Translations under genes and position numbers: made by a program
Source of the DNA: Streptococcus sp. 29896
Lineage (GTDB): Bacteria; Bacillota; Bacilli; Lactobacillales; Streptococcaceae
Direction of reading: 5' to 3'
Assembly (NCBI RefSeq): GCF_032594915.1
Contig: NZ_CP118733.1
Location: 2,069,008 to 2,133,007, forward strand
DNA length: 64,000 nt
The notes under the pieces: generated by a model
What the model was told of the DNA's origin: nothing
Database searches by the model: none
Seen by the model: the letters and a program-made list of their open reading frames with translations, nothing else
Part shown: positions 1 to 64,000 of the stretch, piece after piece
How positions within the stretch are numbered: the stretch's first letter is position 1
Layout of the letters: the number at the start of each line of letters is the position of its first letter

Positions 1-537
1 TTCTTGGCTCGTAAGCAAAGTTTGGTCTTCTTCTTGATTATTCAAATGGTGCCAACCATGGCGGCTCTTACTGCCTTCTTCGTTATGGCCCTCATGCTCA
101 ACGCGCTCAACCAAAGCTGGTTCCTCATCTTCCTCTATGTCGGTGGTGGTATCCCAATGAACGCTTGGCTCATGAAAGGTTACTTCGATACGGTGCCAAT
201 TTCCCTCGATGAATCTGCAAAACTCGATGGTGCTGGTCACTTCAGACGTTTCTGGCAAATCGTTCTTCCTCTTGTTCGCCCAATGATTGCGGTACAGGCG
301 CTTTGGGCTTTCATGGGACCATTTGGAGATTACATCCTATCAAAATTCTTGCTTCGTGAAAAAGAATTCTATACAGTTGCTGTTGGTTTGCAAACCTTCA
401 TTAGTGATGTGAAAAACTTGAAGATTGCTTATTTCTCAGCAGGTGCGATTCTGATTGCCCTTCCGATCTGTATCTTGTTCTTCTTCCTACAAAAGAACTT
501 TGTATCTGGTTTAACAAGTGGTGGCGACAAGGGGTAA
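1..537 (+). CDS. malD: Maltodextrin ABC transporter permease, MalG/MalD type (5' end cut by window)
   Basis: Inner permease subunit of a maltose/maltodextrin importer in the cytoplasmic membrane. The reading frame is open from the first base, so the N-terminus lies outside the window; 178 codons remain. The C-terminal half shows the binding-protein-dependent permease signature (the EAA loop, here [15 protein letters not shown] followed by IVLPLVRP) that docks on the ATPase, between hydrophobic segments near visible residues 10-30, 38-55 and 150-170. The end [12 protein letters not shown] is typical of MalG proteins. It lies just upstream of malA and malR, the pneumococcal malXCDAR order, which is why MalD is preferred over other sugar permeases. 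Confidence 0.9.
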
Positions 538-629
538 CCTTGTCCCACCTTTTCCCTTTTCCTACTCTTGATATGTTGTTTTTTACTGTTGTATAAGAGT
601 AGCGCCCCACATGATTGAGAAAGGTGCTT

Positions 630-1412
630 ATGTTCCCTTACCCCTTTTCCTACTTTGCTAGTATCTTCCAGCCTCGAAAGATGTTTGCCAATCGCCGGCT
701 AATGACTGTCTGGCAAGGGCTATTTACGACTATTTTTCTAATCGCTCTCTTGGTCATTCCTGCCTCCTTGCAACCTCTTTCTTGGGACACCTATCCTATG
801 GAAAATTTTGTTCAGGGTGTCTATACACCACTTACAGAAGCAGTTGTCGCAGACCTTAAGGAGCATGCCCAACTCACCAATCAGGAATTAACCTATACAG
901 GACAAGGTGTGACAGATAGTGTCACATTCGGGGAGCAAGTCAGCACTGCTAGTGGTTTTACCTACCAATTCGGCAAACAGAAGGTAATCATTCGTAGTGG
1001 CACAGATGTTCTTGCAGAATTGCCCTACCAAGTGTTCACAGCCAGCAGTTTCGATAGTAAGGAAAAACTGACAGCTAGCCTCTCAAAGGCTTGGTTTCAA
1101 GAGTATCCTTTACTAATTAGTCTGTCCATCACCCTGCTATCTGCCTCGATATTGGCTACCAATTTCCTCTTCATCCTTGTCGGTGCGAGCGTATTCCTCT
1201 ATCTGACCAAAAAATCACGTTTTTTCCATATCGGTTCTTTCCGAGAAGCTTACAATCTCAGCCTAAACTGCCTTGGTTTGCCAACCTTATTGGCTTGTTT
1301 AGTGGGGATTTTCGGACAAGCTGTCACGACCGTCTTAACCCTGCAAAACATTTGTTTTGTTCTGGTATTGATTTGGGTCTTTTTCAAAACAAAATTCAGA
1401 GATCAAGTTTAG
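630..1412 (+). CDS. malA: MalA-like DUF1189 membrane protein of the maltodextrin operon
   Basis: A 260-residue membrane protein resembling the DUF1189 family, called MalA in the pneumococcal maltodextrin operon; its biochemical role is not known. Hydrophobic segments are visible near residues 27-45, 160-195 and 215-255, with a polar, probably extracellular stretch at about 60-150. I place the start at the ATG at 630, which has AGAAAGG just upstream, instead of the TTG at 615 that would put this Shine-Dalgarno inside the gene. It follows the permease gene after 92 bases and precedes malR by 9, consistent with one transcript. Confidence 0.8.
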   Translation: MFPYPFSYFASIFQPRKMFANRRLMTVWQGLFTTIFLIALLVIPASLQPLSWDTYPMENFVQGVYTPLTEAVVADLKEHAQLTNQELTYTGQGVTDSVTFGEQVSTASGFTYQFGKQKVIIRSGTDVLAELPYQVFTASSFDSKEKLTASLSKAWFQEYPLLISLSITLLSASILATNFLFILVGASVFLYLTKKSRFFHIGSFREAYNLSLNCLGLPTLLACLVGIFGQAVTTVLTLQNICFVLVLIWVFFKTKFRDQV

Positions 1413-1421
1413 GAGGTTTTT

Positions 1422-2405
1422 ATGCGCGCAACAATTAAAGATGTTGCCAAATTGGCGGGAGTCTCCCCTTCTACCGTAACACGGGTCATTCAAAACAGCC
1501 CTGCTATCAGCCAAAAAACAAAGGACCATGTCCGCAAGGCCATGCAGGAACTCAATTACCACCCCAACCTCAATGCCAGGAGTCTGGTATCTAGTTATAC
1601 TCAAGTCATCGGCCTTGTCTTGCCAGATGATTCGGATATTTTCTACCAGAACCCCTTCTTCCCAACTGCCTTGCGAGGAATCTCTCAGGTCGCTGCAGAT
1701 TACAACTACGCCATCCAGATCAGTACTGGTAAGGACGAAGAGCAGCGCCTAGAAGCTATTTCTCAAATGGTCTACGGTAAGCGTGTTGACGGGCTGATTT
1801 TTCTCTATTCCAAGCCGGATGATCCTCTTGTACAACTGGCGATTCAGCATAACTTCCCCTTCTTAATTCTAGGGAAGGCTTCTTCTCCGTTTGTTTCCTT
1901 AGTCGATAATGACAATATTCAAGCAGGATTCGAGGCGACGACCTACTTCATCAACAAAGGTTTTCAAAATATCGCATTTGTGGCAGGTAACAAAGAATTA
2001 GTTGTATCACAAGACCGTTATCAAGGCTATAAAAATGCCCTCAAGGCCCACAATATCCCCTTGGATGAAAACAAGGTCAAGTTTACCTCTGGTTTCTTGT
2101 TGGAAGATAGCGCCTATAAAATCACACGGAAGCTCATCAAGCAAAAACCGGATGCTATTGTGACCACCGATACCTCTGTTGCAGAAGGGATTGTCCAATA
2201 TCTCACAGAAATCGGCGTAAAACTGCCCATTATTTCCTTTGACTCTGTCAAACCAAAACTAGCAATCGATGCCTACGTCGATGTCCATGCCATTAAATTG
2301 GGCCGGGTAGCCTTTAATACTCTCCACCAAATCATCAACGATAGCAAAGAAAATAAGCAAGTCTGCTACCGTCGTGTGATTCCACATACTATTACTGAAC
2401 TCTAA
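1422..2405 (+). CDS. malR: LacI-family maltose operon repressor MalR
   Basis: DNA-binding sugar-responsive repressor of 327 residues. The N-terminus ATIKDVAKLAGVSPSTVTRV is a textbook LacI helix-turn-helix with hinge helix; residues 60-327 form the periplasmic-binding-protein-like effector domain (GLVLPDDSD, RVDGLIFL, NIAFVAGNKE, PIISFDSVKPKLAIDAY). An excellent AGGAGG lies immediately before the ATG. Its place after a maltodextrin permease and malA, and before pullulanase, indicates control of maltodextrin uptake and breakdown. I saw no convincing MalR operator inside the window; the regulated promoter of the transporter genes lies upstream of base 1. Confidence 0.9.
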   Translation: MRATIKDVAKLAGVSPSTVTRVIQNSPAISQKTKDHVRKAMQELNYHPNLNARSLVSSYTQVIGLVLPDDSDIFYQNPFFPTALRGISQVAADYNYAIQISTGKDEEQRLEAISQMVYGKRVDGLIFLYSKPDDPLVQLAIQHNFPFLILGKASSPFVSLVDNDNIQAGFEATTYFINKGFQNIAFVAGNKELVVSQDRYQGYKNALKAHNIPLDENKVKFTSGFLLEDSAYKITRKLIKQKPDAIVTTDTSVAEGIVQYLTEIGVKLPIISFDSVKPKLAIDAYVDVHAIKLGRVAFNTLHQIINDSKENKQVCYRRVIPHTITEL

Positions 2406-2428
2406 CTTAGAAAGGAGCCTTTTGGCTC

Positions 2429-4477
2429 ATGGCACTTCGTGTATTTCAAGCATATCTAGAGGATGTTGCAAGCATCCGTTTGGTGATGGAAAAGCGTTTC
2501 GACTCTGATTCCATGTCCTTCTCTTTGGAAAATTCCAAATCACATGTAGATCTCTTTATCCACTCCCGATTGGAAGATGACCAGCAGGTTATTTACTATC
2601 TGACCAGCCTTCACGCCCTCAATCTTCAAGAGAATTATACTCTCTACGACCAAGACCGCAATGCTGTGGAATTGGGCTATGGGGCTATTGTCCGCTCTAC
2701 TTTATTTGAAAAGACCTTTACCTATTCAGGCAATGACCTAGGAGCTAGCTACACTGCCCAAGAAACCTCCTTCAAGTTCTGGGGTCCGATTTCCAAGGCT
2801 GTCTTTGTCGTGGTGGAGGGCCAGCCCCATGCCATGACCCTGACAGAAAAAGGTGTCTGGCAGGCGCAGGTGACAGGGGATTTGGAAGGCAAGTCCTACC
2901 ACTATCTCCACAAGGTCAACGGCCAATGGCTTTCTGTCCACGACCCTTATGCTCTATCTTCCAAAGTCAATTCTGGTGATTCCTACATCATCGATCTCAA
3001 AAAACTGGCTAAACCAAGTCGGGCAAAAACACAGCTTCCGATGTCCCAAGCCATTGTTTATGAAATGAGCGTCCGAGACTTTTCACAACAAAGAGAGGCT
3101 GGTTTCCAACACCGCAGTCAATTTGCTGGCTTGACCGAATCACCTGTCCTAGACGGTATGAAACTGGGCATGGACTATATCAAACAGCTGGGTGTAACTC
3201 ATATCCAACTCCTGCCTCTTTATGACTTTGGTAGTGTGGATGAAAATAAACCCCAAGCTGTTTACAACTGGGGCTATGACCCTGTTCAGTACAATGTTCC
3301 TGAAGGATCTTTCTCCAGCCAGCCAAACGATCCCTATGCCCGCATTCGCGAATTACAAACTGCCATTCAGGCCTATCATGATGCGGATATTTCTGTCATC
3401 ATGGATGTGGTTTACAACCACGTGTATCATGCAGAAGAATATGCCTTTGAACGCATTGTTCCCGGCTATTTCTACCGTTACAACCAAGACGGTTTCCGGA
3501 CGGACGGAACCTTCTGTGGCAACGATGTCGCCAGCGAACGAAGCATGGTCCGCAACTATATCAAGCAGTCCCTCCGTCAATGGACCAGCCTCTATGGTTT
3601 TGACGGCTTCCGCTTTGACCTCATGGGTATCCTGGATATCCAGACCATGAATGAGATTGCGGCGGAACTCAAAGAACTTCACCCAAACATCTACCTCTAC
3701 GGTGAAGGTTGGAAAATGGGGACTGGTTTGGACTTTGACCTGCTAGCTCATCAGTATAATGCTGGTCAAATGGAAGACCTTGGTTTCTTCAATGATGACT
3801 ACCGCGATACCTTCAAGAAGCTCCTGCTCAACCCGCAACGTCTGGTAGAAAAGAACTTGCATGAGAAAATCCAGCATCTGCTGGCAGGTAGCCATTACAG
3901 CCACTTCCTGTCGCCTGACCAGTCTGTCAACTATCTGGAGTGCCATGACAATGCGACTGTCTTTGATTATCTCCATATTGAAAACCCTGACTGGACACCG
4001 CAGCAGCAAAAACGGGCTGCCAGCTTTGGTCTGCAACTTGTCTTGATTTCGCAAGGTTTGGCCTTTATCCATGCTGGACAGGAGTTCTTCCGGACAAAAG
4101 ATGAGATTGACAATACCTACAATGTCACCGATGCCATTAACCACCTGGACTGGACCCGTGCTGTTCATTATCAAGAGCATATCCAGTTCATCCGCGCCTT
4201 GATTGCTCTTCGCAAGCAGTACCCTGAACTCAGTCAAGCATCTTATACGACCATTGAGAGAAGCTGTGATTTCTACTGGTTAACAGAATTTGTCCTCCGC
4301 TATCAGATCAAGACAGCAGATGGTGTTCTCCAATTTATCATCAACTTTGCTACAAGCGATTTTACCTATGAAAAAGAAGAAGACAAGGCTGTCCTCTTCA
4401 ATTACCCTGCTGTAGATGATCCAGACCAACAAATCCTGACCATTGCCGGACAAAGTATTTGTGTCTTAAATGGCTAA
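2429..4477 (+). CDS. pulA: Type I pullulanase (cytosolic debranching enzyme)
   Basis: Hydrolyses alpha-1,6 branches in maltodextrins or glycogen-like chains. The 682-residue protein lacks a signal peptide or LPXTG anchor, so it is the intracellular enzyme, not the large surface pullulanase. It contains the type I signature YNWGYDP, and GH13 regions DVVYNH, GFRFDLMG (nucleophile Asp), YGEGW (acid/base Glu) and ECHDN. A starch-binding-like and CBM48-type N-terminal part covers about residues 1-190. It follows malR by 23 bases and would complete intake-to-breakdown of branched maltodextrins. The Shine-Dalgarno sits in a small hairpin (GAGCC-TTTT-GGCTC, 2415-2428) directly before the ATG. Confidence 0.92.
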   Translation: MALRVFQAYLEDVASIRLVMEKRFDSDSMSFSLENSKSHVDLFIHSRLEDDQQVIYYLTSLHALNLQENYTLYDQDRNAVELGYGAIVRSTLFEKTFTYSGNDLGASYTAQETSFKFWGPISKAVFVVVEGQPHAMTLTEKGVWQAQVTGDLEGKSYHYLHKVNGQWLSVHDPYALSSKVNSGDSYIIDLKKLAKPSRAKTQLPMSQAIVYEMSVRDFSQQREAGFQHRSQFAGLTESPVLDGMKLGMDYIKQLGVTHIQLLPLYDFGSVDENKPQAVYNWGYDPVQYNVPEGSFSSQPNDPYARIRELQTAIQAYHDADISVIMDVVYNHVYHAEEYAFERIVPGYFYRYNQDGFRTDGTFCGNDVASERSMVRNYIKQSLRQWTSLYGFDGFRFDLMGILDIQTMNEIAAELKELHPNIYLYGEGWKMGTGLDFDLLAHQYNAGQMEDLGFFNDDYRDTFKKLLLNPQRLVEKNLHEKIQHLLAGSHYSHFLSPDQSVNYLECHDNATVFDYLHIENPDWTPQQQKRAASFGLQLVLISQGLAFIHAGQEFFRTKDEIDNTYNVTDAINHLDWTRAVHYQEHIQFIRALIALRKQYPELSQASYTTIERSCDFYWLTEFVLRYQIKTADGVLQFIINFATSDFTYEKEEDKAVLFNYPAVDDPDQQILTIAGQSICVLNG

Positions 4478-4556
4478 AATAGGACTTGAGACGGAGGAAA
4501 TGGAGAGCGAGATTGGTTATACTATAGTCAATCCTAAATATTTTTCATAATCTCCT

Positions 4557-4588
4557 TAAAAACTCACCGATTACTCGGTGAGTTTTTT
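4557..4588. terminator. Bidirectional rho-independent terminator between pulA and nrdI
   Basis: Perfect stem AACTCACCGA / TCGGTGAGTT with loop TTAC, flanked by A-runs on the left and T-runs on the right, between two convergent genes. It can end the mal-pulA transcript on the plus strand and the nrdI transcript on the minus strand. Confidence 0.9.
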
Positions 4589-4592
4589 GCGT

Positions 4593-5057
4593 CTATGCTT
4601 TTTCTTCCATGAGGGCTATAATCTTATGACCGATTCGTTCAATATCATTTTGAAGGCCACGGAGTTCGAAGTTATCAATCACAGGAAAGCCAAATCGCTC
4701 GGCATATTGCTTAGCAGTCAAGCAATATTGGTTGTTGAAATTGCGATTGCCCGATCCCACAACTCCCAGACAGAGCTCTGCATTGTCCCCAAAAGCGATA
4801 AAATCGCCCAGGGGATTGGTCAGAATCTCCACATCTCCGTTATCCACACCGTTTCCGCCTTCCAGATAGGTGGGAAGAAAGGCGACAAAAGGAGCATCCA
4901 GCTGGTAAAAGGGAATGTCCTGCTTAACCAGGTCCTTGACATGAACGGGCTCCACCTGCCAGTCGGTCTGGAATTGGAAAAAGCCTTTCAGGCGTTTGAC
5001 AAAACTTTCTGTATTGCCACTCAAGCTAATATAGACGAGGTAAATGGTCGGTTTCAT
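4593..5057 (-). CDS. nrdI: NrdI-like flavodoxin for class Ib ribonucleotide reductase
   Basis: A 154-residue flavodoxin-like protein. NrdI supplies oxidant to assemble the Mn-tyrosyl radical cofactor of NrdF. The FMN phosphate loop (SLSGNTESF near residue 11), the GVVGSGNRNFNNQY segment near residue 100 and the ELRGLQNDIERI end fit the NrdI family and its usual length. I choose the ATG at 5057 because GGAGAGGAG precedes it; the alternative start five codons upstream has no such site. nrdE, nrdF and nrdH are not in the window, so the gene stands alone here, but its promoter carries two NrdR boxes, which supports the assignment. Confidence 0.88.
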   Translation of the reverse strand: MKPTIYLVYISLSGNTESFVKRLKGFFQFQTDWQVEPVHVKDLVKQDIPFYQLDAPFVAFLPTYLEGGNGVDNGDVEILTNPLGDFIAFGDNAELCLGVVGSGNRNFNNQYCLTAKQYAERFGFPVIDNFELRGLQNDIERIGHKIIALMEEKA

Positions 5058-5078
5058 AAGTCTCCTCTCCAAAGAAAA

Positions 5079-5133
5079 ACACTACATATAGAATACGAAT
5101 ACTATTGTACTCCTATATGTAGTGTTTTGTCAA
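5079..5133 (-). promoter_or_regulatory. nrdI promoter with paired NrdR boxes
   Basis: On the minus strand TTGACA (5128-5133) and TACAAT (5104-5109) are 18 bases apart, a strong sigma-A promoter for nrdI. Two sequences close to the NrdR consensus (acaCwAtATaTwGtgt) lie at 5110-5125, inside the spacer, and 5079-5094, over the start-site region. Their starts are 31 bases apart, about three helical turns, as expected for paired NrdR boxes. The outer halves form an inverted repeat. Repression by NrdR when dATP is plentiful is inferred. Confidence 0.85.
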
Positions 5134-6066
5134 TTAGTCACTTTCCACGAAATGTCCAATGATGTTGACATTATCTGCGACAGATACAAAGGCTTTGGGA
5201 TCGGCCTTTTTCATAATCTGCTTGAAATCGTTAAACTCGGCACGGGTGATAATGGTGATGAGAATGGTTTTTTGCTCATGATTATAAGCTCCTTCTGCAC
5301 CGTTGATAATGGTCACACCACGATTGAGTTTCTTGTGAATCTTTTTAATGACCCGATCAGGCTGATTGGTGATAATCATGGCCTGCATCCGCTTTTGTTT
5401 GACAAAGATAGCATCTGTCATCCGACTGGAGATAAACAGCGCAACCATTGAATATAGGGCATATTGCCAGCCAAAGGTCATCCCTGCAATCAACATAATC
5501 ATAATGTTGACAATCAAGGAAATGGAGCCAACTTGACGTCCCGTCTTCTTCCGTATCAAAATGGACACGATGTCCGTGCCACCGCTAGACACGTTATTCC
5601 GCAGGGCAAATCCAATCCCAGTCCCCAACATCAGCCCCCCGAAAATTGCATTGACCAAGGGATCCGTTGTCAAGGTCACATGGGGCATGAACTGGATAAA
5701 GAGCGAGCTAAAGGTAACGGTGATAAAGGTAAAAATGGTAAACTTGTAGCCAATCTTTCGCCAAGCCAGGATCAAAAGTGGAATATTGAGCCCGTAGTAG
5801 ACCAAGGCAATGGGAAGGTCCAGGTTGGCATAGGTTTCAGCCAGAGCAGAAACAATCTGAGCCAATCCTGTTACGCCTGAGGAATACACCTGTCCTGGCC
5901 GAAAAAAGAAATTGACCGCAATACTAGATAGGAGTCCATATATAATGGACCCCGATATCCGTTCCGCATAGCGTTCTTTGGAGATTCCTGATAGAATCGA
6001 CCAGAACTTGTTCTTTCTAGCCATCCTCAAAAAAACAACTCGTTGTTTTCTGAAAAATCTATTCAT
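5134..6066 (-). CDS. YitT-family membrane protein (DUF161/DUF2179)
   Basis: About 310 residues: a basic N-terminus, five to six hydrophobic helices (about residues 30-190, with [21 protein letters not shown] and the family-typical [10 protein letters not shown]), then a soluble C-terminal DUF2179 domain ([20 protein letters not shown]). The function of the YitT family is not established. The ATG at 6066 overlaps the aspS stop, suggesting translational coupling; no clear Shine-Dalgarno is visible, and an internal ATG at 6024 remains possible. A paralogue is encoded at 54807-55670. Confidence 0.85.
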
Positions 6067-7810
6067 TTTCAAGTTCAATCTGTAATGCTAATTCCTCTAA
6101 TTGAGCTAAGGCAACTGTACTTGGAGCCTGGGTCATCGGATCAGACGCCTTGTTGTTCTTCGGAAAGGCAATAACTTCACGGATATTGTCCTCACCAGCC
6201 AAGAGCATGACAAAGCGGTCCAAGCCGATTGCCAAACCTCCGTGTGGTGGGAAACCGTAGTCCATAGCTTCCAACAGGAAACCAAACTGTTCATGGGCAT
6301 CCTCAGCTGAGAAACCAAGTGCCTTGAACATCCGCTCTTGCATGTCTTTTTGGTTGATACGAAGGCTACCGCCACCCAATTCATAACCATTCAAAACAAT
6401 ATCGTAGGCAACTGCACGTACCTGCGCCAAATCACCATCCAAATGATGAGCTGTTTCTTCCGTCGGCAAGGTGAACGGGTGGTGTGCACTCATGTAGCGA
6501 CCTTCCTCTTCAGACCACTCGAACATTGGCCAGTCTACAATCCAAAGGAAGTTAAACTTGCTTTCGTCAATCAAACCTTGCTCTTTTGCCAAGCGGTTAC
6601 GCAAAGCTCCCAGGGTATTATTGGCTACTTCCAATTCATCCGCCACAAAGAGAACCAGGTCCTTATCTTCAAGTTGTAAACTTGCTGTCAACTTATCTGT
6701 AATACCTGTCAAGAACTTAGCAACTGGACCCGCTAATTCTCCCTTGTCTACTTTAACCCAAGCAAGTCCCTTGGCACCAAATTGTTTGGCGTATTCTGTT
6801 AATTTATCAATGTCTTTACGTGAGTAGCTATCCGCCGCACCCTTGACCACAATGGCTTTAACAACTGGTGCTTCTGAGAAGACTTTGAAGTCAACTTCCT
6901 TGACAAGTTCTGTCAAGTCTTGTAAAAGCATTTCAAAACGAGTATCTGGTTTATCTGAACCGTAGAAGTTCATAGCATAATCATAGCCCATACGAGGGAA
7001 TGGCAAGGTCACATCGATTCCTTTGGTATCTTTCAAGACCTTAGCAATCAAGCCTTCTACGATATCTTGGATTTCAACTTCATTCAAGAATGAGGTTTCC
7101 AAGTCCACCTGTGTAAACTCAGGTTGACGGTCCCCACGCAAGTCCTCATCACGGAAACACTTAACGATTTGGTAGTAACGGTCAAAACCAGCGTTCATCA
7201 AGAGCTGTTTGGTAATCTGTGGGCTCTGTGGAAGGGCATAGAAATGACCTTTGGACACACGAGATGGCACCAAGTAGTCACGCGCACCTTCTGGTGTTGA
7301 CTTGGTCAACATTGGCGTCTCCACATCAATAAATTCCAAGTCATCCAGATAATTGCGAATGCTGTGGGTTACAGCCGCACGTAATTTGAAGTTGTTGAGC
7401 ATTTCTGGACGGCGAAGATCCAAATAACGGTAACGAAGACGGGTATCATCGCTGGCTTCAATGCCATCCTTGATTTCAAATGGAGTTGTCTTAGCCGTGT
7501 TCAAAACTGTCAAGCTGGTTACTTGTAGCTCAACCGCTCCTGTTGGAATGGCGTCATTGGCCTGCTCACGCGCTACAACAGTTCCTGTCACCTCAATAAC
7601 AAATTCAGAGCGAAGCCCCTCTGCTTTTGCCATCAATTCTGCATCTACTGACTCAGGATTAATCACCAACTGCATAATCCCTTCACGATCACGTAAATCG
7701 ATGAAAATCAGACCGCCTAAGTCACGGCGACGCCCAACCCAACCTTTCAAAGTTATGTCTTGTCCGATGTGCTCTGTCCGAACACGTCCTGCATACATAG
7801 AACGTTTCAT
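6059..7810 (-). CDS. aspS: Aspartyl-tRNA synthetase
   Basis: Class IIb synthetase, 583 residues, charging tRNA-Asp. The N-terminal OB-fold anticodon-binding domain ([20 protein letters not shown]), class II motif 2 ([19 protein letters not shown]), the bacterial GAD insertion domain (about residues 300-420) and motif 3 ([15 protein letters not shown]) are all present, at the normal bacterial length. The upstream region has an extended -10 (TGATAGAAT) and the Shine-Dalgarno AGAGGAAG. The distal gene yitT overlaps its stop codon, so the two probably share a transcript. Confidence 0.98.
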
Positions 7811-7894
7811 TTTCTTCCTCTTTTACTCTTTAATATACTCATTCATTCTATCATAAAACGGTTGATTTTTGGGGGAATTTGGCAAGAAAATTAC

Positions 7895-7920
7895 AAAACC
7901 AGCCTTATAAAGCTGGTTTT
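7895..7920 (-). terminator. Terminator overlapping the acetyltransferase stop codon
   Basis: Stem AAAACCAGC / GCTGGTTTT with the stop codon of the 7905-8354 gene lying in the loop; on the minus strand the right arm ends in T-run. The symmetrical A/T flanks allow bidirectional action. Confidence 0.75.
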
Positions 7921-8354
7921 ACATACAACATATCCAGATGAGGAATGCCGTCCTCCAGATAGACTTCCGAAACTGGCTCAAAGCCCAGTGACCGATAAAA
8001 ATCTTCTAGGTGGGCTTGGGCTCCGATCTTAATCTGACTTTCTTGCAAGTCTTGGACAATATAGTCAATCGCCTCTTGCATCATAGGCCTACCCAATCCT
8101 CTTCCGCGGTGACTTCCCCTGATGACTACCCGCCCAATCGATGCCTCCTCATAGCTTAGTCCAGCTGGCAAGATACGGAGATAGGCGATCATTTCTCCTG
8201 CTTCTTCGGCAAAAAGGTGGTAAGAGGCTGGGTCTTTGCCGTCTATTTCTGGATAGGGGCAGGCTTGCTCCACTACAAAGACATCTGTTCTCAAGGCTAG
8301 GATAGCGTATAGCTGGTCCAAGGTCAGTTGGTCAAAGCTACATAAGCTCCACTT
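7905..8354 (-). CDS. GNAT-family N-acetyltransferase, ElaA-like
   Basis: A 149-residue protein of the ElaA/GNAT type. Visible hallmarks are the ElaA-like start with DVFVVEQACPYPEIDGKD, the acetyl-CoA pyrophosphate loop region IGRVVIRGSHRGRGLGRPM near residue 75-93, and the C-terminal AHLEDFYRSLGFEPVSEVYLEDGI, where a Tyr may act as acid. The substrate is unknown. The ATG at 8354 has GGAGAAAG upstream; a longer start at 8390 would overlap the preceding reductase gene and lacks a site. It follows the aldo/keto reductase by 13 bases, so the two are probably cotranscribed. Confidence 0.88.
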   Translation of the reverse strand, partial: KWSLCSFDQLTLDQLYAILALRTDVFVVEQACPYPEIDGKDPASYHLFAEEAGEMIAYLRILPAGLSYEEASIGRVVIRGSHRGRGLGRPMMQEAIDYIVQDLQESQIKIGAQAHLEDFYRSLGFEPVSEVYLEDGIPHLDMLYVKPAL

Positions 8355-8367
8355 CATTTCTTTCTCC

Positions 8368-9279
8368 TTATGGCAAGATGTTGCCGGCACTTCTATAAAT
8401 CTCGTACCATTCTGGTCTAGTTAGGGTAATCTGGCTTGCTTGAGCAATCTTTCTCAGGCGATCTGGATTCATAGAGCCAACAATGGTTTGAATTTTAGAT
8501 GGATGTCTCAAAATCCAAGCTACGACAATGGTTTCATGTGAAACATGGTACCGCTCTGCTATTTCCCCAAGGGTCTGATTAAGGGATGCATAGTCAGGGT
8601 GGTTGGCGAAAATCCCCTGCTGCAAGTCAATCAGGAAGGGAGACCAGGCCTGAATGGTAATCTTTTTTAGTTGACAGTAGTCGATGAGGCCGCCATCCCG
8701 CATGGTCGCCGCATCATCTTTCATATTGACGTGAAGCCCCGCATCAATCAAAGGCGTGTGGGCAGGGGATAGTTGGAGTTGGTTGACCGCTAGGGGCTGG
8801 TCTAGATAGGACTGGAGCAACTCCATTTGGTATATGTTCTGGTTGCTGACTCCAAAGTGTCGGACCTTGCCTGATTGCTTCAAGAAACGGAAGGCTTCTG
8901 CCACTTCCTCTGCTTCCATAAGGGCATCTGGTCGGTGGAGGGCCAAAACATCCAGATAGTCCGTTCCCAGCCGCTTGAGAATGCCGTCCACAGACTCCAA
9001 GATGTAATCCTTGGAAAAGTCAAAATAGCCCTTACGAATGCCGCATTTTGACTGGAGAATCATGTCCTCACGCTTGAGTCCTGCCAACTTGGCTCCCTGA
9101 GAAAAGCGGATTTCTGACTCACCGCCGCCATAAATATCGGCATGGTCAAAGAAGTTAATTCCCTGCTCCACCACGGTTTCTAATACCTTAGCCGTTTCTT
9201 GCTCGCTTAAGCTGGCCATTCGCATACAGCCCAGACCAATCCGCGATACTTCCAATCCTGTTTGTCCTAATTGTTGCAT
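8368..9279 (-). CDS. Aldo/keto reductase (YdhF-like)
   Basis: NADPH-dependent oxidoreductase of 303 residues in the (beta/alpha)8 aldo/keto reductase family. The catalytic Asp-Tyr pair is in NFFDHADIYGGGESE, the Lys in LQSKCGI and the His in LALHRPD; the C-terminal cofactor-binding segment IVGSMNPDRLRKI follows. Length and motifs resemble YdhF/Tas-like bacterial members; the physiological substrate cannot be told. The start ATG at 9279 has GGAGG nine bases upstream. The upstream terminator at 9313-9339 separates it from the DUF4956 gene. Confidence 0.9.
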   Translation of the reverse strand: MQQLGQTGLEVSRIGLGCMRMASLSEQETAKVLETVVEQGINFFDHADIYGGGESEIRFSQGAKLAGLKREDMILQSKCGIRKGYFDFSKDYILESVDGILKRLGTDYLDVLALHRPDALMEAEEVAEAFRFLKQSGKVRHFGVSNQNIYQMELLQSYLDQPLAVNQLQLSPAHTPLIDAGLHVNMKDDAATMRDGGLIDYCQLKKITIQAWSPFLIDLQQGIFANHPDYASLNQTLGEIAERYHVSHETIVVAWILRHPSKIQTIVGSMNPDRLRKIAQASQITLTRPEWYEIYRSAGNILP

Positions 9280-9312
9280 GTGATTGCCTCCTATTCTGAC
9301 TTCATTATATAC

Positions 9313-9339
9313 GAAAAAAGAGATTGTTGCCAATCTCTT
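9313..9339 (-). terminator. Terminator after the VTC-DUF4956 operon
   Basis: Perfect stem AAGAGATTG / CAATCTCTT with a four-base loop, followed on the minus strand by TTTTTT. It begins at the stop codon of the DUF4956 gene, so it closes that operon. Confidence 0.85.
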
Positions 9340-10024
9340 ACAAGGTTTTTTTCTTTTGTGCCAGCTTGCTAATATTGATTTCAATGTCTTCATTAATTGC
9401 CAAAAGACGGTCAATGACTTGCTTGTCTGTTAGAGAAGCATCCAAATCAACATTGTAGGATAATTCCAACGTGTTGGATTTTTTTACGTTTTTAATGCCA
9501 ACTAGCTCGACATACTTGCAGGCATTGACGAAAGTCGCTTCGAATAAAAGCTCGTAATCCAAATCTCGGGGAACACGTATGGTAATTTGCCGTCTTGTTT
9601 GACTCACCCTTGCAAAGCTTGTATTCTCCAATATCAAGAGTACAAAACAGACAAAGACTGTAAAAATTACAGCTAAGACCAAAAAACCCATGCCACAAGC
9701 TAAGCCAATTCCTGTCGCAATAAACACTGATAAGAGCTCCTTAGCTCCACCTGCTGCGGAACGAAAACGAATCATCCCAAAAGTTCCTGCGATCGCAACA
9801 CTGGTTCCCAAATTGCCATTGACCATAAAAATAATCATCGCCATCAACATCGGCAACATGGTCAGGGTAATGACAAACTCCTTTGAATAGAGGGTCTTGT
9901 GTTTGTAAACAAGCGCTAGCAAAATCCCCAATGCTAAACTAACCACTAAACTAAGAGCTAATTGAATGGGATCGGCTACCCCTGAAGCACTGTCAAAAAC
10001 ACTCTTAAACAACTGCTCTTTCAA
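9338..10024 (-). CDS. DUF4956 membrane protein, partner of VTC-domain protein
   Basis: A 228-residue protein with hydrophobic helices at about residues 18-40, 50-70, 75-90 and 105-135, the family core GTFGMIRFRSAAGGAKELL, and a soluble C-terminal domain of about 90 residues. DUF4956 genes are commonly found beside VTC-domain polyphosphate-polymerase-like genes, as here; the function is not established. It starts at a TTG with GGAG seven bases upstream, and overlaps the end of the VTC gene by 20 bases, implying coupled translation. A role as membrane partner or polyphosphate-linked channel is inference. Confidence 0.82.
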   Translation of the reverse strand: MKEQLFKSVFDSASGVADPIQLALSLVVSLALGILLALVYKHKTLYSKEFVITLTMLPMLMAMIIFMVNGNLGTSVAIAGTFGMIRFRSAAGGAKELLSVFIATGIGLACGMGFLVLAVIFTVFVCFVLLILENTSFARVSQTRRQITIRVPRDLDYELLFEATFVNACKYVELVGIKNVKKSNTLELSYNVDLDASLTDKQVIDRLLAINEDIEINISKLAQKKKTL

Positions 10025-10748
10025 CTAATTTCTCCTCTGCTAACTCTTCTTCCAATTTTGTGTGTGCTGTTCCATATTTTGAAAATGAAACTCTTTCCAA
10101 GCCATACTTATCGATGATGGCCTGTAACCAGGTTGGGTAGACTTCTGGAACCTTGATTTCCATAATAACCTGATTTTCATCCAACAATGGGTAACCATAC
10201 TTTCCTGCAAACAAGCTAACATCGTATGGACGATATAGAATATTTTGATCAATCGTCACGCGCACCTTCTTATCCTCAATGCCCTTCATAGAAAAACGAT
10301 CATAGTAGATATACATCATTGGCTCAATTTTTCCATAGCGTGCTCGCAATTCTGCCATTGTTTCCAATAGTGTCGGATTGGTAATCGTTTCATCCACAAT
10401 CGAATGATGAATAAAATCCAAAACCGATTTTGGACGAGAAGTCAACCGATCCTTCAATCCTACGCCATTTTCTTTTTTCTTAATTTCTAAAAATACCTGA
10501 CTATCTTCTGTCGGATAGGCATCATAGGTCCGCATCCGAATTTTTTCCCGTTTCCACAATCTCTCTGCAGAATCTTGGATCATTTGATAGCTTGGGGTAT
10601 CAAAATAAATATTGGAAATGGTAGAGGTTGGATAGTCATCTTCCACTAAATGATTTTTAAAATCATCTAAAACTGCTGCAAGCTGCTTACGGTCTAAAAT
10701 ATACTTGGTTTCAATTCGTTTAAATTTGGTTTCTACTTTCTTCGACAT
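10005..10748 (-). CDS. VTC-domain (polyphosphate polymerase-like) protein
   Basis: A 247-residue protein resembling the catalytic VTC domain that makes polyphosphate from ATP inside a tunnel. The visible family features are ETKYILDRKQL at the start, SNIYFDTPSYQMI, basic KREKIRMRTYD, acidic VFLEIKKKENGVGLKDR and the late acidic VIMEIKVPEVYPTWL. These alternating basic and acidic strands are what the tunnel fold requires. No membrane segment is present; the next gene supplies one. A good AAGGAG precedes the ATG. The promoter at 10762-10790 carries a BlaI-type operator. Polymerase activity is inferred from the family. Confidence 0.85.
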   Translation of the reverse strand: MSKKVETKFKRIETKYILDRKQLAAVLDDFKNHLVEDDYPTSTISNIYFDTPSYQMIQDSAERLWKREKIRMRTYDAYPTEDSQVFLEIKKKENGVGLKDRLTSRPKSVLDFIHHSIVDETITNPTLLETMAELRARYGKIEPMMYIYYDRFSMKGIEDKKVRVTIDQNILYRPYDVSLFAGKYGYPLLDENQVIMEIKVPEVYPTWLQAIIDKYGLERVSFSKYGTAHTKLEEELAEEKLVERAVV

Positions 10749-10761
10749 ACTATTCTCCTTT

Positions 10762-10790
10762 TTTCTATATTTGTCGTTTTATTGTGTTAA
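10762..10790 (-). promoter_or_regulatory. Promoter of VTC-DUF4956 operon with BlaI-type operator
   Basis: Minus-strand TTAACA (10785-10790) and TAGAAA (10762-10767) are 17 bases apart. The spacer contains CGACAAATATAG (10765-10776), one base off the operator seen before pepSY and blaI, in the same position relative to the -10. The -35 overlaps the end of the pepSY gene. Confidence 0.65.
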
Positions 10791-11375
10791 GAGAAGAGTG
10801 GTTTCCCACTCCTTGTGACATTTATCTATTTCCAGCTTTTTTGCTTCCACTTTTTTCTTCATAATTTGACCGGTTATTCCGTTAATCTTGTAATCAAATT
10901 CGGAGTTATTCGTAACAACCTCAATTTCATACATCCCTTTTTCAAGGTCAACTTCTTTAAATTGTACATTATTGGCTGCCTGGTCTAAATCTTTCAGCAC
11001 AAGTTTTTTCACTTGCTCAACAGTAAGAGTTGGCAAAGCAGAAGCATTTTGGGGCTGTGGGGTCACTACTAGATTTTTGGGGGAACTGGTGGTTTTAGCG
11101 ACTTGTGATTCTATCTTTTTCTTGATAACCTTCCCTGTTATTCCATCAATGTCATAATCATATTCCACATTATTGGCCACAAAATCAACTTCGTAAACAC
11201 CTTTTTCAAGGTCAACTTCTTTGAAGCGAACTTGCCTGGCTGATAAACCTAGATCCTTTAAAGCGATGGATTTTGCTGCTTCTACTGATTTGATTTGAGC
11301 AGCAGATACGGTTTGGTGCAAACCAACTGATGTTGCGACTAGTGCTGTCAATGTTAGTAATTTTAAGTGTTTCAT
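10779..11375 (-). CDS. Secreted protein with two PepSY domains
   Basis: A 198-residue exported protein: signal peptide at residues 1-26 (MKHLKLLTLTALVATSVG, cleavage near VSAAQ), then two PepSY repeats at about 28-90 and 115-180. The repeats share RFKEVDLEKGVYEVDF / QFKEVDLEKGMYEIEV and YDIDGITGKVIKKK / YKINGITGQIMKKK, so the second arose by duplication. PepSY domains are thought to inhibit or chaperone extracytoplasmic proteases. The start ATG at 11375 has GGAG six bases upstream. The last 14 residues (KCHKEWETTLLLTQ) are unlike PepSY and are encoded by a hairpin repeat also present in the leader. Confidence 0.87.
   Translation of the reverse strand: MKHLKLLTLTALVATSVGLHQTVSAAQIKSVEAAKSIALKDLGLSARQVRFKEVDLEKGVYEVDFVANNVEYDYDIDGITGKVIKKKIESQVAKTTSSPKNLVVTPQPQNASALPTLTVEQVKKLVLKDLDQAANNVQFKEVDLEKGMYEIEVVTNNSEFDYKINGITGQIMKKKVEAKKLEIDKCHKEWETTLLLTQ
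10795..10812. repeat. Hairpin repeat, copy 1 (copy 2 at 11428-11445)
   Basis: AGAGTGGTTTCCCACTCC occurs identically here, in the 3' end of the pepSY gene, and at 11428-11445 in its 5' leader. Each copy forms GAGTGG-TTTC-CCACTC. The two copies flank pepSY, suggesting a local duplication. Confidence 0.85.
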
Positions 11376-11397
11376 ATAGAACTCCAAGATGTTATTT

Positions 11398-11500
11398 CTA
11401 CATTTGTAGTAAGTAGTTTTTTAGAATAGAGTGGTTTCCCACTCCACTTTCTACATCTGTAGTATAACTATATTCTACACTTGTCGTTTTACAAAGTCAA
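11398..11500 (-). promoter_or_regulatory. pepSY promoter and leader with three BlaI/CopY-type operators
   Basis: Minus-strand TTGACT (11495-11500) and TAGAAT (11472-11477) are 17 bases apart. Operator-like dyads are CTACACTTGTCG (11475-11486, in the spacer and touching the -10), CTACATCTGTAG (11451-11462) and CTACATTTGTAG (11398-11409), the last two in the leader. They match the TACA-NN-TGTA core bound by BlaI/MecI/CopY-family repressors. The leader also holds hairpin repeat copy 2. Confidence 0.8.
11428..11445. repeat. Hairpin repeat, copy 2
   Basis: Identical to 10795-10812; lies in the untranslated leader of pepSY between operator-like dyads. It could fold in RNA as a six-pair stem with a four-base loop. 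Confidence 0.85.
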
Positions 11501-11540
11501 GTCTTATGCTTCAAATATTTTTGTCTGTTCAATTTCAATA

Positions 11541-11568
11541 AAAAAGATCAGTAGTCTCCTACTAATCT
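11541..11568 (-). terminator. Terminator after the M56 protease gene
   Basis: Minus-strand stem AGATTAGTAG / CTACTGATCT (one mismatch) with a GAGA loop and a following T6 run, 27 bases beyond the M56 stop codon. Confidence 0.8.
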
Positions 11569-11594
11569 TCTACAAAAAAGCATCTCAAACCAAA

Positions 11595-13061
11595 CTAGTC
11601 CTCCACATCCTCTGTTTCAGTATCTTCCACATCATCCGTATCAGGTTCTTCAACTGGGGGAATAGGGGTTGGGGTTGGGGTGGACTGACTACTTGTTGAA
11701 GCAGGAGTAGATACTGTTGTTTGGGGTTGATTACTTGTTGTTACAGTTTGAGTAGTAGAAGCAATTGTCGGCTGACTGCTCATTTCTGAAACAGTTTGAC
11801 TCGCTTGGCTACTACTAGTTGAGGTGGAAGAAGATGAAGACTCTGCCACTAGCTTTAGTGTCTCTTTTTCTATTTTTGTTATTGACCTACTAGCCTTATC
11901 CACTTGAACACGGTATAGAGTCTCTTCATGGGAAAATTCAATTAGGTAATAATCTCCTTGGTCACTAGCGTGGACATCAGTCACAGCTGACGCTTCGAGA
12001 GATTGGTCCCTTAGGGATATTTGAATGGCATCCTCTTGTGTAAAGGTTGCTTCCTGTGCTTGATATAATTGCGTTTCACTCATAGCCACTACAAATATCG
12101 AACCCGAGAAAATCAAGGCACAGCTAGTGACAAAAGTGACAAGAATAGCAAGAGAAGGCTTTGGTAAGCGGCTATCCATAATACCAATAATCCGACGCTT
12201 GAGATTGAACTTATTTGAGTAAAAACAGCTAGACAACAAAATCGGTTGCTGACTCTTATGAATCATGGTAATTATCGTCTCGCCATAGAAGGAGCGATAA
12301 GCCTGGTCTCTTTCATGTAGGACACTATGATCACAGTAGCTCTCTGCAGCTTCTTGAACCTCCTTACAGGCAAAGGCCACAATCGGATTAAACCAATGGG
12401 CAGCTTTTACCAGTAGAACCAAGAGATTGACATAGATATCTCGGTGGCGGTAATGAGTTAGTTCATGCTCAAAGATCAAATCAAGCTCTTCGTCCGTATA
12501 ATCTATTGCAGGAAGAAGAATGATTGGATTGCGTAAGCCAAAGAGCATCGGACTTGAGACCTGCGGATAATGGAAAAGTCGAATCGACTTCTGAATTCCA
12601 AATTCTGCTTTAATAGCTTGGAAATTAGCTAAAATACGAGCATCCGCAATTGGATTTCCCCATCGTTTCAACAAATTCCGAAATTTTACATAGGCAAAGA
12701 TTGCACGACCAATCACCACTAGGAACCCCGCCAACCAAACAAGCAAAAACAGTTCTACCCATGGTAACCCCAAGAAAAGTTCCCAAAGGCTAGGTTGACC
12801 GGTAGCTACTTCTGTCCCTGTTTGGCTAACACCTCTTGCTGCGCTTGTCGCTAGATTCTGACCATGTTCAATCGTGACCAATCCTTGTCCAAATCGTGGA
12901 CGGAAAGGAAAAATCAAGCTAACCAATAGAACCAACCAGGTCAAGTAACGAACCCGAGCTGACACACGATTTTTCAGTACGATAAAAAGCCCACTAAACA
13001 ATAAAATCAAAAATGATTTATATAAACTGATCAGCAAAAAAGACAGTAGTGCCGACGCCAT
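11595..13061 (-). CDS. BlaR1-like M56 membrane metalloprotease with PepSY-like outer domain
   Basis: A 488-residue signal-transducing protease. Transmembrane helices lie at about residues 5-28, 37-55, 102-125 and 304-327, as in BlaR1/MecR1. The cytoplasmic M56 domain carries the zinc motif HELTH (199-203) and the downstream Glu region QEAAESYCD. In place of a penicillin-binding sensor, the outer part at about 338-405 looks like a PepSY domain (FTQEDAIQISLRDQSLEASA, YLIEFSHEETLYRVQVDKAS). A Ser/Thr/Gln/Pro-rich tail with an acidic end (about 407-488) follows. It lies 25 bases after blaI. In the family, activation leads to cleavage of the paired BlaI-type repressor. Confidence 0.88.
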   Translation of the reverse strand: MASALLSFLLISLYKSFLILLFSGLFIVLKNRVSARVRYLTWLVLLVSLIFPFRPRFGQGLVTIEHGQNLATSAARGVSQTGTEVATGQPSLWELFLGLPWVELFLLVWLAGFLVVIGRAIFAYVKFRNLLKRWGNPIADARILANFQAIKAEFGIQKSIRLFHYPQVSSPMLFGLRNPIILLPAIDYTDEELDLIFEHELTHYRHRDIYVNLLVLLVKAAHWFNPIVAFACKEVQEAAESYCDHSVLHERDQAYRSFYGETIITMIHKSQQPILLSSCFYSNKFNLKRRIIGIMDSRLPKPSLAILVTFVTSCALIFSGSIFVVAMSETQLYQAQEATFTQEDAIQISLRDQSLEASAVTDVHASDQGDYYLIEFSHEETLYRVQVDKASRSITKIEKETLKLVAESSSSSTSTSSSQASQTVSEMSSQPTIASTTQTVTTSNQPQTTVSTPASTSSQSTPTPTPIPPVEEPDTDDVEDTETEDVED

Positions 13062-13086
13062 AATAATCCCCCAATTATTCTTTTTC

Positions 13087-13455
13087 CTATTTGTTCAACA
13101 ATCCCCTTAGCTCATCCAACTCATCTTCTGACAAGGCATTCGATGAGAAGAGAGTCTTCACTAATCCTCCTAAGGAGTTACCTTGGTAACGATCTAAAAA
13201 GTTTGATGTTTCAACAGCCATGTATTCTTCCTCAGAAATAATCGCTGTATAGTGGCGCTCGCGCCCATTTCGCTCACTCTTCAAAAAACCCTTTTCTGTC
13301 AGACGAGCCAAAATCGTCAGTAGGGTTTGTGGTTTCCAGTGATTATCCTCTCCTAAATGACCGATAATCTGTGCTGAGGTTACTGGGTTGGGTAAATGCC
13401 AAATGACGCGCAATACATTAAATTCCGCATCTGGCAATCGTTTCAATTCATTCAT
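13087..13455 (-). CDS. BlaI/MecI/CopY-family transcriptional repressor
   Basis: A 122-residue winged-helix repressor: DAEFNVLRVIWHLPNPVTSA, then the recognition region HWKPQTLLTILARLTEKGFL, the wing SERNGRERHYTAII and a C-terminal dimer region with the segment SSNALSEDELDELRGLL. These are standard BlaI/MecI features, and the length is normal. It is the first gene of a two-gene operon with the M56 protease, the usual pairing. Its own promoter (13482-13510) carries the same operator as the pepSY promoter, so autoregulation is expected. CopY metal-binding cysteines are absent, so copper control is unlikely. Confidence 0.9.
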   Translation of the reverse strand: MNELKRLPDAEFNVLRVIWHLPNPVTSAQIIGHLGEDNHWKPQTLLTILARLTEKGFLKSERNGRERHYTAIISEEEYMAVETSNFLDRYQGNSLGGLVKTLFSSNALSEDELDELRGLLNK

Positions 13456-13481
13456 TTGTGAAATCCTCTTTTCTTTTTATT

Positions 13482-13510
13482 ATTCTACACTTGTCGTTTT
13501 TCTTTGTCAA
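13482..13510 (-). promoter_or_regulatory. Autoregulated promoter of the blaI-M56 operon
   Basis: Minus-strand TTGACA (13505-13510) and TAGAAT (13482-13487) with a 17-base spacer. CTACACTTGTCG (13485-13496) is identical, and identically placed, to the operator over the pepSY promoter. Confidence 0.8.
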
Positions 13511-13574
13511 CAGAAATAACCTGCTTCCAGAAAAATAAAAGAAGAAAGCCCAGTTGTTCAGCTTCCTTCATTCC

Positions 13575-14588
13575 TTAATTAAATCCATAAATCCGTTTGG
13601 CAATCTTATAAACGGCGTTGGAGATCTTACGACCTGGATAGCCATAGAGATTGGTCAACTGCCCCAACAAGCCTTTGCGAACAATCTTGAAAAGGGCTGG
13701 ATTATTGTCCCGAATGTAATGCCAGAGTTCCTGCTTCTTCATCATATGCTCAACTGTTCCGCCACGGTTGAGCAGGGCACAGGAGATAATGGTGGTAATC
13801 TCCACATGATTGAGCAGATAGCTCCGCAAGTCAGGATTGGTCAACTGGTCCAGCTCCAACTGGTCCACCAAGATTTTATTGACTTTGATCTGCTGATCAA
13901 TCCGTTTGATCATGACGGATTCGTTGACAGATTGGTCATTTCGTCCGATAAAGTAGCGGTAAAAATCCACTGGCAGATAGTACATGGTCTGAACTGCCTG
14001 TAAAGGTGTAAAGACAAAAATGTTATCCACATAGAAGGTATGCTCTGGCAGGACCAGACCCACTTCTCGTAGTAAGTCTGTCCTGTAAATAAGAGAATGC
14101 ATCATCATGTACTGGCCCTTAGAGAAGGCACCCACATCCTCCCAGCCAAAAATGCGATTTTCTGGTAGAACATCCTGATAGGACATGGATTTTTTCCGTG
14201 ACTGGCCTTCTTTTTCATAGACAAAGTTGGAAATGAAGGCATCAACAGGCGTATGTTCTGCTTCCAAGACCTGTAGTTTTTCCAAAATCTTCAGATAGGC
14301 TCTGCTATCAACCCAGTCGTCTGAATCCACGACCTTGAAATAACGTCCCTTGGCCTCACGAATCCCTGTGTTGACCGCTCCGCCATGTCCCTTATTATCC
14401 TGATAAATGGCACGCACATTTGGGTAGCGGGCCGCTAAATCCTCGGCAATGGCCTGGGTCTGATCGCTCGATCCGTCATTGATAACCAAAATCTCGACCG
14501 CATCCCCGCCGATGACCAGCGAGTGAACGCAGTAGTGCAGGTAATCTTGGGCGTTGTAGCTGGGAATAGCAATGGTTAGTAGGGTCAT
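13575..14588 (-). CDS. Family 2 glycosyltransferase
   Basis: A 337-residue GT-A fold enzyme transferring sugar from a nucleotide donor. The N-terminus shows LTIAIPSYNAQDYLHYC, the EILVINDGSSDQT acidic loop, NKGHGGAVNTGIREAKG and the metal-binding VVDSDDWVD (about residue 88). No membrane helix is evident, so it is probably cytosolic or peripheral. The acceptor is unknown; cell-wall, capsule or protein glycans are all possible. Genes on either side give no pathway clue. The ATG at 14588 has GGAGAG upstream. Confidence 0.9.
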   Translation of the reverse strand: MTLLTIAIPSYNAQDYLHYCVHSLVIGGDAVEILVINDGSSDQTQAIAEDLAARYPNVRAIYQDNKGHGGAVNTGIREAKGRYFKVVDSDDWVDSRAYLKILEKLQVLEAEHTPVDAFISNFVYEKEGQSRKKSMSYQDVLPENRIFGWEDVGAFSKGQYMMMHSLIYRTDLLREVGLVLPEHTFYVDNIFVFTPLQAVQTMYYLPVDFYRYFIGRNDQSVNESVMIKRIDQQIKVNKILVDQLELDQLTNPDLRSYLLNHVEITTIISCALLNRGGTVEHMMKKQELWHYIRDNNPALFKIVRKGLLGQLTNLYGYPGRKISNAVYKIAKRIYGFN

Positions 14589-14670
14589 CTTTCTCTCCGT
14601 CTTGGCACAATTTGTTACTATTTTATCACATTTTTTAAAATAAGGCTCAGCTTCTTTTGAGGAAAACTAC

Positions 14671-14805
14671 TTATGCACAGCCTGTGGATAAGTCTGTGAA
14701 CAAATAGAATAAATCCCGTCAATCCAAACCTTTCCTTCCCTTTTTACTGCTTATTTAAGAGATGTTTGCCTGTAATTCCCAGAAAAATAGCGAAACTTTT
14801 CCACA
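14671..14805. other. DnaA-box-like cluster in intergenic region
   Basis: The 264-base gap between the glycosyltransferase and flavoprotein genes holds TTATGCACA (14671-14679), a perfect TGTGGATAA (14683-14691, the reverse of TTATCCACA) and TTTTCCACA (14797-14805). A regulatory or DnaA-titration role is inferred only from the sequence match. Nothing else but the terminator at 14826-14850 is recognisable in this gap. Confidence 0.5.
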
Positions 14806-14825
14806 GTTTTCCAAAAAAGGCTTGA

Positions 14826-14850
14826 AAAAAGACCCGTCTGGGTCTTTTTC
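14826..14850 (-). terminator. Terminator after the flavoprotein gene
   Basis: Stem AAAAAGACCC / GGGTCTTTTT with loop GTCT, directly after the stop codon at 14853. Its symmetry would also allow plus-strand termination. Confidence 0.88.
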
Positions 14851-14852
14851 TC

Positions 14853-16373
14853 TTATTTCGCAAATGTAGCCGCTTGTTCTCCAGCCTGACGTCCGAATAC
14901 GATAATATCTGCAACTGCATTGCCACCAATTCGGTTTTTACCATGGACACCGCCTGTGACTTCACCCGCAGCGTACAAACCAGGAATTGCTTGTCCGTCT
15001 GCTTTTAACACTTGGGTATTGGTGTTGATCTTCACACCTCCCATGGTGTGGTGAACACCAGGTGCGACTTTGATGGCATGATAGGCTCCTGTATTCAAGG
15101 CATGGTCCATACCAGAACTTCGGCCAAATGCTGGGTCATTCTTGTCTGTCACAGCTTGATTCCAGCTATCCAAGGTAGCTTGTAGCGTAGTAGCTGGAAG
15201 ATCGATTTCTTTAGCTAATTCTTCTACGGTCGCAGCTGTTTTTACCAGCCCTTTGCTTTCATACTGTGCGATGGCTTTCACACGATCCTTGAGGGCATCG
15301 TCAAAAATGACATAGGCATAGTTGGGGTCTAGGGAGTTAATGGCCGCGGAAACCTTATCTCGCGTTTCTAGTTCATTCACGAAGCGCTCACCTTTGGCAT
15401 TGACCAATATAGCCCCTTCGCCACGTACGGCTTCTGTAATCAGGTAGGAAGTTTCTTGCTCAACAGTTGGGTGAATCTGGATTTGTTCCATATCAACGGT
15501 TGCTGCCCCCTTGTCCTCCGCAAGAGCAATACCATCACCAGTTGACCCTTCCTGGTTAGTCGTCACGTAACCTTCCAAGGCTGGATTGAGTTTGGCAACC
15601 ATGTCTAGGTCTGCCCCGAAGCCACCTGTTGCCAAAACAACTGACTTAGCTGTGATAGTTTTGCTTTCGCCAGCAATCTCCACTTCAACACCTGTCACGC
15701 TACCTGCTTCTTCTTGTAGATCTGTTACTTCAGCATTGACGAAAATCGGTACTTCTCTCTCAACAAGATTGTAGTAGAGGCCGTTCACCAAGTAGCCGCC
15801 AACTGCTGAGCCATCTGCTGGTCGGTGGGTCCGTTTTTCGCTCATACCTCCAGTTGTCGTAATATTGCTGAGAGTAATCCCAAGCCCATCTAGCCAATCA
15901 ATAGCAGCGGCAGAATTGTCCACTAAGTAGCGAAGCAATTCTGGGTCATTTGTTCCACCGCCACCTTTGAGGGTTTCTTCGTAGAATTTGTCGTTGCTAT
16001 CCGCAATGCCTTCTGCTTCTTGGAACTTGGTCTGAGAAGCATTCATCCCTGCAGAGGATTTGGCTGTATTGCCCCCGATAACGGGCATTTTTTCCAAAAT
16101 CACAACGTCTGCACCAGCATCCTTAGCTGAAATAGCCGCTGCCATACCTGCACCGCCAGAGCCCACTACAATGACATCGTAACTATCCTTGAGTTCCGAA
16201 GGATCTGTATAAACCTTTTCTGATGCACCAGAAACCGTTTCTTCCTTACTGGATGAAGAAGTCGAAGTTGAGGACTGGGCACTGGATTGATCGGACTGAG
16301 TCTGGCTACAAGCAGCTAGAAAGACAATTCCAATAAAGCTGAGAAGCAAGCCCAACCAGTATCTTTTTTTCAT
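14853..16373 (-). CDS. Lipoprotein FAD flavoprotein of the fumarate/urocanate reductase type
   Basis: A 506-residue exported FAD enzyme. Residues 1-20 form a lipoprotein signal with the lipobox LAAC, followed by a Ser/Thr-rich tether (to about 48). The FAD Rossmann motif is GSGGAGMAAA and the catalytic-domain signatures include MPVIGGNTAKSSAG, ATGGFGADL, HHTMGGVKINTNTQ and GKNRIGGNAVADI. Related extracellular reductases use a covalently bound FMN domain to receive electrons; no such domain is seen here, so the electron donor is unclear. AGGAGG lies seven bases before the ATG at 16373. A 22-codon upstream extension is not supported. Confidence 0.88.
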   Translation of the reverse strand: MKKRYWLGLLLSFIGIVFLAACSQTQSDQSSAQSSTSTSSSSKEETVSGASEKVYTDPSELKDSYDVIVVGSGGAGMAAAISAKDAGADVVILEKMPVIGGNTAKSSAGMNASQTKFQEAEGIADSNDKFYEETLKGGGGTNDPELLRYLVDNSAAAIDWLDGLGITLSNITTTGGMSEKRTHRPADGSAVGGYLVNGLYYNLVEREVPIFVNAEVTDLQEEAGSVTGVEVEIAGESKTITAKSVVLATGGFGADLDMVAKLNPALEGYVTTNQEGSTGDGIALAEDKGAATVDMEQIQIHPTVEQETSYLITEAVRGEGAILVNAKGERFVNELETRDKVSAAINSLDPNYAYVIFDDALKDRVKAIAQYESKGLVKTAATVEELAKEIDLPATTLQATLDSWNQAVTDKNDPAFGRSSGMDHALNTGAYHAIKVAPGVHHTMGGVKINTNTQVLKADGQAIPGLYAAGEVTGGVHGKNRIGGNAVADIIVFGRQAGEQAATFAK

Positions 16374-16485
16374 AAAAAGACCTCCTGTTATATTATTATG
16401 TAACTTGATTGTACAGAATTTAGAGGCGATTTTCAAGCAGTTTTGTTTACTTTTTCACAAAAATAATCAAAATAGTAGGAGCAAC

Positions 16486-16520
16486 AAAAAAACCAGCCTG
16501 AGATAGACTGGTTTGAAAAA
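16486..16520. terminator. Bidirectional terminator near the left edge of the inserted element
   Basis: AAACCAG (16490-16496) pairs with CTGGTTT (16508-16514), with A-run and A/T flanks. The rest of the gap 16374-16708 contains the flavoprotein promoter region, the probable left junction of the element and the small plus-strand terminator at 16702-16727; no gene over 25 codons is credible. Confidence 0.7.
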
Positions 16521-16701
16521 ACAGATATAAATCTTAGAGCATTTTGTTATCTGACAATGTTTCAGCACCTACAAATAGGGGTTATTTTGACTGGAGTTTA
16601 TCTCTATTCTATCAAAAAATCAAACGCTTGGACAAGTACAGGAAACATAAAGGGTAACTAAAAAGGGAATTAAAAAGATGAGTTCAGTAAGCAAGTAAAT
16701 T

Positions 16702-16727
16702 GCACCTGTTAAGGGTGCTTTTTATTT
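16702..16727 (+). terminator. Small plus-strand terminator at the left end of the element
   Basis: GCACC / GGTGC stem followed by TTTTTATTT, overlapping the stop codon of the convergent 16709-16990 gene. It may shield the element from chromosomal read-through. The minus strand lacks a comparable T-run. Confidence 0.6.
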
Positions 16728-16990
16728 AATTGCTTCGCCTTTTCGTAGTAAGGCGTTAGAAAATTGATAAAGCCCTGTTTATCGCTTGGGTCATGTTCCT
16801 CTAGGAACATCATCAATTCAACATCATTGAGAGCATCAAACATTTCAGGGTTTTCAGCCTCCCAAGCGTCAGCAAATTCTTCGTTCTCGCCAAAGAGAGC
16901 GTTAAAGTCAAAAGAAAAATTCCAGAAATTACCAATTTGACCACTGACTGCCTGCTCTAGCATATCTAAGACTTGTTGACTGTATTTCAT
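16709..16990 (-). CDS. Small acidic protein of unknown function
   Basis: I do not recognise this 93-residue protein. It is strongly acidic, especially FGENEEFADAWEAENPEMFD and the following LMMFLEEHDP, with aromatic residues near the start and a short basic tail. No membrane segment or signal is present. It overlaps the previous gene by four bases (ATGA), so it is translated with it. The acidic, compact character and the position in the accessory end of a mobile element would suit an inhibitor or immunity protein, but that is speculation. Confidence 0.65.
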   Translation of the reverse strand: MKYSQQVLDMLEQAVSGQIGNFWNFSFDFNALFGENEEFADAWEAENPEMFDALNDVELMMFLEEHDPSDKQGFINFLTPYYEKAKQLNKKHP

Positions 16991-17163
16991 AATGCTAAAC
17001 CTCTTTTTCTAAGTTCAGCTATTACTAATTCTTCCTCCTCAGGAGAAACCCAGGTAAACCGTAGTCTAGCCAGTTCTTCATTTGTCATCTTAGAGGGGAT
17101 AAGTTTTTCTGACTTCTTCAAATTCAAAGCGTCTATTTGAGCCATTGCCTCTGATAATTCCAT
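16987..17163 (-). CDS. Small protein of unknown function, paired with the 93-residue gene
   Basis: A 58-residue, mixed-charge, probably helical protein (MELSEAMAQIDALNLKKSE ... VSPEEEELVIAELRKRGL). Not recognised. The ATG at 17163 is preceded by GGGTGGA; an alternative start lies four codons upstream. It is the first gene after the structured RNA and terminator at 17184-17292, from which it may receive read-through transcription, and it overlaps the next gene by four bases. Confidence 0.6.
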   Translation of the reverse strand: MELSEAMAQIDALNLKKSEKLIPSKMTNEELARLRFTWVSPEEEELVIAELRKRGLAL

Positions 17164-17183
17164 AATTCCACCCATTCAATTCT

Positions 17184-17292
17184 AAAAAAGAGGCTTATAG
17201 CCTCAATAGGAAATGGTGGGACGGACATTTCCCACCTCCCAGATACCCTTTCGGGTGCGTGTGCGTCCGATATTTTTCTACTTCATTTCCTA
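17184..17292 (-). ncRNA. Compact pseudoknotted small RNA with own promoter and terminator
   Basis: Minus strand. An extended -10 (TGCTATAAT, 17299-17307) would start transcription near 17292. The predicted fold has a closing stem GGAAATG (17209-17215) with CATTTCC (17284-17290), the hairpin ACCC-GAAA-GGGT on the transcribed strand (17245-17256), the hairpin GGTGGG / CCCACC (17215-17236), and CGGAC (17265-17269 as transcribed) pairing with GTCCG (17222-17226) in that hairpin's loop, which makes a pseudoknot. The terminator GAGGCTATAAGCCTC with T6 is at 17184-17204. The RNA is about 105 nt. I do not recognise the family; an attenuating leader for the two following genes is the alternative. Confidence 0.7.
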
Positions 17293-17316
17293 AACAATAT
17301 TATAGCAAAAGCTTAC

Positions 17317-17340
17317 AAAAAAAGCACCATATCGGCGCTC
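17317..17340 (-). terminator. Terminator after the DUF2335 gene
   Basis: Minus-strand GCGCC-GATAT-GGTGC stem (one G-U pair) followed by T7, directly after the stop codon at 17341. It isolates the small RNA promoter from upstream transcription. Confidence 0.75.
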
Positions 17341-17820
17341 TTACTCTTTTTCCTTAAGGTCTTTGTCATCTCTCGACTTACTCTTAAGAAATACACTAAT
17401 ATATGCTACTGAGGTACCAATCAATAAACTAAACCCTTGTATATCTTTGTTATTATAAATTAGAAATATCGCCCCTAGCACAATAAGCAAGGCAATAACC
17501 CCAGCAAAAACAACACCTAGAAAGCTATCTCTGTTATTTGCATTGACTACTTTTTCTTCCAAAATAATACGATGTCCAGATTGCTTCTCTGCCATCGTCA
17601 TTATCCTGTCCGCACCATTAGGGATGACATCATTAAACTCTTTTAATAGTTGTGGATGAGGTATCGGCCCAGAATAGGTCATACTTTCAAAGCGACGAGC
17701 TATCAATTCTTTCACAACTTCTTCTGGAATATCATCTGGTTGTTCCTCAATGAATTCCGTAACTTGATGTACAGTAACTGAGTTAGGCTTGCGCTTTGTT
17801 TTCTTTTTTGAACTGCTCAT
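17341..17820 (-). CDS. DUF2335 membrane protein
   Basis: A 159-residue protein of the DUF2335 type. A basic, disordered start (MSSSKKKTKRKPNS) is followed by a soluble helical part with the family motif YSGPIPHPQLLKEFNDVIPN and RIMTMAEKQSGHR (about residues 48-85). Two transmembrane helices lie near 100-122 and 130-148, with a charged cytosolic tail. The function of the family is unknown. I use the ATG at 17820, preceded by AGAGGTG, instead of one eight codons upstream. It overlaps the preceding 73-residue gene and sits in the accessory end of the element, where satellites often carry anti-phage genes. Confidence 0.75.
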   Translation of the reverse strand: MSSSKKKTKRKPNSVTVHQVTEFIEEQPDDIPEEVVKELIARRFESMTYSGPIPHPQLLKEFNDVIPNGADRIMTMAEKQSGHRIILEEKVVNANNRDSFLGVVFAGVIALLIVLGAIFLIYNNKDIQGFSLLIGTSVAYISVFLKSKSRDDKDLKEKE

Positions 17821-18004
17821 ATGCACCTCTAATATCGTTACCAATCATATACCAATCATTTAGAATGGCTTTTTTATCAGCTTCATCTCCAGATTTTGAT
17901 GTATTATAGATTCTTTTATTTCTTGTGGATGCAATATCAAGAACCCTAGACATACCTGACATAAAATCATTTTTGGCAACTAAAAAAGTTGTTTTGTTAT
18001 TCAT
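17783..18004 (-). CDS. Small protein of unknown function, upstream partner of DUF2335 gene
   Basis: A 73-residue basic protein with an N-terminal NNKTTFLVAKNDFMSGMSR and a C-terminal KKAILNDWYMIGNDIRGAY. Not recognised; no transmembrane segment or known DNA-binding motif. AGGAGG stands nine bases before the ATG. Its end overlaps the DUF2335 start by 38 bases, implying that the two products act together. The promoter at 18059-18087 serves both. Confidence 0.75.
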   Translation of the reverse strand: MNNKTTFLVAKNDFMSGMSRVLDIASTRNKRIYNTSKSGDEADKKAILNDWYMIGNDIRGAYEQFKKENKAQA

Positions 18005-18058
18005 GATTTGCCTCCTTGTTTCAATGAATTATATAGTTTAAAACCCTATACACAGTCA

Positions 18059-18087
18059 ATTATACACTTATTAATAAACTTTGTCAC
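18059..18087 (-). promoter_or_regulatory. Promoter of the DUF2335 module
   Basis: Minus-strand GTGACA (18082-18087) and TATAAT (18059-18064) are 17 bases apart, 55 bases upstream of the first start codon. A second possible promoter (TTGACT with TATATA) lies just downstream. The module may therefore be expressed independently of the phage-like operon. Confidence 0.6.
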
Positions 18088-18189
18088 TATTTTTAGTATA
18101 CATTTTATACCATTCCTAAAAATTTTAGAAGTATCTACATAATTGATTCGTAAATAATCCTAAATATTTAATAACTTTCTAAAATATTT

Positions 18190-18609
18190 TTAAGTATTTT
18201 TCATAGCTCTAGCAATACTCTCTATACCATCTCTCTTTATTTTGTAAATAGTGGTTTTAGACCTATTCACTCTCTTCTCTATATCCCATATTTCTAAGCG
18301 GTTAACGTAAGCCATTCTCAAAACAGCCCTTTCTAGTGGATTGCTTGCTTTATCTATCAGTCTTGAACTCTCTAAACGCTCTGAAATAATTTCAGCCAGC
18401 CTTTCCTCTATATCTTGCTTTAGCTTAATAGCATAAACTACTTCATTTTCAGCATTGTTTACCCTACTAGTCTGTACCTTTGTTTGTGTAAGTGATGACT
18501 TCTTAAAAAGCCCCTGCTCAAGGTACTGTAATTCAAGCTGTAGCCCCCTCATTTCTTCATCTAACCACTTAATTCCCTCTAGCTTAATTCTAACTTCATC
18601 AACATTCAT
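18190..18609 (-). CDS. DUF1492 / ArpU-type phage transcriptional regulator
   Basis: A 139-residue protein with a coiled-coil N-terminal half (about residues 1-85, DEEMRGLQLELQYLEQGLFK) and a C-terminal sigma-like helix-turn-helix (VLRMAYVNRLEIWDIEKRVN then RSKTTIYKIKRDGI). This arrangement is typical of DUF1492 and ArpU/RinA-like regulators that control late genes in streptococcal phages and satellites. Within this element its target could be the capsid-side genes or the accessory end; no operator was identified. Confidence 0.8.
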   Translation of the reverse strand: MNVDEVRIKLEGIKWLDEEMRGLQLELQYLEQGLFKKSSLTQTKVQTSRVNNAENEVVYAIKLKQDIEERLAEIISERLESSRLIDKASNPLERAVLRMAYVNRLEIWDIEKRVNRSKTTIYKIKRDGIESIARAMKNT

Positions 18610-18648
18610 TCATAGTGCCTCCTTGTTAGTTATGTTCAAAAATGAACT

Positions 18649-18975
18649 TTACTCATAATATTCAACATACTCAGGTTCTCCGAAAAGACTGCCAGGCAAA
18701 CCGAAAACCTCTACTAGACACTGTACAGCTAGAATATCTATCATTAGCTCCCCTGTTTCTGTAGTGTGGTAGTATTTCTCAGGTAATGAGCCTAAATATA
18801 CCCCGTTATTATAAATTGACAGCCCGCCTCCTCTACTGCGTAAAACACCCGTATAACGATTATATAAACCATGTTTCATAGCGTTATTATTACCATACTT
18901 CGGCTTTCTGTTACCTCGATTACCTCTAGCTACTTGATTACCATGTAAAAAACGTCCTCCATTATCTCTCTCCAT
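18649..18975 (-). CDS. Phage-type protein of unknown function
   Basis: A 108-residue protein. The N-terminal GNQVARGNRGNRKPKYGNN with NAMKHGLYNRYTG resembles the Gly/Asn-rich starts of phage terminase small subunit-like and related packaging proteins, but the rest (about residues 50-108) is not recognised and ends acidic (GEPEYVEYYE). The ATG at 18975 has AAAGGG upstream; a GTG five codons earlier would place this site inside the gene. A packaging role is only suggested. Confidence 0.6.
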   Translation of the reverse strand: MERDNGGRFLHGNQVARGNRGNRKPKYGNNNAMKHGLYNRYTGVLRSRGGGLSIYNNGVYLGSLPEKYYHTTETGELMIDILAVQCLVEVFGLPGSLFGEPEYVEYYE

Positions 18976-19096
18976 GCAGCACCCTTTCACCGTGTTCGTT
19001 TCGTAAATTATACTTCATTGGAACGCTCCAAACGTTCCGTAAACCGTTCTAAAAAAGCGTACCAGCATTTTATCACTGATACTTTTGATTGATTTA

Positions 19097-19723
19097 TCAA
19101 CTCTCAGAAAGCCCTAGAGCTGTATCAAAGTGATTAGAATATTCTTCCAAGGCTGTGGCCATTTCATCACCAGCTAAAACCAACGTGAAAGCCAGGTCGC
19201 TTGCTGATCCGTTGCTGTCAATAATTGGGGTATTGTGATAATCCTTAGCATACTGTTTGAAAATCCGTAGTAAGTTGGCCAGTCTATCTTCTTTCATGAT
19301 ATAGCCAGGTAAAGTGATATTGTTAGCCTCTCCGATTTCATGTAATTTCTTAATGGCCAGTGGGTTACGCTTGAACTTCTCTAGGTAACCTAATAATTCT
19401 TGCTCCGACACTTTCATAGTACCTAGCAAGCTCAACTCTGCTACATTATCAGCTGTAACAGTCTCATATTCTGATTTGATTGCCTCTAACTCTGTTTTTT
19501 CAATCGCCTCCAGTTTCCCCAGAATACTTGAGTACTCGGTATTAGAAAAGTTTTCTGCCTCTTTTTTGAAATTCTCTAGGCGTAACTCAGCCTCAGATTG
19601 ATACATCTGTTGGTTGCGAACTTTTTCTGAAAGTTCTTTCTTCATAGTGCCATAAGCCTCAATCTGCTGTTGCTTACGTGTTCCTAGGTTATCGATCTGT
19701 GCTTTGATATGTTGTAGTGTCAT
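19097..19723 (-). CDS. Coiled-coil phage protein of unknown function
   Basis: A 208-residue protein, mostly predicted helical with a long charged coiled coil at about residues 1-85 (IDNLGTRKQQQIEAYGTMKK), a middle segment LSLLGTMKVSEQELLGYLEK, and a C-terminal part with NTPIIDSNGSASDLAFTLVL. It resembles uncharacterised proteins of streptococcal phages and satellites. The start ATG at 19723 has AAGGAG seven bases upstream. It follows the minor capsid gene by 11 bases, so a structural or scaffolding role is possible but not shown. Confidence 0.65.
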   Translation of the reverse strand: MTLQHIKAQIDNLGTRKQQQIEAYGTMKKELSEKVRNQQMYQSEAELRLENFKKEAENFSNTEYSSILGKLEAIEKTELEAIKSEYETVTADNVAELSLLGTMKVSEQELLGYLEKFKRNPLAIKKLHEIGEANNITLPGYIMKEDRLANLLRIFKQYAKDYHNTPIIDSNGSASDLAFTLVLAGDEMATALEEYSNHFDTALGLSES

Positions 19724-19734
19724 GTTAATTCTCC

Positions 19735-20130
19735 TTATTTTAAGTTCAGTGCTCTTTTTGCCACCTGCTCCCATTGCCTAGAATATAGAGCACTAGCCTT
19801 CTTGTCCCAACGTGGGCCCGTTCCAGGCATAGGTTTATGTTTAAGTAATTCCTCTTTATTGGCAAAGAAAAACTTACGCTGTTTCTCAGAAACAAATCCT
19901 TTACGTTTCATACCGTAAAATTGTATTCTTGCGTAAGGAGCGTTATAGATTATTTTCCCGTTTAACTTTGTTAGGTTTCCCCTAAGTTCCCCAGATCTCC
20001 TAGGTACAAAGCGGTGCATATCTATAATCATTTGATTAGTCACTGCCTCCTTAGCTCTAGCAAGAGTCATGGGTGATACCTTGCGCTCAATACCCTTTAA
20101 GTCTATCTTTACCTTCACTCCAGTTCCCAA
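19735..20130 (-). CDS. Minor capsid protein (phage Gp-type, Minor_capsid_2-like)
   Basis: A 131-residue protein resembling minor capsid proteins of Gram-positive phages: MHRFVPRRSGELRGNLTKLN, IIYNAPYARIQFYG and the C-terminal GTGPRWDKKASALYSRQWEQ. I place the start at a TTG (20130), because AAGGAGG stands five bases before it; the ATG at 20166 lacks a Shine-Dalgarno. It is the only recognisable virion gene here, which is unusual: either a remnant, or a satellite protein that alters helper capsids. Confidence 0.78.
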   Translation of the reverse strand: MGTGVKVKIDLKGIERKVSPMTLARAKEAVTNQMIIDMHRFVPRRSGELRGNLTKLNGKIIYNAPYARIQFYGMKRKGFVSEKQRKFFFANKEELLKHKPMPGTGPRWDKKASALYSRQWEQVAKRALNLK

Positions 20131-20218
20131 AGTTTCCTCCTTTCCAGACCAAAACAAAAGAGACATGACAAAGAGCGATAAAACTCTTATATCATGCCTC
20201 TAGTTTTCTAGTCAGCAG

Positions 20219-20389
20219 CTAAATTTTTTCTTTTTGCCTTGTCTCCTTTTGAATGGGTTTACCGTCTTGTGTTGTGATAATTAGACTACCAAACTCTGGT
20301 AACTTGGCTGACTTTATTATACCATTTTTTGAGAATAACACAAAGCCTCTATCAAGCAAATCTTTAAGCTGTTCTGTCTTTTGTATCAT
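20219..20389 (-). CDS. Small phage-type protein of unknown function
   Basis: A 56-residue basic protein (MIQKTEQLKDLLDRGFVLFS ... LIITTQDGKPIQKETRQKEK). Not recognised. The ATG at 20389 has an excellent AGGAGG upstream, and it lies one base after the previous gene's stop, so it belongs to the same operon. The dense basic C-terminus might contact nucleic acid. Confidence 0.65.
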   Translation of the reverse strand: MIQKTEQLKDLLDRGFVLFSKNGIIKSAKLPEFGSLIITTQDGKPIQKETRQKEKI

Positions 20390-20390
20390 A

Positions 20391-20657
20391 CTAAACCTCC
20401 TCTGTAGTATGTTCATAGTAGTTAGCAAAACCTAAACAAATACGCTCCAAGGCTGCACCCTTTGCTCTTTCTCCTTGATAATCAACTGTGATTGTCCCAT
20501 CTCCACTAATAGTTGTTTCTGTTACTAGAGTTTCTCCAATTCCAATAAAATAACCGTGAATAGCAATATTTGCCACCTCAGCTATTTTGTTTGCCTTTGC
20601 GTGTTCAGTATTTTCAAACTTATAACTGAAACAGTGCTGTTCTTTGTAATTTGTCAT
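20391..20657 (-). CDS. Small phage-type protein of unknown function
   Basis: An 88-residue protein with a predominantly beta-strand centre (FIGIGETLVTETTISGDGTI) and helices at both ends. Not recognised. AGGAG precedes the ATG by eight bases. It is adjacent to, and probably translated with, the 56-residue gene. Confidence 0.65.
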   Translation of the reverse strand: MTNYKEQHCFSYKFENTEHAKANKIAEVANIAIHGYFIGIGETLVTETTISGDGTITVDYQGERAKGAALERICLGFANYYEHTTEEV

Positions 20658-20712
20658 ATTGATTACTCCTTTACTTGAAATATATGAACTTATTGTAATC
20701 TCAGTAGTTCTA

Positions 20713-20756
20713 AAGCGTTGATACAGCTGAAATTCTCAGCTATTCAACGTTTTTTA
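20713..20756. other. Long intergenic hairpin inside the element
   Basis: GCGTTGATACAGCTGA pairs with TCAGCTATTCAACG around a short loop, followed by T6 on the plus strand. It lies between the helicase loader and the 88-residue gene. On the plus strand it looks like a terminator; on the minus strand it may process or stabilise the operon mRNA. Confidence 0.5.
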
Positions 20757-20780
20757 CTACCCTTTTTAGTGTACTTTCGC

Positions 20781-21641
20781 TCAATTTTGAGCGATTTTAG
20801 CCTTTAAGCTATTGATTGAGTAACGCTTATCCTTGATTGTAAATGATTTGAAAGAATTACCTTCTAGTCCCTGTAGGATACGGCTATAATTCCGCTCGTT
20901 GTAAACTGTTTTTAGTTCTGCGGCGTTTAGATTTGTATTAATGATCGTATTCTCACGGCTATTCAGCACATCAAATAATAAATCTTGCTCCCAGTCACTT
21001 TTAGGGCTTACTACTGCATTCTTAGCCCCTAAATCATCTAAGATAAGAAAATCAACATTTTTCAGCTGATCCACTAACTCAAATTCTGTCAAGCTTGCAC
21101 CTTTGCCATAATTCCACCCCTCTTTAATCTGTTTAATTTTTTCAGTTAGGTTTACAAAGAGCACGCTCTTAGGCTCTCCCTTAGATCTATATCCCTCGTT
21201 CAAAGCCTTAGCTATTGCAATACTTAGATGGCTTTTTCCAATGCCTGGAGAGCCTGTTATAAGCGTATTGCCAGTCATACCGTCAAGATATTTATCTACC
21301 TGTCCTTGAGCAAAAACTAGTAGCTTGTTTTCCTCGGCTGTTTCAGCAATAAAATTATCAAAGGTCGCGTCATTTAATTTTTCAGGAATTGTACTGTCTC
21401 GCATAAACACATTATAGGTTTTCTGATAAATACCTGCGTTCAAGTGTTTTTCTACCTCTTCTTGCTCTTGCTTTTCATTTTGCTCTTTTATACATTCTGG
21501 ACAAAATGGAGAGGGTTTCCGTGGTTTCTCCTCGCCTGCAATTTTGACAACTCTGTCAAGCTGTATCAGATTGGTTTTGTGAATGGGACAAAGTTCATCT
21601 AATGTCTTTATTCCTGCGATAATTTCTGATTGTGTCAGCAT
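20781..21641 (-). CDS. DnaC/IstB-like AAA+ helicase loader
   Basis: A 286-residue AAA+ ATPase for loading replicative helicase on the element's origin. Walker A is GSPGIGKSHLSIA (about residue 130), Walker B is VDFLILDDLGAKN (about 197), sensor-1-like NTIINTNL and the arginine-rich YSRILQGLEGN follow. An N-terminal Cys cluster (CPIH ... CPEC, about 18-49) may bind zinc, as in phage DnaC-like proteins. It starts 14 bases after the DnaD-like gene, forming a replication pair. Confidence 0.9.
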   Translation of the reverse strand: MLTQSEIIAGIKTLDELCPIHKTNLIQLDRVVKIAGEEKPRKPSPFCPECIKEQNEKQEQEEVEKHLNAGIYQKTYNVFMRDSTIPEKLNDATFDNFIAETAEENKLLVFAQGQVDKYLDGMTGNTLITGSPGIGKSHLSIAIAKALNEGYRSKGEPKSVLFVNLTEKIKQIKEGWNYGKGASLTEFELVDQLKNVDFLILDDLGAKNAVVSPKSDWEQDLLFDVLNSRENTIINTNLNAAELKTVYNERNYSRILQGLEGNSFKSFTIKDKRYSINSLKAKIAQN

Positions 21642-21655
21642 ATAGTCACTCCTTT

Positions 21656-22420
21656 CTAAAATGGGTTTTCTTGTGTTGGTTTCCAGTCTTCAAAGTTAGT
21701 AGGCTCTGATTGATTGTTGGACTGTTTTTGTTGTTGTCGTTTTTCCTCGTGCTGCTTAACTTGCTCTACAGTTCTCAGCCCCTGTCCTTGCCAATTTGCA
21801 AGAATTGTCCTAGTATATCTGATTGACTTACCTGCGTTCAAGATCGTTACTTCAAGAGCGTACAATAGCAATGATTGGCCATGAATTTTTAACAAGTCCT
21901 CTACCTCTGCTATCATTGTCCCATTAACCGACATTTCACCAAAAGCTGACTTTAGTTTTTCAAAGATTAGATTTTTACCTTTGTCGTCCTCGTCTTTTTG
22001 ACTTGACCTAGATTGACTTAAATTATATTGACTTGACTTATATTGACTTATATTGGGTGAACCATTGGTTTCCGTTTGGTTGTCCGTTGGTAAACCGTTG
22101 GTTTTCTCAGGTGGTTTCTCCAGTAAATGTTTATAAATACTAGGGCTATATCTATCTTTTCTAACTGTATTCTGTTCATGAAAATCAGTAATGAAATACA
22201 CCATCTCTTCATTAAGTGGTCTGATAAAGTCATTGACTATCAAAAGGCCCAAGCTATCTTCACTAACCCCTATCATTCTGACTACAGGAAAAGCCTCTAC
22301 TACCCCATCATCATCTGAGTTCTGGATCAAGTGAAAATATAGAGCCTGTGCCTCTAATGGAAGGCGTAAAAAGCGCTGAGTTTGGGTTACTGTCTTGCTT
22401 ATCATTCTTCTGTTTCCCAT
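21656..22420 (-). CDS. DnaD-like phage replisome organiser
   Basis: A 254-residue initiator. The N-terminal winged helix part (QTQRFLRLPLEAQALYFHLI, residues 14-110) is typical of phage replisome organisers; the C-terminal region (about 150-235) has DnaD-like helices ending near SIRYTRTILANWQGQGL. A low-complexity linker (SQYKSSQYNLSQSRSSQ) is encoded by short DNA repeats that may be the replication origin. The start codon overlaps the preceding small gene's stop (TAATG). Confidence 0.85.
   Translation of the reverse strand: MGNRRMISKTVTQTQRFLRLPLEAQALYFHLIQNSDDDGVVEAFPVVRMIGVSEDSLGLLIVNDFIRPLNEEMVYFITDFHEQNTVRKDRYSPSIYKHLLEKPPEKTNGLPTDNQTETNGSPNISQYKSSQYNLSQSRSSQKDEDDKGKNLIFEKLKSAFGEMSVNGTMIAEVEDLLKIHGQSLLLYALEVTILNAGKSIRYTRTILANWQGQGLRTVEQVKQHEEKRQQQKQSNNQSEPTNFEDWKPTQENPF
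21998..22056 (-). repeat. Iteron-like direct repeats within the DnaD-like gene
   Basis: Five close repeats of the core TTGACTT (variants TTGACCT and TATTGACTTA) lie within 59 bases, followed by several CCGTTGGT-like repeats up to about 22105. Phage and satellite origins often lie inside the initiator gene, so this is a candidate ori; function is inferred. Confidence 0.5.
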
Positions 22421-22581
22421 TATTTCCCCCTGTGCATTCCTACAATGATGTCATAATAGGGATGACCTGCTGGAATGACATAAGTTGCTGGATCAAACTC
22501 TACCCACTCTTCTTTACCATCAACAATTACTTTACGTAAGTTAGTGATTTTAGGTTTCCATTCCTTTTTCTCTCTAGCCAT
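22420..22581 (-). CDS. Small conserved-looking protein (53 residues)
   Basis: A short gene starting MAREKKEWKPKITNLRKVIV, then an acidic GKEEWVEFDPATYVIPAGH and ending GMHRGK. GGAGGG lies eight bases before the ATG. Its stop overlaps the ATG of the DnaD-like gene in TAATG, a strong sign of real translation. Function is unknown; the even mix of charged and aromatic residues suggests a small folded protein. Confidence 0.75.
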   Translation of the reverse strand: MAREKKEWKPKITNLRKVIVDGKEEWVEFDPATYVIPAGHPYYDIIVGMHRGK

Positions 22582-22592
22582 TCTTTTCCCTC

Positions 22593-22859
22593 CTATTCAA
22601 CTGCCAAAAAATTGTATATATCACTTTTGCGATAATATATTTTCTTGCTATTCTCAAATGGTGATTGATATGGCCTAAGCCCATGTTTTTCCCAATTATT
22701 GAGTGTTGTTCCGCTAATTCCTAACTTCTCCAGTAAATCAGCTCTAGAAATTAAATCCCAGCCGTCATTATGCTGTTTCTCAAGCTCAAGCCGTTTTTCT
22801 AAGTGGTTGCCCACTTTTTCCAGCAGCTCTAGCTCTGCTTCTCGTGATAATAGCTGCAT
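22593..22859 (-). CDS. Helix-turn-helix protein, excisionase/AlpA-like
   Basis: An 88-residue protein with a helical coiled N-terminus (about residues 1-30) and a MerR/excisionase-like winged helix (LISRADLLEKLGISGTTLNN then WEKHGLRPYQS, with KKIYYRKSDIYNFL). Such proteins in streptococcal satellites serve as excisionase or activator of the replication operon. The start ATG has GAGAGG upstream. It lies first among the replication genes after the 155-residue gene. Confidence 0.75.
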   Translation of the reverse strand: MQLLSREAELELLEKVGNHLEKRLELEKQHNDGWDLISRADLLEKLGISGTTLNNWEKHGLRPYQSPFENSKKIYYRKSDIYNFLAVE

Positions 22860-22909
22860 TTTATACCTCTCCTTTTATGGTGTTTGCCTTATTGTCGTGT
22901 TTAATTCGT

Positions 22910-23377
22910 TCATCTGTTCATAGCCTCCACAAACTCCGATTTTACTTGTGTTATCTTTTCGTGATAGCTAATTTTAGAGTTTGTCTGCTTAGCATTGAAA
23001 TATATCTCTTTTAGATTGAGTGTAGCTCCTAAATACTGCTCCTCTGTGAAAGTAATATAAGCTTGTTGCTCCTCTTCGGTTTCAAAGAATGTTTTAGCTT
23101 GCCTTTTGAAAAATGCTTGTCTCATAGCGTCAAATTCAAAGATACCAGGGTTAAAAATCATTCCTGTTGTATTTTGAGAAAGCACCCTTAGTTTTTGTGC
23201 TTCGTTTAACTCTGGAAGTTCAACCCATAGCAAACGCTGTAAGTCTTCTTTGAGCGCTCCTAATTGTCCTGATAAAAGCCATATCCTAGAAAAATCATTG
23301 TTTTCATCTGCTAGGTGCAACTCTCTGCTAATTCTATCTAGACTTTTAGTAATGATGTCGTAAGTTGTTTCAGTCAT
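22910..23377 (-). CDS. Phage/satellite protein of unknown function
   Basis: A 155-residue, mostly helical, acidic protein (SLDRISRELHLADENNDFSR; FKRQAKTFFETEEEQQAYIT). Not recognised as a known family. The ATG has GAGGAA upstream. It is the first protein gene of the leftward operon and lies after a 300-base leader with several predicted hairpins (23400-23700). Confidence 0.7.
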   Translation of the reverse strand: MTETTYDIITKSLDRISRELHLADENNDFSRIWLLSGQLGALKEDLQRLLWVELPELNEAQKLRVLSQNTTGMIFNPGIFEFDAMRQAFFKRQAKTFFETEEEQQAYITFTEEQYLGATLNLKEIYFNAKQTNSKISYHEKITQVKSEFVEAMNR

Positions 23378-23399
23378 GATGTTTTTCCTCGATATAATT

Positions 23400-23700
23400 T
23401 TATTTTATCTGTGTAGTGACCCTTGCGGGCTTTCTCCGTGAGTTCAAAAAGATTTTTGAATGTTTTCCTGCAGCCTTATTATCCAAAGCCTAGACTATTC
23501 CCAGCGGTTACCCGCTCCAGACTTATCAAGTAAGCCTGTGCCAAAATAATAGCCTTGCTGTGTGTAATTTTCTTAGGGTGGTTTAGGTTGCTCTGGGTCC
23601 ATGACAACCTAATGCCGATACCAGCATCTAATACTTTTGCCCTGTCTAGTTTTAAGGGATAGCGCCCTCCGTCTGAACACATATCACTATTTTTGTGATA
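23400..23700 (-). ncRNA. Candidate structured RNA or long operon leader
   Basis: The 462-base gap 23378-23839 has no well-supported protein gene. On the minus strand it shows many short hairpins: AGCGG-GTAA-CCGCT and CCC-GCAA-GGG (both GNRA loops), GGTTG ... CAACC, GGCTTA-CTTGA-TAAGTC, TTCAAAAA / TTTTTGAA, plus a possible long-range CTAGAC / GTCTAG pairing that closes the 5' part. A palindrome ATATCAC / GTGATAT at 23681-23701 may be an operator. A 67-codon frame here has no Shine-Dalgarno. Family not recognised. Confidence 0.4.
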
Positions 23701-23707
23701 TAATTAA

Positions 23708-23738
23708 ATAAATACCTAACTAAATCCCATACTTGCTT
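23708..23738. repeat. 31-base direct repeat, copy 1
   Basis: Matches 24820-24850 in 30 of 31 bases. The shared core is TAACTAAATCCCATACTTG. This copy lies at the head of the leftward operon; the other ends 17 bases before the first integrase ATG. Together they flank the repressor switch. Confidence 0.85.
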
Positions 23739-23762
23739 TTTGTGGTTTTAGTTATTTGATTG

Positions 23763-23800
23763 AAAAGCCTTGTGAGTTTGCCGACTGCTAAGGCTTTTTT
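23763..23800 (-). terminator. Terminator after the small repressor gene
   Basis: AAAAGCCTT pairs with AAGGCTTTT around a 17-base loop, with T/A runs on both sides, 40 bases beyond the stop codon of the 23840-24028 gene. Confidence 0.65.
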
Positions 23801-23839
23801 GTTATCTAGATTTCTTTAAGTGAAAGGTAGCAAGAAATC

Positions 23840-24028
23840 TTATAAATCTTCTACTAGCCAGCTCATAACTGCCTGATAGATACGCTTTGGAGCGTCGTAG
23901 TCGCCATTTTCTACCTTGGTATAAGTTTGCGGCTTAATCCCTAGAATTTCAGCAACTGCTTTTTTCGTTTGCTGATTTTTAGCACGTTTGACACGTACTT
24001 TTTCAGCTAACTCAGTTGTAATTAGCAT
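23840..24028 (-). CDS. Small XRE-type regulator (Cro-like)
   Basis: A 62-residue helix-turn-helix protein: ELAEKVRVKRAKNQQTKKAV then AEILGIKPQTYTKVENGDYD. The ATG at 24028 has AAGGAG upstream. The promoter has TTGACA/TATTAT with an operator in the spacer. With the divergent 174-residue repressor, it forms a lysogeny-type switch; which of the two acts as repressor cannot be decided from sequence alone. Confidence 0.82.
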   Translation of the reverse strand: MLITTELAEKVRVKRAKNQQTKKAVAEILGIKPQTYTKVENGDYDAPKRIYQAVMSWLVEDL

Positions 24029-24046
24029 TGATATCTCCTTTCTAAT

Positions 24047-24159
24047 CAGACTTTTTTGTCCGATTTCGATTATATAATACAGACTTTTTTGTCCTTTGTC
24101 AAGAATTAAAATCAAAAAAACAGACTTTTTTGTCTTTTTTTGCCGTAGTGTGTTATAAT
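24047..24159. promoter_or_regulatory. Divergent switch region with three identical operators
   Basis: CAGACTTTTTTGTC occurs at 24047-24060, 24080-24093 and 24121-24134; its core GAC-TTTTTT-GTC is a dyad. The minus promoter is TTGACA (24097-24102) with TATTAT (24074-24079), spacer 17, holding the middle operator. The plus promoter is TTGTCT (24130-24135) with TATAAT (24154-24159), spacer 18, its -35 overlapping the third operator. This is the layout of a CI/Cro-like switch. Confidence 0.85.
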
Positions 24160-24182
24160 GCTCTTTGAAAGGTAGCAAGACT

Positions 24183-24707
24183 ATGAATAAATTAAAGCAA
24201 CTTAGAAAAAAGATAGGATTATCACAAGCTGATATAGCAAAAGAACTTAATATATCAGTAAAAACAGTTTCCCGTTGGGAAAACTTAGAAACTGATATCA
24301 AACCTAATAAAGCGGAAGAGTTAGCAGAATTGCTAGGTGTATCTGTTCCAATCCTACTAGGCTATGGATATAAAGAACCTGTTAAATATCTAGTTTGGCA
24401 GGATAACATAGCAAATCTTAGAAAAGAAAGAGGTATCAGCCAAGAAACATTATCAAAAGATACTGCTATCCCTTTAACTCTTATTAAGGAGTGGGAAAGT
24501 AATAGCGGAGGGTATACTGCCGAACAGCTGGAAAGATTATCAGACTACTTCGGTGTCTCAATCCCTGAGATAATTGGCTACTCTATCAGCCATTCAGAAT
24601 TAAGAGATTTAATCAATGCCCTTTCTGAGGAGAGCAAACAAAAACTGTTAGCTTACGCTAAAGATTTGAAGGCTTTGGAAGATTTCAACAAAGAAAACAA
24701 CCCCTAA
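24183..24707 (+). CDS. Repressor with two XRE helix-turn-helix domains
   Basis: A 174-residue regulator. Domain 1 (residues 1-60) has LKQLRKKIGLSQADIAKELN then ISVKTVSRWENLE; domain 2 (about 78-135) has IANLRKERGISQETLSKDTA then IPLTLIKEWESNSGG. Both are XRE-like and both are followed by an LLGVSVP / YFGVSIPEIIGY segment, which points to internal duplication. A helical charged tail follows. It lacks a LexA-type peptidase domain, so release would need a helper-phage inducer or antirepressor. Start ATG 24183; the AAAGG is 11 bases upstream, slightly far. Confidence 0.82.
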   Translation: MNKLKQLRKKIGLSQADIAKELNISVKTVSRWENLETDIKPNKAEELAELLGVSVPILLGYGYKEPVKYLVWQDNIANLRKERGISQETLSKDTAIPLTLIKEWESNSGGYTAEQLERLSDYFGVSIPEIIGYSISHSELRDLINALSEESKQKLLAYAKDLKALEDFNKENNP

Positions 24708-24819
24708 AACGCCCTCTAAGCGATTTTAACGTTCAGTAATATAAATTATCATCTTACCTAATACAAACGAAAATAGGGGCGTTCTCGTAACGCTCAGCGC
24801 CATATAAACACTAATATTC

Positions 24820-24850
24820 ATAAATACTTAACTAAATCCCATACTTGCTT
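24820..24850. repeat. 31-base direct repeat, copy 2
   Basis: Partner of 23708-23738 with one mismatch. It lies just before the integrase start. The gap 24708-24873 holds nothing else recognisable apart from AT-rich sequence. Confidence 0.85.
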
Positions 24851-24873
24851 ACTGATGTTAGAAAGGTATGATC

Positions 24874-26037
24874 ATGAATATTACAGAATACAAAAAGAAA
24901 AACGGTACTATCGTGTACCGCACTAGCGTTTATTTAGGAGTTGATAGACTAACAGGAAAAAAGGCTAGAACTACAGTCACGGCTAGCACTAAAAAGGGTG
25001 TTAAGGTCAAGGCTAGGCAAGTACAACTAGAGTTTGAGAAAAACGGTCATTGTGTCAAAGAGAAACCAGCTATTACTACTTATCGGGAGCTTGTCGCTCT
25101 GTGGTGGGAAAGTTACAAGAATACCATCAAGCCAAACTCCCAGCAATCTATGGAAGGCATTGTTAGACTTCATATTTTGCCTGTATTTGGAGATTACAAG
25201 CTAGATAGGCTATCTACCCCTATCATCCAGCAACAAGTCAATAAATGGGCTGACAACGCCAATAGAGGTGTCAAAGGGGCTTATGCTAATTACAGTTTTC
25301 TAAACAATATCAATCGCCGTATTCTTCAATATGGTGTGACTATGCAACTGCTGCAACATAACCCAGCCCGTGATGTTATTGTGCCACGTAAGCAGCAGAA
25401 TAAAGGGCAAAAAGTCAAGTTCTTCAGCAATCAGGAATTGAAACAGTTTCTTGATTACCTGGATAGCTTGGATCAGTCAAATTATGGCGATTTCTTTGAC
25501 TACGTTCTTTACAAGACTTTACTGGCCACTGGTTGCCGTATCGGTGAGGCTCTGGCGTTAGAATGGTCTGATATTGACTTAGATAGCGGTACAATTAGCG
25601 TAACAAAAACGCTCAATCGATACCAAGAAACGAATACCCCAAAATCTGAATCAGGGCTACGGGATATTGAAATAGACAAGGCTACTGTATTACTACTCAA
25701 GCAATATAAAAAGCGTCAGCAGGCTCAGGCTTGGAAGTTGGGGAGGTCTGTAAGTATTGTATTCACTCCATTTACTACCAAATACGCCTACGCTTGCCTA
25801 CTCAGAAAAAGACTACAAAAGCATTTTAAGGCTGCTGGCGTTCCTGATATTAGTTTTCATGGTTTCCGCCATACTCACGCTACTATTATGCTCTACGCTG
25901 GAATAGAGGCCAAAGACTTACAATATAGGCTTGGTCATTCAAATATTGCCATGACCTTAAATACTTACGTTCACGCCACCAGGGAAGGTGCAAAAAAAGC
26001 CGTCTCAATCTTTGAGGCAGCTATCAGCAATTTATAA
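24874..26037 (+). CDS. int: Tyrosine recombinase (site-specific integrase)
   Basis: A 387-residue integrase. Residues 1-60 form an AP2/arm-binding-like N-terminal domain (KNGTIVYRTSVYLGVDRLTG), 65-170 the core-binding SAM-like domain, and 185-385 the catalytic domain. Catalytic residues are Arg in TGCRIGEAL, His and Arg in HGFRHTHAT, His in LGHSNIAM and the nucleophile Tyr in TLNTYVHA. I choose the ATG at 24874, seven bases after AAAGG, over the one at 24868. It reads toward rpsD; the attachment site should lie right after it. Confidence 0.93.
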   Translation: MNITEYKKKNGTIVYRTSVYLGVDRLTGKKARTTVTASTKKGVKVKARQVQLEFEKNGHCVKEKPAITTYRELVALWWESYKNTIKPNSQQSMEGIVRLHILPVFGDYKLDRLSTPIIQQQVNKWADNANRGVKGAYANYSFLNNINRRILQYGVTMQLLQHNPARDVIVPRKQQNKGQKVKFFSNQELKQFLDYLDSLDQSNYGDFFDYVLYKTLLATGCRIGEALALEWSDIDLDSGTISVTKTLNRYQETNTPKSESGLRDIEIDKATVLLLKQYKKRQQAQAWKLGRSVSIVFTPFTTKYAYACLLRKRLQKHFKAAGVPDISFHGFRHTHATIMLYAGIEAKDLQYRLGHSNIAMTLNTYVHATREGAKKAVSIFEAAISNL

Positions 26038-26116
26038 AAAATAAGGGTGTCCCACTTTAGGGCTACCCTCTTACTATACCAAAAATTAGCTAGGGATAGC
26101 TAAAAGGGTAGTAAAA

Positions 26117-26155
26117 TCAAAAAAGCACTCTAGGATAGAGGCCTAAAGTGCTTAA
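26117..26155 (-). terminator. rpsD terminator, chromosomal side of the right junction
   Basis: AAGCACTCTAGG pairs with CCTAAAGTGCTT (one mismatch), followed on the minus strand by T6. It serves rpsD, so chromosomal sequence extends at least to here, limiting the right end of the element. The gap 26038-26192 holds this terminator and the right junction. Confidence 0.85.
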
Positions 26156-26192
26156 TTTCAAGGCTTTACAGCCTATCATATTCATTAAAATA

Positions 26193-26804
26193 TTACAACA
26201 TTTTGTTGTAGAATTCTACGACAAGAGCTTCGTTGATTTCTGGGTTGATTTCGTCGCGTTCTGGCAAGCGAGTCAATGAACCTTCCAATTTTTCAGCATC
26301 GAATGATACGAAAGCTGGACGTCCAAGAGTTGCTTCAACAGCTTCAAGGATAGCTGGAACTTTGATTGACTTTTCACGAACTGAGATCACTTGACCAACT
26401 TCAACGCGGAATGATGGGATATCAACGCGTTTGCCGTCAACAAGGATATGACCGTGGTTTACGAATTGACGTGCTTGACGACGAGTAGTTGCCAAACCAA
26501 GACGGTAAACGACGTTATCCAAACGACGCTCCAAAAGAAGCATGAAGTTGAAACCAAGAGTACCTTGTTTGATTTTAGTAGCTTGTACGAACAAGTTACG
26601 GAATTGTTTTTCACCCAAACCGTAAGAGAAACGCAATTTTTGTTTCTCAGCCAATTGCAAACCGTATTCTGACAATTTAGAACGGTTGTTTGGTCCGTGT
26701 TGACCTGGTACGTAGTTACGACGTGCCAATTCTTTACCTGTACCTGTCAATGACAAGCCAAGACGACGAGCTTGTTTCCAAGATGGTCCTGTATAACGTG
26801 ACAT
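26193..26804 (-). CDS. rpsD: 30S ribosomal protein S4
   Basis: A 203-residue primary rRNA-binding protein of the 30S subunit. It shows [20 protein letters not shown], the N-terminal basic [20 protein letters not shown] and the S4 RNA-binding domain ([20 protein letters not shown] with [14 protein letters not shown]). It lacks the zinc cysteines of the C+ type. AGGAGG precedes the ATG. The long leader upstream is likely used for autogenous control by S4. Confidence 0.98.
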
Positions 26805-26841
26805 AGCTATGTCCTCCTAGAATAAAAAAATATTATTGTAG

Positions 26842-26973
26842 GAAATAACGTTTTAAGCAAACCTGATTCGTGCAGGAGGCCTTCATCGAAACAGCAACGA
26901 TTACTCTTCTTGCTGACCTTCTGTTGACGAGCTTCATTTTGCTCTGCTGTTATTTCGCACAAAGATTAGTATA
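26842..26973 (-). promoter_or_regulatory. rpsD promoter and structured 5' leader
   Basis: An extended -10 TGATATACT (TATACT at 26968-26973) starts a leader of about 150 bases. Its ends GAAATAAC and GTTATTTC (26842-26849 and 26949-26956) are perfectly complementary and enclose about 100 bases with further GC-rich arms. S4 represses its own gene through a leader in Bacillus (established); the same here is inferred. Confidence 0.6.
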
Positions 26974-26976
26974 TCA

Positions 26977-27004
26977 CAAAAAAAAGGCTCTGTAAAGCCT
27001 TTTA
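26977..27004 (-). terminator. Terminator of the gdpP-rplI-dnaB-veg-lipoprotein gene string
   Basis: Minus-strand stem AAAGGCT / AGCCTTT with a six-base loop and a T-run of nine, overlapping the lipoprotein stop codon and abutting the rpsD -10. Confidence 0.88.
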
Positions 27005-27541
27005 GTCATTCATTTTTTCAAATCCGAGAAAGTAAAAGATCGTAGCAAACTCACTAGCCGTGGTCGTTTCGATATCCGCTAACATTTCCAAATCACCTTC
27101 TCCAACAATTTGTGAAATCATGTTAAAATCAGCAATCGCAGGGTCGATGTCAATGACCAGACGCCACACTCTTTCCCTAGGAAAATGGCTTGCTACCTCA
27201 ACTCCATCAACTGTTTCCAGCTCTGCCAATTCAGGAAGGGAGTACTCATAAAATAACTCCTCTAACATATCTCCAGCTTCTTTTGGACTCGATGCTCCTA
27301 TTTCACCGAGATAGGCATCAGTTAGTTCCACCTCGTAATAGACCTTGAATCGATGAACAGCATCCTGCTCATGAGTCATACTGAAATAAGTCCAAGCATT
27401 ATCTGCTTCATCTGATACCAATCTATAAATATCAGTTCTTTGCTGACCTGAAGGAGCAACCGAATTGTTGTTTACTACACAGCCTACCAAGAGCATGCAG
27501 CTAACCAGTAGGAGAACTGCCCGTTTTAAACACTTCATCAT
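27002..27541 (-). CDS. Lipoprotein of unknown function
   Basis: A 179-residue lipoprotein: signal MKCLKRAVLLLVSCMLLVGC with lipobox LVGC, a short polar linker, then an acidic soluble domain of about 150 residues (HRFKVYYEVELTDAYLGEIG, VWRLVIDIDPAIADFNMISQ). I do not recognise the domain. Two ATG codons lie in tandem at the start; no strong Shine-Dalgarno is visible. It is last in the gene string that begins at gdpP, nine bases after veg. Confidence 0.78.
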   Translation of the reverse strand: MMKCLKRAVLLLVSCMLLVGCVVNNNSVAPSGQQRTDIYRLVSDEADNAWTYFSMTHEQDAVHRFKVYYEVELTDAYLGEIGASSPKEAGDMLEELFYEYSLPELAELETVDGVEVASHFPRERVWRLVIDIDPAIADFNMISQIVGEGDLEMLADIETTTASEFATIFYFLGFEKMND

Positions 27542-27550
27542 GTCATCACA

Positions 27551-27802
27551 TTAGTCTAAATAATGAATCAAAATCTTTTCTGTCAAAATGTCCGAGTAAG
27601 TATAAGATTCCACAAAGGTATTGTTTGGATCTTCAAACTCAACGATAAAGAGAGATTGATATACCTCCACAATACGCCCCTGCTTATTCTTCTCACGCTT
27701 ACGACCATTTTCAAGGGTCAATTCAACAATTTGTCCCTCATGGTCTTTAATATCTTGTTTAATTTGCTTCATTTTAGCAACATCTGTAAATGCATCACTC
27801 AT
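27551..27802 (-). CDS. veg: Veg-family protein
   Basis: An 83-residue protein with the Veg (DUF1021) pattern: GQIVELTLENGRKREKNKQG, RIVEVYQSLFIVEFEDPNN and ESYTYSDILTEKILIHYL. Veg stimulates biofilm matrix genes in Bacillus subtilis; the role in streptococci is not established. It follows dnaB after three bases, so it belongs to the same transcript. Confidence 0.82.
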   Translation of the reverse strand: MSDAFTDVAKMKQIKQDIKDHEGQIVELTLENGRKREKNKQGRIVEVYQSLFIVEFEDPNNTFVESYTYSDILTEKILIHYLD

Positions 27803-27805
27803 TCT

Positions 27806-29161
27806 CTATCCATCCTCTCTCTTGGAAATACTTGCAAATTTATTGTATTCTTTTTGGAACATGAGTTCCACGGTACCACGCGCACCGGAACGGTTTTTCT
27901 CAATGATCACTTCAACCGTATTGTTTGGAATACCACCATCTTCTTGCTCACCACGCTCATAGTAATCATCACGATACAAGAAGGCAACGATATCCGCATC
28001 CTGCTCAATAGACCCAGACTCACGAATATCGGACAAGACGGGACGCTTGTCCTGACGTTGTTCCACACCACGCGACAACTGACTAAGAGCGATAACTGGC
28101 ACTTTCAATTCCTTAGCCAAAATCTTCAACTGACGGGAAATCTCCGAAACCTCTTGTTGACGATTTTCCCGACCAGTACCTGTAATCAACTGGAGATAGT
28201 CAATCAAAATCAAACCAAGGTTTCCAGTCTCCTGAGCCAACTTGCGTGAACGCGAACGAATCTCTGTAATCTTGATACCAGGCGTATCGTCGATATAAAT
28301 ACTCGCACGCGCCAGATTAGCCTGGGCAATGGTCAACTTCTTCCATTCTTCATCCGACAACTGACCAGTACGAATAGAACGCGAATTGATAACTCCTTCT
28401 GCCGCCAACATACGGTCCACTAAGCTCTCCGCACCCATCTCCAGAGAGAAGATGGCAACTGTCAAGCCCAGCTTGGTCCCGATATTCTGAGCAATATTGA
28501 GGGCGAAGGCCGTCTTACCAACGGCTGGGCGAGCCGCCAAGATGATCAATTCTTCTTCATGCAGACCCGTTGTCATGGCATCAAGAGCAGGATACCCCGT
28601 CGCAATCCCTGTGATATCCGATGTCTGCCGCGACCGGATTTCTAGATTTTCAAAGTTGGTATTGAGGACATCATCAATCCGCTTAAAGCCGCTTCGACTA
28701 GCCCCCTCACTAACATCGATTAAGGCCTTCTCTGCCTGGGCGATAATCTCATCTGACTCATCCGCACCTTCATAGGCAGAGTTGACGGCATCCGTCAACC
28801 GCTCAATCAGTTTCCGGAGGTTTGATTTCTCCGCGACAATCTTGGCATAATATTCCGCATTGGCGGATGTCGGTACAGAGTTGATGACTTCTGCCAAATA
28901 AGCCAAGCCACCAATACTCTCCAAATCACCATGATTGGCCAAATAGTTGCGCATAGTCGTCGCATCAATGGCCTCATTGCGGTCAGACAGGGCAATCATG
29001 GCCTTGAAAATCAGCTTATGGGCATGTTTGAAGAAATCCTCAGCCTCAATGTATTCTCGAACGAAGACCAACTTGCCTTCGTCAATGAAAATGGCACCTA
29101 AGACCGACTGCTCCGCTAAAATATCCTGGGGCTGAACCCGTAATTCATCAATTTCTGCCAA
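27806..29161 (-). CDS. dnaB: Replicative DNA helicase DnaB
   Basis: A 451-residue hexameric helicase at the replication fork. The N-terminal domain (DILAEQSVLGAIFIDEGKLV) interacts with primase; the RecA-like C-terminal half has Walker A ARPAVGKTAFALNIA (about residue 210), Walker B LGLILIDYLQLI and the DnaB motif LSRGVEQRQDKRPVLSDIRE with SGSIEQDADIV. Length is normal. Its position after rplI is the conserved order in Firmicutes (called dnaC in Bacillus). Confidence 0.97.
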   Translation of the reverse strand: MAEIDELRVQPQDILAEQSVLGAIFIDEGKLVFVREYIEAEDFFKHAHKLIFKAMIALSDRNEAIDATTMRNYLANHGDLESIGGLAYLAEVINSVPTSANAEYYAKIVAEKSNLRKLIERLTDAVNSAYEGADESDEIIAQAEKALIDVSEGASRSGFKRIDDVLNTNFENLEIRSRQTSDITGIATGYPALDAMTTGLHEEELIILAARPAVGKTAFALNIAQNIGTKLGLTVAIFSLEMGAESLVDRMLAAEGVINSRSIRTGQLSDEEWKKLTIAQANLARASIYIDDTPGIKITEIRSRSRKLAQETGNLGLILIDYLQLITGTGRENRQQEVSEISRQLKILAKELKVPVIALSQLSRGVEQRQDKRPVLSDIRESGSIEQDADIVAFLYRDDYYERGEQEDGGIPNNTVEVIIEKNRSGARGTVELMFQKEYNKFASISKREDG

Positions 29162-29200
29162 GTTCTCACCTCCTCCATCCTCTCCATTGAACTGACTGTA

Positions 29201-29653
29201 TTAGGCTTCTTTTACGCTCAAACGAATCTCACCAGTGATGTCCTGGTAGATTTTAACAGGGACTTCAATCAAGCCCAAGGCACGAATTGGGTGATCCAAT
29301 TGGATGTGGCGCTTGTCAATCTTGATTCCAAATTGTTTGCCTAACTCTTCAGCAATTTTCTTGCTGGTAATCGAACCAAATGTCCGTCCATCTGGACCAA
29401 CCTTTTCCACAAATTGCACTAAGGTCGCTTCATCAGCCAATTTTGCCTTAATTGCTTCTGCCTCAGCCACCATCTCAGCGTGGGCTTTTTCTTTTGATTT
29501 CTCTTGGCCACGCAATTCGCTAATAGCTTGGTTGGTTGCTTCTTTTGCAAGGTTTTTCTTGATCAAAAAGTTTTGGGCGTAGCCTGTCGGCACTTCCTTG
29601 ATTTCACCTTTTTTCCCCTTACCTTTTACATCTGCTAAGAAAATAACTTTCAT
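29201..29653 (-). CDS. rplI: 50S ribosomal protein L9
   Basis: A 150-residue protein: N-terminal rRNA-binding domain ([20 protein letters not shown]), long connecting helix (about residues 40-75) and C-terminal domain [19 protein letters not shown]. It spans the L1-stalk base and restrains frameshifting. It starts nine bases after gdpP and 39 before dnaB, an arrangement shared by many Firmicutes. Confidence 0.97.
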
Positions 29654-29662
29654 CTGCTTTAC

Positions 29663-31624
29663 CTAACTTTCTTTTAATAGTTCTTGTATCTTATCGATAA
29701 TGCTAGCCTGAATCTCAGTCATGGACTGGTCGTAGATTTGAGCAGCAGCCAAGTTAAAGTGACCGCCCCCTCCCATCTCTTCCATGATACGCTGAACATT
29801 GACCTTGCTACGACTTCTAGCGGAGACAGCTATATAGCCCTTGCTATTTTTCGTCACCACAAAGACCGCCTCAATACCAGACATGCCCAAGATAGTATCT
29901 GCCGCCTTGCTGGTTACGACACTATCATAGGTTCGCTTTTCATCCCCACAGGCTACAACGATATGGGGCGTCACCTTTTGACCGCGCAAGATTAACTCAT
30001 TGATTTGCTTATACTCTTCGTAGTCCGTTGCCGCAATCTGTTGAATTTCCAGATTATCACTCCCCCTACTACGGAGATAGCTAGCCACGTCAAAGGTCCT
30101 GCTGGTCACCCTCGAAGTAAAATTGTGGGTATCCAACATCATCCCCGCCATCAGCAAACTAGACTGAAGACGATTGAGTTTATGGTGCTTGTCATTTTGG
30201 AACTGGATCAATTCTGTCACCAACTCGCTGGCTGAACTAGCGCCACTCTCAATATAGGTCAAAATAGCATTTGTCGGGAAGTCTGAGTCTCTTCGGTGAT
30301 GGTCCACCACAACCACTTGACTAAATTCTTCGTAGAGTTCCTTGGAAAGGGTCAAACTAGTTTTCGAATGATCAACCATAATCAAGAGAGACTGATGGGT
30401 CACCTTCTTCATCGCTTCTTCAACGGTTAGGAGGTTAGAACAGTTTTCATCCGATAGTTTTTTAATGGCACGGGCAATGTCTGGCGCCATTTCATTGGGA
30501 TTATAGACCGTATAGGCATTATTCATGATATTTTGGGCGAAATACTGCATCCCCACAGCCGAACCCAAAGCATCCAAATCTAGATTTTTATGCCCAACGA
30601 CAAACACACTATCCACAGACTTAAGCTTGTCAGACACCGCCGTCATCATGGCACGGGTACGGGTGCGAGTCCGCTTGACAGAGGAAGCTGAGCCCCCACC
30701 AAAGAATATCGGTTGCTTGCTCTCATCATTTTCCTTGATGACGGCTTGGTCACCTCCACGAACCTCAGCCATGTTAAGATTTTGAAGAGCAACTTGACCA
30801 ATCTGATGATGGTTCCCATCGCCATAAGCCAAGCCCATACTAAGGGTCAAGGCAAGTTCCAAATTTTTAGCTTTTTCACGAAACTTATCAATTACAGAAA
30901 ACTTGCTTTCAATCAAACTTTCCAAGACACCATAGTCCGTGAAGAAATAGAACCGGTCCATGGTTCCCCGACGGTAGTAAATGTCGTACTCATGACAGAA
31001 ATCCGATACAAATTGAGCCAAGAAGGAATTGACCTGGCTAATCTGCGAATCGGTAAAATTATCCTCAAGTTCATCATAATTATCGACAGAGATAATACCG
31101 ATAACTGGACGACTTCCAATCAAGTGGGTCGTTGCCTTGTACTCAGTTGATGCATCAAAAAAGTAAAAGAGCCCCTGTTCAAAGTCCACATTGACAGCGT
31201 ACCGTTTACCGGAAAAATTAGCATAAATCCGATCTTGGTCCAGCCCAACATCGATAATTTCACGCAGTTTCTTCTGATCAAAGGTCCCATTTTCCTGAGC
31301 AAAAATGAGCTCTGCATAGGGATTAAACCACTCTACCTGGTTGCTGTCCATCCTCACCTTGATCACACCAACGGGCATCTTATCCAAAAGTTGCATCAAG
31401 CCTGAATTGGCTTGATTGTTTAAGTATTCAATTTGCTCAATTTCACTGAACTCGTAGGAATGCTTTTGGTAGATAAACAAAACAATCAGGAGTAGGAGGG
31501 TGACAAAGAGAGCGAGTAGCATCAAGCTAGACGCAGGAAAAAGACTACTGATAGTTGCCAATAGTCCAAACAGTATGACACCGATCATCACAAAATGAAG
31601 TGTTACAAACCGAAATTTTTTCAT
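29663..31624 (-). CDS. gdpP: Cyclic-di-AMP phosphodiesterase GdpP
   Basis: A 653-residue membrane enzyme that hydrolyses c-di-AMP. Two transmembrane helices at residues 10-50 are followed by a PAS-like domain (about 70-150), a degenerate GGDEF domain (about 170-300), the DHH domain with VGHKNLDLDALGSAVG, MVDHSKTS and VVVDHHRRDSD, and DHHA1 with GGGGHFNLAAAQI. All metal-binding motifs are intact, so it should be active. c-di-AMP controls potassium balance and beta-lactam tolerance in streptococci. It heads the gene string to veg. Confidence 0.95.
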   Translation of the reverse strand: MKKFRFVTLHFVMIGVILFGLLATISSLFPASSLMLLALFVTLLLLIVLFIYQKHSYEFSEIEQIEYLNNQANSGLMQLLDKMPVGVIKVRMDSNQVEWFNPYAELIFAQENGTFDQKKLREIIDVGLDQDRIYANFSGKRYAVNVDFEQGLFYFFDASTEYKATTHLIGSRPVIGIISVDNYDELEDNFTDSQISQVNSFLAQFVSDFCHEYDIYYRRGTMDRFYFFTDYGVLESLIESKFSVIDKFREKAKNLELALTLSMGLAYGDGNHHQIGQVALQNLNMAEVRGGDQAVIKENDESKQPIFFGGGSASSVKRTRTRTRAMMTAVSDKLKSVDSVFVVGHKNLDLDALGSAVGMQYFAQNIMNNAYTVYNPNEMAPDIARAIKKLSDENCSNLLTVEEAMKKVTHQSLLIMVDHSKTSLTLSKELYEEFSQVVVVDHHRRDSDFPTNAILTYIESGASSASELVTELIQFQNDKHHKLNRLQSSLLMAGMMLDTHNFTSRVTSRTFDVASYLRSRGSDNLEIQQIAATDYEEYKQINELILRGQKVTPHIVVACGDEKRTYDSVVTSKAADTILGMSGIEAVFVVTKNSKGYIAVSARSRSKVNVQRIMEEMGGGGHFNLAAAQIYDQSMTEIQASIIDKIQELLKES

Positions 31625-31705
31625 TATAAACCTCTTCCTGCCATTCTACCACAAATAGGCCTAAATTGCTAGCTTTCTCCAGCCTATCAGAAGAAAAGAA
31701 CAGCC

Positions 31706-33622
31706 TTAGTGACTGTCCTTTGATTTGTTTTTAGAAATGGAACGACTGCGTCCTTCCAAGTAAACCATAAGAATGGATATATCCGCTGGATTGACACCGG
31801 AAATCCGACTAGCCTGGCCAATGGTTTCTGGTGAAATCAGCTTGAATTTCTGGCGAGCCTCGGTCGCAATGGAATCAATGTCATCCCAGTCGATGTCGGC
31901 TGGAACGCGTTTTTCTTCCATGCGTTTCATCTTCTCCACCTGATCCAAGGCCTTGGCAATGTACCCCTCGTACTTGACTTCCGTTTCAATCAATTCAATG
32001 GTTTTAGCATCCAATTCCTCTGCCGCAGGACCAACGAAGGCTACCACATCCGCATAGGTCACATCTGGACGACGCATGAATTCCTTGGCGGTCAAAGCGT
32101 CTGTCAAGGGCTTGAAGCCCATAGCAACAACTTTTTCGTTGGTTTCCTTGATTGGCTTGAGTTTGATAGATTCCAAGCGTTTCATTTCATTGTCAAATTG
32201 GTTTTTATGGATTTGGAAGACCTGCCAGCGTTCATCATCTACCAAGCCAACCTGACGACCGATTTCCGTCAGACGCATATCGGCATTGTCATGACGCAGA
32301 ATCAGGCGGTATTCTGCCCGACTGGTTAAGAGGCGATAAGGCTCCACCGTTCCCTTGGTTACCAGGTCATCAATCATAACACCAATGTAGCCGTCGCTTC
32401 GTTTCAAAATCAATTCAGGCTTGCCCTGCACCTTAAGGGCGGCATTAATACCAGCGACAATTCCCTGACCTGCCGCTTCTTCATAGCCTGAGGTTCCGTT
32501 GGTCTGACCTGCTGTAAAGAGCCCAGAAATCTTCTTGGTTTCCAGCGTCGCCCGCAACTGATGAGGCATAACCATATCGTACTCAATGGCGTAACCCGTC
32601 CGCATCATCTGGGCATTTTCCAAGCCCTTAATAGAGTGAATCAAGTCCTGCTGCACATCTTCTGGCAGACTGGTTGACAAGCCTTGAACGTAGATCTCAT
32701 CGGTGTTGCGGCCTTCTGGCTCTAGGAAAAGCTGGTGACGTTCCTTATCGGCAAAACGGACAATCTTGTCCTCGATTGACGGACAATAACGGGGCCCAAT
32801 CCCCTTGACAATGCCCGAAAACATAGGCGCCCGGTGAAGATTGCTGTTGATAATCTCATGGCTGGTCGCATTGGTATAGGTCAACCAGCAAGGGATCTGG
32901 TCCTGCAAATAATCCTCGTCCTTGGACAAGAATGAAAAGTGATTTGGCTTTTCATCGCCTGGTTGAATTTCTGTCTCCTCGTAGTTAATGGTGCGAGCAT
33001 TGACACGCGGTGGCGTTCCTGTCTTGAAACGACCGATTTCAAGTCCTAATTCTTTCAGATTATCCGCCAGCGTGATGGAAGCTAAACTGTTGTTTGGCCC
33101 TGACGAATACTTGAGATCACCGATGATAATCTCGCCACGCAAGGCTGTACCCGTCGTCACCACAACTGCCTTGGCTGAAAATTTCTGGTTGGTAGCCGTA
33201 CGGACACCGATAACCTTACCGTCTTCCACCAAAATCTCATCAATCATGGTTTGACGCAGGGTCAGATTTTCCTGACGCTCCACCGTCCGCTTCATCTCCG
33301 CTGCGTATTCTGACTTGTCTGCCTGAGCCCGCAAGGCACGTACAGCTGGCCCCTTGCCCATATTGAGCATCTTCATCTGAATATAGGTCTTGTCAATGTT
33401 GCGACCCATTTCGCCACCCAGGGCATCAATTTCCCGTACCACAATCCCCTTGGCAGAGCCACCAATAGAGGGATTACAGGGCATAAAGGCCACCATATCC
33501 AAGTTAATGGTCGCAAGCAAGGTCTTACAGCCCATTCGACTGGCTGCCAAGCCTGCTTCTACACCCGCGTGCCCCGCTCCAATCACGATGACATCGTAGT
33601 TTTCTGCAAATGTGTGTGTCAT
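31706..33622 (-). CDS. mnmG: tRNA uridine-34 carboxymethylaminomethyl enzyme MnmG (GidA)
   Basis: A 638-residue FAD protein that with MnmE modifies wobble uridine. FAD Rossmann motif [19 protein letters not shown] at the start, [33 protein letters not shown] second motif, and [16 protein letters not shown] are family signatures. The C-terminal helical domain ending near [20 protein letters not shown] binds MnmE/tRNA. Length is typical. A Nudix gene lies two bases upstream of its start. Confidence 0.98.
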
Positions 33623-33624
33623 TT

Positions 33625-34080
33625 TTATTTCTCCTTTATGTTCATGATATGTTTGACTTGCCCATTCCAGTTTGGCAATTCTTGAGCCAGAAAAGCTGGT
33701 ACGACATCTAGATTGACAATCTTGTCAAGTTCAATCCATTCACAAGCTTGTTTCAAGCTATCTTCAATCATCTCCTTAGGCATTTCTCCAATAGGATCGA
33801 CGATAAAATGAAACTCGATGTTGTAAAAATCTATTCCTTCATATGTAAACTGATTTTCAACGACAAAGGCTAGTTGATTGACACAGCTGTCAACCCCTAA
33901 TTCTTCTTTGACTTCTCGAACAACCGCATCTTGTGCCGTTTCGTTGACTGCTATTGCACCGCCAATGGTATAATAACGCCCCTTAGAGTCCTTGGTGAGA
34001 AATATTTTTCCGTCTTTTATAAGCAATGCAGTGGCACGAACACCGAAGATCTGATTGTCAATTCTGGTCCTAAAATCCAT
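33625..34080 (-). CDS. Nudix hydrolase (paralogue 1)
   Basis: A 151-residue Nudix protein. The Nudix box Gx5Ex7REUxEExGU is complete: [14 protein letters not shown] then REVKEELGV (about residues 40-62). Substrate is unknown, possibly a nucleoside diphosphate derivative. The next gene upstream is a close paralogue sharing the start [10 protein letters not shown] and the end DLDxxPAFL pattern, so they arose by tandem duplication. The stop lies two bases before the mnmG start; cotranscription is likely. Confidence 0.88.
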
Positions 34081-34116
34081 TCTTCCTTCTCTTTTCTAAA
34101 ATTTCATTTAGATAGT

Positions 34117-34569
34117 CTAGCTTTCCCGATTAGTAAAATGCTGCAACTGTCCCTTCCAAGTGGCTAGTTCCGTTTTGAGAAAGGCAGGGTTAAGGTCAAG
34201 ATTTTTCAAGTCTGCAAAGGCAATCCACTCACACTGACGGATAGAATCACCTTCTTCCAGATAGGTAACTGGATCAGACAGTGGGGTAACAAGATAAAGA
34301 AATTCAATCTGATGATAGGATTTCTCCTGCAAACTAAACTGATTTTCAACGATGAAAGCCAGCGGTCCAACCTCCACATCAATTCCAAGTTCTTCTTGCA
34401 TTTCCCGTTGCACAGCCTCTTCAGTTGTTTCACCGAGCTGAATGGCTCCGCCCAAGGTGTAGTAGTTCCCCTCCGGTGCCCTTACAAGAAATAGTTTCTC
34501 ATCTTTTACTAACAATCCCGTCGCACGAACACCGAAGATTTGATTGTCGTGTCTCGTTCTGAAATCCAT
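34117..34569 (-). CDS. Nudix hydrolase (paralogue 2)
   Basis: A 150-residue Nudix protein with the box GAIQLGETTEEAVQ then REMQEELGI. It aligns along its length with the neighbour at 33625-34080 (shared [25 protein letters not shown] and WI-DL-NLD segments). The start ATG at 34569 follows GGGGAGAAG; a longer frame upstream has no site. Divergence within the loop beyond the Nudix box suggests different substrates. Confidence 0.88.
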   Translation of the reverse strand: MDFRTRHDNQIFGVRATGLLVKDEKLFLVRAPEGNYYTLGGAIQLGETTEEAVQREMQEELGIDVEVGPLAFIVENQFSLQEKSYHQIEFLYLVTPLSDPVTYLEEGDSIRQCEWIAFADLKNLDLNPAFLKTELATWKGQLQHFTNRES

Positions 34570-34709
34570 CTTCTCTCCCCAATAGTAAAAAATAGCCAAA
34601 ACTCTCGAAAACTGCAGGACAAAAAGCCTACAATTCCCATGAGCTTTGACCATCATGATAATTGTTACCCTTATTCTATCAAAAGATTTGTAGAATTTCA
34701 AATCTGGTG

Positions 34710-35036
34710 TTACGTTAACGTTTCAATATATTCTAAGCCCCAAGCCTCAACAGCATCCAGTACCGAACGAAATTTTTCGCCCATTTCAGTCAAGTTATAC
34801 TCTACACGAGGGGGGACTTCTGCATAGACCGTGCGACTAATAATGCGATCCTCCTCCAATTGTCTAAGGTGCCTTGTTAACATGGTTTGAGTAATACCTG
34901 GAATCAGTCGCTGTAATTCATTGAAGCGTTTCGTTCCTGTACTGAGTTGGTAGATAATCACCAATCCCCACTTACCAGTCAAGACTTTTTGTGTTGTTGC
35001 AAAAGGGCAAATACCATATTCACTAACTTTTTTCAA
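34710..35036 (-). CDS. HxlR-family winged-helix regulator
   Basis: A 108-residue regulator with the HxlR pattern: CPFATTQKVLTGKWGLVIIY, TGTKRFNELQRLIPGITQTM, LTRHLRQLEEDRIISRTVYA and PPRVEYNLTEMGEKF. The conserved N-terminal Cys (residue 10) is often redox-sensing in this family. It starts at TTG with GGAG seven bases upstream. It is divergent from the SnoaL-like gene, which it probably controls through the palindrome at 35064-35079. Confidence 0.88.
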   Translation of the reverse strand: MKKVSEYGICPFATTQKVLTGKWGLVIIYQLSTGTKRFNELQRLIPGITQTMLTRHLRQLEEDRIISRTVYAEVPPRVEYNLTEMGEKFRSVLDAVEAWGLEYIETLT

Positions 35037-35063
35037 AAAAATTCTCCTTTATTTATCACAATA

Positions 35064-35137
35064 GTATCACTTTTGATACCAACAAATGCAAAAGTACCTA
35101 CTTGTATAATTGATTACTTCCACTATAATTGTACTAT
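35064..35137. promoter_or_regulatory. Intergenic operator and promoter between hxlR and SnoaL-like gene
   Basis: A perfect 16-base palindrome GTATCACTTTTGATAC (35064-35079) lies between the divergent genes. A plus-strand promoter TTGTAT (35110-35115) with TATAAT (35132-35137, spacer 16) would serve the SnoaL-like gene. HxlR binding is inferred from position and symmetry. Confidence 0.6.
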
Positions 35138-35160
35138 ATCAAAAAAATGGAGGACATCAA

Positions 35161-35550
35161 ATGTCAACAAACTTGGAAATTTTTAATGCCTATAACAATG
35201 CTCTCATCGCTGGTGATTTTGCAGCTCTTTTTGAAACAATGGCAGACGACATTATCTGGCATCAACCCGGAAATCATTCAACATCTGGTGCTAAAATTGG
35301 TAAGGAAGTACTCGGAGCACATCTAGCAACTTTCGCCGAAAAAACAAATGGAACTTTCAAAGTAGTGACAAACTGGGTATCCGATAATGATACTCTTGTT
35401 GCCGCTAACGTAACATTCCTCGGTACTCGAACAGATGGTGAAGAACTAAACATGAATGGCATCGACCTTTTCCGTATTGAAGATGGCAAAATTAAGGAAG
35501 TTTGGCTCTTCTCAGCCGACCAAAAAGCCGAAGATGCTTTCTGGGGATAA
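35161..35550 (+). CDS. SnoaL-like / NTF2-fold protein
   Basis: A 129-residue cone-fold protein: NLEIFNAYNNALIAGDFAAL, DDIIWHQPGNHSTSGAKIG, and MNGIDLFRIEDGKIKEVWLF, which match the SnoaL-like polyketide cyclase/NTF2 superfamily. Catalytic activity is uncertain; such proteins bind small hydrophobic or quinone-like molecules. GGAGG lies seven bases before the ATG at 35161. The HxlR pair suggests induction by reactive electrophiles, which is inference. The terminator after it has been split by an insertion sequence. Confidence 0.85.
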   Translation: MSTNLEIFNAYNNALIAGDFAALFETMADDIIWHQPGNHSTSGAKIGKEVLGAHLATFAEKTNGTFKVVTNWVSDNDTLVAANVTFLGTRTDGEELNMNGIDLFRIEDGKIKEVWLFSADQKAEDAFWG

Positions 35551-35625
35551 GATAAAAAGCTCAGCACGAGGTGAACTGCACCCCAAAAGTTAGACACAAA
35601 ATCTAACGATTGGGGTGTTTTTCTT

Positions 35626-36162
35626 ATGAAATTAAGTTATGAAGATAAACTAGAAATATATGAGCTGAGAAAGAGTGGCGTGTCGTGGGTCAACCTTAGC
35701 CAGATATACAAGGTCACTATTGCCAATCTCACATACATGATAAAACTCATGGATCGATATGGCGTGGAAAGCGTTGAAAAAGGTAAAAATAGGTATTATT
35801 CACCTGAATTAAAGCAAGAAATAATGGATAAGGTCTTGATTCATGGGTGTTCTCAACTCTCAGTTTCCCTTGATTATGCCTTGCCAAATCGAGGAATGCT
35901 TCCCAATTGGATAGCACAATACAAGAAAAACGGGTATACTATTCTTGAAAAACCAAGAGGGAGACCGAGCAAGATGGGACGTAAACGCAAGAAAACCTGG
36001 GAAGAGATGACGGAATTAGAGCGCCTTCAAGAGGAAAATGAACGTCTTCGAACTGAGGTGGCCTTCCTAAAAAAGTTGAGAGAACTTCGCTTGAGGGACG
36101 AAACACTAGTGCGCGAACAGCAGAAACAATTAGAGATATGGTCCAAGGAGGATTCCGACTAG
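35626..36162 (+). CDS. IS3-family transposase OrfA
   Basis: A 178-residue DNA-binding part of the transposase. Two helix-turn-helix regions are visible ([20 protein letters not shown] and the later [20 protein letters not shown]), then a basic patch [14 protein letters not shown] and a leucine-zipper-like segment ([20 protein letters not shown]). The slippery A AAA AAG heptamer lies at 36069-36075 in frame, allowing a -1 shift into orfB to make the fused OrfAB transposase. Confidence 0.92.
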
Positions 36163-36971
36163 ACCTCCTACTTGCGACAGCTAAAATGCCTCGCTCAACT
36201 TATTATTATCAAGTCAAGCAACTGGATAAACCCGACAAGAACAAAGCCATTAAGGCTGAAATTCAAGCCATTTATGATGACCATAAAGGTAATTACGGCT
36301 ATCGTCGGATTTATTTAGAACTCAGAAATCGAGGTTTCTTCATCAACCACAAAAAGGTGCAGCGCTTGATGACAGTCATGGGCTTAGCGGCTCGTATTCG
36401 TCGTAAGCGCAAGTATGCTTCTTACAAAGGTGAGTTGGGTAAGAAGGCTGATAATCTGATTAAACGTCAGTTTGAGGGATCTAAGCCTTATGAAAAATGT
36501 TATACCGATGTGACGGAGTTTGCTTTGCCTGAAGGGAAACTCTACTTATCGCCTGTTCTTGACGGCTATAATAGTGAGATTATTGATTTTACCCTGTCTC
36601 GGTCACCTGACTTGAAACAGGTTCAAACCATGCTTGCGAAGGCTTTTCCAGCAGATTTATACAGTGGGACTATTCTCCACAGCGATCAAGGTTGGCAATA
36701 CCAGCACCAGTCTTACCATTACTTTTTGGAAACCAAAGGCATTCGACCATCCATGTCCCGCAAAGGGAATAGCCCAGATAATGGGATGATGGAGTCTTTC
36801 TTTGGCATTCTCAAATCTGAAATGTTTTATGGACTCGAGACATCTTATCAATCACTTGATGAGCTTGAAGAAGCTATTACAGATTATATTTTTTACTACA
36901 ACAACAAACGAATAAAAGCAAAATTAAAAGGACTTAGTCCTGTCCAATACAGAACTAAATCCTTTCAATAA
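36138..36971 (+). CDS. IS3-family transposase OrfB (catalytic, rve domain)
   Basis: A 277-residue catalytic part. The DDE triad is Asp in [17 protein letters not shown], Asp in [11 protein letters not shown] and Glu in [18 protein letters not shown], with the typical spacing; an HTH_21-like start ([20 protein letters not shown]) precedes it. No stop interrupts this frame between the slippery heptamer at 36069 and the first ATG at 36138, so the fused product is possible. Confidence 0.93.
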
Positions 36972-37026
36972 TTATTTGTCCAACTTTTTGGGGGCAGTTC
37001 AGAGGGTGCTAAGCTTTTATTTTTGA

Positions 37027-38298
<1,272 letters not shown>

Positions 38299-38365
38299 TC
38301 ATCTAGGCATATTCTCTAACTGGAAAATTTGATATAATAGTACCAAGAAAAACGTGAGGATTACT

Positions 38366-39037
38366 ATGACAAACTTAAAATTTCAATCGGTCTTTGATAT
38401 TATTGGACCTGTTATGATTGGACCTTCTTCCAGCCATACAGCTGGGGCAGTCCGCATTGGGAAAATAGTGTCTTCCATCTTTGGTGATGAGCCAACCGAG
38501 GTTGAATTTCAACTTTACAACTCCTTTGCCAAAACCTATCGAGGACATGGCACCGATGTAGCCTTGGTAGCAGGTATTCTGGGCATGGATACGGATGATC
38601 CCCGCATTCCTGACTCTCTTGATATTGCAAGAGAACGAGGTATTAAGGTTTACTGGCGTGTCAACAAGGACAGCAATACCCCACATCCCAATACCACCAG
38701 AATCATCATAAAAAACGATAAAAAATCCATCTCAGCCACAGGCGTTTCCATAGGTGGGGGAAACATTCAAGTAACAGAGCTCAACGGTTTTTCTGTCAAT
38801 CTTAACATGAACACACCGACCATTATCATTGTTCACCAAGATGTCCCTGGTATGATTGCGAAAGTGACCGATGTCCTTTCTAAGTATGACATCAATATCG
38901 CCCAAATGAACGTGACACGTGAACAAGCTGGCGAAAAAGCCATTATGATTATTGAAGTGGATGCTCGCCAATGTGAAAATTCTATTGCAGAGATTGAAAA
39001 AATACCACACTTGCACAATGTAACCTTCTTCAACTAG
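38366..39037 (+). CDS. sdaAB: L-serine dehydratase, beta subunit
   Basis: A 223-residue subunit of the Fe-S L-serine dehydratase converting serine to pyruvate and ammonia. The N-terminal domain has GPVMIGPSSSHTAGAVRIGK; residues about 150-223 form an ACT domain (IIIVHQDVPGMIAKVTDVLS) likely sensing serine. GAGG lies ten bases before the ATG at 38366; the TATAAT upstream (about 38333) is a plausible promoter. sdaAA follows after 12 bases. Confidence 0.95.
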   Translation: MTNLKFQSVFDIIGPVMIGPSSSHTAGAVRIGKIVSSIFGDEPTEVEFQLYNSFAKTYRGHGTDVALVAGILGMDTDDPRIPDSLDIARERGIKVYWRVNKDSNTPHPNTTRIIIKNDKKSISATGVSIGGGNIQVTELNGFSVNLNMNTPTIIIVHQDVPGMIAKVTDVLSKYDINIAQMNVTREQAGEKAIMIIEVDARQCENSIAEIEKIPHLHNVTFFN

Positions 39038-39049
39038 AAAGAGAAAGAC

Positions 39050-39922
39050 ATGTTTTATACTATCGAAGAATTAGTTCAGCAAGCAGACAACTTTTCTGGT
39101 AATGTAGCTGAACTCATGATCGCTACTGAAATTGAATTAACCGGTCGTAGCCGCGAAGAAATATTGACAATTATGTCAAGAAACTTGACAGTTATGAAAG
39201 CCTCCATCGTAGATGGACTTACTGAAAGCAAATCTGTATCTGGTTTAACAGGAGGCGATGCTGCCAAGTTAGATGCCTATATGAAATCTGGTAAAACTCT
39301 GTCAGATTCCGCTGTCCTGTCCGCAGCAAGAAACGCTATGGCTGTCAACGAATTGAACGCCAAAATGGGCTTAGTCTGTGCCACTCCGACAGCAGGATCA
39401 GCTGGTTGTTTACCGGCCGTTCTTGGAGTAGCCATTGACAAGTTAAACTTGACCGAAAACCAACAACTTGACTTCCTCTTTACAGCAGGAGCCTTTGGGC
39501 TGGTCATTGCCAACAACGCCTCCATCTCAGGTGCAGAAGGAGGCTGTCAAGCAGAAGTCGGATCTGCCTCTGCTATGTCTGCCGCAGCGTTAACTCTTGC
39601 AGCAGGTGGAACCCCCTACCAAGCTAGCCAAGCCATCTGCTTTGTCATCAAAAATATGCTGGGTCTGATTTGCGATCCCGTCGCTGGTCTGGTAGAAGTC
39701 CCTTGTGTCAAACGTAATGCAATGGGAGCAAGCTACGCCATGGTAGCTGCCGATATGGCACTAGCAGGTATCGAATCCAAAATCCCCGTTGACGAAGTCA
39801 TCAATGCCATGTACCAAGTTGGTTCAGCCCTCCCAACTGCCTTCCGTGAAACTGCTGAAGGTGGACTTGCAGCAACACCAACGGGGCGTCGCCTCGCACA
39901 AGAAATTTTCGGAGAAAGTTGA
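39050..39922 (+). CDS. sdaAA: L-serine dehydratase, alpha subunit
   Basis: A 290-residue catalytic subunit holding the 4Fe-4S cluster. Family signatures are AEEAELTGRSREEI-like start, VCATPTAGSAGCLPAVLG, ISGAEGGCQAEVGSASAM and the Cys-rich LICDPVAGLVEVPCVKRN; the cluster cysteines are conserved. It forms a complex with SdaAB, encoded just upstream, and a terminator (39938-39962) closes this two-gene operon. Confidence 0.95.
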   Translation: MFYTIEELVQQADNFSGNVAELMIATEIELTGRSREEILTIMSRNLTVMKASIVDGLTESKSVSGLTGGDAAKLDAYMKSGKTLSDSAVLSAARNAMAVNELNAKMGLVCATPTAGSAGCLPAVLGVAIDKLNLTENQQLDFLFTAGAFGLVIANNASISGAEGGCQAEVGSASAMSAAALTLAAGGTPYQASQAICFVIKNMLGLICDPVAGLVEVPCVKRNAMGASYAMVAADMALAGIESKIPVDEVINAMYQVGSALPTAFRETAEGGLAATPTGRRLAQEIFGES

Positions 39923-39937
39923 CAATCCTGTCAAGAC

Positions 39938-39962
39938 AAAAGGACCATTACGGTCCTTTTCT
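39938..39962. terminator. Bidirectional terminator between sdaAA and the following convergent gene
   Basis: AAAAGGACC pairs with GGTCCTTTT around ATTAC; A and T runs on each side. It ends sdaAA on the plus strand and the 39962-40615 gene on the minus strand. Confidence 0.88.
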
Positions 39963-40615
39963 TATTGTTTTGTAAAGCTGATTTTATCCAAAGTAGTATC
40001 ATTGGTGTCAACTTCTGTCAAGGTCAAGGTTGAGCCACTCAAGCTGTAAATATCTGCTTCGCCATCAATGTAGGCGATTTTCTTCTCAAGATCCAGAACG
40101 ACCAATTCGCTATCTTGTTCTCCATCATTGTCAACTTCAACTAAACTACCTTGATTTCCTTTGATGGTCAGGGTATAGCTATCATTTCCGACCGTAGCCG
40201 TATAAGTACCATCTAACTCTGAGCTCTCAACCAGGGTAATGCCATAGTTTGCTGCAACTTGCTCAGCTGTAACTACTGTTGCAGTCGCTGAAGAAGCTGC
40301 TGTCGTACTGCTCGCCGTTGTTGTGTTAGAGCTTGCAACAACTGACTGGGCTGTCGTAACTTGATTGTCATCATCGTTATCTGATAGACCTAGACTCTGC
40401 TCAACTTGAGTTTCTAAAGCATCCAAACGGTTTTCATAGACCTCAGCTACGACAAATCCTCCTGTTACTAAGAGCAGAGCTCCTGCTGATAGTAAGATGA
40501 TTGATTTTTTACTCATCTTACTTACTTTTGTTTTTAAACTGGTTAGGAGAGATGCTTTTTCTTCCGTTTGTACTTCTTGCTCGATAATTTGCTTGTTTTC
40601 GTTTTGGTTTTCCAT
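39962..40615 (-). CDS. Membrane-anchored protein of unknown function, likely target of adjacent two-component system
   Basis: A 217-residue protein with a charged cytosolic start (residues 1-35), one transmembrane helix (about 38-58, IILLSAGALLLVTGGFVV), a short coiled segment, a Ser/Thr/Ala-rich linker (about 85-115), and an extracellular domain of about 100 residues (YTATVGNDSYTLTIKGNQGS). The domain is not recognised. It lies downstream of, and codirectional with, a response regulator/histidine kinase pair. Its promoter carries direct repeats that look like response-regulator sites. Confidence 0.75.
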   Translation of the reverse strand: MENQNENKQIIEQEVQTEEKASLLTSLKTKVSKMSKKSIILLSAGALLLVTGGFVVAEVYENRLDALETQVEQSLGLSDNDDDNQVTTAQSVVASSNTTTASSTTAASSATATVVTAEQVAANYGITLVESSELDGTYTATVGNDSYTLTIKGNQGSLVEVDNDGEQDSELVVLDLEKKIAYIDGEADIYSLSGSTLTLTEVDTNDTTLDKISFTKQ

Positions 40616-40665
40616 TTGTGTTTCCTCTTTTTTACTATTTTCTTCAGCTCTTTGCTGATAAGTCT

Positions 40666-40720
40666 ATTATAGAGGACAATTCTCAACACTTTAGGTAAAG
40701 TTTCTAAACAGTTTCTAAAC
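40666..40720 (-). promoter_or_regulatory. Promoter with direct repeats upstream of the membrane protein gene
   Basis: GTTTCTAAAC occurs at 40700-40709 and 40711-40720, an 11-base period (one helical turn). A TATAAT -10 on the minus strand lies at 40666-40671, but the -35 region (CTAAAG) is poor. This is the layout of an OmpR-type activator site next to the -35. Activation by the adjacent regulator is inferred. Confidence 0.6.
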
Positions 40721-40734
40721 AAATTCGAAAGAAT

Positions 40735-41403
40735 TTATGCATTGAGTCGGTAACCTGCTCCCCAAACCGTTTCAATCAAATCTGCTCCCAGCTTATCCCT
40801 CAATCGATTGATATGGACCGTTACTGTTGCACTATCGCCTACATAGTCATAGCCCCAGATTGTCTCAAACAGTTGATCTTTTGAAAAGACCCGATTGGGA
40901 TGTTGGGCTAGGTGGGCAAGTAATTCAAACTCCCTATTGGGCAACTTGATCGGCTGCCCTGCTTTTTCTACCTTCCAACTCTCCAAATAAATCACCAAAT
41001 CACCAACCCGCAGTTCCTTCTCCTCTTTGGTAGGTTGTAGGCGTTGGTAGCGGGTCAAATGGGCTTTCACACGCGCAACCAACTCCATGGGATCAAAGGG
41101 TTTGCTGATATAGTCATCTGCTCCTAAGCCTAAACCTCGCACGACGTCCATAGTTTCTTGCTTAGATGTTACCATCAGGATGGGAAAATCTACTTGGTTG
41201 CGGAGGTCGCGGCAAATATCATAGCCTGTTTTATTGGGTAGCATAACATCTAAGAGCAAGAGATTGTAGTTTTCGGTTCGAATCTGCTCTTCGACTAGAG
41301 CACCATCTGCTACGACATCAACTTGATAACCTTGCATTTCCAAATAATCTCGCTCAAGCTGTGCAATTTCGATATCATCTTCAGCAATCAATATACGTGT
41401 CAT
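40735..41403 (-). CDS. OmpR/PhoB-family response regulator
   Basis: A 222-residue regulator. The receiver domain (1-115) has phosphoacceptor Asp52 in LLLLDVMLPNKTG, the acidic pair EDD at 8-10 and Lys in DDYISKPFDP. The winged-helix output domain (about 125-222) contains LPNREFELLAHLAQHPNRVF and VTVHINRLRDKLG. The ATG starts three bases after the kinase stop, so the two genes form an operon with the kinase first. The signal is unknown. Confidence 0.93.
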   Translation of the reverse strand: MTRILIAEDDIEIAQLERDYLEMQGYQVDVVADGALVEEQIRTENYNLLLLDVMLPNKTGYDICRDLRNQVDFPILMVTSKQETMDVVRGLGLGADDYISKPFDPMELVARVKAHLTRYQRLQPTKEEKELRVGDLVIYLESWKVEKAGQPIKLPNREFELLAHLAQHPNRVFSKDQLFETIWGYDYVGDSATVTVHINRLRDKLGADLIETVWGAGYRLNA

Positions 41404-41406
41404 TTC

Positions 41407-42783
41407 TTATCCTTTCTTAGGCAGACGAATGGTAAAGATCAAGCCAGCCTTATTTTCAACGACGATTGTGCCACCTAGACGATGCACAATATTGTTTACA
41501 ATAGAGAGCCCCAAACCATGTCCATCCACTTGTTGACGGGCCTGATCTACCCTATAAAATTCTGTAAAGAGTTTGCCTAGTTGATCCTTAGATACTCCTT
41601 GGCCATTATCAGCAAATGTCCAGACTACTTGATTGCCATCTCTAGCGCCTCTAATGGTCAACAAGAGCGGACTAGTATTGGCATATTTTCGTGCATTATC
41701 TACCAGATTATCCAAAATCCGTCTAAACTGGACTGGGTCCATTTCTACTGGTAATTCTTCTGCCACTTCTAGACGGAAATCAATCGCTTCATCTGCCAAT
41801 TCTGCCTTCTTCTCACTGATATAAGCTTCAAAAAACTCCCATAAATCGACTTCTACTGTATCAAATGGCAATTTATCGGTCTCTAGTTGAGAGAAAACGA
41901 ACAATTTTTCCAATAATTTCTCCATGACCAATGATTTCTGATAGATAATGGTCAGGTAATTCTGCCGTTTTTCTTCTGTGTTGGCAACTCCGTCTAAAAT
42001 TCCCTTGGCATAGCCTTTAATCGATGTGAGAGGTGTCCGTAAATCATGGGAAATATCCGCTACCATTTGGGTTCGATTTTGTTCATACAGACGATTTTTC
42101 TCTTGAGCCTCCAGCAAACTTGTCTGCATTTGGTTGAAACCTTCTGTCAATTCTTCAAATTCTCGATCACCGCTATAATCTAGATTTTCCTGGTAATTTC
42201 CTTTTCGAATCCGCTCAACCCCCTTGTGGAGTTCATCCATCGGTTTCATAATTGCCTGCAGAATGCGTTTGGTAACCATCAGGTTCAAAAGTAAGATAAC
42301 CACAATGCCAGTACCACCCATCAACACAATTTGTAACAGGAAGGTCTGGAATTCCCTAGCATCCTGCTGGTCCTCCGTATCCTCAATCACTGCATAGAGA
42401 GAAACAAGCTGTCCCTGTGTTTCCAATTGCCTACTGATTACAATTTCCTCATCAATGTAGGTCAAATGAGTGGTCTCACTAATTGCAACAGCTGTTACAT
42501 CCTCTACATCTTCCTGGATATTGGAAAACAAGATAAAACCATCGCTCTCCACGTAGAGGTGAGCCCCTCCACTTGCTAATTTCTCCGCCAGACTGACATA
42601 ATCTGTCCCCGAAAACTCTTCAATATTGGTTTGGCTCATCGCTGTTTTCTGACTGGTGGACAATAAACTACTCCGATTCAGATAGATGTTATTGACAACA
42701 AAGACACTGATAGCTAACATGGCAAGCAGAGAAATCCCTAACATCAGCATATTGAGACGAAAAATCCGTTTTTGTAAATTCAT
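41407..42783 (-). CDS. Sensor histidine kinase
   Basis: A 458-residue kinase. Transmembrane helices at about residues 11-33 and 148-170 enclose an extracytoplasmic domain of about 115 residues; a HAMP domain (about 171-223) follows. The phosphorylated His246 is in DISHDLRTPLTSIKG, and the ATPase domain has DNLVDNARKYANTSP, FADNGQGVSKDQLG and GHGLGLSIVNNIV. All catalytic boxes are intact. The outer domain matches no sensor fold that I recognise. It is cotranscribed with the downstream regulator. Confidence 0.93.
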   Translation of the reverse strand: MNLQKRIFRLNMLMLGISLLAMLAISVFVVNNIYLNRSSLLSTSQKTAMSQTNIEEFSGTDYVSLAEKLASGGAHLYVESDGFILFSNIQEDVEDVTAVAISETTHLTYIDEEIVISRQLETQGQLVSLYAVIEDTEDQQDAREFQTFLLQIVLMGGTGIVVILLLNLMVTKRILQAIMKPMDELHKGVERIRKGNYQENLDYSGDREFEELTEGFNQMQTSLLEAQEKNRLYEQNRTQMVADISHDLRTPLTSIKGYAKGILDGVANTEEKRQNYLTIIYQKSLVMEKLLEKLFVFSQLETDKLPFDTVEVDLWEFFEAYISEKKAELADEAIDFRLEVAEELPVEMDPVQFRRILDNLVDNARKYANTSPLLLTIRGARDGNQVVWTFADNGQGVSKDQLGKLFTEFYRVDQARQQVDGHGLGLSIVNNIVHRLGGTIVVENKAGLIFTIRLPKKG

Positions 42784-42853
42784 CTGCCACTTTCTTCCTT
42801 AATTTTTCAACATTATAAGCAAAATCCACCTATTTGTAAAGTTTTCTTGCTTC

Positions 42854-42887
42854 AAAAAAGCTAGGACAGGCAAATGCCTGTCCTAGC
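42854..42887 (-). terminator. Terminator after the LysM gene
   Basis: Perfect 12-base stem GCTAGGACAGGC / GCCTGTCCTAGC with loop AAAT, followed on the minus strand by T6. It separates the LysM gene from the kinase gene downstream. Confidence 0.9.
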
Positions 42888-42927
42888 TATCTCATCCTAG
42901 AATATCTCATACGTACTTCTGGTTAGC

Positions 42928-43473
42928 TTAATACCAACCATTTGCCAACCAGAAAGCCTTGGCTGCAGACCAAGAACCGTAGCGGTTTGCTACATAAGCA
43001 TCTGCCACACGTTCTTGGTTTTCTGGTGAATAGTCACCATTCAAATAGGTATTGGTCAACTGATAGCGACCATAATAAATTCCGTTCTGTGCAGTATAGC
43101 TACCGCCAGATTCCTTTTGGGCAATCCATTCTTTGGCAGCTGCATCTTCTGCACTTAAATTAGAAGAATAGCTGGTAGTCGTTGCAACAGTTGTTTCACT
43201 ACTTGTTTCAGTAGTAGCTGTCTGTGTGGTTGCTTCCGATTCACCGATTTCTAGCACTTGACCAACGAGGATCAGGTTTTTATCCGCGATCTTATTTTCC
43301 TCTACCAAAGCTTCAACACTGGTTTGGTACTGAAGAGCAATTTTAGAAAGCGTATCGCCTGCTTGAACTGTATAGGTTTCTGCACTAACAAGACCTGCTG
43401 TTGCTAAAGATATGGTTGCAACCGCTCCTGTTAGAATGGGTTTTAGGTTTGATTTTAGTGAAAAATTCATCAT
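42928..43473 (-). CDS. Secreted LysM-domain protein with lysozyme-like C-terminus
   Basis: A 181-residue exported protein. A signal peptide covers about residues 1-32 (GAVATISLATAGLVSAET), one LysM peptidoglycan-binding domain about 33-80 (YTVQAGDTLSKIALQYQTSV), a Thr/Ser-rich linker about 82-110, and a C-terminal region with EWIAQKESGGSYTAQNGIYY and GRYQLTNTYLNGDYSPENQ typical of transglycosylase/aggregation-promoting factor domains. It probably acts on cell-wall peptidoglycan. AAAGGA lies eight bases before ATG 43473. Confidence 0.88.
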   Translation of the reverse strand: MMNFSLKSNLKPILTGAVATISLATAGLVSAETYTVQAGDTLSKIALQYQTSVEALVEENKIADKNLILVGQVLEIGESEATTQTATTETSSETTVATTTSYSSNLSAEDAAAKEWIAQKESGGSYTAQNGIYYGRYQLTNTYLNGDYSPENQERVADAYVANRYGSWSAAKAFWLANGWY

Positions 43474-43539
43474 AAAAAGTTTCCTTTCTTTCAACTGCTC
43501 CTATCATACGCCTCCTTTATTACCTTTGGATGTAGAATT

Positions 43540-43555
43540 TGTAACAAATGTTACA
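43540..43555. promoter_or_regulatory. Perfect palindrome upstream of the LysM gene
   Basis: TGTAACAAATGTTACA, a perfect 16-base dyad about 70 bases upstream of the LysM start, and well above the likely -10 TATGAT. It resembles, but does not match, the spaced TGTWA repeats of the WalR/VicR regulator. Its protein is unknown. Confidence 0.5.
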
Positions 43556-43573
43556 GTTGAATTGGAATTGGAC

Positions 43574-43602
43574 TAAAAAAACGCTTTACAAAGCGCTTTT
43601 TT
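43574..43602 (-). terminator. Terminator after ecfT
   Basis: Stem CGCTTT / AAAGCG with flanking A/T runs, T7 on the minus strand, overlapping the ecfT stop codon. It closes the pgsA-ecfA1-ecfA2-ecfT transcript. Confidence 0.85.
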
Positions 43603-44395
43603 AACTTTTTAAAATGAATAAGACCGCACTGATTCCGAGCATAACTAAAATAGCGAGACTATCTAAGTAGGTCCATTTGAGAACGCGATACTTGGTTCTT
43701 CCCTCTCCTCCTTGGTAACCACGGGCTTCCATTGCCGTTGCTAAAGCGTATGCACGTTTAAAACTAGACGCAAATAGTGGGATCAAAATCGGAATCACAG
43801 ATTTGACCTTTTGAATCAAATTGCCTTCTCCAAAATCAACACCACGCGCCCGCTGCGCATTCATGATGCGTGTTGTATCATCCATCAAGGTCGGTACAAA
43901 ACGCAAACTCATGGACAGCATCAAGCCAATTTCATGGACAGGTACCTTGAATCTTGCCAAAGGTGCCAAGCCTGACTCAATGCCATCTGCCAAACTCAAG
44001 GGCGTTGTTGTCAAGGTCAAGAGTGTTGAAAAAATGATAATTAATACGAACCGTGCAAAGATGATGGCTGCCTGAGTCACGCCGTGTTCGGTCAATTGAA
44101 AAATCCAAAATTGCCAGTAAATCCTGCCACCACCTGTAAAGAACAATTGAAAGAAAGTGGTAAAGAGAATAATACCAATCATAGGCTTCAAACCATTCAA
44201 GAAAAAGGAAAATTTGATGGAAGACAAACCAATCAGACCGAAGACAAAACCGATTAAAACCAGATTAGTGACCAAATTATTGGCCCAAAAAATCACCAAC
44301 AAAAAGAGAAACATAGCCAAGAGTTTGCTACGAGGATCCAGGCGATGCAGGAGAGAATTGCCTGGAATATAGCGACCCAAAATGAGTTTATCCAC
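43601..44395 (-). CDS. ecfT: ECF transporter transmembrane component EcfT
   Basis: A 264-residue membrane subunit of energy-coupling-factor vitamin importers. Five to six helices are visible, and the coupling helices carry the motifs ARG ([10 protein letters not shown], about residue 183) and ARG-like [14 protein letters not shown] (about 228), which bind EcfA and EcfA2. It starts at GTG 44395, overlapping the ecfA2 stop, with GGGAGG upstream. EcfA1, EcfA2 and EcfT form a module shared by many vitamin-specific S components encoded elsewhere. Confidence 0.95.
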
Positions 44396-45230
44396 CTGAC
44401 ACCACCTCCCTAAATTCGTCTATTGTAATCGGCAATTGTTCAAAAACAAACCCCCGACGTTCTAAATTAGCCGCAAATTTTGTAATTTTTGGAACACCTA
44501 ATTTGATAGACTCCAAGAATTCAACCTGCTGAAAAACCTCTTTCGGCTGACCAGATACCACCAATTTCCCCTTGTCCATCACATAGACATAATCAGCGAA
44601 ATCAGCGACATCATCCATCACATGCGTCACCAAAATAATGGTCATCCCTTCTTGATGCAATTGTTTGAAAATCGCCATCAACTCACGTCTTCCCAAGGGA
44701 TCTAGACCAGCTGTTGGTTCGTCCAAGACCAAATAGTCCGGTTCCATAGCCAAAATTCCTGCAATCGCGACCCGACGCATCTGCCCGCCTGACAATTCAA
44801 AGGGACTTCTCTCAAACAGTTCTTTCCCAATACCAACCAAAGCCAGTTTTTCTGCTGCAATAGCCTGAGCTTCTTCTTCAGAAATACCAAAATTCTGTGG
44901 TCCAAATGCTACATCCTTCAAAACTGTTTCATCAAAGACTTGACTTTCTGGAAATTGAAAAACCAAACCAACCTTTTTCCGAATATGCTTAATATCCTTG
45001 GTTTTTGATCCAGCAAGGATTTCCACACCATCTACCAATACACTACCACTTGTTGGCACATGCAAGCCATTTAATAGCTGTAGAATTGTGGATTTTCCTG
45101 ATCCTGTGTGCCCAATCAAGGCAGTATAGGAACCCTCTTTAATTTCCAAATCCACACCAAATAGGGCACGACCTTCAAAAGGCGTCCCTGCCTGGTAGAT
45201 ATAGCTTACATCTTGGAGATTAATTCCCAT
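44388..45230 (-). CDS. ecfA2: ECF transporter ATPase EcfA2
   Basis: A 280-residue ABC ATPase. Walker A is [16 protein letters not shown] (about residue 39), the signature [14 protein letters not shown], Walker [14 protein letters not shown] and the switch His in ILVTHVMDD. The end [17 protein letters not shown] is typical of EcfA2. It overlaps ecfA1 by 25 bases and ecfT by 8, so translation of the three is coupled. Confidence 0.96.
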
Positions 45231-46042
45231 ACTTCTTCTTCCAATTCTTCTTCCGTAAAATAGCCTGATGGTAGGGCAAGGCCTGCCTGCCGCATTTTTT
45301 CTGCTAACTGGACTGTGAAAGGTGCTTCCAATCCAAGTTGATTCAGGTCAGATCGTAAAAATAGTTGACCGGGGCTACTGATGGACTCAATTTGCCCTTT
45401 TTTCATCACAATAACCCGGTCACTCAAGGCAACCTCATCTAGATCATGCGTGATGGACAGTACCGTAATCTTGTACTTTTCTTTAATTCTTTGAACAACC
45501 TTTATCAACTCTAGGCGACCTTCCGGATCCAGCATGCTGGTTGCTTCATCCAAAATCATAATAGCTGGACGCAAGGCAACAACTCCAGCAATGGCGACCC
45601 GTTGTTTTTGACCACCGGATAGCCTAGCAGGTTCCTTGGTTTTAAATTCAGACATCCCAACCAATTCCAGGGCTTCTTGAACTCTTTCACGCATTTCTTC
45701 GAGGGGAATACCTTGGTTTTCCAAACCAAAAGCAACATCATCTTCAACAGTTGCCCCTACAAATTGGTTGTCAGGATTTTGAAAGACCATTCCAATCTGC
45801 CGACGCTTTTCCCAAACATTGTCTGGGGTCAATAAATCGCCTGAAATATAGATTTCACCCTGATTGGCTTCCAAAAGTCCATCAATCAAGCGTACCGTCG
45901 TTGATTTCCCTGATCCGTTATGCCCAATAATCGACAACCATTCCCCTTGTTTCACGTGAAACGAGACCTTATCCAATGTCCAAAATGGAGCATCTTCTTC
46001 ATATTTGTAGGATAAATCTTTTACTTGAATTATTTCTGTCAT
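45206..46042 (-). CDS. ecfA1: ECF transporter ATPase EcfA1
   Basis: A 278-residue ABC ATPase pairing with EcfA2. Walker [17 protein letters not shown], signature [14 protein letters not shown], Walker [17 protein letters not shown] and SITHDLDEV. The ATG overlaps the pgsA stop (TAATG). A ParB-binding parS sequence lies inside the gene at 45948-45963, where the codons for VKQGEW-like residues are used to encode the site. Confidence 0.96.
45948..45963. other. parS-like site within ecfA1
   Basis: TGTTTCACGTGAAACG matches the parS consensus TGTTTCACGTGAAACA at 15 of 16 bases. Given parB and oriC in the same window, it is a likely ParB-binding site. Confidence 0.8.
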
Positions 46043-46581
46043 TACTTAAACGTGTCCTTAAATAAGAAAGACGCTCCTTTGAAATAGTCATAACCCGAAT
46101 ATAAGGTAAAGAAGAGGGCTACATACAGAGTGATTTGTCCCAATAACTGCCACTGCAAGAGGAGGAAAATAATCGCAAACATTTGCGAAAATGTCTTAAT
46201 TTTACCAGGCATAGCTGCTGCCAAAACCGTCCCACCATTTTCCACTAAAAGCAGACGCAGACCTGTCACTGCCAACTCACGGCAGATGATAATCGCAACC
46301 ACCCAGGCTGGAGCTAAGGATAGTTCCACCAACATGATAAAGGCAGTCATCACTAAAATCTTATCCGCCATCGGATCAGCAAACTTACCGAAATTCGTTA
46401 CAACCTGCCATTTCCGTGCCAGGTAGCCATCTAGATAATCTGTCGCACTTGCCAAAGCAAAGAGAAGGGCAGCAAAGGCCATCCCAGCTCCTGACTGCCA
46501 TAGGGTAAGACTAATAATAAAAATTGGGATAATTGCAATGCGACCTAAGGTAAGGGCATTGGGAATATTTTCTTTTTTCAT
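46042..46581 (-). CDS. pgsA: CDP-diacylglycerol-glycerol-3-phosphate 3-phosphatidyltransferase
   Basis: A 179-residue integral membrane enzyme making phosphatidylglycerol phosphate. The CDP-alcohol phosphatase motif is present: DYLDGYLARKW followed at the correct spacing by GKFADPMADK, supplying the metal-binding aspartates. The start IPNALTLGRIAIIPIFI is typical. It follows the rodZ-like gene by ten bases and precedes ecfA1, an order common to streptococci. Confidence 0.95.
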   Translation of the reverse strand: MKKENIPNALTLGRIAIIPIFIISLTLWQSGAGMAFAALLFALASATDYLDGYLARKWQVVTNFGKFADPMADKILVMTAFIMLVELSLAPAWVVAIIICRELAVTGLRLLLVENGGTVLAAAMPGKIKTFSQMFAIIFLLLQWQLLGQITLYVALFFTLYSGYDYFKGASFLFKDTFK

Positions 46582-46591
46582 GTAAATTCCT

Positions 46592-47443
46592 TTATTCTAG
46601 GGTCAAAACCAGACTAGCAGCTGTGTCATTCAATGAGGAGGTGTCAACCTTCTGACCTGCAATTGTCACCTCAACACCGTCCACAACACCTAAAATAAGT
46701 TCTGCTGCTGTGCTTCCTTGGTAAATAGTTGCTTCTACCTTGGGATTCTCTGGACTCAACGTCACCCCACCAGCGATATCTGAATTGGAAAGACTAACCC
46801 AGCTAGTTGCATCTGTAACGGATAGTGTGACTGTTACCGCTGTTTCTTGATGAGGTACTGTCACATAGAGGACTTGGCCACCTCCAGAACTGGTCAAACT
46901 TGTCGTTGAACTAGTTGTAGTCGAACTAGATGTCGCACTGGTTGAACTGGAACTGTTCGAAGGAGAACTTGATGCTGTTGAGGAGCTTGAAGATGACACC
47001 ACATATGAAGAGGAAGTCTGTTGATTCACCAACAATTGCATCTGATAACGTTGATAGACGACATAAGTCACAAAAATCAAAATCATCAAAGCAGACAAAA
47101 GCAGATAAACCAGCGGTAAAAAGGACTTGCCTTTTCGCTTAGTTTTCTGACGTCTCCGCCATTTGTGTTCAATATCCACTTCTTCACCAGCCTCGAAATA
47201 CTGGACAAGACTTTGGTGTTCAAAAGCATCTACCAAGACATCTGCATCCAAGTCCAAAACATCTGCATAAGAGCGCAAGACAGAAATCGTCGTCTCTTCG
47301 TCCGGCAGATAATCAAAATCATTGTATTCTAAAGCCTGCAAATAATTGGAGTGAATTTTTGTCATTCGTTGAACTTCCGCCAAAGACCAGTCACGACTTT
47401 CCCGAGCAGAACGCAATACTTCACCGATACTTTTTTGCCTCAT
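46592..47443 (-). CDS. rodZ: RodZ-like helix-turn-helix membrane protein
   Basis: A 283-residue protein linked to cell shape in related bacteria. The HTH_25 domain (about residues 1-75) reads IGEVLRSARESRDWSLAEVQ with MTKIHSNYLQALEYNDFDYL; a transmembrane helix lies near 107-130 (FLPLVYLLLSALMILIFVTY), then a Ser/Thr-rich linker and an extracytoplasmic domain of about 85 residues. Start ATG 47443 follows GAGG by five bases. Its MreB contact residues cannot be assessed here; ovoid streptococci lack MreB, so the partner is uncertain. Confidence 0.85.
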   Translation of the reverse strand: MRQKSIGEVLRSARESRDWSLAEVQRMTKIHSNYLQALEYNDFDYLPDEETTISVLRSYADVLDLDADVLVDAFEHQSLVQYFEAGEEVDIEHKWRRRQKTKRKGKSFLPLVYLLLSALMILIFVTYVVYQRYQMQLLVNQQTSSSYVVSSSSSSTASSSPSNSSSSTSATSSSTTTSSTTSLTSSGGGQVLYVTVPHQETAVTVTLSVTDATSWVSLSNSDIAGGVTLSPENPKVEATIYQGSTAAELILGVVDGVEVTIAGQKVDTSSLNDTAASLVLTLE

Positions 47444-47516
47444 AGTAACCTCGCACATTCTCTAGTTTCAATACAATATTGTAACAAAAATCCACAAAAA
47501 ATTCGATGATTGGTAC

Positions 47517-48794
47517 CTAACTTTTTGGAAAAATCGTGAAATCTGCATGGCTAGCCTCTTTAAGAAAGACCCGACCAATTTTCCTGACCATTTCCAAATC
47601 AATTTCTGCTAAAATCCTTGGAAAATCAATGGAATCCACTGAAAAAGGGGACTGTTCAGACAGATAGGTTCCGATAAATTCAACCGAGTTCACCGACTGC
47701 AAAAATTGTCCCAACCACTCTCTCTTGATTAATTCTAGATGCTCTTGGCTGAAATCCGCACTTTTTTCAAAAGAAAACAAAGTTTTACGAATCGCAGAAG
47801 CCAGAGAAATTGGCTCCGCCGTATCCCCACTGATTACCAAATAGTGATAAGAAGGATGGACATCAACATAGAATTGAAAAGAAGAATCGATTTTCCCCTC
47901 ACGGTACCAATCTTGGTAGCGCTCCGACGTCCACCCAATAAGAAGAGCCAAAAAGAGACGCAGGCCCAGTCGATAGGTCGGTAACTCTTGAATAGACTGT
48001 TGTGCCAAACTTCGCATACCAAAAGCCAACTTCGGTGTCGCCACATCCAACTCCATATGACTATGCGCGACTGGGTCTTTTGTTTCAAAATGATGAAGTT
48101 GACAACCATTGGCTAGGTAAGACTGAGCAGGCATCTCAAAAGTTCTTAAAAATGCTTCAATATCATTGACATCCATATCTCCGATGCAAACCAAATTCAT
48201 CTTGTTAGGCTGGTAAAAATAACTGTAAACTTCTTGTAAAGATTGCAGATCGATTTCTTGAATGGAGTCAACGGTTCCCGCAATATCAACTGCTAAAGGA
48301 CTTTCAGGAAACAGGCTTGCTACGATACCAAGATGCAATCGATGATCAGGATCATCCAGATACATCTCAATTTCCTGCTCGATGACTGCCAGCTCCCTTT
48401 CAACTGTCTCTTGTGTAAAACCTGGTGTCAATACCAGTTGCAATAAAAGGGCAAGAGATTCCTTGGTTTCACCCGTTGTAGAATAAAAATAGCTGGTCTG
48501 TGTCTGACTGGTAAAGGCATTCACCTGGCTACTGAGTAGGGCAAACTCCTTCACCATGTCTCTCTTATCTGGCATGTCAAACAGACTATGCTCCAAAAAA
48601 TGAGCCATCCCTTTAGGAATAACTTTTCCATTTTCCTTGACAAGTTTGTCAACCGAACCAAACTGACAGGTTAGAATCCCATAGGATTCCTGTATTCCCT
48701 TTTTAGGCAATAACCATACTGTCAATCCGTTGTCAAGTTCGAAACTACTTATTTTCTCCTGTGTAAAGGATAGAGTAATTTGTTTGGTTTTCAT
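47517..48794 (-). CDS. ymfH: M16-family zinc peptidase-like protein YmfH
   Basis: A 425-residue M16 protein. The inverted zinc motif HFLEH is in MAHFLEHSLFDM (about residue 66) and the distal acidic ligands in ERELAVIEQEIEMYLDDPD, so this subunit can be catalytic. With YmfF it matches the pair implicated in 5-aminopentanol modification of elongation factor P in Bacillus. Its start overlaps the ymfF stop by four bases (ATGA), so the two are translated together and probably form a heterodimer. Confidence 0.88.
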   Translation of the reverse strand: MKTKQITLSFTQEKISSFELDNGLTVWLLPKKGIQESYGILTCQFGSVDKLVKENGKVIPKGMAHFLEHSLFDMPDKRDMVKEFALLSSQVNAFTSQTQTSYFYSTTGETKESLALLLQLVLTPGFTQETVERELAVIEQEIEMYLDDPDHRLHLGIVASLFPESPLAVDIAGTVDSIQEIDLQSLQEVYSYFYQPNKMNLVCIGDMDVNDIEAFLRTFEMPAQSYLANGCQLHHFETKDPVAHSHMELDVATPKLAFGMRSLAQQSIQELPTYRLGLRLFLALLIGWTSERYQDWYREGKIDSSFQFYVDVHPSYHYLVISGDTAEPISLASAIRKTLFSFEKSADFSQEHLELIKREWLGQFLQSVNSVEFIGTYLSEQSPFSVDSIDFPRILAEIDLEMVRKIGRVFLKEASHADFTIFPKS

Positions 48795-50044
48795 GAATCT
48801 ACCCCTTCTAAAAAGTAAATGGCCTGTAAACGAATTGGTTGCGCCAAGTTGACAATATCCTCAATCGTCACAGCCTCTATGGAAGCAATCCAGTCCTTCA
48901 AATCAATCGATTCCAGCTGAAAGAGTTCCTTTCGATACAAGAGTTCCATTTCATGATCTTGACTATCACGACCAAGCTTGGCTGCTGCAATCAATAATTT
49001 TTTCGTCATACTAAGCTCTTCTTCCCCAATCTTCCCCTTTTTAATGGCCAGTAAAGATTGGTGGACTGCCTTCATCACGGGTAAACGATTGGAACGATCG
49101 ATTCCTGCTGTAACTTTCAATAAACCTGTAAAGATTGACAGAGAACTGTCAATGCTATAAGCTAGCCCTTTTTTCTCACGAATATCCATAAATAGCTTAC
49201 TATGAGACATGCCACCAAACAAACCATTGAAAACAAGTAGGGCCGGGTACTGGTCATCTCTGTAAACCACCTGTAAAGGGTAAGCCAATTCTAAAATTGA
49301 TTGATTGACTTCCTTACGTTCCACCCGCTCCTTAATAATAACAGATCGTTCTTGTCTAAAGGTCGGGGAAAGTTTTGGATTTCGGTAGCCAAAATCCATC
49401 GCTTCCACAAAATCAATCATACGTTGACGATCAAACTGACCTGTAAAGAAAAAGTCAATGCGATCGGATCGAAGCATATTGCGATAGGCCTGATAAGTCG
49501 ACTGGGAACTGGTCACTGCTACCAAGTCAGGAGTTGCGTAAGACGGTAATTTGATTTCTTCCTCTGTATAAAAAAGATCTCGAATCCCTCGATCAGCCAG
49601 ATAAAAACTATCTTCCTCTTCCGACAATAGAAAAGATAAGAGGTTCTTCTTTTCAATCTCAAAGAGATGAGAATCAAATTCCTTCCTCTTCTTCAAGGGT
49701 CTAAAAAGACTGGCACGAAGCAGCTCCAATAGTTCCTCTGTGACATCACATTTGTCTGGTAAAAAGTCTGACTGAACATAGGTCAAATTGAGATCAACGA
49801 GATGGTTATTTCCCATCTTAGAGACCTGAGTTTGAAGCTGACTTCCGTATAATTTCGCCAACTGCCTTCTTAGTTGCAAGGGATTTGGAAAATCTTGGTT
49901 AGCCTGTTCCAACATATTGGCTACTAATACCCTATCCGCAATACTAGAAGACTGTAAAGGTGCTGTAAAGCGAACCTTGATTGTATTAGTTGTAAACTGT
50001 TTACTTTCGATAAAATGAAGATAAACACCTTCTTGAATTTTCAT
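48791..50044 (-). CDS. ymfF: M16-family protein YmfF (non-catalytic partner)
   Basis: A 417-residue M16-like protein. It has the fold landmarks LVANMLEQANQDFPNPLQLR and VFNGLFGGMSHSKLFMDIRE but no HxxEH, so it is the inactive partner of YmfH. The promoter is shared, back to back, with yaaA-recF through a palindrome (50074-50096). Its codons use the same AT-rich pattern as its neighbours; no sign of transfer. Confidence 0.87.
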   Translation of the reverse strand: MKIQEGVYLHFIESKQFTTNTIKVRFTAPLQSSSIADRVLVANMLEQANQDFPNPLQLRRQLAKLYGSQLQTQVSKMGNNHLVDLNLTYVQSDFLPDKCDVTEELLELLRASLFRPLKKRKEFDSHLFEIEKKNLLSFLLSEEEDSFYLADRGIRDLFYTEEEIKLPSYATPDLVAVTSSQSTYQAYRNMLRSDRIDFFFTGQFDRQRMIDFVEAMDFGYRNPKLSPTFRQERSVIIKERVERKEVNQSILELAYPLQVVYRDDQYPALLVFNGLFGGMSHSKLFMDIREKKGLAYSIDSSLSIFTGLLKVTAGIDRSNRLPVMKAVHQSLLAIKKGKIGEEELSMTKKLLIAAAKLGRDSQDHEMELLYRKELFQLESIDLKDWIASIEAVTIEDIVNLAQPIRLQAIYFLEGVDS

Positions 50045-50073
50045 CTTTACTCTCTTTCTTTTGCTTGCCCTCC

Positions 50074-50096
50074 ATTATACCATTTTATGGTATAAT
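50074..50096. promoter_or_regulatory. Palindromic divergent promoter between ymfF and yaaA-recF
   Basis: ATTATACCAT and ATGGTATAAT form a perfect inverted repeat around TTT. Each arm carries an extended -10 (TGGTATAAT) facing outward, so one 23-base palindrome gives two promoters that cannot easily be used at once. No good -35 exists for either direction. Confidence 0.75.
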
Positions 50097-50121
50097 ATTC
50101 TGAAACGAGGTAAGAGAATAT

Positions 50122-50532
50122 ATGGAATACAAACTTTTTGATGACTACATCACCCTACAATCTTTATTAAAAACAACAGGATTGTTGCACTCTGGAGGAG
50201 CTATCAAATCCTTCTTAGCTGAAAACCAAGTCTTGGTCAATGGCCAGGAAGAAAACCGTCGTGGCAAAAAATTAAGAGTCGGAGACCTTGTAGAACTACC
50301 AGAACAGGCTAAAACAATCACCTTGGCGGCTCCAAGTCCAGAAGAAATCCAAGAACATGAGAATGATCTTGCTGAAAAAGCGCGCGTAGCAGCGATTGTG
50401 AAGGAAATGAACAAGCAAAACAAATTGCAAAAGCAGACAAAGATTGGAAAAAAACAAGCAAGGGCTCCAAGGCAAACTAAACATACCTCAGAACAAACTG
50501 ACAGAAGACCTGTCCGCTTCCCAGGTACCTAA
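50122..50532 (+). CDS. yaaA: S4-domain RNA-binding protein YaaA
   Basis: A 136-residue protein with an S4 RNA-binding domain ([40 protein letters not shown]) in residues 10-72, as in YaaA, whose gene lies before recF in many Firmicutes. It has a long charged, Lys/Gln-rich C-terminal tail (about 80-136) not usually seen at this length. recF starts two bases after the stop (TAATATG), so cotranslation is likely. Confidence 0.88.
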
Positions 50533-50533
50533 T

Positions 50534-51631
50534 ATGTGGCTAAAATCTCTACAAATACAGCATTTTCGCAACTATGAACAACTGACCATTGATTTCCATC
50601 AGGGGCTAAATGTCTTTTTGGGGCAAAATGCCCAAGGTAAGACCAATATCCTAGAAGCAATCTACTTTCTAGCACTCACACGTAGTCACCGGACAAGAAC
50701 AGACAAGGATCTCCTTCAATTCAATCAGTCCACCCTCAGTTTACAAGGAGTCTTAGAACGCACTAGTGGAACCATCCCTCTAGACATTCATTTGACAGAG
50801 AAGGGCCGCATCACCAAAGTCAATCATCTCAAACAATCTAAACTTTCCGATTACATCGGCCATATGAACGTTGTCTTGTTTGCGCCAGAAGATTTACAGC
50901 TAATTAAAGGAGCTCCAGCCCTTCGAAGAAAATTTATGGATGTAGAACTGGGCCAAATCAAACCTATCTATCTATCTGACTTGACCAACTACAATCATAC
51001 GCTCAAGCAACGGAACGCCTATCTAAAATCAACAGAAAAAGTTGATGAGAACTTTCTTTCCGTCTTAGATCAACAGCTTGCGGAATATGGCAGTCGTGTC
51101 ATTCTCCATCGACTCGAATTTCTAAAGAAATTAGAAGAGTTTGGTAGTCAAAAGGTTTATGAACTTTCCAACCATATTGAACAATTGACCATTCAATACC
51201 AGGCTAGCTTTAACTTTACAGATACTGACAATTTGATTGACACTTTCTTGACAGAATTGTCAAATTGTCGTAAAAGGGACCTTTTCAAAAAAAATACAGG
51301 TGTGGGGCCTCATCGAGATGATATTGCCTTTTTCATCAACGATATGAATGCCCACTATGGCAGTCAAGGCCAACACCGCAGTCTCGTCCTCTCTCTTAAA
51401 TTAGCAGAGATTGAACTAATGAAAGAAATCACCAGAGAGTACCCTATCTTACTATTGGACGACGTGATGAGTGAGTTGGACAATGGGCGCCAGTTAAAAT
51501 TGCTCGAAACCATTTCTAATACCATTCAAACCTTTATCACAACTACCTCACTAGACCATCTAGTCAATCTCCCAGAAAGTTTAAAAATCTTTCATATTCA
51601 GGCTGGAAACATCTCTGATACACAAGAATAA
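50534..51631 (+). CDS. recF: DNA repair protein RecF
   Basis: A 365-residue SMC-like ATPase for recombination repair at gaps. Walker [18 protein letters not shown] (about residue 32), signature region [17 protein letters not shown], and Walker [19 protein letters not shown] use the ATG at 50534, directly after the yaaA stop; a frame open upstream overlaps yaaA and lacks support. The downstream terminator at 51669-51697 separates it from the convergent guaB. Confidence 0.95.
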
Positions 51632-51634
51632 TTA

Positions 51635-51671
51635 TTTACACTTTTGTAAATTTTGTTTACAAAAGTGTAAA
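51635..51671. repeat. Perfect 16-base inverted repeat after recF
   Basis: TTTACACTTTTGTAAA and TTTACAAAAGTGTAAA flank a five-base spacer, directly before the main terminator. A similar TTTACA ... TGTAAA dyad occurs in the htrA terminator. Its role could be extra termination or protein binding. Confidence 0.7.
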
Positions 51672-51697
51672 AGACCCTGTCAATCAGGGTCTTTTTG
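51669..51697. terminator. Bidirectional terminator between recF and guaB
   Basis: AAAGACCCT / AGGGTCTTT stem with a six-base loop and T-run; between two convergent genes. Confidence 0.88.
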
Positions 51698-51705
51698 TTG
51701 AATCA

Positions 51706-53202
<1,497 letters not shown>

Positions 53203-53242
53203 TTATTTAATATGTAGCATGATTGCTATTTGTATTTTAATT

Positions 53243-53270
53243 ATGATAACATTTTGAAATCATTTGTCAA
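53243..53270 (-). promoter_or_regulatory. guaB promoter
   Basis: Minus-strand TTGACA (53265-53270) and TATCAT (53243-53248) with 16-base spacing. The rest of the 230-base gap between guaB and trpS is AT-rich and shows no other feature except the trpS terminator. Confidence 0.65.
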
Positions 53271-53383
53271 TCATTATTCGCTTTAATCTCTTCTTAGATA
53301 AAAATTCAGAAAATTCATTCCTACTTTCTTTTAGAAAATCGAACGTTTGGTTTTTACTTACTTTTAAAAAACATGAAAAAAGC

Positions 53384-53408
53384 AACGTTTTTTCAACATT
53401 GCTCTTTG
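53384..53408 (-). terminator. Terminator after trpS
   Basis: Minus-strand AGCAA / TTGCT arms around a 13-base loop, followed by T5 to T6. Moderately strong. Confidence 0.65.
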
Positions 53409-53417
53409 ATTGTTAAT

Positions 53418-54452
<1,035 letters not shown>

Positions 54453-54470
54453 TCATCTGATAATTTTCAT

Positions 54471-54722
54471 AAAAAAAGCCCCGCACAGAAACTGTGCAAG
54501 GGCGTCAAGGACACGGTACCACCTTACTTAGGAGAACATACTCCCATCTCAATGCACATAAGGCCTGCTAGCCGAATCCTTATTGGTTCGAATTCATTAC
54601 AAAATCAGTCCATTCACTAATCACCATTACCTGTTTGCAGCGACCACAAGCTCTCTAAAAATGGAAGATTACCTACTCTTCTGATTGAATACAATTATAC
54701 CGCTTAAAAATTAGAAAGTCAA
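54471..54722 (-). promoter_or_regulatory. T-box riboswitch and promoter of trpS
   Basis: Promoter: minus-strand TTGACT (54717-54722) with TATAAT (54694-54699), spacer 17. The leader contains the T-box sequence AAGGTGGTACCGTG and the terminator stem CTTGCACAG / CTGTGC with T7 (about 54471-54502), and a stem I region where a TGG specifier codon lies in GAATGGACTGA. Uncharged tRNA-Trp should favour the antiterminator. Confidence 0.92.
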
Positions 54723-54806
54723 TACTTCCAAGCCTTGACGAGACTGTCTGAATCAGCGATAATAGAGATTGAGTTTATAAGAAAAAAAGGTGAGGTATTG
54801 CGACCT

Positions 54807-55670
54807 ATGCAACAAAAACTAAAAGACTTTGCACTTGTGACAGCTGGTTCCATTGTCATGGCTATTGGGTTCAATAGTCTATTTTTAGGAAATAATATCG
54901 TATCCGGTGGTGTTGGAGGTTTGGCTATTGCCCTCAACAAACTCTTGGGCTGGAACCCTTCTGACTTTGTCCTTTACTGCAACATTCCCCTCTTGATACT
55001 TTGTTGGGTCTTTTTAGGAAAATCTGTTTTCATCAAAACCGTTTACGGTTCCTTGGTTTATCCATTTTGTATCAAGTTGACAGCTGGTTTACCAACCTTG
55101 ACAGACAATATCTTTCTAGCAGCTATTTTCGGAGGCATCATTATCGGATTTGGACTCGGATTGGTCTTCCTTGGGAATTCTTCCACAGGAGGAACAGGGA
55201 TTGTCATCCAATTGCTCCACAAATATACACCTCTTCCGCTCAGTCTCGCTATGTCAATCAGCGATGGAATTGTTGTCGGACTTGGTTTTATTGCCTTTGA
55301 TACAGACACCGTCATGTACTCGATTTTGGCACTAATGACCATTACCTATGTTATCAACCGTATGATGTCAGGTACAGAATCTTCTCGAAACATCATGATT
55401 ATTTCAGAAAACTTTCCTGAAATTAAAAAATACATTACCGAAACAGCAGATCGCGGGGTGACCGAACTCCCTGTTGTCGGTGGGTTTACAGGTAAGGAAA
55501 AACGCATGCTGATGACCACTATTTCCATCCATGAATTTCAGAAGATTGAAACAGCAGTTTTAAACATTGATCAAACTGCCTTTATGGTGGTCATGCCTGC
55601 CAGCCAAGTTCGTGGCCGTGGCTTCAGCTTACAAAAAAACTACGATCAAGACATTTTAATTCCAATGTAA
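54807..55670 (+). CDS. YitT-family membrane protein (DUF161/DUF2179), second copy
   Basis: About 287 residues with five to six transmembrane helices (about 10-180), the family signature LGNSSTGGTGIVIQLLHKYT, and a cytosolic DUF2179 domain (RNIMIISENFPEIKKYITET). Paralogue of the protein at 5134-6066. The start is uncertain: I use ATG 54807, but AGGTGAGG is 10 bases or more upstream, and TTG 54798 is a candidate. Its role is unknown. Confidence 0.85.
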   Translation: MQQKLKDFALVTAGSIVMAIGFNSLFLGNNIVSGGVGGLAIALNKLLGWNPSDFVLYCNIPLLILCWVFLGKSVFIKTVYGSLVYPFCIKLTAGLPTLTDNIFLAAIFGGIIIGFGLGLVFLGNSSTGGTGIVIQLLHKYTPLPLSLAMSISDGIVVGLGFIAFDTDTVMYSILALMTITYVINRMMSGTESSRNIMIISENFPEIKKYITETADRGVTELPVVGGFTGKEKRMLMTTISIHEFQKIETAVLNIDQTAFMVVMPASQVRGRGFSLQKNYDQDILIPM

Positions 55671-55733
55671 TTCATTGAAAATTCACCCACTTTCTAGTAA
55701 AATGAATCCAATAGATAGAATATAGGAGAAACT

Positions 55734-57356
55734 ATGCTTACAGTATCAGACGTGTCGCTCCGCTTTAGCGACCGCAAATTATTTGACGATGTCAACATTA
55801 AGTTTACAGCTGGAAACACCTACGGCTTGATTGGTGCCAATGGCGCTGGTAAATCAACTTTCTTGAAAATTCTTGCAGGCGACATTGAACCATCAACAGG
55901 CCATATCTCACTCGGTCCAGATGAACGCCTATCTGTATTGCGTCAGAACCACTTTGACTATGAAGATGAGCGCGTGATTGACGTCGTTATCATGGGGAAT
56001 GAGCAACTTTACAGCATCATGAAAGAGAAAGATGCCATTTACATGAAGGAAGATTTTTCTGATGAAGATGGTGTTCGTGCCGCTGAATTAGAAGGTGAGT
56101 TTGCTGAACTTGGTGGTTGGGAAGCTGAAAGTGAAGCTTCTCAATTGCTCCAAAACCTCAATATTTCAGAAGACCTCCACTACCAAAACATGAGCGAATT
56201 GACCAACGGTGAGAAAGTTAAGGTCCTCTTGGCTAAGGCACTTTTTGGTAAACCAGATGTTCTTCTTTTGGACGAGCCAACCAACGGTCTGGACATCCAA
56301 TCCATCAACTGGCTCGAAGATTTCTTGATTGACTTTGAAAATACGGTTATCGTTGTATCCCACGACCGCCATTTCCTCAACAAAGTATGTACCCACATGG
56401 CCGACCTTGACTTTGGAAAAATCAAGATTTTCGTTGGTAACTACGACTTCTGGAAACAATCCAGTGAATTGGCTGCCCGTTTGCAAGCAGACCGTAACGC
56501 AAAAGCAGAAGAAAAAATCAAGGAACTACAAGAATTCGTTGCCCGTTTCTCTGCTAATGCCTCTAAGTCTAAGCAAGCTACTTCACGTAAGAAGATGTTG
56601 GACAAAATCGAGTTGGAAGAAATCATTCCTTCTAGCCGTAAGTACCCATTTATCAACTTCAAGGCAGAACGTGAGATCGGTAATGACCTCTTAACAGTTG
56701 AAAACTTAAAAGTTGTCATCGATGGTGAAACGATTCTTGACAATATCAGCTTTATCCTGCGTCCAGGTGACAAAACTGCTCTCATTGGTCAAAACGATAT
56801 CCAAACAACTGCCCTCATTCGTGCTCTTATGGGCGATATTGAATATGAAGGTACTGTCAAGTGGGGGGTCACTACTAGTCAATCCTACTTACCAAAAGAC
56901 AATACTCGTGACTTCGATACAAACGAATCTATCCTTGATTGGCTCCGTCAATTTGCCAGCAAGGAAGAAGATGACAATACCTTCTTGCGCGGTTTCTTGG
57001 GCCGTATGCTCTTCTCTGGCGATGAGGTTAACAAACCTGTCAACGTCTTGTCAGGGGGAGAAAAGGTGCGCGTGATGTTATCAAAACTCATGCTCCTCAA
57101 GTCAAATGTCTTGGTCTTAGATGATCCAACCAATCACTTGGACTTGGAATCCATTTCCAGTCTGAACGATGGTTTGAAAGCCTTCAAAGAGTCTATCATC
57201 TTTGCTAGCCATGACCACGAATTTATCCAAACACTTGCTAACCACATCATCGTTATTTCAAAAAATGGCGTCATCGACCGTATTGATGAAACCTATGATG
57301 AATTCCTAGAAAATGCAGAAGTACAAGCAAAGGTACAGGAATTGTGGAAGGCCTAA
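55734..57356 (+). CDS. ABC-F family ATPase (YbiT/EttA-like)
   Basis: A 540-residue soluble protein with two ABC domains and no membrane part. First domain Walker A GANGAGKSTFLKILAG and Walker B VLLLDEPTNGLD; second domain has a divergent Walker A (IGQNDIQTTALIRAL, lacking the usual GKST) and Walker B VLVLDDPTNHLD with signature NVLSGGEKVRVMLSKLM. The P-site linker lies at about 240-305. ABC-F proteins act on ribosomes; the loss of the second Walker A lysine is notable and typical of the YbiT subgroup. AGGAG lies seven bases before ATG. Confidence 0.9.
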   Translation: MLTVSDVSLRFSDRKLFDDVNIKFTAGNTYGLIGANGAGKSTFLKILAGDIEPSTGHISLGPDERLSVLRQNHFDYEDERVIDVVIMGNEQLYSIMKEKDAIYMKEDFSDEDGVRAAELEGEFAELGGWEAESEASQLLQNLNISEDLHYQNMSELTNGEKVKVLLAKALFGKPDVLLLDEPTNGLDIQSINWLEDFLIDFENTVIVVSHDRHFLNKVCTHMADLDFGKIKIFVGNYDFWKQSSELAARLQADRNAKAEEKIKELQEFVARFSANASKSKQATSRKKMLDKIELEEIIPSSRKYPFINFKAEREIGNDLLTVENLKVVIDGETILDNISFILRPGDKTALIGQNDIQTTALIRALMGDIEYEGTVKWGVTTSQSYLPKDNTRDFDTNESILDWLRQFASKEEDDNTFLRGFLGRMLFSGDEVNKPVNVLSGGEKVRVMLSKLMLLKSNVLVLDDPTNHLDLESISSLNDGLKAFKESIIFASHDHEFIQTLANHIIVISKNGVIDRIDETYDEFLENAEVQAKVQELWKA

Positions 57357-57369
57357 ATAAGATAGAACC

Positions 57370-57392
57370 AAGGCGAGTCAGCTCGCCTTTTC
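57370..57392 (+). terminator. Terminator after the ABC-F gene
   Basis: AAGGCGAG / CTCGCCTT stem with a four-base loop and T-run, ten bases before the next gene's ATG. Confidence 0.8.
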
Positions 57393-57401
57393 TTATAAAC
57401 T

Positions 57402-59996
57402 ATGAAAAAATTTTTTAAAAAATACCCAACCTTCTTTCCTTATTTCCTTTCATTTTTCCTACCTGCAACTATTATGGTAGCTATTTTAGCAAGCAAGGGA
57501 ATCTGGTGGGGAAGTGATACGACAATTTTAGCAAGTGATGGCTTCCATCAGTATGTCATTTTCCATCAGGCCCTTCGGAATGCTCTACATGGAGATGGTT
57601 CTTTATTCTACACCTTTACAAGTGGACTCGGTCTAAATTTCTATGCCCTCTCCTCGTATTATCTAGGTTCTTTCCTCTCCCCTCTTGTTTTTTTCTTCGA
57701 CGTGGAGACTATGCCAGATGCCATCTACCTGTTAACCATTGTCAAGTTTGGCTTGATAGGACTGTCAACCTACTTTAGTCTAAAACAGTGTTTTAAAAAC
57801 ATTCTGACCAATCTCTTGCTACTGCTGTCAACCAGCTTTTCCTTGATGAGTTTTGCGACTAGTCAGTTAGAAATTTCTGTTTGGTTGGATGTCTTTATTC
57901 TGGCACCATTGATTTTGTTGGGCTTGCACTGGTTGATTCAAGGAAAGGGAAGAAAGCTCTACTATCTTGCCCTCACCTGCCTGTTTGTTCAAAACTACTA
58001 CTTTGGCTATATGATGGCACTCTTTCTCTGCTTATGGTTCCTAGCTCAAGTTAGCTGGCAGCCAAGCCAGTGGAAGAAAAATTGTCTAGACTTTACCCTG
58101 GTCTCACTCTTAGCTGCCCTAACTAGTCTCATCATGTTGTTACCAACCTACCTAGATTTAAAAACACACGGTGAGACATTTACAGAGTTGTCAAGAACGT
58201 TTACAGAAAACTCCTGGTATCTTGACATCATTGCCAAGAATCTAGTGGGCGCCTTTGATACCACAAAATTTGGCTCCATTCCAATGATCTCTGTTGGACT
58301 TTTTCCTGTAATTGCAGCCCTTTGTTTCTTTACAATCTCTACAATCCCAAGTCGGGTTAAACTCGCTTATGCAGGTGTATTTGCTGTCCTCATCGCTAGT
58401 TTCTATTTGCAATTCTTAGACTTACTATGGCAGGGAATGCACGCGCCAAATATGTTTCTTCATCGCTATGCTTGGCTCTTTTCTCTTTTACTAATCTTTA
58501 CCGCAGCTGCTGCCTTAAACAGGGCTTCTGATATTTCGAAATCAGCTGTCTATGCTATTTTTAGCTTCTTACTAGCAGGTATCGGAGCAACCTATTTATT
58601 CAGAGAACATTATGCATTTTTAGAGACTGTCAACTTCCTTTACACCCTTGAATTTCTTTTCGCCTATGCCGTTCTTTTCTGGGTCTTGGTCCATCGAAAA
58701 CTTTCTTTCCAGCTCTTTGCTCTGTCTAGCTTACTCTTTAGTCTTTTGGAAATCTCTCTCCACTCCTACTATCAAGTGACTGGACTAGCCAATGAATGGC
58801 ATTTTCCAAGCCGTTCCAATTATGAAGAGCAGTTGACAGACATTGACAATCTTGTCAACTATACAAAAGAAGAGCAAGAAGAATTCTATCGGATGGAAAG
58901 ACTGTCGCCACAAACTGGTAATGATAGTATGAAATTCAACTATAACGGAATTTCGCAGTTTTCTTCTATACGAAACCGATCCTCCAGCTCTGTTCTGGAC
59001 AAATTGGGCTTCCGTTCAGATGGAACCAATCTGAACCTCCGTTACCAAAATAATACCATCATTGCAGACAGTCTCTTTGGTATTCGTTACAATTTAGATG
59101 AAACAAATCCTGAGAAGTTTGGCTTTCTTTTCGAAAAAAGTACGGACACCATTAGCCTCTATGAAAATCAATATGCACAAGGACTTGCCATTCTTACAGA
59201 GGGTGTTTACACTGATTTTGATTTGACCAAAATGACCTTGGATAACCAAACCAACTTCCTTAATCAGCTGACTGGACTTGATCTCCGTTACTTCTATCCT
59301 ATCTCTATCCTAGCTTCTAGCAATACAGAGGTATTAGAAAATCGTGTGACTGTCAATCAAGTTGATGGACAAGAAATGGCTTCAGCTACCTATACACTCC
59401 ATGTGCCTGCGAATAGCCAAGTCTATCTCAATTTGCCACACCTAACCTTTACCAACAGCAACTCAGAATCCATCCAAATTTCTGTTGCTAGCACCAGTCT
59501 GCAGTATGGGATTGACAATAGCTTCTCCTTCTTTAACGTAGGCTATTTCCAAGAAGAGCAAGAAATCACAGTCACCCTCTCCTTCCCTCAAAATAGCCAG
59601 GTTTCTTATGACCAACCTCAATTTTTCCAACTACATACCCAGAACTTTCTTGAAGCTGCCCTAGTTTTACAAGAAAAGGACATTACAACAACAGTTTCAG
59701 GTAATCAGGTAGACATCTCCTACACGAGTCAAGAAGAAGCATCCGTCCTCTTGACCCTGCCTTATGATAAGGGTTGGTCTGCTACATTGAATGGTCAACC
59801 TGTCACAATCAAAAAAGCACAAGGTGGCTTTATGAAAATAGATGTCCCTGCTGGCCAAGGCAAACTCCAACTGACCTTCATACCTCAAGGATTTTTCCTG
59901 GGACTAGGACTCTCTATTCTGGGACTGCTTGGGTTTATTCTCTATGAATGGCGGAGAAGAAAATGGAAACAGGCACTTTTAAAGCCTCAGACCTAG
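57402..59996 (+). CDS. YfhO-family large membrane protein
   Basis: An 864-residue polytopic protein with about 12-13 transmembrane segments in residues 10-440, a large outer domain (about 450-830), and one more helix (about 830-850). Landmarks are SDGFHQYVIFHQALRNALHG and FTSGLGLNFYALSSYYLGS near the start. YfhO proteins have a GT-C-like membrane layout and act in glycosylation of teichoic acids or other cell-wall polymers in other Firmicutes. No Shine-Dalgarno is clear, so the exact start is a little uncertain. Confidence 0.88.
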   Translation: MKKFFKKYPTFFPYFLSFFLPATIMVAILASKGIWWGSDTTILASDGFHQYVIFHQALRNALHGDGSLFYTFTSGLGLNFYALSSYYLGSFLSPLVFFFDVETMPDAIYLLTIVKFGLIGLSTYFSLKQCFKNILTNLLLLLSTSFSLMSFATSQLEISVWLDVFILAPLILLGLHWLIQGKGRKLYYLALTCLFVQNYYFGYMMALFLCLWFLAQVSWQPSQWKKNCLDFTLVSLLAALTSLIMLLPTYLDLKTHGETFTELSRTFTENSWYLDIIAKNLVGAFDTTKFGSIPMISVGLFPVIAALCFFTISTIPSRVKLAYAGVFAVLIASFYLQFLDLLWQGMHAPNMFLHRYAWLFSLLLIFTAAAALNRASDISKSAVYAIFSFLLAGIGATYLFREHYAFLETVNFLYTLEFLFAYAVLFWVLVHRKLSFQLFALSSLLFSLLEISLHSYYQVTGLANEWHFPSRSNYEEQLTDIDNLVNYTKEEQEEFYRMERLSPQTGNDSMKFNYNGISQFSSIRNRSSSSVLDKLGFRSDGTNLNLRYQNNTIIADSLFGIRYNLDETNPEKFGFLFEKSTDTISLYENQYAQGLAILTEGVYTDFDLTKMTLDNQTNFLNQLTGLDLRYFYPISILASSNTEVLENRVTVNQVDGQEMASATYTLHVPANSQVYLNLPHLTFTNSNSESIQISVASTSLQYGIDNSFSFFNVGYFQEEQEITVTLSFPQNSQVSYDQPQFFQLHTQNFLEAALVLQEKDITTTVSGNQVDISYTSQEEASVLLTLPYDKGWSATLNGQPVTIKKAQGGFMKIDVPAGQGKLQLTFIPQGFFLGLGLSILGLLGFILYEWRRRKWKQALLKPQT

Positions 59997-60019
59997 TCTT
60001 CTCATCCCCATGTTTCAAT

Positions 60020-60051
60020 AAAAAAAGAGGTCGAATGATTCGACCTCTTTT
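60020..60051. terminator. Bidirectional terminator between YfhO gene and tRNA genes
   Basis: AAAGAGGTCGAA / TTCGACCTCTTT stem with loop TGA, A- and T-rich flanks; ends YfhO and the minus-strand tRNA-Asn/Glu transcript. Confidence 0.88.
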
Positions 60052-60095
60052 CAATCTCCACTGCTGAAAAAGAAAAAGCACCTCACGGTGCACTA

Positions 60096-60168
60096 CTCCG
60101 CCAACAGGGCTCGAACCTGTGACATCATGATTAACAGTCATGCGCTCTACCGACTGAGCTATGGCGGA
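60096..60168 (-). tRNA. tRNA-Asn (anticodon GTT)
   Basis: 73 bases. The acceptor stem TCCGCCA pairs with TGGCGGA, discriminator G; D-arm AGCTCAGTCGGTAGAGC, anticodon arm with GTT, T-arm containing GGTTCGAGCCC. No CCA is encoded. Confidence 0.97.
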
Positions 60169-60173
60169 TGATA

Positions 60174-60245
60174 CAGTCCGTACGGGATTCGAACCCGTGT
60201 TACCGCCGTGAAAAGGCGGTGTCTTAACCCCTTGACCAACGGACC
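60174..60245 (-). tRNA. tRNA-Glu (anticodon TTC)
   Basis: 72 bases. Acceptor GGTCCGT / ACGGACT with one G-U pair, discriminator G; anticodon stem ACCGCC / GGCGGT around TTC; T-arm GGTTCGAATCCC. It lies five bases upstream of tRNA-Asn and is cotranscribed with it. Confidence 0.97.
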
Positions 60246-60263
60246 ATAATCAGAACAATATCT

Positions 60264-60344
60264 AGTATAATCTATTCAAAATTCTTTGTCAACACTTTTT
60301 TTCATTTTTCTCAACTTGACATCCAAAGTTCTTTGATGTACAAT
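60264..60344. promoter_or_regulatory. Divergent tRNA promoters
   Basis: Minus strand: TTGACA (60287-60292) with TATACT (60264-60269), spacer 17, for tRNA-Glu/Asn. Plus strand: TTGACA (60316-60321) with TACAAT (60339-60344), spacer 17, for tRNA-Arg. Both are near-consensus, as expected for tRNA genes. Confidence 0.9.
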
Positions 60345-60356
60345 GAAAGAGTTGTC

Positions 60357-60430
60357 GGTTCCATAGCTCAGCTGGATAGAGCATTCGCCTTCTAAGCGAA
60401 CGGTCGCAGGTTCGAATCCTGCTGGAATCA
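60357..60430 (+). tRNA. tRNA-Arg (anticodon TCT)
   Basis: 74 bases. Acceptor GGTTCCA pairs with TGGAATC, discriminator A; D-arm GCTCAGCTGGATAGAGC, anticodon stem TTCGC / GCGAA region with TCT, T-arm GGTTCGAATCC. No CCA encoded. Confidence 0.97.
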
Positions 60431-60433
60431 AAA

Positions 60434-60465
60434 AAAGAGTCTTCATTTTGAAGGCTCTTTTCGTT
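60434..60465. terminator. Terminator between tRNA-Arg and the YoaK-family gene
   Basis: AAAAGAG-CTTC arm pairs with GAAG-CTCTTTT, T-run on both sides. The stop codon of the convergent YoaK-family gene lies inside it. Confidence 0.82.
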
Positions 60466-61117
60466 TTTCCATCCATAATTGATAGTTGATAAAGAGGGCA
60501 GGTACTAAGAGAAAATAAAGGGCCGCTTCATTAAAACGAGTAGAAAGCTGGGTCGATACGATGACGCCACAAATAAAAGAAAGAATTGTATAAAAAATAG
60601 CCAAGCCCTGTTTCAGATTAGTTGTATTCTTTTCCATAACTCCTTTAAACCAAAGGTAGGAAGCATTTTTTACATTTCCAGTCATCATCACATTGGCATA
60701 GGGATGTCCTCTTAGGTGTCGAAAACTTTCAACCTGAATAGAAGCTGCAAAAGCAAGGATGGCAATCGTAAAAAGTGGGGGAAAGAGATGTGTCAACAAA
60801 CAATCTAATAATAGCAAACCTGTGATGACCAGGCTAGATGAAAAATGCCAAGGCCACTTACGTTCTATGAAAGCCCTCTTCATCAGATAAGTAAACCATT
60901 GTCCCAGACAGAAAAAAATAATGGGTACCAAAAAACTAAAGGCCTGGTAGAGATTTCCTAAGGCCAGATGATAGGCTAAGTAGATAACATTTCCTGATTG
61001 CACACCAGCAAATCGCCCTTCTTGGGTCAAGTAGGTAAAGGTATTCAGATAGCCACTCATAAAGGTCAAACTCAGGGCAATCCGCAATCCTTCATAGACT
61101 CGATATGTTTTTTTCAT
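60443..61117 (-). CDS. YoaK-family (DUF1275) membrane protein
   Basis: A 224-residue protein with about six transmembrane helices. Family landmarks: SGYLNTFTYL, FAGVQSGNVIYLAYHL, the conserved VESFRHLRGHPYANVMMTGN, and the C-terminal LLVPALFINYQLWME. Members may be transporters but the substrate is unknown. A parS site lies in the short gap upstream. Confidence 0.88.
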   Translation of the reverse strand: MKKTYRVYEGLRIALSLTFMSGYLNTFTYLTQEGRFAGVQSGNVIYLAYHLALGNLYQAFSFLVPIIFFCLGQWFTYLMKRAFIERKWPWHFSSSLVITGLLLLDCLLTHLFPPLFTIAILAFAASIQVESFRHLRGHPYANVMMTGNVKNASYLWFKGVMEKNTTNLKQGLAIFYTILSFICGVIVSTQLSTRFNEAALYFLLVPALFINYQLWMEKRKEPSK

Positions 61118-61133
61118 TTCCTAAACTCTTCCT

Positions 61134-61149
61134 TGTTTCACGTGAAACC
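61134..61149. other. parS-like site between rlmH and YoaK-family gene
   Basis: TGTTTCACGTGAAACC matches the parS consensus at 15 of 16 bases, about 2 kb from parB. It should bind ParB and help load the segregation complex near the origin. Confidence 0.85.
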
Positions 61150-61629
61150 TTACTTATGGTAAGGACTTCCTTGTTGAATCATAAATGCTCGATAAATCTG
61201 CTCCACCAAAACAAGTTTCATCAACTGATGGGGCAGGGTCAGTTTTCCAAAGCTCAGCAACAAATTCGCTCTGCTTTTTACAGAAGGATCCAAACCAAGG
61301 CTACCTCCAATCACAAAACTAATGGTCGAGTAGCCTTGCAAGGTAGCACTGGCCAACTGTTTACTAAAATCCTCTGAAGGAAATTGTTTTCCTTCGATAG
61401 CTAAGACAACAACAAAATCCCGTTCTCCAATTTTAGGAAGAATCCGGTCTGCTTCTTTTTTCAGAATAGCCTGGTTTTCTGCTGAACTTGCCTTATCCGG
61501 TGTCTTTTCATCAGCTAACTCAATTAGTTCTAGCTGGGCAAAGCGAGAAATTCGTTTACTGTACTCAGCCAAGCCATCTTTCAAATATTTTTCTTTTAGT
61601 TTTCCAACACTAATCACTTTTACTTTCAT
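61150..61629 (-). CDS. rlmH: 23S rRNA pseudouridine-1915 N3-methyltransferase RlmH
   Basis: A 159-residue SPOUT methyltransferase. The knot-forming cofactor site is seen in [20 protein letters not shown] and [20 protein letters not shown], and the end QGSPYHK is strictly typical. I use ATG 61629; no upstream Shine-Dalgarno is evident, and a longer frame upstream is not supported. RlmH genes lie near oriC in many Firmicutes, as here. The encoded end reaches the parS site. Confidence 0.96.
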
Positions 61630-61681
61630 ATATCTAGTGTACCACAAACTCAGAGTACTGGACTGATAAATATTAAACTGC

Positions 61682-61715
61682 TTGTCCACAAAAGTTATCC
61701 ACAGCTTGTGGATTG
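61682..61715. other. DnaA-box cluster upstream of htrA
   Basis: TTGTCCACA (61682-61690), perfect TTATCCACA (61695-61703) and TGTGGATTG (61707-61715) in 34 bases. It is about 2.3 kb from dnaA and may be an outer part of the origin or a DnaA-controlled element at htrA or rlmH. Confidence 0.7.
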
Positions 61716-61727
61716 CATTTTTGAGCG

Positions 61728-61775
61728 TTTAAGTTATAATTAAGAAAACGGTTATATGATTAAGAAAAACTTAAG
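61728..61775 (+). promoter_or_regulatory. htrA promoter with two CiaR-like boxes
   Basis: TTTAAG-N5-ATTAAG (61728-61744) and ATTAAG-N5-CTTAAG (61759-61775) each differ slightly from the pneumococcal CiaR box TTTAAG-N5-TTTAAG. The first ends ten bases before a TATGAT -10 (61755-61760), the spacing used at CiaR-activated promoters. A second -10, TATAAT (61735-61740), lies within the first box. htrA is a known CiaRH target in streptococci. Confidence 0.65.
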
Positions 61776-61795
61776 AAATATGGAGGAGTACTTAT

Positions 61796-62977
61796 ATGAA
61801 AAAATACCTCAAATATATCATTTTATTCCTATTTGGTTTTGGTGGTGGCTTGGCTGGTGCCTTAACGCTTGGTCTTTTCCAGGGGAATTCATCTAATCAA
61901 CAGGCTGGAACGACCCAGGTCAGCACGGTCAGCTATGATAATGAAACCTCTGTCACTCAGGCTGTGGAAAACGTACAAGATGCTGTTGTATCGGTTATCA
62001 ACTACCGACAGGCAAGTGCCTCAACATTTTCTTCTATTTTTGGAACTAATACAGCAAGTTCAGATGAATTACAAGTTGCTGGTGAAGGTTCTGGTGTCAT
62101 CTATAAAAAAGATGGAGATACTGCCTATATCGTAACCAATACTCACGTAATTGATGGGGCTGAAAAAATTGAAATCTTGCTGGCCTCTGGCGAAAAAATC
62201 CAAGGGGAGTTGGTCGGATCGGATACCTATTCTGACCTAGCCGTTATCAAAATTTCTTCTGAAAAAGTGACAACAGTAGCAACCTTTGCAGATTCTGATA
62301 CCATTCAAGTTGGAGAAGTAGCAATTGCTATCGGTAGCCCGCTCGGCAGTGTCTATGCCAACTCTGTGACACAGGGAATTGTCTCTAGTCTAAGTCGTAC
62401 GGTCACTTCGCAAACTGATGATGGTCAAACCATTTCAACAAATGCAATCCAAACCGATACAGCCATAAACCCTGGTAACTCTGGGGGTCCTTTAGTCAAT
62501 ATTCAAGGACAGGTTATTGGAATCAACTCAAGCAAAATTACATCTAGTTCAACTTCTGGACTTGGGGTCTCTGTCGAAGGGATGGGATTTGCGATTCCAT
62601 CAAATGATGTGGTCACTATTATCAATCAACTGGAAAGTGCTGGCAAGGTCACACGTCCGGCTCTCGGTGTTCATATGGTCAACTTGACAGATCTCTCAAC
62701 TAGTCAGCTAGCAAGTGCTGGTCTCGACAATCTCTCCATTACATCAGGAGTTGTTATCGTTTCTACACAAGCAGGACTTCCTGCTGATGGGGTATTGAAG
62801 CAATATGATGTCATTACAGAGATTAATGGCCAAGCAATTGAAAATAAGAGTGATTTACAAAGCGCCCTTTATAAACACAGCATTGGCGATAGCATAGAAG
62901 TGACTTTCTATCGTAACAATCAAAAACAAACTGTTTCCATCAAGTTGACACACTCAACAGAAGACTTGACAGAATAG
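61796..62977 (+). CDS. htrA: Serine protease HtrA (DegP-like)
   Basis: A 393-residue surface protease for damaged exported proteins. Membrane anchor at residues 8-28, a disordered segment, then the trypsin-like domain with His117 (TNTHVIDGAEKI), Asp147 (TYSDLAVIKI) and Ser229 (PGNSGGPLVN), and one PDZ domain (about 290-385). Excellent GGAGGA before ATG. The htrA-parB-dnaA order is the hallmark of streptococcal origins. Confidence 0.98.
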   Translation: MKKYLKYIILFLFGFGGGLAGALTLGLFQGNSSNQQAGTTQVSTVSYDNETSVTQAVENVQDAVVSVINYRQASASTFSSIFGTNTASSDELQVAGEGSGVIYKKDGDTAYIVTNTHVIDGAEKIEILLASGEKIQGELVGSDTYSDLAVIKISSEKVTTVATFADSDTIQVGEVAIAIGSPLGSVYANSVTQGIVSSLSRTVTSQTDDGQTISTNAIQTDTAINPGNSGGPLVNIQGQVIGINSSKITSSSTSGLGVSVEGMGFAIPSNDVVTIINQLESAGKVTRPALGVHMVNLTDLSTSQLASAGLDNLSITSGVVIVSTQAGLPADGVLKQYDVITEINGQAIENKSDLQSALYKHSIGDSIEVTFYRNNQKQTVSIKLTHSTEDLTE

Positions 62978-62987
62978 TCAAGACCAA

Positions 62988-63023
62988 CTCTACTTTACAC
63001 TATTGTAAAGTAGAGTTTTTTTT
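62988..63023 (+). terminator. Terminator after htrA
   Basis: CTCTACTTTAC / GTAAAGTAGAG stem with a six-base loop and T8. Strong. Confidence 0.92.
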
Positions 63024-63038
63024 GCTAGAATTAGCCTT

Positions 63039-63797
63039 ATGGAAGAATTAATCTATCTATCTCCAACTGATATTATTCCCAATCCCTATCAACCACGCCA
63101 ACAATTTGATCCTGACAAGCTTCAGGAATTGGCCCAGTCTATTCAGATGAACGGGATTATTCAACCCTTGATTGTTCGAAAATCGGCTATCCATGGCTAT
63201 GAATTGCTGGCTGGTGAAAGACGGTTGCGAGCAAGTAAACTAGCTGGCTTAGAGACAGTTCCTGTTATTGTCAAGGAGCTGACAGATAAGGAGTTGCTCA
63301 ATCAAGCCATTATCGAAAATCTCCAGCGCTCAGATCTCAATCCTATCGAGGAAGCCCATTCCTATCAACGGCTCATTGAGCGGGGTATGACCCATGACGA
63401 TATTGCTGGACAAATGGGAAAATCACGGCCCTATATCAGCAATATCCTCAGACTCTTGCAGCTCAGTCCAGCCAGTCAAGAAGCAGTCGAAAGTGGCAGG
63501 CTGAGCCAGGGACATGCTCGACTTCTCATCGGATTGTCTGAAAAGGAGCAGCAAGACTGGATTGAGACAATTGAAAAACAGGAAATGAGTGTTCGAAAAC
63601 TAGAAAGTATCTTGGCTCCTCGAAAGAAAAAAGGAGTAGCTAAACAAGATCTGTTCAAACAAGAAATCGAAAACCAACTGCGCAAGCGTTTTGGAACTCT
63701 GGTTCAGATTCACCAAAAAGCAAATGGGCAAGGAAAGCTATCCATCCACTTTTCAAACCTAGAAGAATTAGAAAGACTTATCAACAACTTAAAATAA
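63039..63797 (+). CDS. parB: Chromosome-partitioning protein ParB (Spo0J-like)
   Basis: A 252-residue ParB. The N-terminal CTP-binding domain has PTDIIPNPYQPRQQFD, GIIQPLIVRKSAIHG and GERRLRASK; the helix-turn-helix is in LIERGMTHDDIAGQMGKSRP and a C-terminal dimer domain ends the protein. It binds parS; two parS-like sites lie in this window. As in other streptococci no parA gene is adjacent. Confidence 0.97.
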   Translation: MEELIYLSPTDIIPNPYQPRQQFDPDKLQELAQSIQMNGIIQPLIVRKSAIHGYELLAGERRLRASKLAGLETVPVIVKELTDKELLNQAIIENLQRSDLNPIEEAHSYQRLIERGMTHDDIAGQMGKSRPYISNILRLLQLSPASQEAVESGRLSQGHARLLIGLSEKEQQDWIETIEKQEMSVRKLESILAPRKKKGVAKQDLFKQEIENQLRKRFGTLVQIHQKANGQGKLSIHFSNLEELERLINNLK

Positions 63798-63853
63798 CCC
63801 TGTGAGTGGAAATTTTTCATCGACAGGCTTGTACACAGACAAAAGAAGCAGAA

Positions 63854-63879
63854 AAGGCTGGTCTTACCAGTCTTTTTTA
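63854..63879 (+). terminator. Terminator after parB
   Basis: GGCTGGT / ACCAGTC stem (one G-U pair) around CTT, followed by T6. Confidence 0.75.
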
Positions 63880-63881
63880 TA

Positions 63882-63944
63882 TTTTCCACATATTGTGGAA
63901 AACTTTTTTAAACAATGTGAATTAGTTTTTTTGTCTGTGGAAAA
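63882..63944. other. Left part of oriC: DnaA boxes upstream of dnaA
   Basis: TTTTCCACA (63882-63890), TGTGGAAAA (63894-63902) and TGTGGAAAA (63936-63944) are DnaA boxes in an AT-rich region directly before dnaA. The first two face each other. The rest of the origin would continue beyond dnaA, outside the window. Confidence 0.85.
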
Positions 63945-63960
63945 CTTTTGGGATTTATGG

Positions 63961-64000
63961 TACACTAGGGGAAAGCATTTCTCATCGAAAGGAGGCAGTC
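63961..64000 (+). promoter_or_regulatory. dnaA promoter -10 and ribosome-binding site
   Basis: TACACT (63961-63966) is the likely -10 and AAAGGAGG (63989-63996) a perfect Shine-Dalgarno. The window ends just before the expected dnaA start codon. Identification of dnaA rests on the oriC context, since no coding base is visible. Confidence 0.75.

Follow-up and report, generated by a model that had tools for sequence, protein, structure and literature searches.

A conserved BlaI/BlaR1-type locus linked with PepSY, VTC, and DUF4956 genes in streptococci

Introduction

The cyanobacterial PetR-PetP is a BlaI/BlaR1-type pair with a small regulon unrelated to beta-lactams. It responds to copper and controls plastocyanin and cytochrome c6 (PMC7896320). 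An earlier note on this DNA took the known BlaI/BlaR1 systems to be controllers of beta-lactamases, which is too narrow, because other systems exist, i.e., the copper-linked PetR/PetP and the mycobacterial BlaI.

The locus described here was found in the window, i.e., the whole stretch of 64,000 nucleotides of Streptococcus sp. 29896 that was analysed. It shares the repressor family, the M56 core, the adjacent placing of the two genes, and a Phe near the presumed cut site with BlaI-BlaR1 and MecI-MecR1 of S. aureus. However, the beta-lactam-binding domain of these systems is absent, and a modelled PepSY domain and an acidic tail are present instead. The presumed targets also differ, i.e., pepSY, VTC, and DUF4956. 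Compared by description, PetR-PetP is similar in having a BlaI/BlaR1-type pair and a non-beta-lactam regulon. CopY/TcrY is similar in the DNA-binding family and the cop-box core TACANNTGTA, whereas the window BlaI has no cysteine metal site and is partnered with a protease.

The VTC protein of the locus belongs to the catalytic-domain family of the yeast VTC complex (Vtc4), and the conserved residues are aligned. In contrast to the yeast complex, the membrane partner DUF4956 is separate and the activity is a predicted one. A VTC-type gene adjoining DUF4956 is also described in the CotH-PPP-DUF4956-DUF4832 genes of Gram-positive Pel clusters, but the part of the source on these accessory genes does not mention BlaI, M56, or PepSY with them (PMC7112168). 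Pairing of BlaI/BlaR1 with VTC/DUF4956 was not found among the matches listed from open-licence PMC papers. Judging from its sequence, the locus is a real, conserved, and new form of BlaI/BlaR1 regulation.

Gene Content of the Locus

Penicillinase_R, Peptidase_M56, PepSY, VTC, and DUF4956 domains were all recognized above the Pfam cut-off, in that order and on the minus strand (Table 1). This confirms that a BlaI-type repressor and an M56 protease adjoin a two-PepSY protein and a VTC-DUF4956 pair, as the earlier note described. pepSY and VTC are spaced by 30 bp, and VTC and DUF4956 overlap by 20 bp. Therefore, pepSY-VTC-DUF4956 is probably a single transcription unit.

Table 1. Positions of genes, domains, and predicted control elements in the window
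Feature	Position	Strand	Basis or remark
DUF4956 membrane protein gene	9338..10024	-	Pfam DUF4956, 69.7 bits
VTC-domain protein gene, polyphosphate-polymerase-like	10005..10748	-	Pfam VTC, 158.8 bits
Site 4, before VTC	10763..10779	-	Degenerate in the window strain, GACAAATATA
pepSY, secreted protein with two PepSY domains	10779..11375	-	PF03413, two stretches
Same hairpin GAGTGG-GAAA-CCACTC at the pepSY end, before VTC	10796..10811	-	
pepSY site 3, close to the pepSY ribosome-binding site	11396..11412	-	
Leader hairpin GAGTGG-GAAA-CCACTC, between sites 2 and 3	11429..11444	-	
pepSY site 2	11449..11465	-	Centre-to-centre 24 bp from site 1; spacing recurs in relatives
pepSY promoter, TTGACT-N17-TAGAAT	11472..11500	-	Sequence
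pepSY-promoter site 1, 17-mer identical to the blaI site	11473..11489	-	
M56 membrane protease gene, BlaR1-like, 488 aa, HELTH zinc motif	11595..13061	-	
M56 acidic C-terminal tail, EEPDTDDVEDTETEDVED	11598..11651	-	Predicted outside the cell
M56 residues 337-400, PepSY-fold domain	11862..12053	-	Modelled; predicted outside the cell
blaI, BlaI/MecI-family repressor gene, 122 aa	13087..13455	-	Pfam Penicillinase_R, 98.7 bits (cut-off 22.6)
blaI promoter, TTGACA-N17-TAGAAT	13482..13510	-	Sequence; site occupies most of the spacer and covers the -10
Operator-like site in the blaI promoter, AAACGACAAGTGTAGAA	13483..13499	-	

Repressor and Protease

The window BlaI matched MecI structures (E 1e-14). 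Its K-T-L-F segment, residues 100-103, was aligned to the cleavage region of S. aureus BlaI, and Phe103 was preceded by Leu or Phe in 31/31 aligned Streptococcus BlaI, an alignment that omits L086 with a split blaI. The presumed cut-site Phe is replaced by Tyr in g33 and by Cys in L222.

A repressor answering to intracellular metal like CopY, with M56 merely accessory, is highly improbable. The core TACANNTGTA is the cop box of CopY (PMC5772342), and BlaI scores 81 bits on the CopY model. However, the cut-off of this model is 122 bits. No cysteine was found in the 122 aa of the window BlaI, and therefore it has no CopY metal site; no CxC was present in any aligned C-terminal segment. The M56 gene adjoins the repressor gene in 31/31 Streptococcus genomes with M56 over the cut-off. 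CopY-type metal sensing was rejected by the model score and the missing cysteine motif.

In the protease, the M56 core with HExxH was present, and the model contained the BlaR1 fold and the PepSY fold. By Pfam, no transpeptidase-like beta-lactam sensor domain was found in the window M56, and its scores were below the cut-offs of the BlaR1 model (151.7/400 bits) and the MecR1 model (53.2/1200 bits). For these reasons, beta-lactam sensing via a BlaR1-type sensor domain was rejected. Cys279-Phe280 in a loop of M56 was aligned with Ser283-Phe284 of BlaR1.

The last 40 residues of M56 carry a net charge of -9 to -15 in 28/28 proteins measured, of 32 loci. The proteins measured were M56 frames longer than 400 aa, i.e., the window and 27/31 of L076-L106, with L097 (split), L104, L105, and L106 excluded. 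The acidic tail was present in 28/30 aligned M56 rows, and the exceptions were a partial record (P0072) and a protein of other architecture (P0112). The PepSY domain was unrecognisable in M56 of L076, P0103, and P0105.

Operator-like Sites and Promoters

Both promoters in the window, TTGACW-N17-TAGAAT, have a -10 that is overlapped by the full operator AAAC[G/T]ACANNTGTAGAA. With up to two mismatches, AAACKACANNTGTAGAA had five matches in the window, all inside this locus, i.e., one before blaI, three before pepSY, and one before VTC. The shuffle expectation was 0.27, and the maximum among 100 shuffles was 2. In the 2.13 Mb genome, four sites had 0-1 mismatch and every one was placed in this locus. 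The fifth locus site has two mismatches, as do 11 sites elsewhere in the genome, which are at control level (16 genome matches in total versus 18 for the reversed pattern). Chance origin of the operators was rejected by the shuffles, the reversed-pattern controls, and the genome-wide and genus-wide counts. The site before VTC is intact in a genome of the same species (L084) and in other S. suis-clade loci.

The earlier note had placed the same operator at the promoters of three units. This holds for the five sites in the locus, but the VTC site is degenerate here and the units are probably two.

Distribution in Other Genomes

M56 was over the cut-off in 31 of 197 Streptococcus genomes searched, i.e., the loci of 30 relatives and the window. 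The order blaI, M56 protease, (pepSY), VTC, DUF4956 was kept in 28 of these 31. The core GACANNTGTAGAA was placed before blaI in 32/32 Streptococcus loci read (window and L076-L106). The exact full operator was found in 30/31 M56-positive genomes versus 3/166 other genomes; G130 (L076) has no exact full operator. Thus the linkage and operators in other streptococci, on which the earlier note had let its proposal depend, were both found. A decayed M56 is contained in G102, one of the three M56-negative genomes with the exact operator. An M56 relative was also named in S. gordonii.

Across the genus, 99 exact operator matches were counted versus five for the reversed pattern. By hand assignment, 77 were in blaI-M56 loci, 21 before DUF3642 lipoprotein genes, and one elsewhere; all 22 outside blaI-M56 loci were read, the lipoprotein gene of L190 being part-read and containing an unread stretch.

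A genome search with 36 matched genomes gave 15 examined stretches from 14 genomes. The same gene set and motif were found in two genomes of one genus of a neighbouring family (L220 and L221). In another genus, the motif precedes secreted PepSY genes, beside blaI in L222 and away from blaI in L260 and L261; the PepSY identity was assigned by Pfam in L222 and L260. The set stays together with differing flanking genes and in another family, and the GT2 neighbour of the window locus is kept in S. suis-clade loci only.

At the level of sequence, the proposal of a shared regulon agrees with the single repressor/protease pair, the single operator family, and the conserved link to VTC-DUF4956, but PepSY genes are included in some clades only. 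VTC is not the only output of the switch, because M56 occurs without adjacent VTC in L102, where M56 is full-length, and in the g33 loci with blaI-M56 and the motif (L224-L226 and L232). Other loci without VTC often carry a damaged M56 (L104, L105, and L106).

It is quite unlikely that VTC and DUF4956 are passengers by history and that the switch has a secreted protein, PepSY or DUF3642, as its true target. Such a history fits the motif-bearing blaI-M56 loci that have pepSY only (L222) or no adjacent target (the g33 loci). It also fits L102, L104, L105, and L106, which lost VTC while their genomes keep the operator before a lipoprotein gene (L282, L185, L281, and L280). However, sites are placed directly upstream of VTC in 19/19 linked Streptococcus loci without pepSY, i.e., three sites in 17 loci, two in L089, and one in L076, and the set is intact in differing surroundings. 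The linked VTCs also form few groups in the tree, with 3 label changes versus 21.8 in shuffles, a clustering that near-copies favour. Frames of 215-290 aa were used for this tree, and the split L097 and L101 were excluded.

VTC and DUF4956

VTC was found in 120/197 genomes and M56 in 31/197; thus VTC is widespread without M56. The VTC profile matched yeast Vtc4 structures (E 1e-10), and this search was better than the single-sequence PDB search with VTC, which gave no useful match. The conserved residues of the linked VTC align with residues that have a role in yeast Vtc4. No PPK1 match was found in the window's own genome or, in all, in 58/59 genomes sampled. Therefore, VTC is a candidate polyphosphate synthase of this genome. 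A second VTC-DUF4956 pair in the same genome has no operator (L143).

The DUF4956 model shows five helices and a ferredoxin-like domain. Against MgtC/SapB (PF02308), DUF4956 scored 14.2 bits, below the cut-off of 31.4. The hhalign comparison of DUF4956 with MgtC gave 96.7 in local mode, over the last helix and the C-terminal domain, and 97.9 in global mode. The reversed MgtC and DUF4956 decoys were below 1, but unrelated M56 scored 61.8. Of 24 MgtC loci, 22 were used. The fold search in PDB gave no match at E 0.001; the best was E 6.6e-3, with generic ferredoxin-like rows only. A distant relationship of DUF4956 to MgtC is possible.

These genes could also serve a cell-wall stress response, in which wall damage is sensed by the M56 PepSY domain and VTC-DUF4956 takes part in modifying a surface polymer instead of making polyphosphate. 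We regard this as doubtful. Two unlinked streptococcal VTC-DUF4956 pairs tested adjoin Cthe_2159 carbohydrate-binding lipoproteins (L162 and L165), and pneumococcal CopD, a two-PepSY membrane protein, functions in cell-wall synthesis (PMC10653890). In streptococci and clostridia, Pel polysaccharide clusters come with CotH, a polyphosphate-polymerase-like gene, DUF4956, and DUF4832 (PMC7112168). However, M56 has no transpeptidase (PBP-like) domain, and the linked VTC, aligned with Vtc4 residues, is separate in the tree from seven divergent VTCs; the "pel" label of the latter was assigned by identity below 33%, not by neighbours. The GT2 neighbour is limited to one clade, and no CotH-like neighbour was noticed in the gene lists of nine loci.

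Proposed Regulation

We consider it likely that BlaI represses its own operon and pepSY-VTC-DUF4956, that M56 cuts BlaI on an outer signal, and that polyphosphate is the output. BlaI would bind the shared operator-like sites overlapping both promoters and hold off the blaI-M56 and pepSY-VTC-DUF4956 operons. On the outer signal, the BlaR1-like M56 would cut BlaI, probably at Leu-Phe of KTLF, to which the Cys-Phe in the protease's own loop corresponds, and derepression would follow. VTC would then make polyphosphate inside the cell, with help from DUF4956 at the membrane or across it. The protein acting outside the cell would be the secreted PepSY protein or, in the sanguinis-like clade, the DUF3642 lipoprotein, perhaps as feedback onto the PepSY domain of the sensor.

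As a guess, the acidic tail, which probably faces outward, would sense a change of the envelope cations or of cationic peptides, our preferred signal. In a more specific proposal, the tail and the PepSY domain would respond to divalent cations or to cationic peptides of the host, M56 would destroy BlaI, and VTC with the MgtC-like protein would make and export polyphosphate under PepSY/DUF3642 feedback; in this full form it appears unlikely. PhoQ-MgtC is a magnesium and peptide response. The likeness would be in the acidic outer sensor surface and possibly in an MgtC-like output, but the sensors are not homologous and the analogy is functional only. If true, the locus would be a Gram-positive counterpart of PhoQ-MgtC control built from unrelated parts, and streptococci and their relatives would have a proteolytic envelope sensor that had gone unrecognised.

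A VTC operon that apparently has a switch of its own would give a direct handle on polyphosphate in streptococci, where PPK1 was found in 1/59 genomes sampled. The outer sensor architecture of this BlaI/BlaR1-type pair is new and is conserved in many species, and the few genes of its presumed regulon (pepSY or DUF3642 gene, VTC, and DUF4956) are a starting point for finding the signal. An antibiotic-resistance type of switch would thereby be tied to a likely phosphate-polymer pathway.

Hairpins and pepSY

In a search for known RNA elements at 8800-13700, a single chance miRNA match (21.8 bits versus 65) was rejected. The 95-nt leader with the hairpin showed a folding z of -4.24. The 86 nt around the hairpin at the pepSY end showed a z of -2.57, with 3/200 shuffles equally good. 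By sequence comparison with relatives, the C-terminus of the window pepSY is altered.

Gene set and operator-like sites in the window

The genome is a single contig of 2.13 Mb, and the genes of the set were assigned by Pfam.

Genes of the set in the window, in gene order (Pfam)
Gene	Position	Strand	Order
blaI, repressor gene	13455-13087	-	1
M56 protease gene	13061-11595	-	2
pepSY	11375-10779	-	3
VTC gene	10748-10005	-	4
DUF4956 gene	10024-9338	-	5

Both the blaI and pepSY promoters were read from the sequence as TTGAC(A/T)-N17-TAGAAT. Each of them contains the 17-mer AAACGACAAGTGTAGAA, which occupies spacer sequence and overlaps the -10. Three predicted BlaI sites, i.e., 24 and 53 bp apart centre to centre, precede pepSY, and a single degenerate site precedes VTC in the window. 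The operator that the earlier note had assigned to the blaI, pepSY, and VTC units was found before each of them, in degenerate form at VTC. Five site matches were observed in the window versus 0.27 expected from shuffles, and the whole genome has only four matches with 0-1 mismatch, all at the blaI-VTC locus. The gene set with shared sites is real at the sequence level, and by homology a proteolytic route, M56 acting on BlaI, is likely.

A GAGTGG-GAAA-CCACTC hairpin is repeated at 11429-11444 (pepSY leader) and 10796-10811 (before VTC), and similar hairpins were present in the S. suis-clade loci inspected. In the predicted RNA fold, sites 2 and 3 before pepSY would also pair (z -4.24). The C-terminus of the window pepSY is unlike that of relatives (10779-10830), and the pepSY of a same-species genome (L084) is in two frames; both are signs of decay.

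Relation to known systems

Two BlaI proteins of Clostridium thermocellum control regulons of 1-3 operons with paired sites (PMC8457756), a pattern resembling the small regulon with repeated sites in the window. The BlaR1-like protease of the window lacks the defining sensor feature of BlaR1, and the pair that it forms with the BlaI-family repressor was therefore counted as a variant form of BlaI/BlaR1 regulation. In another study, Pel clusters were flanked by CotH, polyphosphate-polymerase-like, DUF4956, and DUF4832 genes (PMC7112168). Among the matches listed from the open-licence literature, none tied BlaI-M56 to VTC/DUF4956.

Conservation in Streptococcus

M56 was over the cut-off in 31 of 197 Streptococcus genomes. 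About 17 kb around M56 from 30 genomes, the window for the 31st, and one decayed below-cut-off locus (L106) were compared. BlaI adjoins M56 in all 31 genomes, and VTC-DUF4956 lies downstream in 28, so the linkage in other streptococci, a check set beforehand, was borne out. The flanking neighbours vary by clade in the loci listed, and thus the set was kept together beside different neighbours. The three exceptions are L102, which has lost VTC with M56 still full length, L104, with a shortened M56, and L105, in which M56 is fused to DUF4956 by deletion. Split genes among the counted loci are VTC (L097, L101), M56 (L097), blaI (L086), and pepSY (L084). A PepSY gene is present in L077.

The motif GACANNTGTAGAA stands upstream of blaI in all 32 loci examined (window, L076-L106), in agreement with the expectation of operators in other streptococci. 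The exact full pattern gave 99 matches spread over 33 of 197 Streptococcus genomes, and the reversed-pattern control gave five. Of these 99, 77 fall within blaI-M56 loci, 21 are at other genome positions, directly in front of a gene for a DUF3642 lipoprotein (Pfam was run on three of these), and one is in neither setting (L187). An exact match is present in 30 of the 31 M56-positive genomes (exception G130) and in three of the 166 others, i.e., G008, G102 (decayed M56), and G193. Where a linked locus has no pepSY gene (19 loci), the sites stand before VTC itself (three sites in 17 loci, two in L089, one in L076).

VTC was lost in L102, L104, L105, and L106, and three of these loci also have a shortened or fused M56. 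All four have kept blaI, and the DUF3642 gene is still preceded by the operator.

VTC and DUF4956 proteins

The VTC profile matched yeast Vtc4 (E 1e-10), and the alignment pairs the conserved Lys, Arg, and Glu residues that form the polymerase tunnel. No PPK1 match was found in 58 of 59 sampled streptococci, the own genome among them; the sole match was in G021 (L183). In the VTC tree, linked VTCs fall in few groups (three label changes versus a shuffled mean of 21.8), and the unlinked VTC L153 sits within the sanguinis-like linked group, a clade label coined here after named relatives. The second VTC-DUF4956 pair of the own genome (L143, G000:C1:1197856-1198527) showed no operator match; it adjoins an exonuclease/endonuclease/phosphatase family gene. 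The unlinked pairs L162 and L165, the two tested by Pfam, adjoin a gene whose lipoprotein product carries a Cthe_2159 carbohydrate-binding domain, and similar-looking genes were seen in other unlinked VTC-DUF4956 loci.

DUF4956 was modelled with five helices and a ferredoxin-like domain (mean pLDDT 71). Its profile scored 96.7 (local) and 97.9 (global) to MgtC, with unrelated M56 reaching up to 61.8, and Pfam reported no MgtC/SapB over cut-off for DUF4956. These scores suggest a possible distant homology to MgtC/SapB.

Loci outside Streptococcus

When 246 genomes of the order were searched with the M56 profile, 36 gave a match at E 1e-10; they belong to 13 of the 64 genera, and 15 stretches from matched genomes were compared. 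Two of the stretches (L220, L221), both from one genus of another family, show the order blaI-M56-VTC-DUF4956 together with the motif. An extra site in each of these two genomes precedes a gene for a secreted PepSY protein (L260, L261; Pfam on L260). In L222, from the same genus, the motif accompanies a pepSY-blaI-M56 arrangement that has no VTC. In the genus g33, five stretches (L223-L226, L232) have blaI-M56 without adjoining VTC; sites precede blaI in four, and L223 stops at a contig edge. L227 and L233 have one site each, and no motif was found before blaI in the blaI-M56 pairs of L228-L231 and L234. Another two exact matches from this group of genomes, L266 and L267, lie within reading frames and appear to be due to chance.

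An acidic tail ends M56 in all four g33 stretches with an unbroken M56 frame. The M56 proteins of L223-L226, from another family of the order, are roughly 650 aa long and have tails of repeated, Asp-rich RYDND sequence.
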